This document shows positions 1 through 35,348 of a stretch of 35,348 nt of DNA, one piece after another. The notes below the pieces were generated by a model. It ran no database searches and was not told the DNA's origin. It saw only the letters and a list, made by a program, of their open reading frames with translations. This stretch comes from an uncultured Bacteroidales bacterium (GTDB taxonomy: Bacteria > Bacteroidota > Bacteroidia > Bacteroidales > UBA3824): NCBI GenBank assembly GCA_946409405.1, contig CAMJWL010000014.1, forward strand, positions 1-35,348. Direction: 5' to 3'. Both the position numbers and the translations under genes were made by a program. Each line of letters starts with the position of its first letter. Position 1 is the stretch's first letter.

Positions 1-3000
1 GGCACTGTTACCCTCGAGGCCACCAACGACAATGTGAACGGCGACGACGGCAAGTTCACCGGCTTCTGGTCCACCACCAGCACGGCCGGCAAGTTTGCCG
101 GCACCGACGAACGCTCCGTACAGAAGGCCGTCGTTGACTACACCGGCATCGGCAAGGGCGCCAAGGCATCCTTCACATGGACACTCAGGAAGAACGGCCT
201 GACCAACAACCAGAGTGGCAAGACCTACTGCGAGTCCACCAAGACCGTGGAAGTCACCAACTACGAATACTCCATCACCGCCGGCTACAACCACACCACG
301 GAGTGCAAGGACGAGTTCGCGCTCATCAGCGCCAACGCACCTGCCGACGCAGAGTGCTGGTGGGAGTCGAGCGTGCCCGGCGTAACATTCAGCCAGGGCG
401 ACGGCGAGGCCAACAAGATTGCTGGCAGCGTGGTCAACAAGACCGTTGCGAGCGGCCTCACCAAGTCGTCTGAGCACACCTTCACGCTCCACGCCGACTA
501 CAACGGCTGTCCCAAGACCGCCACTGTGGTCATCACCGACAACAACGTTGACAACGCTGTAATCAACCCCGTTGCAGGCGTTACCTGCGAGGCAGACGTC
601 AACCTCTCCGCCAACGCGCCTGTCGCCGGCAAGGGCAAGTGGACGCTTTCGCCCTCCACCATCACCTACACGAGCGGCACCAACACCGACAACGTTGTGA
701 CGGTATCCAACCTGCCCGCTAACGCCACCGCCACCTTCACCTGGACCATCGCCAACGAGGACGGCACCTGCGCACACGTTTCCGAGCCTGTTGAAGTCCT
801 CAACAAGCACTACGAGAACCTCATCGAGACTCCGAGCCAGACCGTCTGCGGCAACACCATCGACCTCGACGCCAAGGACGTCAGGAAGGTCTACGACGTG
901 AAGGGCTGGTGGACATCCAACAACCCGACTGTGAACGCCGCCATCTCTGCAAGCAGCGAGGAGCCTTCCATCACGGTAACACTGCCTGAGAACTCCACCG
1001 TAACCTTCGAGTGGCACGCGCAGTACATCAACGACGAACTCGGCCTCACCTGCACCGACGACAAGAAGAGCGTCGAGATCTCCAACGAGAGCCTCAACGT
1101 AACGGCGAAGGTATCCGACACCTACGTCAAGGGCGGCAAGAACGTTACCTGCGACGACAAGGTAGAACTCGTTGGCTCGACGATACCGTCCGGCGGCGAG
1201 GGCGAATGGAAGTGTGTTGGCGGCATCGACTACGCCGGTGTCACCTTCGACAGCCCGAACAACTACAAGACCTACGCACGCAACCTCAAGAGCGGCGACT
1301 ACCAGTTCCAGTGGGTAGTGTCTTCGTCCACCGAGGTTGCCGAGCCTGGCAAGGGCTGCAAGAAGCCTTCCGACATCCTCACCGTCAGCGCGAACGGCTT
1401 CGCGGTTGACGCCGACAAGGACGCCGACGACGAGACCAAGACCCGCGAGGTCTGCGACGACATTGTTGCAGTACAGCCGTCCACCGCAAAGGCTGGCAGC
1501 ACCATCGAATGGAAGGGTGCTCCCTACACCGAGGGCGACAACGGCACCATCCTGGTAAGCATGGGTGGCAAGACCTCCGTCCGCCTCGACTACAAGGAGA
1601 CATCCACCAACGGCTGCGAGGCTTCCGACCACGTCACCCTCATCAACGTACAGCCCGAGGCCACTGCCGACGTCATCTACAACACCTGTGATGGCACCGC
1701 CGAACTCAAGGCCGGCAACATCGTGAGCGGCACGAAGGGCTACTGGGAGAAAGTCTCCAACGCCTACACCGGCTCGTTCAGCAGCACCGAGGACGTATCG
1801 CGCATCGAATACGACGGCGTAAGCAACGTCAAGATATACAACATCAAGGACAACTCGGAGACCAAGCTCCGCTACATAGTGGAGGTAGCCTCCAACCCGT
1901 CCTGCGCCAACAGCATTGAGGCCACGGTCATCAACCACAGGTTCATCCCCGAAATCAAGGCTGCGTCCTACGTCTGCGACGACCACCTCGTCATCGAAGG
2001 CACGATGCCTAACTACGGCACTTACACCGGCGAGTGGGCTGGCAGCGGCCTGACGTTCGAGCCTGTTGAGGCCGGCGACAACAGCAAGGTAACGGTAAGC
2101 GGCCTCGCCCACGGCGAGAACGGCATCACCTGGACCGTCAAGGACTCCTACGGATGCGCCGCCAACGTCGCCACCTCCACCATCGACAACATCGTTCCCG
2201 GCGTAGCCGAGGTAACCATGTCCGACACCGAGAAGGAGGTCTGCGACGGCGAAGTCACCCTCCGCACCCGTGCGCTTGAGAACAACGTCATCGGCAAGTG
2301 GACCACCACCTCGAGCGCGGTAGTCAAGGGCACCTCCACCAACGAGGCCACCACCACCGGCACCGAGGTAGCGTACACCGGACTCAACGGCAACAGCAAC
2401 ACCTTCTTCTGGACCATCTACCGCGAGGGCCACGAAGACTGCCACGCCGACGCCCAGGTTGTCATCGAGAACAACCACATCGAGGCTGGCAACATACTCA
2501 ACAAGACAGTTACCTGCGACGGCACCATCGAGCTCGAGGCCGAGGCCATCGTTGACGCTAACGCCAGCGGCGAGTGGACTTCTTCTACCGGACTCGACGT
2601 AACCGCCGACGGCACGGCACAGCACAAGGCCACCGCCACCGGCATCGAAATCAACGAGAGCGAGAAGTTCATCTGGACAGTAACCAAGGGCCAGAGCGGC
2701 AAGTGCTACGACACCAAGACCGTCGAAGTGGCCAACTACCAGGCAGACGCTACCATCGACGGCAAGAAGGTGGCCAGCACGATAGCCTGCTCGACCGAGG
2801 CGGAACTCATAGCCGACGCCATCAGCCACCTTGGCAACAACGTACACGGCCAGTGGACCAAGCACCTCATGATGAGCGGTGCCAACGACGTGTCCATCGC
2901 CGACGGCGGCAGCAACCGCGCCACCGCTTCGAACCTCGACGTTACCGGCAAGTACGTGTTCCATTGGAACGTATGGCGCGAGGTGGACGGCAAGGAAGTA

Positions 3001-6000
3001 TGCCGCAACTTCGCCGAACTCACTGTCAACAACTCCATGCTCAGTGTTGACGCCGACACCCAGGTAGAAGGCAAGGCCGCCAGCGCCTGTGGCGACGAGT
3101 ACGTGCTCCACGGCCAGACCATCTCCGGCACGGTGGGCAAGTGGACCGTCAAGAACGGCGACGCGGAGAATATCACCTTCTCGCCCGACGACACCGACGC
3201 CAACGCCACAGTGAAGGGCGTTACCAGCGACGGCATCACCCTCACGTGGACAGTAAGCCGCGCCAACGGCAGCTGCCCGGTTAGCGACGAGATCACCATC
3301 TACAACGACAAGGTTGACGCCACGGTACTCGTACCCGCCAGCACCTGCGACGGCACTGTTACCCTCGAGGCCACCAACGACAATGTGAACGGCGACGACG
3401 GCAAGTACACTGGCTTCTGGTCCACCACCAGCACAGTGGGCAAGTTTACCGACACCGAGGAACGCTCCGTACAGAAGGCTGTTACAGAATACTCTGGCAT
3501 GGGCAAGGGTGCTAAGGTTGCGTTCACATGGACTATCAGGAAGAACGGCTTGTCAAACAACCAGACTGGCAAGACCTACTGCGAAGACACCAAGACCGTG
3601 GAAGTAACCAACTACGACTTCGAGTTCTCCGCTGGCGTGGACAACCAGAAGACCAACTGCAAGGACTTCATCAAACTCGACGCTTCCTTGCCGTCCACCG
3701 ATGCCAACGCTACCGGCGAATGGTCTGGCAACCAGGGCAGCATCGTATTCGACGATTCTACCGATCCCAAGACTACGGTTCGCGGTCTCAGCAATTCTGA
3801 CTCCAACATCCTTACTTGGAAGGTTAAGTCCAACGGTTGCGAACACGATAAGAGCATCACTGTAATCAACAATACTGTTGACGACGCTGTTATCCTCACC
3901 CAGGCTCACGACGAGTGCAACGACTACGTAGAACTCACTGCTACGCCGGCATCCGTAGGCGTAGGATACTGGGAACTCGAAGACGGCTGCGATTATAAGA
4001 CTGGCTACGCTTCCACCGATGCTACCGTGGTAGTAAATGGTCTCGCTCCCAATGCTAAGGCCACATTCACTTGGAAGGTTGTAAGCACCGACAATATCTG
4101 CGAGAAGTCTGCTTCTGTGGATATCAACAACCTCTTCTACGAGGCCAAGGTATTCTCTAAGAATCAGTACATTTGCGAAGACAATATCGGTATCGTGGCC
4201 AACGAAATCAAGAACGACAAGCTTCTCGCTTACTGGACTAAGAGCAACGACGACGCTCAGTTCGCTAACGGCGAGGCAAGCATCGCTACTAATACTACTA
4301 CTGTAACGGCTCTGCCCTACGGTACTACCACCTTCACATGGCATGTAGAAACTAAGCAAGAAGGTCTCTGCCCGTCTAAGAAGGCTAACGTACAGATTAC
4401 CAACTACTCGGTAGTGGGCAATGTAACCGAAACTTCCGTATCTACCTGCACGACTTCTGCTAACCTTACCGCCGACGCTACCCCGACCGGCTGCACAGGC
4501 GAGTGGAAACTCGAAAGTCCTGAGTCGGAGATAGACAATATCTCCTACGGCGCAGGTGCCGACAACAACGTTACCTCTGTAACTGGTCTCAAGTCGGGCA
4601 ATTACAGGTTCTCTTGGACGGTTAAGTCGCCGGTTAACACCGAGACTGGCAAGCCTTACTGCACATCCGAACCCAAGTACGTAACGGTATTCGACAACAC
4701 CTTCACGGTGGATGCCGATATTGAGACCGAGGGCGACACCCGCGATGTCTGCGGCGACAAACTCACCCTCAAGGTTTCTACTCCGCAGCCTGTAATCGCT
4801 GGCGAAGACAAGGCAGAACTCACCTGCGACGACGAAAATGTTAAGATTACTCCCGTTGCGGGCAGCAACAACAAGTTTGTCGTAGAAGGCATCAAGGTTT
4901 CGGCTACTCTTACATGGCACGAGCACCGCAACGGTTGCGACGCTTACGACAACATTACCCTCAACAATATCCAGCCCTCTGCATCCGCGCAGACCGAATA
5001 CTACACCTGCAATGGCACTGTGAAACTCAATGCCACCAAGGCTGCATCCGGCACTACGGGTCATTGGGACAAGGTGGCCACTACATACGTAGGCGAATTT
5101 GTGGGCGACAACCAGAAACCCACCGACAACGCAGCGTCCTACCAGTTCCCGGCAGGCAACGTGAACACCACCGTCAAACTCAAGTGGATTGTAGTGAGCG
5201 ACGCTACTCCGTCTTGCTCCGACGAGGTTGAGGTTTCTGTTACCAATAATAAGTTCAATCCCGTAATCAACGGCGACAATGTAGTATGCGCCGACAACGT
5301 ATCGCTCACCGGCTCTATGCCGAGCGAGGGCTACACTGGCAAGTGGTCTTCAAGCATCAGTGGTGTTACATTTGACCCTGAAGATGCACCCTCTACCACG
5401 GCTAATGGCCTGATACCTGGCGACAACTACATCACCTGGACCGTATGGAACACTGAAGGCGACAAGTGCGAAAGCACCTCCGAATCCTTCACGGTAGTAA
5501 GCACATTGCCTGGCAAGGCTAAGATTCTTACCACCGCTACCGAGACCTGCGACGGCAATATCACCCTCACTGCAGAAGCACCGATTTCTGTGGATGGCGT
5601 GGTTGGCACTTGGACTACCTCTGGCAACTCCAAGACCGCCGATGGCAAGCAGTCGGCTACCACCACCACTGTTACATTCAAGGGTCTCGACGCTTCCGAA
5701 ACCTTCACTTGGACGGTTTCTAACGGTACTTGCTCCGATTCTAAGACCATCACCATCTACAATAACAAGGTGGATGCTGGTCAGATACCCGAACTCGACA
5801 TCTACACTTGCGATGGCAACATCACTCTCGAAGCCGAAGACAACACCAAGACCTACACTGGTTCTAATGGCTGGTGGACTTCGCAGAACGGCACCAAGTT
5901 CAAGGGCAGCGACGACACCTCTGAGAAGGCGTTCAAGGTAGAGGCTCTCAATGTTCCTCAGACCGGCGACTTCTTCACATGGCACGTACAGCGCGGCACT

Positions 6001-9000
6001 TGTCCCGAGGCTACAAGGCGCATCACTGTTCACAACTACGGTGTAACACCCGAACTCGGCGACAACAAGTCTGTAATCTGCGAGGACGATGTTGAAATCA
6101 AGGCTGTAAGCCTCGCTTCCTACGGCAATGGCGTAGAGGGCGAATGGACTTTGGCTGACTTCCCGTCGTCAAGGATGAAGAGGGAAGACATCACCATCAA
6201 CAGTGCCTCCAACAACATCGCATACGTAGAAGGCGTATCTCAGGAAGGCATCTACAAGTTCTGGTGGAATGTTAAGAGGATTGTGGATCTCGACGGCGAC
6301 AACGACGCTACCGACGAGGTTTGCCAAGACCACGTAGAACTCGTGATTACCAACGGCAAGTTCTCTGTTGACGCAGACGTAAGGCTTGGCCTCGACGAAA
6401 ATGGCGACAAGGTAGCCGGCACCACTTGCGACGGCTCTTACAGCCTCCTCGGTTCCAACATCGATGGTGCTACCGGCACTTGGAGCGAAGTTACCAACTC
6501 CGGCGTATCCTTCGGCGATGGCAATGCTGACGTTAATAAGTACAATGCTACTGTAAGCGGCATCACATCTGCAGGCGTTACCCTCAGGTGGACCGTAGAG
6601 AAGGAAGGCGGTTGCAAGTATTACGACGACATCACCGTATTCAACGACGCTGTGATTGCTGACGCTTCGTTTGCCGAGCCGGTTTGCAACGGCACGGTAG
6701 TACTCACCGCCGCCAACGACGTAGAGCATATCGCCAACCTCGAAGGCATGTGGACTATCGGCGAATCTACCACCGGCCACTTTGTTGACGCCGACGGCAA
6801 CGAAATCACCGACGTTACCTCTCAGGTAGCCACCTTCACAGGCATACCCGAAGGCGGCACGGCAGAACTCACCTGGACCGTCAAGAACAAACGTACAGAC
6901 GGCTCTTACTGCGAGGATAGCAAGAAGGTTACTGTGATTAACCGTCAGATGAACTTCACCGCCGGTGCCAACGACGTTACCGCTTGCTCCGACGAGTACG
7001 AGATGAAGGCTTCCTTGCCCAAGAATGCTACCGGTACTTGGACGTGCAACAACGACAATGTAGAGTACTTTACATCCGATGCCGATAAGTATCCCGACGG
7101 CAAGAACGATCCTCACGCTACCGTCAAGGGTCTCAACAACGCTACTACCAACGTATTCACCTGGACCGTTGCGGCCAACGGTTGCGAGCAGTCCAAGATG
7201 GTAGAGATTGTTAACAACTCTGTTGACGTAGCCGAGATTACTACTACGGAACATCAGGAGTGCCAGACCGATTTTGTACTCAATGCCACCAAGCCTGCAC
7301 AGGGCAACGGCGTATGGAGCACATCTACCAACGGCATCACCTTCACTTCCAACTTGACTGGCGAAGGCGAATCTACACTCGCCGAATCTGCCAACAACGT
7401 TACTGTACACGGCATGAGCCCCAATACCAAGGCTATCTTCGTATGGACTGTAAGCCGCGACAATGGCAACGGCATGATTTGCAAGAGCACGGCTGATGTT
7501 ACCATCGAGAATACTCATTACGATGCCAACATCCTCACCCTCACCGACAACAACGGTGAAGGCACTGTGAAGACAGTCTGCGCAGACGAGGTTGAGTTGC
7601 TCGCCGAGGATTCCAAGTCTAAGTACAACGTTCAGGGCTACTGGACCACCGACAGGGAGGTTGAGGGTCTCGCCTTCAAACTCAATGACGCTAAGGTAAA
7701 CAACACCGATGTTTCCATCAGTGTATCCAAACTCCAGAGCGGTGCCACCACCTTCACTTGGAATGTTGACAACGGACAGTGCGGTCTCCAGACGGCTTCC
7801 ATCGTAGTTGCCAACGACAAGGTAACAGCCGAAGCAGGCGATCCCGTTACCGCGTGCGGCAGCGAGTCTGAACTCAACGCCACCGTTCCTTCCGTAGGCT
7901 CTGGCTCTTGGGAGTGCATCGCTGGCACCAACAAGGAGGCTGTTTCCTTCGACAATACCGAGACCAACAACTACCACACTGGCATCAAGGGTCTCACCGG
8001 CGGCAACTACACATTCCGTTGGACTGTTAAGTCGGCTGGCAACATTGTCTGCGACGCTTACGACGACGTGATTGTATCGATGAACAACTTCACCGTGGAT
8101 GCCGACCGCACCGTAGAAGGCGATTCGCGCAACATCTGTGGCGAAGAGACTACAATCCTCGCATCCGTACCGATGGGCGAGGGCTGGTGGACTGTTTCAG
8201 ACGAAACCTTGAAGGGCAAGATTGAGTACCTCAACGACGCTTCCAACGAAATCAAGGTGAGCGGCATCACTTCTTCGGCTGTATTCACATGGCACGAGAA
8301 GCGCAACGGCTGCCCGGCTGAGAACTCCATCACGCTCTACAACCGCAAGCCGCAGGCTGTCGCTGTCAACAAGTATTACACCTGCACCGGCAACGACATC
8401 CAACTCTCCGCTACACCCGCAGCATCCGGCACCAGCGGACACTGGGAGAAGGAGCGCGACTACGTAGGACACTTCATCAACAAGGAGAGTGAGAACGCTC
8501 AGTACACCGGCATGGATCCGAATACAACCATCACCTTGTACTGGATTGTTACCGACGACCTGATGACTACATGCTCAAGCAAGAAGTACCCGGTAACTGT
8601 TACCAACTTCAAGTACGAACCCTCTATCTTCGTAAACGACGAGGTAGTATGTGCCGACAACGTAGAACTCCGTGGCAGTCTTCCTGCCGAAGGCTTCACC
8701 GGCAAGTGGTCGCCCGCTAACAACGACGCTATCACCTTCTCCGACGAGGCTTCCGCTACCACGACGGCTCAGAACCTCGCCCTCGGCGACAACAAGATTG
8801 TATGGACCGTTACCAACGTAAGCGATGCTCAGGGCATCCCGACTTGCGACAACACGGCTGAGATTACCATTACAAACAATCTGCCTGGCGAGGCGAAGAT
8901 TCTCACCACCAAGAAGTTCACTTGTGATAACACCATCACACTCAAGGCCGAGGCCATCGGCAGCGACGTTGAGTACGAGTGGAGCACCGTTGGTGGCGCA

Positions 9001-12000
9001 AAGAAGGAACTCGTTTACGACGACGACAATAATGTAATACCCAACCAGATCAAGTTTAACACGCTTGACCTCAATACCAACCTCTTCAAGTGGAAGATAT
9101 GGAAGGGCGAGTGCGAAAAGGCTGTCGAAATCGAAATCACTAACAACTACGTAAGTGCCAAGATTGACTTTGCCGACAAGGTAAGTTGCGACAACACCGC
9201 TACTCTCCAGGCCGAAGACAACACCGTGGCATACCCCGGCTCTATCGGCACATGGTCGTCGCTCAACGGCAGCACCTTCGATGAGACTGGCGAAACCACC
9301 ACCAACAGCAACGCTGTTACCGTCAAGGGCATTCCTTCTTCGGGCGACATCTTCACTTGGACTGTTGGCAAGGGTAAGCCTGAGGTCGACTACTGCGAGA
9401 AGTCGCAGCAGGTTAACATCAAGAACCTCTACATCGAGTCTGAGATTCTCACCGAGTCCAAGACCATCTGCAGCCCCGAGGCTACTCTCCAGGCTAAGAA
9501 CGTATCGGGCTACGGCACCACGGCTCACGGCTACTGGTCGTTGGAGGATTACCCGTCGAGCAAGATTGCCGATAGCAAGACTATCACCTTCGGCAACTCC
9601 GACGATTACAACACCTCTGTATCCGGCATGGTGGCCAACGGCGAGTACGTATTCGCTTGGAATGTTTACCACGAGATTGAAGACGGCGACGAGACCACCC
9701 GCACCTGCCAGAAGAGCACCAGCGTAAGGTTCACCAACATCATGTTTGAGGTTGATGCAGATCTCGTTGATAAGGACAACAAGATCAACACTTGCAAGGA
9801 TTCCTACGACCTCAACGCTACTCCGCTCACCGAGAACAGGACTGGACACTGGGAGATTGTTTCCGCTAATGTGGAAGGCGTAGAAATCGCCGATTCCGAG
9901 AATCCGTCCACCACGGTAACTGGCATCCCGTCTTCGGGCGTTACCCTCAGTTGGATTGTGAAAGACAAGGACGGCAACTGCCCGAACCACAGCGAGGTTA
10001 CCATCACCAACCAGAGGGTTGAGCCGGTAATCACCGTAGTGGAGGTAGATTGCGACGGTACTGCAATCCTCCAGGGCAACGAACTCGGCGACGGTCTCAC
10101 CGGCACTTGGAGCAAGGCTTCCGATTCTTACGAAGGCGACTTCGTGGAGGAATCCAAGACAACTGCCGCTACTCAGTACACTGGCATACCCACCGGTACC
10201 ACTGTTGGCTTGAAGTGGACGCTCACCAATACTGTAATCGACGAGGAGGCTGAGGCCGGTACATTCTCCTGCACCGTTCCCAAGACCGAATACGTAACCA
10301 ACGGCGGATTTACAGTAACGGCTGGTTCCAACGATGTAACCGATTGCTCCGATACTTACACACTCCAAGGCTCGTTGCCTGAGAACGCTACTGGCGAATG
10401 GACTTGCTCGGTAGAGAGCGTAGTATATACTTCGTCTGATCCCGCCAAGTATGCCGACGGCAAGAACGACCCGAATGCTGTGGTTTCCAACCTCAGCAAC
10501 ACCCAGGACAACATCTTCACCTGGACTGTTAACAAGGGCAACTGCGAGGCAACCGCCGAGGTTATCATCCGCAACAATATTCCGAGCCGTGCGTTCATCA
10601 ACACTCCCGACAACCAGCTCATCTGCGACAACAAGATTACCCTTACCGCAGAGCAGCCGATTTACGGCACGGGTATTTGGAGCGCAGACGCTTCGAGCAT
10701 CATCTGGAAGGACGGCAACGACGTAGTTGACGTGCCGAGCCTCAGCCAGATTACGGCTACCTCGATGAGGCCCAACAACGACACCAAGTTCACCTGGACA
10801 GTAAGCAGGCCCAATGTATTCACTCCGGGCGACGAGGCTTCCAAGAACTGCTCGTTGACAGACTTCATCACTGTACGCAATATCTACTACGAGGCAGAAA
10901 TCTTCACCGCCAAGGTAGAAGGCGAGGAGCATCAGGAACTCTTCCTCTGCGCCGACCATGCAGATGTCGAGGCCAAGGATGCCGCCCTCTACGGTGCTAC
11001 CGGCTGGTGGACTGCAAGCGACCCGAACCTCTCGCTCGGTGAAATCTCCACTTTGGCGAAGGTAACATTCGAGGGTCTTGCTAACACCACCACCACCTTC
11101 ACATGGCACGTACAGGATGCCGATGCTAAGTGCGACGAGAAGACCGCCACCATCGACATCACCAACTCCGAGGTGAAGGCCATGGTAATGGACGACAAGA
11201 TTGCCTGCGAACACAACTACACCCTCGAAGCATCCGCTCTCAGCGGCGGTGCTACCGGCGAGTGGTCGCAGTCTAAGATTGCCAGCGAGGTGGATGTCAA
11301 CATCGCTTCGCCCAGCAACTACAAGACCGAAATCTCCGGCATGGAAGGCGGCAGCTACAAGTTCACCTGGACGGTAACGTCGCAGGACGGCAGGTGTAGC
11401 GACGAGGCCTCCGTTACCATCACCGACAACTACTTCACCGTGGACGCCGACCTCTCTACCAACGAGAAGTACCGCTACGTCTGCGGCACTACCACCGACC
11501 TCGAGGCTCAGTCGCCCACCGGCGTAGGCCATTGGGAGGTGCCCGCTGAGGGTGTCGCTATCAGCGACGAAAACTCCAACAAGGTGGTTGTTACAGAACT
11601 CGCTTCTTCTGCTACCCTCAAGTGGGTAGAGCAGCGCGGCGATTGCTTCGCTGAGGATGTGATTACCCTCACCAACCGTCTGCCGATTGTGAACGCCAAG
11701 ACCGAGTACTACACTTGCGATGGCACCGTGAAACTCAACGCCACCGTAGAGGCTCCGTTGACCGGACGCTGGGAGAAGGTTTCCACCTCTACCTCGTCGC
11801 TCTTCGAGAATGGCAACACGGTTACCCAGGAGGGCATCACGATGTTCGAGGGCATGATCGACAACACCACCGAGCAGTTGAAGTGGATTGTTACCGACAA
11901 TATCTACACCGAGTGCGAAAACTTCGTTGTAGCCTCTGTTACCAACCTCAAGACCACTGCCGAGATATTCGACGTGGATGATGTCTGCGGCACCGAGTTG

Positions 12001-13425
12001 CCGAGGATTATGGCTCAGGCTATACCCGAAGGCTTCGTAGGCACATGGTCTTGCGCTAACGAGAATGTTACCTTCTCCGACGTCAACTCCATCAACACCT
12101 CCGTAAGCGGCCTTGTAGAAGGTTCCAACGAACTCGTCTGGACGGTGGTTGACGCAGAAGGTCGTTGTCCGGAAGCCAATGTGGCTCGCAAGGTTGTATT
12201 CAACAATACTCCTTCGCAGGCTACCATCACCTCCGACAATTCTTACGAAGGTCGTCAGTACTGCGGCGGCGAGAAGTCGCTCAAAGCTCGCACTCCGATA
12301 CTCACCAGCAATGAGACTGGCGTATGGACGGTACTTCGCGGCACTGTTCATTGGGTAGAGCCTACCGACGCTACTCAGGAATACGACGCTGCCAACAATG
12401 CCATCATCTGCAACAGCACCAACACCACTGTTTACTTCGACGAGATTGGCCTCGACGGCGCAACATTCGTATGGACTATCAGGAATGGCAACTGCTCCAC
12501 CAAGGACGAAATCACCATCATCAACAACAAGGTGATTGCCAACGCTGGTGTTGACAAGGTAAGTTGCGATGGCACTGCAACACTCTCCGCTGTGGATCCG
12601 CTCTCTATTCCTTACAAGGGCGAGGGTCAGTGGTCCACCGACAACGAAGATGTTGTATTTGAGGACGGCAACACCACCTTGTACAATGTCAAGGTTAGCA
12701 ACTTGCCCGCAGGCTCCACCAAGTTCTACTGGAAGGTTACCAAGGGCGAGTGTAGCGACGAGAAGACAGTATATGTTACCAACAATAGCGTATCGGCTTC
12801 CATCGAGGAGATTGCTCTCATCGAGGCTGGCGAGACTGGACTCTACATCTGCTCGCCCACTCAGGAACTCACCGGCAACAACCTCACCGGCACTGGCGCA
12901 CAGGGCATCTGGGTGGTAGGCAACCCGAGGACGGCAACGCTCGCTAAGGGCGAATCCACCGACTTCAACGTTACCTTCACCAACTTCAGCACCGGCGTCA
13001 ACACCTTCAAGTGGATTGTTAACAATGGTGGTACGCTCAATGAGGCTAAGAACGGCTTCGACGGCGGCTGTACCAAGGAGGCTTCCATCAACATTGTTTA
13101 CAACGGCATCGAGACCTCTATCTCCGGCGTGGATGTCAACGACAACCTGCTGTTTACCTGCGAGACGAGCAGGGTATTCTCCGGCTCGCTGCCTGGTCAG
13201 TGCAAGGGCGAATGGAAGGTAATCGACGGCGCAGCAACCATCGAGGGCAACGTCAATAGCAGCACCATCAAACTCGTTGACATCGCTACCGACGCATTCA
13301 CTACTTTGCATTGGACTGTAACGAGCGAGAAGAACGAGGAATGTACCGCTACCGCTGAGGTTGCCATCAAGAGCCTCAACGTCAAGGCAGAACTCGTAAG
13401 CAAGCCCTCTATCTACAGTTGTACC
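1..13425 (+). repeat. Higher-order tandem repeat: four 12-module units of about 3.35 kb
   Basis: Using the CDGTVxL-type module as landmark, units begin at 1, 3352, 6691 and 10057, and a fifth, diverged landmark lies at 13426. Spacings are 3351, 3339, 3366 and 3369 bases, all multiples of three. Each unit has 12 PKD-like modules in the same order. For example, module 6 begins with FxVDAD, module 7 has YYTC or a close variant before its GT, module 9 has PGxAxI or a variant, and module 11 has a long insertion before GxW. The DNA is identical over bases 1-55 and 3352-3406 and then diverges, so most copies are old enough to differ at many positions. Confidence 0.85.
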
Positions 13426-16400
13426 GGCACTGAGGAAATTGCGGCTGTCGCAATAAGCGGTGCTACCGGCTGGTGGTCGCCTGCCAACGCAAGCATCCTC
13501 GGTCAGATGGTCAACGCTGTCAACACAGACCTCGACGGCAATCCTGTGGCTCTTCCGAGGTGCTACTCCGCTGTTACCACAGTGAAGAACGTCGGCAAGG
13601 ATCGCAACGAGACCTTCATCTGGCATATTGAGATGTCGGGTGGCGAGGGTGCTAAGAAGGTTACTTGCCAGGATAATGCAGAACTCGTTATCGTAAACAA
13701 CGACTTCGAACTCTCTGCCGGCACCTACGCTCCTACATGTAGCGCCAAGGTAACTCTCGACGCTACTCACTACGAGACTGGCAAAGGCGAGTGGACCATC
13801 GTGGCTGGCAACGGCAAGTTGAACGATGCAGACAAGAGCAAGTTTAACGCCGAAGTTGCCATCGACGCAGGTGCAACCCTCACGCTCAAGTGGCACTACG
13901 AGAAGAACGAATGTTCTAAGGATGCATACGCCAACATCGAGAGCCGCCGCGTAGTAGCAGTGGCCGCCGACAAGAATACTTGCGACGACTTCTCTACTCT
14001 CACAGGCTCGCTCCGCGATGGTCAGAAGGGCGTATGGGAGCCGAGCGGCGACCACATCATCTGGCTCAGTGATGACGACGAGGAACTTACCGATCCCGAC
14101 GAAATCGCTCTGGCAATGACCAACCCGAAGGCTCGCATCAAGGGTCTCAAGCCTGGCAACAACCCGTTCACTTGGACTGTTACCAACTTGGACGGCACTT
14201 GTCCCAACACTGCTACTGCCAACATCGTTTACTTGATACCCGATTCGGATATTACCAATAGTCTGGTTCCCGAATGGTGCTCCGACGAGTACAACCTCTC
14301 TGCCATGAGGGATCCTGCCGACAATGGTTACACTGGTTCATGGACTACTACATTCGGTCCCGCCAAGGTAGAAAACTCCACCGATTGGCAGACCAAGGCT
14401 ACCAACCTCCAGAAGGGCAAGAACGTATTCAAGTGGACTGTTTACTCCGAAGGTGGCTGCCAAGGCTCCAGCGAGATTGTAATTTGGAACAAGTCGCCTG
14501 AAATCAAGGTTTCCGACTACATCCACAATTGTGGCGACGAAGGCAACCTCGGTGCTACCGCTCCTGATGCAGAAAAGGGCGAAACCGGCTGGTGGACAAT
14601 GTCTAAGATCTCGCAATACAAGGGATTTGCGCTCAACGGCGTGGCTTACGAGGATGTAAACGACTTCCAGCTCCGGTGGACTGACCCGATTGCCAAGTAC
14701 ACTGGCGCACAGAGCGGTCCCACATTGCTCGAATGGCACGTGAAGAACGATGTCTGCGAAATCTCCAAGGAAGTTACCGTGGTGAACGGCATGACGATAA
14801 TCTCTGCCGGCAACACCAAGGACATCGACTCCTGCGAGGTAGAAGTTGGCCTCTTCGGCACACCGCTCGAAGAAGGCGACAAGGGTTGGTGGGAGCCTAT
14901 CGATCCCAACCAGAAGGTTACATTCTCCGACCCGACCAACAACAGGACCACTGTTACCAACTTGAAGTTTGGCGACAACTTCCTCCGTTGGAACATCCTC
15001 AAGAGCGACGGCTGTCCCACCTGGGCTGATGTCAACGTAGTACACAAGAGGTATCCTGGCTTCTCCGCTGGCGACGACCTCGAAGTTTGCGACCCGGTAT
15101 TCTCGCTCATCGGTACCGACCCGAAGGCATTCGAGAAGCCGGAAGACCTCGACAAGGTTACATCTAAGTGGGAGTATGTATCTGGTCAAGGCGATGGCAA
15201 GTTCGACAACTCTACCAACTACTCTACCAAGGTACGCGGTCTGGGTCTCGGTGTCAACGTACTCAAATGGATTGTTGACAACGGCTCCTGCCACATGGAA
15301 GACGAGATCAAACTTACCAACTACGGCATAGTGGCTGACGCTCAGGGCGGCAAGGATCCCATCGAGCAGTGCGACGACTACATGCAGTTCTTCGCTCACA
15401 TGCCTGCCACCTACGACTCGGTTTACTGGGACGTTTACTATGGCTCTGGCAAGTTTATCCACAAGCGTACTCACAACGACGCTATATACGAGGCTCTCGG
15501 TGAGAAGAATCCTTACTCCACCAATTGCGACACCGCAATGGTTACCGGCCTCGACTACGGCATGAACATCATCACCTGGAACGTTTGGAACAACGGCTGC
15601 CACACCACCGATACCGTGAAGATCAACAACGTATCGCCCTCCAAGGCTGTGGTTGCTGCCAAGAGCGTTCCGATCTGTAGCACCGAATACTTCCTCAGCG
15701 GCAATGCGCCGAGGATTGGTAAGGGCGAATGGCAGAGGGCTGCCGAAACCAGCAAAGTTGACATCGTAGATCCTACTTCCAACTACACCGAGGTAAGGAA
15801 TCTTGCTACGGGTGAGAACAAGTTCTTCTGGGTAATTACCAACACCTCCGAAAAGGGCAGGGTATGTGTATCGAAGGCCGACATCACCCTCATCAACGAG
15901 GCTCTCACGGTATCCGCTGGACGCGACTTTGTAGTCTGCGAAGACACGGCAATGCTCCGCGCTGCTGATCCGGGTGCTTACACTGGCTACTGGACTCCGC
16001 TCTCCAAGCATGTCCAGATAGAGAACGAAAACTCGCACGAGACCAAGGTTTCGCACCTCCTCACCGGCGCCAACACCTTCCGCTGGACTAAGACCAACGG
16101 CAACTGCTCGGTAAGCGCAGAGGTTACGGTTACTGTCAACAAGCCCACCGATGCTAAGACACCCGACCTCATCTACACCTGTACCGACTACGCTCAACTC
16201 CGTGCCAACACGCCGGATGTGGACGAAATCGGTTGGTGGAAGCCGATTGCCGGTCAGGGCGACTGCGGCGACGAAAGCACCAATGCCAACGCCAAGGTAT
16301 TCGGCCTTGGACCTGGCACCAACACATTCCTCTGGAGCATCCAGCGTGGCGAAGGCGCAGACGCTTGCGTATCTTCCGACACTCTCAGGGTAGTAAGCAA

Positions 16401-19400
16401 CAATGTTACCATGTCGGTAACTACTTCTCAGCCTGAGTACTGCGAACCCAAGGGTCATGTAATCGGTGCTACCAACGTAGAGGAGTACACCTCTGTTTGG
16501 GAGCCTGTAGGTGGCAACGCCAAGTTTGCCGACGCTACTGCCAACGAGACCGACGTTACCGACCTCGTAGAAGGTGTCAACACCGTCCGCTGGAAGGTTA
16601 CAGTACCCGGACCCGACGGTACAGAATGTACTTCGTTCAAGGATGTTGTAGTGATGAACAACACCGCTCCGCAGGCTATCGTTACCCACGAGCGCTTTGT
16701 CTGCGACACCGTGGCTGAAATCACAGCCAACATGCCGCCCACAGGCACTCCGGAGAACCCGATTTGGGGTACATGGGGCTTCACGCAGGGTCGTGCAGTA
16801 TTTGCCGACTCCACGGCTAACACCACCACGGTAACGGGTCTTGCCGAGACCGAGAACTACATCACTTGGACTATCCACAAGGGCAAGACTTGTACCTCTA
16901 CGGATACCATGAGGCTCACCGCCGCCACTATCAAGACTAAGGCTTCGGGCGACAACGGCACCGACACCTTGACTATATGCGGCACAAGCACTTCAATCTC
17001 GGCTGCTCCTGCTGGCGATGGTGCATCTGGCTGGTGGACTACATCATCCAGGAGTATCAAGTTCGTGGATGGCAACAGCACCTCCGAGAATGTCAAGATT
17101 GAGAACGTTACTCCGGGTCTCCACAACATGCTGTGGCACGTTAAGAAGGCCAACGGCTGCGAGGCCACCGCTCCTCTCATCGTTGTAAACGACAAGTACG
17201 AGGCTCTCGCCAACATCGCAAGTGCCAACCCGGTATGTAACGGCGAGGCCACTGTGATAGGCAATGTGCCTGTGGCTGGTGCATACGGCTACTGGCGTGG
17301 ACCAAGCTCGGTACACTTCCTCGATAGTTCTAAGGCTGTTACCACGATGTTCGTATCGGTACAGGGCAACAACACTGCCGAATGGCACATCGTGAAGGGC
17401 CCGAAGAAGTGCGAGACTGTGGCTTCCGTAGATGTTTACAACCTCACCGTTGTAGCAGAAGTAGGCGACGCAGTAGTAGCATGTAACGATAAGGAAATCA
17501 AGACCATCAACGCTCAGCCAGCTCCTGAAGACGGATACGGCTTCTGGAAGGTTGTAAGCGGCAAGGCCGAGATTCAGGACACCACTTCTTACGTAACCTC
17601 AGTTACTGGCATCCAGCAGGGTACCAACACCCTCAGATGGACCATCGTATCGAGGGAATGGGAAGATGCCCGTGGCGAGAAGCACCACTGCGAATCGTCC
17701 GACTACTTGGAAGTAAACAACAACTACTTCACCACCAGCGCAGGTGCCGACCGCGAAGTCTGCGACACCGTTGCCGACCTCCGCGCTACTTACCACGGCG
17801 AGAAAGCCAAGGGTCATTGGTCTGGCGGCTACTTCGAGGATGCCGACAGCTACAAGACCAAGGTAAGGGGCCTCCAGCCCAGCAAGCCCAATACCTTCGT
17901 ATGGACGGTATTCCTCAATGGCTGCGAGGCTACTGACGAGGTAGTGATTACAAGCACCAAGGTTGACATCGAAATCACCTCCGGCGACAAGTTCACATGT
18001 AGCAACAGCACCAACATCGAGGCTCGTCAGTCGGCAGGTAAGGGTAAGTGGTCAATCCCGATGGGTGGTGGTAGGATTGCGGTTGATACTGCAAACAGCA
18101 CCATGATCTACGACCTCAACCCGCGTGAGAACATCGTTCGCTGGACGGTTACTTATGGTCAGCAAAACTGCGTTACCATCAAGGAAGCCACCATCGACAA
18201 CCGCACCATCAACGTATCGGCGGGCTTCACCCAGTCTGTCTGCGACACGTTCGCTACACTCGCTGGTATGCCGCTCGATTCTACCGAGATTGGTACATGG
18301 TACAATGGCGTGAAGGGCGACATCATCACCGAGCGCGTGGGCGACGAACCCGAGTTTGACGACCCGCACCTCTACAACACCCGTGTAACAGGCCTCTACT
18401 ACGACGACAACGGTGCAGGCTACTCCAACCCGTTCACCTGGTTTGTAAAGGATACCGTTACCCAGTGTACTGGCGAGGCTACTGTACAGATTATAAGCTA
18501 CCACTTCAATGTGGATGCCGACGTTACCACCATCGACAACTACAAGGAAGTAGAGGAGCCGTACATCGAACTCCGTGCTAAGGAATCTCCGTACTACACC
18601 GGACGTTGGGATCGCATCACCGGCAACGGCACACCTTCGCCGGCATTAGGTCCCACAACTACGGTAACTGGTCTCTCGCAGGGCTTCAACCAGATTGGCT
18701 ACACCGCTACTCTGATTGGCAGCAACAGCACCGAACTCTACATCCCGCCGTGCAAGGCTACTGGCTACGTCAAGGTTGCTTACAAGGCGTTCAATGTGGA
18801 TGCAGGTCAAGACAGGTCTATCTGCGAGGATTCTACGCAACTCAACGCCGAGCGTGTGCCCAACGCAGTATCTTACTGGTCGGCGGCTCATGGCGGCAGC
18901 AGCCAGGATGGTCATATCGGCTTCGACGACAAGTCTAACCCGAAGACCATGGTTCGCGGACTCGCTCCGGGTAAGAACGTACTCCTCTGGAATGTCATCA
19001 AGAACGGCTTCCTCGCACAAGACTCCGTAATCATCTACAACTACGGATTCAAGGTGGATGCCGGTGAAGACCAGCACCTCTGCGATCCTTACTCTACGCT
19101 CTCTGCATCTGGACCTATGGACAACCCGCTCCTCTCCGACACCACAAGCTGGACTGGCGACTGGGATACTCCTGTGGGCGGCGTCAACTACGAAAACAGG
19201 TTTGAGGCAAGGACGGCTATCGACTCCATCAAGGCCATGACCAACGTTCTCGTATGGCACGTGAAGACTGTGAACAAGAACCTCTACACCGATGATAGGG
19301 ACAGGCTCACATGCTACGCATCAGACACCGTAAGAGTTACTTACTACGTACCGCCGGTACCTGAGTTTGTAATCAACCCGACAAGCGCGTCTGGATGCTC

Positions 19401-20790
19401 GCCGTTCGAAGCAATGTTTGCCAACACAACGCCTATCGACTCCACGATGAAGGTGATGTACACTTGGAACTTCGGCAATATGTACTCGTTTGAGACATAC
19501 GACCGCGACACATTGATCGAAAGGACGTTTACCAACACCGACAACAAGAACTACGTTGACAGCATAGTTCCCATCTGGTTGGTAACCAGCATCAGGATCC
19601 CGAGCAACGCTGTATGCTACGACACCACCGCACACGACATCACGGTATATCCGGAACTCACGTCTGAGTTCTCTGTAAGCCCGGATGTTCAGCGTCAGCC
19701 CGCTATGAACGCCAACCTCTACACCGACTCTATACCGACCGACCACATGGTATATAGGTGGAACTTTGGCGACAATAATGGCGACGTGTGGAACTCGCCC
19801 GCCGATTACAAATCGACGCTCGTACACACTTATGAGACTTGGGGCGAATACGTAATCTCCCTCAAGATTGTAAATACGAGGACCACATGTTCGGATTCTA
19901 CGTCGAGGATATTCACGATTATCCCGGCTCCGCCTACATCGCTCATACCTAACACCAAGTACTATGGCTGTGATGACTTCGACTTCTTGTTGGAAGAGAG
20001 CCTCCAGTACCACGACTCGGTAAGGTGGGATATCAGGCGGTACGTCAAGAGCGACTCGCTCGTTGCAGAGGCCAACTACGTTGTGAAGGCTGGCGACATG
20101 AAGCGCCACATGTTCACCGATCCTGGCTTGTACTACCTCTACCTCTCGGCATACGGCCCGGGTACTCCTGGCGAGTTGCTGGTAAGGGTGGACACCGTGG
20201 AGGTTTACCAGACGCCGGTAGTTAAGTTTGAGACTTATCCCGACACCGTAAGGTTGCCCAACATCCCGCTCTACACTCAGAACCTCTCTTCTGACTTCGT
20301 GGACGAATGGAAGTGGGACTTCGGCGACGGCGGCACATCTACCGAGAGGGAGCCTACCTACTACTACAGCAAGCATGGCGACTTCTATGTATCGCTCATC
20401 GGTATCAGCAGGCATCCCGAGAAGGAGTGCCACGCTCAGCAGTCCGACGTTCATGTGAGGGTAGAACCCGAAGGCATGCTTAAGTTCCCGAATGCATTCT
20501 CACCCGATCCTTCCGGACCTTGCGGTGGTGTGGTTGATAAGAATAAGAGGCTCAAGAACGACGTCTTCATCCCGTACCCGAGGAACGGCGTCAAGGAAGG
20601 CACTTACCTCCTCGAAATCTTCAACCGCTACGGCGAGAAGATTTACGAATCCACCGACGTCAACATCGGTTGGGACGGTTACTACCGAGGCAAACTCTGT
20701 CCGCAGGATGTGTACGTTTACAAGTGCAAGTGCACATTCGAGAACGGCAAGATCTTCAAGGAGATTGGCGACGTAACCTTGCTCCGATAG
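1..20790 (+). CDS. Giant SprB-like surface protein with PKD-like module array and T9SS type B sorting domain (5' partial)
   Basis: The frame is open at base 1, so the N-terminus and signal peptide lie outside the window; the GTG at 34 is an internal valine codon, not a start. The visible part is 6,929 residues. It holds about 70 modules of 75-100 residues, each typically showing a Cys near its start, a GxW motif, a V-x-G-L turn, an F-x-W-T-V strand and a second Cys (a PKD/Ig-like beta-sandwich). Four PKD or PKD-like domains follow (residues ~6451-6824; three carry WNFG or WDFG), then a CHU_C/gliding-associated C-terminal domain (6826-6929) with FPNAFSP, FNRYGEKIYES and GWDGYYRG. By family knowledge such proteins are exported by T9SS and anchored outside; F. 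johnsoniae SprB (about 6,500 residues) is the closest described plan. An adhesin or gliding role is inference. No SprF/PorP partner gene is in the window. Confidence 0.93.
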   Translation, partial: GTVTLEATNDNVNGDDGKFTGFWSTTSTAGKFAGTDERSVQKAVVDYTGIGKGAKASFTWTLRKNGLTNNQSGKTYCESTKTVEVTNYEYSITAGYNHTTECKDEFALISANAPADAECWWESSVPGVTFSQGDGEANKIAGSVVNKTVASGLTKSSEHTFTLHADYNGCPKTATVVITDNNVDNAVINPVAGVTCEADVNLSANAPVAGKGKWTLSPSTITYTSGTNTDNVVTVSNLPANATATFTWTIANEDGTCAHVSEPVEVLNKHYENLIETPSQTVCGNTIDLDAKDVRKVYDVKGWWTSNNPTVNAAISASSEEPSITVTLPENSTVTFEWHAQYINDELGLTCTDDKKSVEISNESLNVTAKVSDTYVKGGKNVTCDDKVELVGSTIPSGGEGEWKCVGGIDYAGVTFDSPNNYKTYARNLKSGDYQFQWVVSSSTEVAEPGKGCKKPSDILTVSANGFAVDADKDADDETKTREVCDDIVAVQPSTAKAGSTIEWKGAPYTEGDNGTILVSMGGKTSVRLDYKETSTNGCEASDHVTLINVQPEATADVIYNTCDGTAELKAGNIVSGTKGYWEKVSNAYTGSFSSTEDVSRIEYDGVSNVKIYNIKDNSETKLRYIVEVASNPSCANSIEATVINHRFIPEIKAASYVCDDHLVIEGTMPNYGTYTGEWAGSGLTFEPVEAGDNSKVTVSGLAHGENGITWTVKDSYGCAANVATSTIDNIVPGVAEVTMSDTEKEVCDGEVTLRTRALENNVIGKWTTTSSAVVKGTSTNEATTTGTEVAYTGLNGNSNTFFWTIYREGHEDCHADAQVVIENNHIEAGNILNKTVTCDGTIELEAEAIVDANASGEWTSSTGLDVTADGTAQHKATATGIEINESEKFIWTVTKGQSGKCYDTKTVEVANYQADATIDGKKVASTIACSTEAELIADAISHLGNNVHGQWTKHLMMSGANDVSIADGGSNRATASNLDVTGKYVFHWNVWREVDGKEVCRNFAELTVNNSMLSVDADTQVEGKAASACGDEYVLHGQTISGTVGKWTVKNGDAENITFSPDDTDANATVKGVTSDGITLTWTVSRANGSCPVSDEITIYNDKVDATVLVPASTCDGTVTLEATNDNVNGDDGKYTGFWSTTSTVGKFTDTEERSVQKAVTEYSGMGKGAKVAFTWTIRKNGLSNNQTGKTYCEDTKTVEVTNYDFEFSAGVDNQKTNCKDFIKLDASLPSTDANATGEWSGNQGSIVFDDSTDPKTTVRGLSNSDSNILTWKVKSNGCEHDKSITVINNTVDDAVILTQAHDECNDYVELTATPASVGVGYWELEDGCDYKTGYASTDATVVVNGLAPNAKATFTWKVVSTDNICEKSASVDINNLFYEAKVFSKNQYICEDNIGIVANEIKNDKLLAYWTKSNDDAQFANGEASIATNTTTVTALPYGTTTFTWHVETKQEGLCPSKKANVQITNYSVVGNVTETSVSTCTTSANLTADATPTGCTGEWKLESPESEIDNISYGAGADNNVTSVTGLKSGNYRFSWTVKSPVNTETGKPYCTSEPKYVTVFDNTFTVDADIETEGDTRDVCGDKLTLKVSTPQPVIAGEDKAELTCDDENVKITPVAGSNNKFVVEGIKVSATLTWHEHRNGCDAYDNITLNNIQPSASAQTEYYTCNGTVKLNATKAASGTTGHWDKVATTYVGEFVGDNQKPTDNAASYQFPAGNVNTTVKLKWIVVSDATPSCSDEVEVSVTNNKFNPVINGDNVVCADNVSLTGSMPSEGYTGKWSSSISGVTFDPEDAPSTTANGLIPGDNYITWTVWNTEGDKCESTSESFTVVSTLPGKAKILTTATETCDGNITLTAEAPISVDGVVGTWTTSGNSKTADGKQSATTTTVTFKGLDASETFTWTVSNGTCSDSKTITIYNNKVDAGQIPELDIYTCDGNITLEAEDNTKTYTGSNGWWTSQNGTKFKGSDDTSEKAFKVEALNVPQTGDFFTWHVQRGTCPEATRRITVHNYGVTPELGDNKSVICEDDVEIKAVSLASYGNGVEGEWTLADFPSSRMKREDITINSASNNIAYVEGVSQEGIYKFWWNVKRIVDLDGDNDATDEVCQDHVELVITNGKFSVDADVRLGLDENGDKVAGTTCDGSYSLLGSNIDGATGTWSEVTNSGVSFGDGNADVNKYNATVSGITSAGVTLRWTVEKEGGCKYYDDITVFNDAVIADASFAEPVCNGTVVLTAANDVEHIANLEGMWTIGESTTGHFVDADGNEITDVTSQVATFTGIPEGGTAELTWTVKNKRTDGSYCEDSKKVTVINRQMNFTAGANDVTACSDEYEMKASLPKNATGTWTCNNDNVEYFTSDADKYPDGKNDPHATVKGLNNATTNVFTWTVAANGCEQSKMVEIVNNSVDVAEITTTEHQECQTDFVLNATKPAQGNGVWSTSTNGITFTSNLTGEGESTLAESANNVTVHGMSPNTKAIFVWTVSRDNGNGMICKSTADVTIENTHYDANILTLTDNNGEGTVKTVCADEVELLAEDSKSKYNVQGYWTTDREVEGLAFKLNDAKVNNTDVSISVSKLQSGATTFTWNVDNGQCGLQTASIVVANDKVTAEAGDPVTACGSESELNATVPSVGSGSWECIAGTNKEAVSFDNTETNNYHTGIKGLTGGNYTFRWTVKSAGNIVCDAYDDVIVSMNNFTVDADRTVEGDSRNICGEETTILASVPMGEGWWTVSDETLKGKIEYLNDASNEIKVSGITSSAVFTWHEKRNGCPAENSITLYNRKPQAVAVNKYYTCTGNDIQLSATPAASGTSGHWEKERDYVGHFINKESENAQYTGMDPNTTITLYWIVTDDLMTTCSSKKYPVTVTNFKYEPSIFVNDEVVCADNVELRGSLPAEGFTGKWSPANNDAITFSDEASATTTAQNLALGDNKIVWTVTNVSDAQGIPTCDNTAEITITNNLPGEAKILTTKKFTCDNTITLKAEAIGSDVEYEWSTVGGAKKELVYDDDNNVIPNQIKFNTLDLNTNLFKWKIWKGECEKAVEIEITNNYVSAKIDFADKVSCDNTATLQAEDNTVAYPGSIGTWSSLNGSTFDETGETTTNSNAVTVKGIPSSGDIFTWTVGKGKPEVDYCEKSQQVNIKNLYIESEILTESKTICSPEATLQAKNVSGYGTTAHGYWSLEDYPSSKIADSKTITFGNSDDYNTSVSGMVANGEYVFAWNVYHEIEDGDETTRTCQKSTSVRFTNIMFEVDADLVDKDNKINTCKDSYDLNATPLTENRTGHWEIVSANVEGVEIADSENPSTTVTGIPSSGVTLSWIVKDKDGNCPNHSEVTITNQRVEPVITVVEVDCDGTAILQGNELGDGLTGTWSKASDSYEGDFVEESKTTAATQYTGIPTGTTVGLKWTLTNTVIDEEAEAGTFSCTVPKTEYVTNGGFTVTAGSNDVTDCSDTYTLQGSLPENATGEWTCSVESVVYTSSDPAKYADGKNDPNAVVSNLSNTQDNIFTWTVNKGNCEATAEVIIRNNIPSRAFINTPDNQLICDNKITLTAEQPIYGTGIWSADASSIIWKDGNDVVDVPSLSQITATSMRPNNDTKFTWTVSRPNVFTPGDEASKNCSLTDFITVRNIYYEAEIFTAKVEGEEHQELFLCADHADVEAKDAALYGATGWWTASDPNLSLGEISTLAKVTFEGLANTTTTFTWHVQDADAKCDEKTATIDITNSEVKAMVMDDKIACEHNYTLEASALSGGATGEWSQSKIASEVDVNIASPSNYKTEISGMEGGSYKFTWTVTSQDGRCSDEASVTITDNYFTVDADLSTNEKYRYVCGTTTDLEAQSPTGVGHWEVPAEGVAISDENSNKVVVTELASSATLKWVEQRGDCFAEDVITLTNRLPIVNAKTEYYTCDGTVKLNATVEAPLTGRWEKVSTSTSSLFENGNTVTQEGITMFEGMIDNTTEQLKWIVTDNIYTECENFVVASVTNLKTTAEIFDVDDVCGTELPRIMAQAIPEGFVGTWSCANENVTFSDVNSINTSVSGLVEGSNELVWTVVDAEGRCPEANVARKVVFNNTPSQATITSDNSYEGRQYCGGEKSLKARTPILTSNETGVWTVLRGTVHWVEPTDATQEYDAANNAIICNSTNTTVYFDEIGLDGATFVWTIRNGNCSTKDEITIINNKVIANAGVDKVSCDGTATLSAVDPLSIPYKGEGQWSTDNEDVVFEDGNTTLYNVKVSNLPAGSTKFYWKVTKGECSDEKTVYVTNNSVSASIEEIALIEAGETGLYICSPTQELTGNNLTGTGAQGIWVVGNPRTATLAKGESTDFNVTFTNFSTGVNTFKWIVNNGGTLNEAKNGFDGGCTKEASINIVYNGIETSISGVDVNDNLLFTCETSRVFSGSLPGQCKGEWKVIDGAATIEGNVNSSTIKLVDIATDAFTTLHWTVTSEKNEECTATAEVAIKSLNVKAELVSKPSIYSCTGTEEIAAVAISGATGWWSPANASILGQMVNAVNTDLDGNPVALPRCYSAVTTVKNVGKDRNETFIWHIEMSGGEGAKKVTCQDNAELVIVNNDFELSAGTYAPTCSAKVTLDATHYETGKGEWTIVAGNGKLNDADKSKFNAEVAIDAGATLTLKWHYEKNECSKDAYANIESRRVVAVAADKNTCDDFSTLTGSLRDGQKGVWEPSGDHIIWLSDDDEELTDPDEIALAMTNPKARIKGLKPGNNPFTWTVTNLDGTCPNTATANIVYLIPDSDITNSLVPEWCSDEYNLSAMRDPADNGYTGSWTTTFGPAKVENSTDWQTKATNLQKGKNVFKWTVYSEGGCQGSSEIVIWNKSPEIKVSDYIHNCGDEGNLGATAPDAEKGETGWWTMSKISQYKGFALNGVAYEDVNDFQLRWTDPIAKYTGAQSGPTLLEWHVKNDVCEISKEVTVVNGMTIISAGNTKDIDSCEVEVGLFGTPLEEGDKGWWEPIDPNQKVTFSDPTNNRTTVTNLKFGDNFLRWNILKSDGCPTWADVNVVHKRYPGFSAGDDLEVCDPVFSLIGTDPKAFEKPEDLDKVTSKWEYVSGQGDGKFDNSTNYSTKVRGLGLGVNVLKWIVDNGSCHMEDEIKLTNYGIVADAQGGKDPIEQCDDYMQFFAHMPATYDSVYWDVYYGSGKFIHKRTHNDAIYEALGEKNPYSTNCDTAMVTGLDYGMNIITWNVWNNGCHTTDTVKINNVSPSKAVVAAKSVPICSTEYFLSGNAPRIGKGEWQRAAETSKVDIVDPTSNYTEVRNLATGENKFFWVITNTSEKGRVCVSKADITLINEALTVSAGRDFVVCEDTAMLRAADPGAYTGYWTPLSKHVQIENENSHETKVSHLLTGANTFRWTKTNGNCSVSAEVTVTVNKPTDAKTPDLIYTCTDYAQLRANTPDVDEIGWWKPIAGQGDCGDESTNANAKVFGLGPGTNTFLWSIQRGEGADACVSSDTLRVVSNNVTMSVTTSQPEYCEPKGHVIGATNVEEYTSVWEPVGGNAKFADATANETDVTDLVEGVNTVRWKVTVPGPDGTECTSFKDVVVMNNTAPQAIVTHERFVCDTVAEITANMPPTGTPENPIWGTWGFTQGRAVFADSTANTTTVTGLAETENYITWTIHKGKTCTSTDTMRLTAATIKTKASGDNGTDTLTICGTSTSISAAPAGDGASGWWTTSSRSIKFVDGNSTSENVKIENVTPGLHNMLWHVKKANGCEATAPLIVVNDKYEALANIASANPVCNGEATVIGNVPVAGAYGYWRGPSSVHFLDSSKAVTTMFVSVQGNNTAEWHIVKGPKKCETVASVDVYNLTVVAEVGDAVVACNDKEIKTINAQPAPEDGYGFWKVVSGKAEIQDTTSYVTSVTGIQQGTNTLRWTIVSREWEDARGEKHHCESSDYLEVNNNYFTTSAGADREVCDTVADLRATYHGEKAKGHWSGGYFEDADSYKTKVRGLQPSKPNTFVWTVFLNGCEATDEVVITSTKVDIEITSGDKFTCSNSTNIEARQSAGKGKWSIPMGGGRIAVDTANSTMIYDLNPRENIVRWTVTYGQQNCVTIKEATIDNRTINVSAGFTQSVCDTFATLAGMPLDSTEIGTWYNGVKGDIITERVGDEPEFDDPHLYNTRVTGLYYDDNGAGYSNPFTWFVKDTVTQCTGEATVQIISYHFNVDADVTTIDNYKEVEEPYIELRAKESPYYTGRWDRITGNGTPSPALGPTTTVTGLSQGFNQIGYTATLIGSNSTELYIPPCKATGYVKVAYKAFNVDAGQDRSICEDSTQLNAERVPNAVSYWSAAHGGSSQDGHIGFDDKSNPKTMVRGLAPGKNVLLWNVIKNGFLAQDSVIIYNYGFKVDAGEDQHLCDPYSTLSASGPMDNPLLSDTTSWTGDWDTPVGGVNYENRFEARTAIDSIKAMTNVLVWHVKTVNKNLYTDDRDRLTCYASDTVRVTYYVPPVPEFVINPTSASGCSPFEAMFANTTPIDSTMKVMYTWNFGNMYSFETYDRDTLIERTFTNTDNKNYVDSIVPIWLVTSIRIPSNAVCYDTTAHDITVYPELTSEFSVSPDVQRQPAMNANLYTDSIPTDHMVYRWNFGDNNGDVWNSPADYKSTLVHTYETWGEYVISLKIVNTRTTCSDSTSRIFTIIPAPPTSLIPNTKYYGCDDFDFLLEESLQYHDSVRWDIRRYVKSDSLVAEANYVVKAGDMKRHMFTDPGLYYLYLSAYGPGTPGELLVRVDTVEVYQTPVVKFETYPDTVRLPNIPLYTQNLSSDFVDEWKWDFGDGGTSTEREPTYYYSKHGDFYVSLIGISRHPEKECHAQQSDVHVRVEPEGMLKFPNAFSPDPSGPCGGVVDKNKRLKNDVFIPYPRNGVKEGTYLLEIFNRYGEKIYESTDVNIGWDGYYRGKLCPQDVYVYKCKCTFENGKIFKEIGDVTLLR
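13426..19350 (+). repeat. C-terminal irregular array of about 22 PKD-like modules
   Basis: The same module type continues here (Cys, GxW, VxGL, FxWxV, Cys), but I could not follow the 12-module order beyond the first one or two modules after 13426. Several modules have the form SAGxDxxVC or VDAGEDxxLC followed by TVRGLxxGxNxxxW, which is the usual form in other Bacteroidota surface proteins. This part therefore looks like the older or non-amplified section of the gene. Modules near 18500-19050 have an unusual cysteine distribution, described under findings. Confidence 0.7.
19351..20475 (+). other. PKD domain region of the giant surface protein
   Basis: Residues ~6451-6825 are unlike the module array. 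They read as four consecutive PKD-type beta-sandwich domains. The first has YTWNFGN, the second YRWNFGDN with HTYETWGEY, the third is degenerate (VRWDIRR), and the fourth has WKWDFGDGGTST with YYYSKHGDFYVSL. These WxFG and Y-x-x-x-G-x-Y/F-x-V signatures are diagnostic for PKD domains. They act as a stalk between the array and the sorting domain. Confidence 0.85.
20476..20787 (+). other. T9SS type B C-terminal sorting domain (CHU_C family)
   Basis: The last 104 residues contain the ordered signatures FPNAFSP, an insert with NDVFIPYPRNG, LEIFNRYGEKIYES, GWDGYYRG, LCPQDVYVYK and GDVTLLR. This matches the gliding motility-associated C-terminal (type B) domain. In Flavobacterium johnsoniae such domains direct export through the T9SS with the help of an SprF/PorP-like outer-membrane protein. 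The insert with SGPCGGVVDKNKR between FSP and NDVF is slightly longer than usual. Confidence 0.9.
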
Positions 20791-20813
20791 AAGACTGAGA
20801 TAATCACTCTGAT

Positions 20814-20866
20814 AAAAACAAAACCGCCACGGAACTCACAAAGTTTCCGTGGCGGTTTTGTTTTTT
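20814..20866 (+). terminator. Strong intrinsic terminator after the giant gene
   Basis: A perfect 16-bp inverted repeat (left arm 20819-20834, right arm 20845-20860) is extended to about 21 bp by A-T pairs, closes a 10-nt loop, and is followed by six T residues at 20861-20866. It lies 23 bases after the stop codon at 20788-20790. The A-rich left flank could also let it work for transcripts coming from the right. Confidence 0.92.
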
Positions 20867-21129
20867 GGGGACTGTCTCACGGCGATTACATTTAACAAAA
20901 TGCCGCAAGCGGCAGCAAATATAACGAATATAAAAGTCGCAGAAGTGTATTTGTTAAATTCGAAAAATTAAAATTAACTTGTTGAATTTTAATTTATTAG
21001 TTAAATAAATTATTTTGTTTTATTCGTTTAATTCGGTGTTAAATGAAATTGTCTTTTTTGGGGATACAATAATGGCGGCGTACTTGGTAAGTGCGCCGCC
21101 ATTGTTGGTTGGTGGGGTGGGGGAGTGGG
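20867..21129. other. AT-rich intergenic region between convergent genes
   Basis: I see no coding potential here. The stretch 20935-21050 is very AT-rich. It includes a perfect 11-bp inverted repeat (20965-20975 with 20985-20995, 9-nt loop) and, just upstream, a short GC-rich hairpin at 20901-20914 (TGCCGC, AA, GCGGCA). No matching protein frame or RNA family was recognised. Confidence 0.6.
21067..21107. other. Stem-loop downstream of the DUF1292-like gene
   Basis: Positions 21067-21083 pair with 21091-21107 in a 17-bp stem around a 7-nt loop. As plus-strand RNA the stem has two G-U wobbles, while as minus-strand RNA these become A-C mismatches. It begins 23 bases beyond the stop of the minus-strand gene, so a terminator role is possible, but no clear U-tract follows on either strand. 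Confidence 0.4.
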
Positions 21130-21444
21130 CTACTCTGCCGCGTCCTCTTCCTCGTCCATCCTTGCGTCAAACATCGCCGAGAGTTTGTCGAAGAGGTCGT
21201 CGTCGGTGATGGTGTCAAAAGATTCTTCGCCGTCTTCCATGATGTGTTTGAGGATGAGGATTTCGATGTCCTCGTCCTCGTCGCGTTTGTCGAGGTCTTC
21301 CACATTCTCAAAATACTCTTGCAGGGCGTAGTAGGTGCTGCCTTCGTATTCGAGTTTGTCCACCACCTCAAAGTCCCTGTCGGCTCCGTCTTCGTCCGTC
21401 AGGGTGAGGATTTCGATTTCGTTGTTGTCAAGTTCTTCTGCCAT
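21130..21444 (-). CDS. DUF1292-like small acidic protein
   Basis: This encodes 104 residues, very rich in Asp and Glu. The pattern EIEILTLTDEDG, DFEVVDKLEYEGSTYYAL, then IEILILKHIMEDGEESF and a C-terminal acidic helix (DDDLFDKLSAMFDARMDEEE) matches the DUF1292/YrzB family, whose function is unknown. An in-frame ATG exists 45 bases upstream, but it lies only five bases or so beyond the -7 element and its extra residues are basic and unlike the family, so I take the ATG at 21444 (MAEELDNNEIEIL). The gene converges on the giant gene and diverges from the signalling cluster. It has no obvious functional tie to either side. Confidence 0.8.
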   Translation of the reverse strand: MAEELDNNEIEILTLTDEDGADRDFEVVDKLEYEGSTYYALQEYFENVEDLDKRDEDEDIEILILKHIMEDGEESFDTITDDDLFDKLSAMFDARMDEEEDAAE

Positions 21445-21476
21445 TTTCGTATGTTTTTTGTGTTGTTTTGATGCTA

Positions 21477-21484
21477 CAAAGATA
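21477..21484 (-). promoter_or_regulatory. Bacteroidota -7 element for the DUF1292-like gene
   Basis: On the minus strand this reads TATCTTTG, a match to TAnnTTTG, 32 bases before the chosen start codon. The -33 box is weak: only TTTA is found, 18 bases upstream, so this is a partial promoter match. The transcribed leader resembles that of the phosphatase gene near 33460. Confidence 0.5.
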
Positions 21485-21566
21485 CGCAAAATTCTGATAA
21501 AATAAAATCTTTATTCTTTTTGTGAAATTTTATGGATTTGTTACTCTATATTTGTAAATAAATTTA

Positions 21567-21574
21567 TACTTTTG
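21567..21574 (+). promoter_or_regulatory. Possible -7 element for the kinase/phosphatase cluster
   Basis: TACTTTTG matches the TAnnTTTG consensus and lies 27 bases before the ATG at 21602. TTTG boxes occur 12 and 26 bases upstream, but neither is at the usual 19-21 spacing, so only the -7 half is supported. It is the best promoter candidate in front of the six-gene rightward cluster. Confidence 0.4.
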
Positions 21575-21601
21575 TGTTTCAAAACATTGTTACTACCAAA
21601 A

Positions 21602-22243
21602 ATGGACAAGGCATTAGAAGAGTTGAGGCTGTTGATTGAATCGTGTAATCGGTCTGGCCATATCAGCAAGTCTGATATGGACATGCTCACTGTGCGCGCA
21701 CGTATCATGGGGCTTGCACCGGAAGAACTCGACGAACTTATCAAGACTTCGGGGCAGAAGCCCGTGGAAGGCATGATGAGCGCGGATGAGAAGATGTTTG
21801 CCCCTAAGATGGTACATATTATAGTCGCCATTGTGATTGTAGTGGTGGCGGCGGTGCTTGTGTTTGTGGGCATAGATTTCAACGGTTCGGGCAATTCAAA
21901 AAACAATTCCTACCTCGGTCTTGGCGACAAGCCCGTGGAGGAGGCGGATCTTTACCATTTGTATTCGGGCATTTACGACGGCAAGTCGCTGCTGCTTACG
22001 GTGAAGGACGTCAAGAACGAGAACGGGCGGTATATCATGACCTTCGATCTCAAATGCGACTTCGTGCCGGTAGCCCAAAACTGCAAGTGCTACGTCGATT
22101 TGGCAAAAAACACATTTGAGTTTGAGCAATCGGATGTGGTGGCAAAAAAGTTTTCGCTTGGGGCGGGTACAATAAGCCGCATGGCAACGGGGAAGGTGAT
22201 TTTTAAGCCGTCCTCACAGTTGTACGAACTTACGCAACTTTGA
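21602..22243 (+). CDS. Single-pass membrane protein with N-terminal helical module
   Basis: This encodes 213 residues and I do not recognise a named family. Residues 1-52 form a short helical module (LEELRLLIESCNRSGHISKSD...ARIMGLAPEELDELI in outline) that also occurs in the downstream kinase. Residues ~71-91 are a clear transmembrane helix (VHIIVAIVIVVVAAVLVFV). Residues ~95-213 are predicted extracytoplasmic, with alternating beta-like hydrophobics and two cysteines in NCKCYV. The ATG at 21602 is preferred over an upstream TTG in the same frame because that TTG is inside the -7 region. It is the first gene of the cluster, with 87 bases to the next start. By topology it could carry an envelope signal to the kinase; that is inference. 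Confidence 0.8.
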   Translation: MDKALEELRLLIESCNRSGHISKSDMDMLTVRARIMGLAPEELDELIKTSGQKPVEGMMSADEKMFAPKMVHIIVAIVIVVVAAVLVFVGIDFNGSGNSKNNSYLGLGDKPVEEADLYHLYSGIYDGKSLLLTVKDVKNENGRYIMTFDLKCDFVPVAQNCKCYVDLAKNTFEFEQSDVVAKKFSLGAGTISRMATGKVIFKPSSQLYELTQL

Positions 22244-22330
22244 AAATTGTAATTTGAAAAGTTGCAAACATAGAAAATAGGTAATTATAAATTATGCATT
22301 GATATGGAATGTGCATCAAATAAGTCAGTT

Positions 22331-23257
22331 ATGAGATATATTTTGTTTTCGGCGATGGTGCTGATGATAGCGGCGGGTATGATGACGTCTTGTTCGTCAG
22401 ACAACGCCTCGTGCAAGCAGTGCGACAGCCTTCGCTCGGTGTTGGATCTTTATCGCAAACAGGACAGCATGTCGTCGGCGATGCTGTATGGTCTCAATGC
22501 CAAACTCGATTCGTATGGCAACGTGGAAGACTCTATCAAGAGTTACAGAAGGTCACTCGACTCCCTTACCACCGTAATCAAGAGCAAGGGACGCGCTACC
22601 GGCGCACAAAACAAGGAGTTGCAGGATTACATGGACAGGATTAGGCAACTAATCTCGCAGAACCAGGAGATGGCTGAGAGCCTCAAAGGGTCGGGCTACC
22701 AGAGCGCGTCTATGGACAGGCTCATCCAACTCGTATTCGACAACGCCGAGATGCGCCAACAGGAACTCAACGCCAAGCAGCGCGAAATCGCCGACCTCAA
22801 GACCAAGGTGAAGGGCCTCGAAACCAAGATTGTGGACCTCTCCAACGAAAACACAAACCTCTCCACGGAGGTCAAGGACTTGAACTACCAGATGGCGCAG
22901 ATTACCGGTTCTGTGAAGGTAATCCAGCCTAAGGAGCGCAAGGCCAAGCGCATCGAAAAACTCGACATCGTTTACACCCTCAATGGAAACGAAAAGGCTT
23001 TCATGGGCGAGGTTACGGTGTATTTCAGGATTATCGACCCCAACGGCAAGGTATTGGAGCCGTCGGGCGATTTTACGTATGAGGGAGTTAGCATCGCTTA
23101 TACTATGAAGGATCGTGTGCAGTACGACCGTTCGGACATGCGTCGTCAGATAACTTGGAAAAAGACTGCCACAACGCTCAGCCCCGGCACTTACACGGTG
23201 GATTTCTTCATCGACAGCCACAAGGGCACGAGCGACTCCTTCACCCTCGACAAATAA
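22331..23257 (+). CDS. Coiled-coil lipoprotein with C-terminal beta domain
   Basis: This encodes 308 residues. A short signal peptide ends in a lipobox-like MTSC with the lipidated Cys at residue 21. Residues ~30-130 are helical and polar, ~135-195 have strong heptad-like coiled-coil character (REIADLKTKVKGLETKIVDL), and 205-308 look like a beta-sandwich with FMGEVTVYFRIIDPNGK and SPGTYTVDFFIDS. An in-frame ATG at 22304 would add nine residues before the signal peptide; the later start gives a normal lipoprotein N-terminus. It is followed after 15 bases by the kinase gene. I infer a periplasmic or outer-membrane partner of the kinase. The function itself is unknown. Confidence 0.82.
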   Translation: MRYILFSAMVLMIAAGMMTSCSSDNASCKQCDSLRSVLDLYRKQDSMSSAMLYGLNAKLDSYGNVEDSIKSYRRSLDSLTTVIKSKGRATGAQNKELQDYMDRIRQLISQNQEMAESLKGSGYQSASMDRLIQLVFDNAEMRQQELNAKQREIADLKTKVKGLETKIVDLSNENTNLSTEVKDLNYQMAQITGSVKVIQPKERKAKRIEKLDIVYTLNGNEKAFMGEVTVYFRIIDPNGKVLEPSGDFTYEGVSIAYTMKDRVQYDRSDMRRQITWKKTATTLSPGTYTVDFFIDSHKGTSDSFTLDK

Positions 23258-23272
23258 TAATCAGCCGACCAA

Positions 23273-25021
23273 ATGACAGATTTTGAACAACTAAAACAAC
23301 AGATAGAACAGTACGTGCGCACGGGCATGACCGAATCCAAACGCCAGCAACTAATCTCGCAGGCGGGCAGAATCGGCATCAATCCGGGGCAACTCGTGAT
23401 GCTCATCAAGAACGCCGAACTCGAATTGAAGTTTGCCACGGGCGTATCCAACACGGAGTACCCCACAGACTTTGGCTCGGGATTCTTGATGGAGACCGAG
23501 GAGCCTGCCGCCGCGTCGGGGTTCGTAACAGAAACTGTACACGCCTCCGCGTCGCCCGGCTCGGGATTCATTACCGAGAGTGCCGCGCCGACAGCCGACA
23601 GCGAAGGCACTCAGGCCATTATAGCCGACAACGCACCTGCGCCCACCTCTGCGCCAGACGCGAGCGAGTTTACCGAAATCAAGAAACTCGACGTTTCGGG
23701 GGCGATGAGCGACGTATATAGCGCGCTGCATCTTGGTCGCCGCAAGGTAATCATCAAGCGCGTGAAGCCGCAGTTCCGTTACAACAAACAGTACATAGAC
23801 CTGTTTTACAAGGAGTTTGACACTGGATACAGCCTCGAAAATCCGGGCATAGTGCATTTTTATGGCAAGGGCGAGGACGCCGACGGCCCGTATTATTACA
23901 TGGAATATGTGGACGGCAGGACGCTTACCACCTTTATCCACGTGGAGCATAATACCAAGGAGGACATCATCAACAAGATTGTGCTCCAACTCCTCGACGC
24001 CCTCAAATATATGCACCAAAAACAGGTGTTTCACCGCGACCTGAAGCCCGACAACATTATGCTCACTTACAAGGGCAACAATGTGAAAATCATAGACTTC
24101 GGTCTTGCCGCCGCCGATTCGCTCGTGGACAATCTCGCCAAGGCTGGCACTCCCAAATACGCCGCTCCCGAACTTATGAACCGCGCCATGTCTGCCGACC
24201 AGCGCAGCGACATCTTTTCGCTCGGCGTTATCATCATAGAACTTTTTACGCAGCATGCCGACCGCCATTATCTGCACGAAATACCGTCGGAAAAATACCG
24301 CGCCGTAGCCGACAAATGCACCATGCTCAATCCCACCGACCGCTATCAGTCGTGCGACGAGATTTTGCGCGTGTTGCTTGCCAACGGCAGCGGCTCCAAC
24401 CCCATGCCCCAGTGGCTCGAAGCCAAAATCAAGGAGTATGCGGCGGACGGCGTTATCACCCGCAACGAACGCGCAGTGCTTGATAAGGAAATCATCAAGG
24501 CGGGGGTTGACAAGGATCTTGCCGAGGCTATTATTTCCGACGAAATAGAGAAGGCCATCGCCCGCAAGCGCAAGGAGGAACTCGAACGCAGAAACCGTCT
24601 CGCACAGGCATCCACCAAATTGGAGGACGAAGGCGGCGGACGCAAATTCTTGAAGACATTGCTGTTGCTGATAGTGCTTGCGGCGGTAAGCACGGCGGTA
24701 TATATGCACTTCAACGACGGACGATTGCCATGGGAGCGTCAGAGTACCACCTCCACCAATAACACGCAGGATGTATTTGCGCGGGGTGCCATTATCTACA
24801 CGTCGGGCAACGGGGTCCACCTACGTCAAGCCGCCTCGTTAAGCAAGGAAAACGTCATCGCCTCGCTCCCCAAGAACACGCGGCTCGAAGTGATTGTGCG
24901 CGACCAATACGACGTATATGCGGAGTGGGTGCATGTGAAGGTTTTGGACGGTCAGTATAAGGACAAATCCGGATTCATCCACAAGCAATATCTGACCACC
25001 GTTCCACCTGTTAAAAAATAA
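23273..25021 (+). CDS. Transmembrane Ser/Thr protein kinase with SH3-like tail
   Basis: This encodes 582 residues. Domains in order: a helical module (3-50), a linker rich in Ala/Ser/Thr/Glu with three SGFxxE repeats (68-103) and a DSEGT motif (109-113), a Hanks-type kinase domain (~135-370), a second helical module (~381-427), a charged helix, a TM helix (459-478) and an SH3-like domain (~503-575). Catalytic features are complete: Lys162, HRDLKPDN (254-261), DFG (275-277), APE (298-300) and DIFSLG (313-318). The glycine loop is reduced (SGAMSDV). The kinase domain should face the cytoplasm and the SH3-like domain the periplasm. It sits 5 bases upstream of a PP2C phosphatase gene, the usual writer-eraser pair. 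Substrates are unknown. Confidence 0.92.
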   Translation: MTDFEQLKQQIEQYVRTGMTESKRQQLISQAGRIGINPGQLVMLIKNAELELKFATGVSNTEYPTDFGSGFLMETEEPAAASGFVTETVHASASPGSGFITESAAPTADSEGTQAIIADNAPAPTSAPDASEFTEIKKLDVSGAMSDVYSALHLGRRKVIIKRVKPQFRYNKQYIDLFYKEFDTGYSLENPGIVHFYGKGEDADGPYYYMEYVDGRTLTTFIHVEHNTKEDIINKIVLQLLDALKYMHQKQVFHRDLKPDNIMLTYKGNNVKIIDFGLAAADSLVDNLAKAGTPKYAAPELMNRAMSADQRSDIFSLGVIIIELFTQHADRHYLHEIPSEKYRAVADKCTMLNPTDRYQSCDEILRVLLANGSGSNPMPQWLEAKIKEYAADGVITRNERAVLDKEIIKAGVDKDLAEAIISDEIEKAIARKRKEELERRNRLAQASTKLEDEGGGRKFLKTLLLLIVLAAVSTAVYMHFNDGRLPWERQSTTSTNNTQDVFARGAIIYTSGNGVHLRQAASLSKENVIASLPKNTRLEVIVRDQYDVYAEWVHVKVLDGQYKDKSGFIHKQYLTTVPPVKK

Positions 25022-25026
25022 GCATC

Positions 25027-25818
25027 ATGTTATCAACGATAAAAAAAATATTCGCCGACAATTCTAACGGCGGCAGCGGCAAGGCTCTTCCGCAGACCGA
25101 GAGTAGCACCCTGCAAGGCCGCAAGCCGAGCCAGGAAGACGACTTCCTTATCACCGACGTAAGGCACGGGATGAGGCTTGTATTTGTGGCAGACGGCGTG
25201 GGCGGACACGGACACGGCGACTTTGCGAGCAAGACCGTTGTGGATTATTTCAGCGAGGCTTTCAACAAATTGACTGTTGACACCGACCCCGTTGCCTTCC
25301 TCAACGAAACAGTAATGCAAGCCGCCCGCAAGGTGCTGGACAAGAGCATCGAAGACCCCGCGTACATGAATTGCGGCACCACGATTTCGGGTTTTCTGGT
25401 GTGTGGCAGCGATTATTACACCATCAACATAGGCGACAGCCGCGTGTATCTGTGGAGCGAGGACGCCCTCAGCCGCGAGACCCACGACCAATCTATCGTG
25501 CAGCAATTGCTCGACCGTGGCGAGATTACGGAGGATGAGGCGTTTCACCATCCGCAGCGCAACATCATGACTTCCGCCATCGGTCAGTCGCTCGACTTGA
25601 TGCAGGTGGACGTGAGCAAGAAGCGCACTTTCAAGCACGGCGACATCATGTTTGCTTTTTCGGACGGGGTGCATGACGCTCTTACCGACAATCAGATATA
25701 CAGCCTGATTTCTCGTTACAAGGAGACCCCCGACCTCGCCAACAGGCTCACCGAGGCTGCCTACAACGCCGGCGGCAAAGACAATATCACCGCCATCGTT
25801 TACAGATATTTTGACTAA
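25027..25818 (+). CDS. PP2C-family Ser/Thr protein phosphatase
   Basis: This encodes 263 residues, a single PPM/PP2C catalytic domain, predicted cytoplasmic. The metal-binding and structural motifs are all present: GRKPSQEDD (31-39), ADGVGGH (55-61), the GTT motif at ~117-119, IGDSRVY (135-141), FSDGVHD (211-217) and GGKDNIT (249-255). The product should be a metal-dependent phosphatase that reverses phosphorylation by the upstream kinase. The start codon is 5 bases after the kinase stop, so the two are almost certainly cotranscribed. About 25 residues precede the domain. No TM segment is seen. Confidence 0.95.
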   Translation: MLSTIKKIFADNSNGGSGKALPQTESSTLQGRKPSQEDDFLITDVRHGMRLVFVADGVGGHGHGDFASKTVVDYFSEAFNKLTVDTDPVAFLNETVMQAARKVLDKSIEDPAYMNCGTTISGFLVCGSDYYTINIGDSRVYLWSEDALSRETHDQSIVQQLLDRGEITEDEAFHHPQRNIMTSAIGQSLDLMQVDVSKKRTFKHGDIMFAFSDGVHDALTDNQIYSLISRYKETPDLANRLTEAAYNAGGKDNITAIVYRYFD

Positions 25819-25832
25819 AAACCGTATAGAAA

Positions 25833-27293
25833 ATGGACAATATACTTGCACTTTTTGTCTGCGACAATTACATGCTTGCCGCCATCCTCAATGGCGACGG
25901 CACTTGCAAGCCACTGCCGAGCGACAGGGACGGCGGGCGTTATTACTTGTATTTCAAGCAAAACGGCGCGGGCGGCTACGACTACGGACTCCAATACCTG
26001 ATGCCTTACCGCAACGGCGAGGCGGGTGCGGAGGGCGATGTGTTGCAGCGCATTGCCGACGGTCGGCGCGACCTCGACATCGCTCTCTATGCCGTTACCT
26101 CTGCCATTGTAGCCAAAACTACTGGCGTGTCGCGTTGCGTAGCCACTTTTAGCGACAGCATCGACGAGGCGGCGCGTGCGGCGGTAGGGGAGAACCTGAT
26201 GCGCAGCGGTTTGCAAATTTCTACCCGCGAACCATTGCCGGCGGTGGTTGCAAGGCATTTTGCAAGGAGTCGCGGTATGCTCTGCAACAACCGCAAGATG
26301 GCTGTGGTGGAGACCCTCGGCAACGACCTCAATATGTACATCGTTAACGTCAACGGCAGCACCTGCGACGTCATCGCCAAGCGCAACGCCGAAGGTCTTG
26401 GCGTGGCTCCGCTTGCAAGGGCGATAGCGCAGAAGATTGTTAACACCGTCAACCTTAACGCCCACATTATCGCCCCCACAGACGGCAAGGCTCTTGCTGC
26501 GGAGATTTTGCGGCATTATAGCCTGTCGGAAAAAGTGATTGCCTATTTTGACAAAAATCCCACCAAGGACACCATAAAACTCAGCACCAATTTTGCTTGC
26601 GCTCCCAATCAGAAGTATCCTGTTGGGCTTTCGCGTGAGGAGTTGTATGCCGATGCCGCCAATTTTTCGAGGCAGTATGCTGCGATGTTTTCCAACGATT
26701 TGCTTGCCGCCAGCGGTTGCCGCGTTATCGATTTGGAGAATATTATCCTCGTTGGCGACACGTTGGAAAATCCGTCGGTTCTCAAAGGTTTTCAGGAACT
26801 TGGCGGCACCAAGATAATTACCTTCCACGGAGATTTTACGGTGTTTATGGACGGCATGGTGGCAACGGTTTCCGCGTCGTCTCCTGCCGCCACACCTAAT
26901 TCTGCCGCCCAAAATAATTCAGTGCCTGCTGAGGACAGCGAAGGCACTATGTTCCAGATGGCTAACAATGCGCCCGCAAATCCGCCTCAGCCTCAATATG
27001 TGGAGGTGTCGCAAGTGAATGTCAACACCCTGAAACAAGGCACGATGGTATATCTGGACACTTTTGACGCGACACCGGGCAAAGGTGCTGCATTTCAGGA
27101 ACTTGAATATCAAGGCAGCGGCATTTTCTTAGTGATTGGAAGTTCGCGGTCGTTGGCTCCCGGCGACATTGCAAAGCCTTTCTCTATGGCTTGGAATTGC
27201 GGTGTGCAACTCGATTTTATGATTACCCGTGACGGACGTTCCATCGGCAAATTCCGCACTCGCATGGTCAAACGCATCCGCATCAAGGCTTAA
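25833..27293 (+). CDS. Actin/Hsp70-like (ASKHA-fold) protein with C-terminal beta domain
   Basis: This encodes 486 residues with no confident family name. Residues ~1-345 show a pattern reminiscent of Hsp70/actin-fold ATPases: a first beta-hairpin (LALFVCDNYMLAAIL), a second strand-turn-strand (VVETLGNDLNMYIVNVNG, from 158) followed by GLGVAPLARAI, and an adenosine-motif-like ENIILVGDTLENP (302-314). The glycine-rich phosphate motifs of active ATPases are not conserved, so it may be non-catalytic. A low-complexity linker (~345-388) contains DSEGT at 368-372, as in the kinase. The last ~100 residues look like a beta domain ending in basic residues. It lies 14 bases after the phosphatase gene and 1 base before recJ. 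A role as kinase substrate or scaffold is inference. Confidence 0.6.
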   Translation: MDNILALFVCDNYMLAAILNGDGTCKPLPSDRDGGRYYLYFKQNGAGGYDYGLQYLMPYRNGEAGAEGDVLQRIADGRRDLDIALYAVTSAIVAKTTGVSRCVATFSDSIDEAARAAVGENLMRSGLQISTREPLPAVVARHFARSRGMLCNNRKMAVVETLGNDLNMYIVNVNGSTCDVIAKRNAEGLGVAPLARAIAQKIVNTVNLNAHIIAPTDGKALAAEILRHYSLSEKVIAYFDKNPTKDTIKLSTNFACAPNQKYPVGLSREELYADAANFSRQYAAMFSNDLLAASGCRVIDLENIILVGDTLENPSVLKGFQELGGTKIITFHGDFTVFMDGMVATVSASSPAATPNSAAQNNSVPAEDSEGTMFQMANNAPANPPQPQYVEVSQVNVNTLKQGTMVYLDTFDATPGKGAAFQELEYQGSGIFLVIGSSRSLAPGDIAKPFSMAWNCGVQLDFMITRDGRSIGKFRTRMVKRIRIKA

Positions 27294-27294
27294 A

Positions 27295-29034
27295 ATGGAG
27301 AATATTTGGAAACTTCGGCCTTCTAAATACGACGATGCCGCGCTCAACGATTTTTGCAACCGGCTCCACGGACACCTGCCGCCCACGCTTGCATTGATGA
27401 TGCTCGATAGGGTGGGGGACGACGTGGAGGCGGTGCGTGGTTTTCTGCGCCCGTCGCTGTCGATGCTCCACGACCCGTTTTTGTACAAGGACATGGACAA
27501 GGCGGTGGACAGGATTTTGGCGGCGATAGACGGCGACGAGTCGATAATGGTGTATGGCGATTACGACGTGGACGGCACTACGTCCGTGGCGTTGGTGTAC
27601 TCTTTTTTGAAGAAGGAGTTTTTTTATGACGTGGATACAGACCGTCTTTGCTATTATATACCCGACAGATATTCAGAGGGTTATGGAGTTTCTTTCAAAG
27701 GTGTTGACACCGCCGTGGAACGCGGCTGCACCCTTATCATCGCACTCGATTGCGGCATCAAAGACAATCCGCGCATAGATTACGCCAAGACCAAGGGCAT
27801 AGATTTTGTGGTTTGCGACCATCATACGCCCGGCGAGGATTTGCCCAAGGCGTTTGCAGTGTTGGACGCAAAACGCCACGACAACACTTATCCTTACAAC
27901 GAATTGTCGGGCTGCGGCGTGGGGTTTAAACTCTTGCAGGCTCTCTGCATCCGCCGCAATATCGCCATCGAAAATCTTTACGAATATCTTGACCTCGTGG
28001 CAGTTAGCATTATCTCCGACATTGTGCCTATTACTGGCGAAAACAGGGTGTTGGCGTATTTTGGTCTGCAAAAAATCAATGTCAACCCGATGACCTGCAT
28101 CGCCGCCATCAAGACCGATGCTGGACTTGCCGAAAAAAATATTACCGTGGATGAGGCTCTCTTTGCCATTGGTCCCCGCATCAACGCCGCTGGGCGCATG
28201 AGAAGCGGCATGGATGCTGTCAAATTATTGATTAGCAACGATTTCTATGAGGCGGTGGATTTTGCAAAGGAGATTTCGCATTACAACGACGACCGCAAGG
28301 AGGCCGACCGCTCTATCACCGAGTGCGCGCTTGCTATGTTGCAATCAGACCCCGAAAATTCTAAAAAAACTTCCACCGTTGTCTGCGGCAACGAGTGGCA
28401 CAAGGGCGTTGTGGGCATAGTTGCCTCGCGCCTTACCGAAACTTATTACCGTCCCACCATCGTCCTCTCGCGCAACGGCGACATGTTGACGGGTTCGGCG
28501 CGTTCGGTTTCGGATTTTAATCTTTACGATGCCATCGATTCGTGCCGCCAATATCTTACGGCTTTTGGCGGACACAAATTTGCTGCCGGTCTGAGCATGA
28601 AGGCGGAGGTCTATGACGATTTTCGCCGCGACTTTGAGGATTATGTTTCGTCCCACATCCAAGACTACCAAAAACGCCCCACTATCACCATCGAGCGTTA
28701 TATTAGTTTTGCCGAAATTACCGACGATTTTTACCGCAAACTTCAAGAGTTTCAGCCTTTTGGCCCCGAAAATCCCGAACCTATTTTTGCCACTCGCGGC
28801 GTTGTAAATTACGGCAAGACCCGCGCCGTCGGCAAGGAGTTGCCCCAAAAACATCTCCGCCTCGAAGTGATGGACGCTTCCAAAACCAAGATGGTTGGCA
28901 TCGGCTTCGGTCTCGCCGCATTTGCGGATGCGTTAAAAGCGGGCAAGGCAGTGGATATTTGCTATACCGTGGTGCAGAACGAGTTTAACGGGCGGAAGAG
29001 TTTGCAGTTGATGGTGAAGGATATAAAGGCGTAG
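27295..29034 (+). CDS. recJ: Single-stranded-DNA-specific 5'-3' exonuclease RecJ
   Basis: This encodes 579 residues, the normal length for RecJ. The DHH phosphoesterase motifs are complete: VYGDYDVDGTTS (87-98), ALDCGIKDN (150-158) and VVCDHHTPGED (173-183), followed by SGCGVGFKLL and GPRINAAGRM, a DHHA1 region (GNEWHKGVVGIVASRL and GGHKFAAG) and a C-terminal OB-like domain. By family knowledge it degrades single-stranded DNA in recombination and mismatch repair using Mn2+ or Mg2+. I chose the ATG one base after the stop of the preceding gene; an upstream in-frame start would overlap that gene by 65 bases and add unrelated residues. Its position suggests translation coupled to the signalling cluster. 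Confidence 0.96.
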   Translation: MENIWKLRPSKYDDAALNDFCNRLHGHLPPTLALMMLDRVGDDVEAVRGFLRPSLSMLHDPFLYKDMDKAVDRILAAIDGDESIMVYGDYDVDGTTSVALVYSFLKKEFFYDVDTDRLCYYIPDRYSEGYGVSFKGVDTAVERGCTLIIALDCGIKDNPRIDYAKTKGIDFVVCDHHTPGEDLPKAFAVLDAKRHDNTYPYNELSGCGVGFKLLQALCIRRNIAIENLYEYLDLVAVSIISDIVPITGENRVLAYFGLQKINVNPMTCIAAIKTDAGLAEKNITVDEALFAIGPRINAAGRMRSGMDAVKLLISNDFYEAVDFAKEISHYNDDRKEADRSITECALAMLQSDPENSKKTSTVVCGNEWHKGVVGIVASRLTETYYRPTIVLSRNGDMLTGSARSVSDFNLYDAIDSCRQYLTAFGGHKFAAGLSMKAEVYDDFRRDFEDYVSSHIQDYQKRPTITIERYISFAEITDDFYRKLQEFQPFGPENPEPIFATRGVVNYGKTRAVGKELPQKHLRLEVMDASKTKMVGIGFGLAAFADALKAGKAVDICYTVVQNEFNGRKSLQLMVKDIKA

Positions 29035-29069
29035 GGAAGGCGGGTACGATGGCGGTGTCAAAATATTTT

Positions 29070-29101
29070 TTTGCATTTAGCAATCTTTTTCATTACTTTT
29101 G
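29070..29101 (+). promoter_or_regulatory. Bacteroidota-type promoter before the AAA ATPase gene
   Basis: TTTG at 29070-29073 and TACTTTTG at 29094-29101 are separated by 20 bases, a full match to the -33/-7 consensus. Transcription should begin near 29107, which makes the ATG at 29126 the natural start and argues against the ATG at 29105. Confidence 0.8.
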
Positions 29102-29125
29102 CGGATGGAAACATTAACAAACAAT

Positions 29126-30151
29126 ATGAACACCTCATTCACACTACATAATTTTGGACCGATAAAGGCTGCCGACGTAGAGTTTGGCGATATGACTTTT
29201 ATCGTGGGCCCACAGGCGAGCGGCAAAAGCATCTTTTTGCAGGCTTGGAAACTGCGTGAGGATTATCTTAGCATCAAAAACAACCTCAATAATTATTCTT
29301 ACAACACCGACGGCGACAATATCCTGAAACATTATTTCGGCATCAACAATTTGAAGATGCAACAGATTGATGGCGCATCACAATCGAATCAAACCGAAAA
29401 AATATTCTACATTCCGGCGCAGCGTGTGCTTTGCATCGCCGACGGCAGGCCAAAACGTTTTATGGAATTTGACTATGAAACGCCATACGTCGTACGCCAG
29501 TTTAGTGAATATTTGCGGCAGAATTTTGCACCCGATGCCCAAAAAATGGCATCCGCAATCAACAGTCCTTTAAGTATTTACCATAATGGAAAAATAGAAA
29601 TAGATTCGAGTATGGGGCCGCAAAAAATGCGCCTTCGCGTCGGCGAGACATCGTTGCCGTTTGTTGCGTGGAGTGCGGGTCAAAAAGAATATATGCCGCT
29701 TAGTATGGCAAATTATTTCATCTCAAAAGACCAATCATCCCAATTCCAATACATCGTCATCGAAGAACCCGAAATGGGGTTGCATCCGAGGGCAATAATT
29801 GGATTTATCGACGAGGTGGCGCAACTGATGGCGAAAGGGTTCAAAATCGTTATCTCCACACATTCGTCAGTGTTTCTTGAATTTGCGTGGGCAATAAAGA
29901 CGATGCAAGATTCCACGGAAGAAAATTTCAAACACGTAATCTCCGAGGCGGGCATTGCTGACAGTCAAGCCATTGACATTCTTTATAAATTGCGCAAAAA
30001 CATCAAGACCTACTTTTTCAACGATGGAATCAGCAAGGACATTTCCACGCTTGACGCTTGGAGCGACGACCCCGACGTGGCTCTGATGGGCGAACTTACA
30101 AGTTTTAATGCACGGATTTGCGACGCTATTGCAAAATACAAAAACGACTGA
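29126..30151 (+). CDS. AAA family ATPase of the ABC/SMC-like (OLD/RecF-like) type
   Basis: This encodes 341 residues and is predicted cytoplasmic. The N-terminus (FTLHNFGPIKAADVEF) is typical of RecF/OLD-like AAA proteins. Motifs seen are Walker A VGPQASGKS (27-35), a short ABC signature WSAGQKEYMP (182-191), Walker B YIVIEEPEMGLHP (209-221) and the switch His in ISTHSS (243-248). There is no long coiled coil and no TOPRIM nuclease domain. Such stand-alone ATPases often work with a second gene, as in some phage-defence or toxin systems; here the following gene appears broken. An upstream ATG at 29105 is in frame, but it lies at or before the expected transcription start. The exact function is unknown. 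Confidence 0.85.
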   Translation: MNTSFTLHNFGPIKAADVEFGDMTFIVGPQASGKSIFLQAWKLREDYLSIKNNLNNYSYNTDGDNILKHYFGINNLKMQQIDGASQSNQTEKIFYIPAQRVLCIADGRPKRFMEFDYETPYVVRQFSEYLRQNFAPDAQKMASAINSPLSIYHNGKIEIDSSMGPQKMRLRVGETSLPFVAWSAGQKEYMPLSMANYFISKDQSSQFQYIVIEEPEMGLHPRAIIGFIDEVAQLMAKGFKIVISTHSSVFLEFAWAIKTMQDSTEENFKHVISEAGIADSQAIDILYKLRKNIKTYFFNDGISKDISTLDAWSDDPDVALMGELTSFNARICDAIAKYKND

Positions 30152-30153
30152 TT

Positions 30154-30255
30154 ATGGCAGAAAACAAATTCAAAATAGCAGTTTTGGCTACGCCCGACCT
30201 CGTGTACAATGAAGGCAAAGGCGCGTTGAGCAACCAATACAAACGCAAGGTGTAA
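30154..30255 (+). pseudogene. Short 33-codon frame, probable N-terminal remnant of the ATPase's partner gene
   Basis: The ATG lies 2 bases after the ATPase stop, as in a translationally coupled pair. It encodes MAENKFKIAVLATPDLVYNE followed by 13 residues to a TAA at 30253. Reading past this TAA, the same frame continues with protein-like sequence (VADCQGSVDIDFCLKDK) until a TGA, and the +1 frame then carries a further 49 codons (30299-30448). It could instead be a real 33-residue peptide. I do not recognise the family. Confidence 0.5.
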
Positions 30256-30459
30256 GTCGCAGATTGTCAAGGTAGTGTGGACATTGATTTCTGTCTAAAA
30301 GACAAAACAAAAACTCGATGAAATCAAACATCTGCCATTTTATTGGGTGGCGACATCGGGCATCGATATTAGGAATAGAACCAAGATGGCAAAACTCGCA
30401 ACATTGAACGTTAAATTGGTTTCAAGTCCGCTTGTTATTAAGGCATAAAAAATATTTTT
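30256..30459 (+). pseudogene. Downstream fragment of the same decayed coding sequence
   Basis: After the nonsense codon, frame 1 remains protein-like to about 30310. The +1 frame then encodes KLDEIKHLPFYWVATSGIDI and on to LVSSPLVIKA with a stop at 30446-30448. One nonsense change and one frameshift would join these into a single protein of about 98 residues. Nothing else is seen in the stretch up to the next promoter. Confidence 0.45.
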
Positions 30460-30490
30460 TTTGCTTTCCACGCAAAAAACATTATCTTTG
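30460..30490 (+). promoter_or_regulatory. Bacteroidota-type promoter before the AAA/PD-(D/E)XK gene
   Basis: TTTG at 30460-30463 and TATCTTTG at 30483-30490 are 19 bases apart, matching the consensus. The gene's ATG is at 30523, leaving a leader of about 25 bases without a Shine-Dalgarno sequence. Confidence 0.8.
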
Positions 30491-30522
30491 TGCATTGATA
30501 AACCCGAAAAAAGCAAAGTATT

Positions 30523-32145
30523 ATGGTAAACTATCCGCTGAGCATACAGAGTTTTGAAGATTTGAGGAATAGGAAGTGCCTCTATATTGATAAGACTAAT
30601 TACGTCTATAATCTTGTACATCAAGGCAAGACATATTTCCTCGCCCGTCCGCGCAGGTTTGGCAAAAGCCTGTTGTGCAATACTTTGCGTGCTTTTTTTG
30701 AAGGCAAGAAGCATCTATTCGAGGGCTTGAAAATATACGATTTGGAGAAGGATTGGACGGCGTACCCCATTCTGTATCTTGATTTTGTGAGTGGCGACTA
30801 CACGGCGGGACCGATTGCATTGATTGCCATTATTAGCGTTACGTTGAAAAATTACGAGGATGATAATGGCATCATATTCGACGAGAATCTTATCAAAGAG
30901 CAAATCGATAAAATCAAAGAAACAGACCCTATTAAAGTTGAAAGCCTGAAACTTTCGCTGCGTTTGGAGTATGATTTGAAGGCCGTGTTTGACAAGACTG
31001 GTCTCCAAACCGTGATGATTGTGGATGAATACGACAACCCTTTGATTAAGAGCGTTAACCTCGAAACCGACAAGGATATCTACCGTGGATTTTTCTCGGT
31101 GTTGAAGTCTGCCGACAGATATATACGTTTCGCTTTTTTGACGGGCGTTACTAAGTTTGCCAAGACATCTATTTTCAGCGGCAACAATCAGCCGGTGGAC
31201 ATCTCGCTCGACAAGAATTACTCTGCCGTCTGCGGCATAACGCACGAGGAACTTACATCTTATCTGTCTGATGACATTCAAGCGTTTGCCGACCAAAGGA
31301 ATATTTCGTATGACCAAATGGTGGCGTTGCTCAAGAAGTGGTACGACAGTTACCTTTTTCACGAAAGAGGCATCAAGGTTTTCAATCCCGTGAGCCTGTT
31401 TAACGCATTGCAGAAGCAGGATTTCAAAAACTATTGGTATAGTACAGGAACGCCAACCATATTGGTTGACCGTATCAAAAAAATTGCATTTGACATTACG
31501 CGGTTAAAATGCGACGTGGAATATTCAAAGGACGAACTCGAAAATTACAAGGACGACGACCTTATGACCGACCTCGTGCCGTTGCTATATTATACGGGCT
31601 ACCTTACCATCAAGGAATATCATGAAGATGAGGATTTGTACATCCTCGGTTTCCCAAATTATGAAGTGGAGAGGAGTTTCTTCAAGTCGCTTGCCAAGGA
31701 GTTTTTCACCACGATGGAAAATCCAAGCGGATTGGATTATCTCAGATTCAGAGACGACTTCCGCACCGGCGATGTTGAGAGCGCAATAGAGCGTATGAAA
31801 GCCTTGTTTAGTTCGTTGCCATACGCCAACAACAAGAGCCTCCGCCTTATTGAACGCGATTTTCAGAATGTTATCTACTTGGTGTTCACTATTTTGGGTG
31901 AGTACATCATCAGCGAGGCTCACTTCTCCAAAGGTCGCGCCGACAGCATCCTTATCAACAAACAATATGTATATCTGTTTGAATTTAAGATAGACCAAGA
32001 TGCACAGACCGCTCTCAATCAGATAAATATAAAAAACTACGCCGGACGCTTTAAGATGGACGACCGCCAAGTAATAAAGGTCGGCGTAAGTTTTTCGAGT
32101 GTAGAAAAGAATATTACAGATTGGGCTATGGAGGAGGTGAAATAA
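30523..32145 (+). CDS. AAA-ATPase-like protein with PD-(D/E)XK nuclease domain
   Basis: This encodes 540 residues and matches the widespread Bacteroidota family that combines an AAA-ATPase-like domain with a DUF1703-type nuclease domain. The N-terminus has the family signature YPLSIQSFEDLRNRKCLYID. The P-loop is ARPRRFGKS (41-49) and the Walker B-like motif is VMIVDEYDNPL (164-174). The C-terminal nuclease core shows Asp474 and EFK at 487-489 (RADSIL, then YLFEFKID). Family members occur in many copies per genome; a mobile-element or defence role has been suggested, but the function is not established. The gene has its own promoter and ends 6 bases before the stop of the convergent phosphatase gene. 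Confidence 0.9.
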   Translation: MVNYPLSIQSFEDLRNRKCLYIDKTNYVYNLVHQGKTYFLARPRRFGKSLLCNTLRAFFEGKKHLFEGLKIYDLEKDWTAYPILYLDFVSGDYTAGPIALIAIISVTLKNYEDDNGIIFDENLIKEQIDKIKETDPIKVESLKLSLRLEYDLKAVFDKTGLQTVMIVDEYDNPLIKSVNLETDKDIYRGFFSVLKSADRYIRFAFLTGVTKFAKTSIFSGNNQPVDISLDKNYSAVCGITHEELTSYLSDDIQAFADQRNISYDQMVALLKKWYDSYLFHERGIKVFNPVSLFNALQKQDFKNYWYSTGTPTILVDRIKKIAFDITRLKCDVEYSKDELENYKDDDLMTDLVPLLYYTGYLTIKEYHEDEDLYILGFPNYEVERSFFKSLAKEFFTTMENPSGLDYLRFRDDFRTGDVESAIERMKALFSSLPYANNKSLRLIERDFQNVIYLVFTILGEYIISEAHFSKGRADSILINKQYVYLFEFKIDQDAQTALNQINIKNYAGRFKMDDRQVIKVGVSFSSVEKNITDWAMEEVK

Positions 32146-32151
32146 GGCAAC

Positions 32152-33435
32152 TTATAAATTCAGGTTGTCCAGTATCCCTCTCCAAAACTTCTCCACGTCG
32201 CTCCACTTGTAATAATACGGCGAGTCGGGGGAGACTGCCGCTATTGGGAGATGTACCTCGTTTTCGTTGAGCATGAGTTTTACGAGGATGTCGGGCGATT
32301 TTTTTGAGCGGTAAAAAATCATCTGCAAGTTGCCCGCCATGGGGATAATCTTGAAGTCGCACCATTGCATATAGACTTCGGTAAGGTCTTTTACCTGCGC
32401 GGTGCAACCTTCGAGTTGCATCAGGCAGGCGAGGGGGCAGAGTCCGGTGTCGTGACCAAAACGGAGCGTCGCCGAAGTGCCGTTGCCCTTGATGGCCTTG
32501 TTGGCCTCGTCGATGAAATTGCGGAGAAGGTTGCGACCCGCTTTGACTCCGCGAGCGTTGGCGTAGGGCGAGGGGCCATAATTGTTGTACCAATAGAGGT
32601 TTGCCGACTGCCACGACTCAAACATCTCCTCCGTCGTTAAGAAATCGTTGAAATTAAAATCCAAATCGTCTATGCCGCGCATGTTGGCATTAAATTCGGC
32701 AACTTTGTGCAAGAACGACGCGGCGTCGATGTTTTTCTTCACATAATTCATGTCGGAAAACACCAAGTTTATGAATCTGTCGGTGTGGTCGTAAGTCTCA
32801 GCCACCTTTGCAGACGCCGCCTTAAAATCGTTGGATTTCAGAAATGGCGACACAGAGTCGCGCTCCTCCAAGTTGATGTAAGTCATTATGCGGCGGCTCG
32901 TTTCGGTGCGTATTTGTATGGTGGGGCGCATGGATTTCACTTGTTGGATGAAGGCGTCCATGCTTGCCAATACGCGGTGCGAGGTTGACGACTTGACTTC
33001 GAGGAAGGCGTTTTTGCCAAACACTTCGGGGAAGTTTTCCACCATCCTCTTTGCTATGCCCTGATGCTGGCGGAATCCGGTCTGCGTAAGGTCGCCCGCA
33101 CGGAGAAAACCGTCGTCATAGAGTTTGCAGAGGCGGTCGCGGAGTTCCTTGCCTTGTGGGGTGAGGGCGTTTGCGCTGTCGGCTTTGAGGATGAGGTTTC
33201 GCATCATCATGTAGTCGAACCCCGTGTAATGAAAACGCGAGCCATGCCGTCCGTAGTGGCTGATATAGAACGGCTTATAACCTTTTGGAGCGGGAGTCTG
33301 CGGGCGGAAGTCCGTAGAGTACGGTAGTTGGTTACCGGCCGTCTTTTCGGGGTGGGCGAGCATGTACTCCTTGGTAGTCTGCGCCGTGGCCGCCATGCAG
33401 TAGAGTAGGGCGGCGAGTATAAGAATATTTTTCAT
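32152..33435 (-). CDS. Secreted histidine acid phosphatase
   Basis: This encodes 427 residues. The signal peptide MKNILILAALLYCMAATAQ suggests export to the periplasm or beyond. The catalytic motif HYGRHGSRF (60-68) gives the nucleophile His64 and phosphate-binding Arg63 and Arg67. The second motif GHDTG (327-331) gives the proton donor Asp329. This is the branch 2 histidine phosphatase layout, which covers phytases, sugar phosphatases and MINPP-like enzymes. MINPP enzymes usually carry HAE instead of HD, so a general acid phosphatase is more likely than an inositol-phosphate enzyme of that class, but the substrate cannot be told from sequence alone. It is a single gene, divergent from the PKD gene and convergent with the AAA/PD-(D/E)XK gene. 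Confidence 0.9.
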   Translation of the reverse strand: MKNILILAALLYCMAATAQTTKEYMLAHPEKTAGNQLPYSTDFRPQTPAPKGYKPFYISHYGRHGSRFHYTGFDYMMMRNLILKADSANALTPQGKELRDRLCKLYDDGFLRAGDLTQTGFRQHQGIAKRMVENFPEVFGKNAFLEVKSSTSHRVLASMDAFIQQVKSMRPTIQIRTETSRRIMTYINLEERDSVSPFLKSNDFKAASAKVAETYDHTDRFINLVFSDMNYVKKNIDAASFLHKVAEFNANMRGIDDLDFNFNDFLTTEEMFESWQSANLYWYNNYGPSPYANARGVKAGRNLLRNFIDEANKAIKGNGTSATLRFGHDTGLCPLACLMQLEGCTAQVKDLTEVYMQWCDFKIIPMAGNLQMIFYRSKKSPDILVKLMLNENEVHLPIAAVSPDSPYYYKWSDVEKFWRGILDNLNL

Positions 33436-33476
33436 AATGTGTAGTTTTAATAGCCTTTGTGTGTTGTTTGATGTTA

Positions 33477-33507
33477 CAAAAATAGTAAAACTGCACGATT
33501 CCTCAAA
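33477..33507 (-). promoter_or_regulatory. Bacteroidota-type promoter for the histidine acid phosphatase
   Basis: On the minus strand TTTG (33507-33504) and TATTTTTG (33484-33477) are 19 bases apart, a full consensus match. It leaves a leader of about 35-40 bases before the start codon. Bases 33485-33507 also lie just upstream of the divergent plus-strand gene. Confidence 0.8.
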
Positions 33508-33547
33508 AAAATATTCCCATTCCCGCCCAAAAATCCGTGGAATTTAG

Positions 33548-33555
33548 TAATTTTG
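33548..33555 (+). promoter_or_regulatory. -7 element before the PKD protein gene
   Basis: TAATTTTG matches TAnnTTTG, 28 bases before the ATG at 33584. No TTTG is found at the expected -33 position, so the promoter is only half supported and may need an activator or be weak. Confidence 0.45.
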
Positions 33556-33583
33556 TCGCGTATAAGCAACTTGACGATACAAC

Positions 33584-34945
33584 ATGAAAACATTAATTGC
33601 ATTTTTGGCGGCGTTGCTTGCACTCCCGATTACACTGGCGGCACAGAAGGAGGACAATGTTTGGATTTACGCTGGCAACCGCATCAATTTCAACACCACG
33701 CCGCCCACGGTAACGCCCGTCGGCATCAACTACCGCACCGAGGAAAACATCACTTCCGTAGCCGACCGCGACGGCAACCTTGTCTATTGGCTCAACGGCA
33801 CAAGCCTCTACAACAGCAAAGATGAGGAGGTATTCTCGTTGCGTACAATGGGGTATGCCTTTTATTTTTACGGACTGTCTATCGTCCCCTTCCCAGGTAG
33901 GGAAAATGTGTATATTTTTGTGTATCCAGATGTTATGCTCGGCGCAATGGTGGCGAGCGTGGTTGATGGCTCCAAGGATTTGCTGCACCCTACAATTACC
34001 GAGGCTTACGCGGTGTTCCCTTATTCTTCGGCGAATTGGGATGGCGTGCCGTTTTTCTTCCAAAAATACGACAGTCGCGACTTTTGGCTGTTGTATTCAT
34101 ACGGCGGCAGGATCAAGGTCTATGCGCTGACGAAGGATGGTTTTAGTTACACGGGCAACGAATATGTATTGCCCAAGTACGGCGGCAGATATGTGGATCT
34201 CGATGGTTGCGAGATGACGCCCGACCGCTCCAAAATCCTCGCTACAACTATGTCTATGCCTATTTCTGTTTTTATAGACCTTGACACCAAGACTGGCGAA
34301 ATCAATAATATCAACCCCATCAATATTACTTCGATGGAGGCGTTTGCATTTTCGAGCGGCAACAAATATTTGTATTATACCTCCAACCGCAAGATGTACC
34401 GCATCCCCGTGTCGTGCCTTGCAGAAATCTCCACTAACGACGAATTTCTCGCAAACAGCGAATTTGTGGGTGTGATTGGCTGCGATACTGGCGACATCAA
34501 GTTTCTTACTTCGGGCGGCGTGTATTATATGCCGATAGACGGCAGCGACTATCTCGGCATGGTAAAAGACTGTGATACAGACCATCCCTCGTTGGTAAAC
34601 CATGCCGTCAAGATGGCAAGAAGCGTCAGCGAACATTCCACGTCATCTTTTTTGGCGTTCCCCAAGACGTATTGCTATCCGTATGGTTTTTCGGCGGTGG
34701 CGGCTTGTGGCGGCGAGGTGCAGTTTGTTTTTAACGACGAGAACAGCAATGCATCCTTCCTTTGGGATTTTGGCGACGGCAACACCTCCACCGAACCCGC
34801 GCCGCATCATTACTACCAGTCTAACGGCAAATATACAGTCTCCCTCACTGTCAATTACCACTCCGAAGACAATCCCGACCGCACTATTACCGAAGACGTT
34901 GTAGTAACCAATGTGATGAAAAAATTGGTGATTGTGCGCGAATAA
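33584..34945 (+). CDS. Secreted propeller-like protein with C-terminal PKD domain
   Basis: This encodes 453 residues. Residues 1-20 are a signal peptide (MKTLIAFLAALLALPITLAA). Residues ~23-360 resemble the N-terminal region of many CHU_C-type Bacteroidota surface proteins, which begin with a DNxWYFG-like segment and run through repeated strand motifs; here DNVWIYAGNRINFNTTPP, NLVYWLNGTSLYN and IVPFPGRENVYIFVYP are seen. This suggests a beta-propeller or similar fold. Residues ~365-445 are a PKD domain with LWDFGDGNTSTEP and HHYYQSNGKYTVSL. The protein then ends in VVVTNVMKKLVIVRE, with no type A or type B sorting domain, which is unusual for this architecture. The upstream leader is short. 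Function is unknown; it may be periplasmic or surface-bound. Confidence 0.8.
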   Translation: MKTLIAFLAALLALPITLAAQKEDNVWIYAGNRINFNTTPPTVTPVGINYRTEENITSVADRDGNLVYWLNGTSLYNSKDEEVFSLRTMGYAFYFYGLSIVPFPGRENVYIFVYPDVMLGAMVASVVDGSKDLLHPTITEAYAVFPYSSANWDGVPFFFQKYDSRDFWLLYSYGGRIKVYALTKDGFSYTGNEYVLPKYGGRYVDLDGCEMTPDRSKILATTMSMPISVFIDLDTKTGEINNINPINITSMEAFAFSSGNKYLYYTSNRKMYRIPVSCLAEISTNDEFLANSEFVGVIGCDTGDIKFLTSGGVYYMPIDGSDYLGMVKDCDTDHPSLVNHAVKMARSVSEHSTSSFLAFPKTYCYPYGFSAVAACGGEVQFVFNDENSNASFLWDFGDGNTSTEPAPHHYYQSNGKYTVSLTVNYHSEDNPDRTITEDVVVTNVMKKLVIVRE

Positions 34946-34948
34946 AAC

Positions 34949-34997
34949 AAAATCCGCAGACATCTATTATAATATAGCGTCTGCGGATTGTTTTTTT
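34949..34997. terminator. Bidirectional terminator between the PKD and thioredoxin genes
   Basis: AATCCGCAGAC (34951-34961) pairs perfectly with GTCTGCGGATT (34979-34989), and the loop holds a further 4-bp CTAT/ATAG pairing. A run of seven T residues follows on the plus strand (34991-34997), and an A-rich stretch (34944-34952) provides the U-tract for the minus-strand thioredoxin transcript. It lies between two convergent stop codons. Confidence 0.88.
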
Positions 34998-35026
34998 AGA
35001 TGGCGGTAATCTTCAAGAGGAAAGGA

Positions 35027-35344
35027 TTACATCAGTGCGTCTATCTTCGCCTTGAAGTCCGATTCCTTGATGGTGCCGACGTGCTTGTCGGCGACCTGTC
35101 CGTCTTTAAAAAACAAGAAGAACGGGATGTTTCTGACGCCGTATTGCGTGCCAATTTCGGGGAAGTCGTCCACGTTGATTTTGCCAATGAGAGCCTTGCC
35201 CTCGTATTCGTCGCTGATTTTTTCGACGATGGGGAGCATGCTGCGGCACGGGCCGCACCATTCTGCCCAGAAGTCGATGACAGCCACCTTTGCGCCGCCC
35301 ACGGCCTTTGCGAAACTTTCGTCGGTAAGATGTATTGTCGGCAT
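35027..35344 (-). CDS. trxA: Thioredoxin
   Basis: This encodes 105 residues, the full length of a classical thioredoxin. The active site is WAEWCGPCR, with Cys30 and Cys33, and the conserved cis-proline is in RNIPFF (Pro74). The fold order (VAVIDFWAEWCGPC, then GKINVDDFPEIGTQYGVRNIP, then FFKDGQVADKHVG) is typical. There is no signal peptide, so it should act in the cytoplasm as a general disulfide reductant with thioredoxin reductase. The start codon is four bases from the right edge of the window, so its promoter is outside. It converges on the PKD gene across a shared terminator. Confidence 0.95.
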   Translation of the reverse strand: MPTIHLTDESFAKAVGGAKVAVIDFWAEWCGPCRSMLPIVEKISDEYEGKALIGKINVDDFPEIGTQYGVRNIPFFLFFKDGQVADKHVGTIKESDFKAKIDALM

Positions 35345-35348
35345 GGTT

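Follow-up and report, generated by a model that had tools for sequence, protein, structure and literature searches.

Ser/Thr kinase modules of bacteria generally have FHA or vWA partners as their readers, and several described systems resemble in part the locus considered here, which lies in a 35,348-nucleotide stretch of DNA ("the window") from an uncultured member of the Bacteroidales. The vWA-FHA/PP2C/Ser-Thr kinase triads of this order share with it a kinase, a PP2C phosphatase and envelope-spanning parts, and triad-type loci in one family (f11; L121 and L123) hold a lipoprotein like its G2 together with the same helical domain; unlike canonical triads, the window cluster has neither FHA nor vWA and includes an Hsp70-like protein (G5), and its relatives add a DUF2339 protein. 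The Stk/PknB PASTA kinases and their Stp/PrpC partners also place a one-TM Ser/Thr kinase beside a PP2C, whereas the locus described here has no PASTA domain, falls below the NCBIfam cut-offs for that pair, and has in addition an xSGF linker, a second helical domain, an SH3 tail and G5. Kinase, PP2C and HSP70 genes occur among the gene neighbourhoods of actinobacterial GTPase conflict systems, and the portions of Kaur et al. (2020, PMC7159879) drawn on here present them as separate themes around the GTPases, together with vWA; the window cluster lacks those GTPases. Two further comparisons concern single proteins. In GarA/OdhI, according to the passages of PMC5448819 used here, a disordered extension that carries an acidic Thr motif controls a folded domain, and Arc3A of Pseudomonas aeruginosa, a member of the DUF2339 Pfam family, guards against a phospholipase toxin and lysophospholipid build-up in the corresponding part of PMC8926400, which describes no link between Arc3A and a kinase.

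Gene content and domain architecture

A preliminary description of the window had placed six same-strand genes at 21602..29034. The six are real and the coordinates agree, with gaps of 87 (G1-G2), 15 (G2-G3), 5 (G3-G4), 14 (G4-G5) and 1 (G5-recJ) bases. The features are as follows.

21520..21554, + strand: promoter-like match of Bacteroidota type (TTG-N-TAnnTTTG), 5' of G1; pattern scan, weak evidence
21602..22243, + strand: G1, one-TM protein, optional member
22331..23257, + strand: G2, coiled-coil lipoprotein, C-terminal domain conserved
23273..25021, + strand: G3, membrane Ser/Thr kinase
25027..25818, + strand: G4, PP2C phosphatase with metal-site residues kept
25833..27293, + strand: G5, Hsp70-like protein
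27295..29034, + strand: recJ, a neighbour, possibly co-transcribed, outside the core module
G3 residues 1-51: N-terminal helical domain, cytoplasmic
G3 residues 68-102: linker with three xSGF motifs, cytoplasmic
G3 residues about 142-365: kinase domain
G3 residues about 380-430: second (middle) helical domain
G3 residues 458-481: TM segment
G3 residues 514-574: SH3-like tail, extracytoplasmic
G5 residues 1-348: Hsp70 NBD fold
G5 residues about 366-372: DSEGTMF, in a disordered linker
G5 residues 386-486: C-terminal beta domain

The residues of G3 mark it as a predicted Hanks-type Ser/Thr kinase with a degenerate glycine-rich loop, the catalytic K162, E181, HRD (254-256), DFG (275-277) and APE (298-300) being kept in two alignments (A5 and A9) of 12 and 17 kinases. 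G4 is likewise a predicted PP2C, with 47.9 bits against PF13672 (cut-off 24) and with D38, D56-G57, D213-G214 and D252-N253 invariant in 18 aligned rows. G2 appears to be a lipoprotein, judging from its hydrophobic residues 1-22 and its lipobox (..MTSC), the Cys of which is nearly invariant in the alignment. G1 opens with a helical domain homologous to the N-terminal one of G3 (hhalign probability 56, against 12 controls all at or below 1.1) and also has a short extracytoplasmic region of beta type. The middle helical domain of the kinase gave a probability of 81 against FHA-RDD (likewise above those 12 controls), and its N-terminal domain one of 0.4 against the helical part of FHA-RDD; a relationship between the middle domain and the G1 N-terminal domain found no support (0.3). 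The xSGF arrays exceed chance in 12/12 linkers (0/2000 shuffles each), and their sole occurrence in a non-kinase protein among the loci examined (L110) proved to be an ORF that reads through from G2 into G3 where a contig ends.

Conservation and co-occurrence in the Bacteroidales

G5 is present in 15 of the 18 genomes of the genus. The preliminary description would have been undermined by homologues that are not found together; G3, G4 and G5 are contiguous in all 15 genus genomes with G5, and G2 is contiguous with them in 13 of these loci, the contigs of the other two ending first. Its grouping of five families apart from recJ is borne out for G2 to G5, which are kept together and form the conserved core. 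G1 is optional: it lies directly 5' of G2 in seven loci, and L044-L047 and L127 do not have it at that place. A cluster orthologue of G2 (E <= 1.9e-49) occurs in 16/18 genus genomes, and a more distant G2 paralogue in 33/33 genomes searched. Low dN/dS also counts in favour of the module.

Beyond the genus, G5, kinase and PP2C were sought in 393 Bacteroidales genomes (325 complete, 206 genera), which are taken as one set on the strength of equal tallies. The E thresholds (1e-60, and 1e-55 for the G4-type PP2C) were chosen by the analyst. Only the first three (G5), four (kinase) and six (PP2C) candidates per genome were scored, so that a kinase-rich genome could hide an xSGF kinase. The kinase alignment (A9) came partly from genomes picked for G5 and may be biased towards such genomes; the 373 genomes without G5 were put through the same search. 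Uncorrected for kinship, G5 was found in 20 genomes and the xSGF kinase in 19, all within the 20, and the G4-type PP2C in 15 of the 20 G5 genomes as against 3 of the 373 others. The five G5 genomes in which no G4-type PP2C was found at E 1e-55 are three of family f11, G082 and G100; in G093 the kinases that accompany G5 are without xSGF. The most telling co-occurring pair is the xSGF kinase and G5. In most other families G5, kinase and PP2C are on separate contigs, yet in the same genomes, and this co-occurrence of kinase type and G5 even when they are not neighbours suggests an undescribed signalling system. The G4-type PP2C adjoins G5 in three families outside the family of the genus. Several kinases may accompany one G5, as in G052, with four xSGF-type kinases, and kinases of this type in other families bear TPR or WG repeats in place of SH3 while G5 is retained.

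A linker Thr motif, DEESTMF (DSEGTMF in the window), is found in 15/15 genus G5 proteins. The strict pattern occurs in 18 of 31 G5 proteins, 15 of the 18 being in the genus; since most G5 proteins of other families are without it, the motif cannot be a universal switch. Outside the order, G687 encodes a G5-like NBD with neither a kinase match nor the C-terminal domain. A gene of 483-487 aa beside the PP2C of family f45, considered as a hidden G5, is unrelated (best hmmsearch E 0.034, hhalign probability 1.3).

Proposed mechanism and competing explanations

We think it probable, by a modest measure, that the cluster encodes a phosphosignalling module in which G5 is an adaptor for envelope signals, controlled by the kinase and phosphatase. 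Phosphorylation, docking and output are inferred in the following scheme. The SH3 tail, the lipoprotein G2 and G1 would sense the state of the envelope, and G3 and G4 would set the phosphorylation of G5, for which the best candidate site in the genus is the linker Thr. G5 would act as an adaptor rather than a working chaperone, and phosphorylation may re-arrange its two domains much as the ETTS extension switches GarA; the two share an acidic Thr motif in a disordered stretch, a likeness of analogy only, since GarA has an FHA domain where G5 has an Hsp70-like NBD and a beta domain. The xSGF array may be a docking platform for G5 or for a common partner. The output in most relatives would extend to membrane-lipid protection by way of the DUF2339/Arc3A-type membrane protein. 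This protein is the usual extra member of the locus (13/15 genus loci), which amends the preliminary gene set; a Fisher test of DUF2339 with G5 is set aside, since it presumed that G093 and G100 belonged to the 149-genome sample. The protein is absent from the window locus, which does not qualify as an Arc3 system, and was not found in the window genome (88% complete), so that the output there must lie elsewhere.

More tentatively, and with doubts that outweigh our confidence, one degenerate Hsp70-like hub, G5 with its new C-terminal beta domain, might serve one to several membrane kinases whose outer sensors vary (SH3, TPR or WG repeats) and which share the N-terminal helical domain and the xSGF docking array; the array would be read by G5 or a common partner, and the hub would drive envelope-lipid protection via the Arc3A-type protein in most relatives. 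If so, this would be a phosphosignalling architecture with an Hsp70-like reader in place of FHA. Should the link between kinase and G5 prove functional, gut Bacteroidales would have a phospho-adaptor of a new class and a testable docking code, and envelope sensing might feed into membrane protection of the Arc3A type. Full-text searches of a literature collection listed no paper on this gene set, in keeping with the preliminary view that no named system is known to have it; the conserved envelope-linked module of kinase, phosphatase and Hsp70-like protein without FHA, vWA or zinc ribbon that was then proposed is upheld, and a Pfam scan of G1-G6 detected neither FHA nor vWA.

It is unlikely that the genes, inherited together in one branch of the Bacteroidales, merely preserve an old order and need not act together. 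Every positive genome except G687 belongs to one order, several families have all the sampled hits, and co-occurrence was counted without a species tree, all of which would suit shared ancestry; it fits poorly with the persistence of G5, kinase and PP2C in the same genomes on different contigs, with G008 (97% complete), which lacks G5 together with the kinase and the G2 orthologue, and with common linear motifs, among them an SSGF that L092 has in its G5 linker. We give a similarly low probability to wall sensing of the PASTA-kinase kind, in which the SH3 tail would recognise peptidoglycan, the targets of the kinase would be the ordinary ones of cell wall and division, and G5 would be a minor accessory. 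The resemblance of a one-TM kinase and PP2C to Stk/Stp and the bacterial SH3-like tail speak for it, but the scores (160.9 bits for G3 against NF033483, Stk1/PknB PASTA kinase, and 197.2 bits for G4 against NF033484, Stp1/IreP) are below the curated cut-offs of 450 and 230, a Pfam scan of G3 detected no PASTA domain, and G5 stays where other repeats replace SH3.

That G5 works as an Hsp70-type chaperone under the control of phosphorylation is very improbable. Its NBD has the fold of Hsp70/DnaK and their degenerate relatives, with weak profile similarity (hhalign probability 82.5). G5 has no match to Pfam PF00012 at the 20.6-bit cut-off (PF00012 matches in the window genome sit on other contigs), and its ATP motifs are eroded: the phosphate-2 motif DLGGGTFD is replaced by ETLGNDLN in the hhalign alignment and the DLGTTNS loop has, by eye, no counterpart in the N-terminus, from which ATP binding is predicted to be lost. 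The C-terminal domain has no confident PDB match, SBD included, although families missing from the result lists are not thereby excluded. Alignment A1, compared with PDB sequences, gave one match, at E 0.1, which is chance. Least probable of all is a role in anti-phage defence, with the kinase as effector. The PADLOC models mad6, PD-T4-6 and Stk2 match the kinase, and PDC-M56A matches G7, the gene that follows recJ (E 1.9e-98). The matches to the kinase, however, cover the kinase domain alone, G4 has none and G5 one at E 0.024, G7 has its own promoter-like site, and retention of the locus in 16 of the 18 genomes of the genus is not what a mobile defence island would show.

Neighbouring genes and transcription signals

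The recJ product is an equivalog RecJ (506.2 bits against TIGR00644, cut-off 396.9). It had been taken to close the cluster as one of its parts, a role rejected here because its placement varies among the 15 genus loci: downstream in 10, upstream in two, on the opposite strand in one and not seen in two, so that it is a frequent neighbour only. An ancestral DUF2339-recJ pair was also considered and dismissed, recJ lying within 1.5 kb in 0/29 DUF2339 loci outside the genus; in these Bacteroidales loci DUF2339 adjoins neither recJ nor the kinase module.

The Bacteroidota promoter consensus TTG-N-TAnnTTTG, used for a pattern scan of the 35 kb, has four matches on the + strand and two on the - strand. 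The + matches other than that 5' of G1 are at 28760 (in recJ), 29071 (before G7) and 30461, and the same scan gives none from G1 to mid-recJ, which is weak evidence. Scans for sigma-70 promoter-like sites (22, versus 11.7 in shuffles) and terminator-like sites (14 versus 12.3) were uninformative, as is the absence of + strand terminator-like sites from the gaps between the six genes. Among relatives, the survey of G7 covered L034. The window genome also has a separate vWA-FHA/PP2C locus elsewhere (G000:C163).

The gene cluster and its conservation in the genus

Re-inspection of the sequence agrees with the preliminary description of six open reading frames, in their orientation and intergenic gaps, and the features of this region of the window (contig 14; its assembly totals 3.56 Mb over 300 contigs and is 88% complete) are as follows:

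34-20790 (+), ORF of 6918 aa, 5' of the cluster and made of repeated Cys-containing units; its end resembles what we take to be a T9SS/gliding-type C-terminal domain
21602..29034 (+), six genes: G1 (one-TM protein), G2 (coiled-coil lipoprotein), G3 (membrane Ser/Thr kinase), G4 (PP2C), G5 (Hsp70-like protein) and recJ
29099-30151 (+), G7, an AAA_15 ATPase 3' of recJ that matches the PADLOC candidate PDC-M56A (E 1.9e-98) and has a relative near the module locus in L034

Profile searches of Pfam and NCBIfam identified the kinase, PP2C and RecJ; in the same collections G2 gave matches of the coiled-coil type only, all under the cut-off, and G1 and G5 gave nothing at E < 0.001. The dN/dS values for G2-G5 and recJ are 0.10-0.17 when the window is compared with genome G010 or G007.

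Twelve related loci come from Bacteroidales MAGs obtained from horse faeces and from ruminants, among them yak, goat, sheep and red deer. With G5 as the query, matches were obtained in 15 of the 18 genus genomes, and on recount G3, G4 and G5 are contiguous and on a single strand in all 15 loci with G5. G2 adjoins G3 in 13 of these, the remaining two contigs stopping inside G3; in L035 (genome G007, 5030-6039) G2 is represented by its C-terminal half alone, preceded by unrelated sequence up to the contig end. G1 lies directly before G2 in seven loci and is missing at that place in L044-L047 and L127. A DUF2339 (Arc3A-type) membrane protein adjoins G5 in 11 of the 15 loci and is found elsewhere in the locus in two (L040, L041); it is absent from L035 and from the window, and a search of the window genome (88% complete) found none. 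The genomes in which G5 was not matched are G004, where G2, G3 and G4 run up to the contig end, and G008 (97% complete) and G011 (64% complete), in both of which searches for G5, a G2 orthologue and the kinase found none of the three.

We regard the module's parts, gene order, conservation and co-occurrence as established. The main idea of the preliminary description stands, but recJ, which it had included, is dropped from the core; it is downstream in 10 of the 15 loci, upstream in two, on the opposite strand in one, and not seen in L036 or in L037, where the contig stops.

The xSGF-type kinase and its association with G5

We place the pair formed by G5 and a kinase with xSGF motifs at the centre of the module. 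The closest-matching kinases of other families share an N-terminal helical domain, the xSGF linker, the kinase domain and a TM segment followed by a varying outer part, which is SH3 in L214 (Pfam), TPR in L251, L252 and L219, and WG repeats in L219, L221 and L250, several of these matches scoring below the curated cut-off. Each of the 17 kinases in the alignment has 2-6 xSGF or SGL motifs, and two of the motifs sit in invariant columns. The 12 genus linkers hold 2-6 xSGF motifs each, as compared to 0.01-0.07 per shuffle, and for each linker the observed number was reached by 0 of 2000 shuffles. G1 starts with the same N-terminal domain as the kinase (E 3.1e-8), and a related one (E about 1e-6 to 1e-4) lies C-terminal to the kinase domain. 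A second kinase of this type is encoded in the window genome (L033, G000:C231, 3175-4683; E 2.5e-96); the contig end interrupts it, so that its N-terminal part falls outside the contig.

Among 393 Bacteroidales genomes, with the first three (G5), four (kinase) and six (PP2C) candidates per genome scored, G5 is present in 20 and the xSGF-type kinase (E <= 1e-100, N-terminal domain, at least one xSGF) in 19, all of them among the 20 with G5 (Fisher p 1.9e-31, in a test that ignores relatedness). The G009 kinase was counted; its match begins at model position 65, yet the protein carries the N-terminal domain. In the 20th G5 genome, G093, the kinases score no better than 2.7e-93 and lack xSGF. Weaker kinase matches, from 8.7e-76 to 4.0e-61 and beginning at model positions 92-127, occur in seven G5-negative genomes, two of which (L243, L245) have one SGF string each upstream of the kinase domain. 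G4-type PP2C is found in 18 of the 393 genomes; 15 of them belong to the 20 that have G5, and the other three, from family f45, have no G5 (Fisher 2.5e-20). Outside the genus, G4 is next to G5 in three families (L258, L259, L264), in one of which a kinase is also next to G5 (L096); in the other families the genes are on separate contigs or spaced beyond the extracted loci.

The Hsp70-like protein

Residues 1-348 of G5 are predicted to adopt the Hsp70 nucleotide-binding fold, and hhalign against four DnaK proteins (probability 82.5, E 9.8e-6, residues 96-327) aligns its ETLGNDLN with DnaK DLGGGTFD. Residues 346-386 are modelled as disordered (pLDDT under 50), and this stretch contains the Thr motif [DENY][SAG]TxF in 15/15 genus proteins and 3/16 others (18/31 in total), with a chance of 0.6-1.7% per genus protein in a shuffled linker; L089 has a looser form, and L092 has SSGF in its place. 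The best-conserved part is the C-terminal domain (26 aligned rows), where K417, S437, R439, D412, T476 and R477 are retained in at least 92%; its model has pLDDT 97, and comparison with the PDB gave no confident match. In a phylum-wide sample of 395 genomes, G5 matches were confined to the window genome and G687, where the C-terminal domain is absent and the kinase search gave no match. The G687 protein (L097), from another family of the phylum, is a G5-like nucleotide-binding-domain protein with three LSDE[EN]LF repeats replacing the C-terminal domain.

Proposed mechanism and other kinase systems

The module is real and conserved, and represents an apparently undescribed variant of bacterial Ser/Thr phosphosignalling. 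A full-text literature search, with most subscription papers outside its coverage, found no account of this gene set; kinase/PP2C/HSP70 themes figure earlier in portions of PMC7159879. We propose that the module senses the envelope, that G5 may be phosphorylated, much as in the GarA phospho-switch (PMC5448819), that the xSGF motifs would act in docking, and that, in loci that have DUF2339, output may pass through it, given the role of Arc3A in sections of PMC8926400.

A canonical vWA-FHA and PP2C locus lies separately in the window genome (G000:C163), its contig ending where G002 and G009 have a kinase; the window module is therefore a second, FHA-free kinase/phosphatase system of the same cell. 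Two of the FHA domains elsewhere in this genome are conserved in the genus, and such domains could read the module's products in trans. In family f11 (L121, L123) a G2-like lipoprotein occurs within a vWA-FHA/PP2C/kinase/FHA-RDD/kinase array. Further loci of the kinase/PP2C/FHA kind, which by eye also hold genes resembling caspases and zinc ribbons, are L170 (G006:C99) and L169 (G008:C7), the latter in a genome without the window module. A different pair in the window genome (L032, G000:C69, 8071-12258) joins a 556-aa kinase-AAA fusion to an adjoining 834-aa HSP70-domain protein. A G2 paralogue with an N-terminal TM, present in 33/33 genomes searched, adjoins a 776-aa MMPL-type exporter in L124 (G000:C35, 6087-9388) and genes of 777 and 775 aa in L129 and L130.
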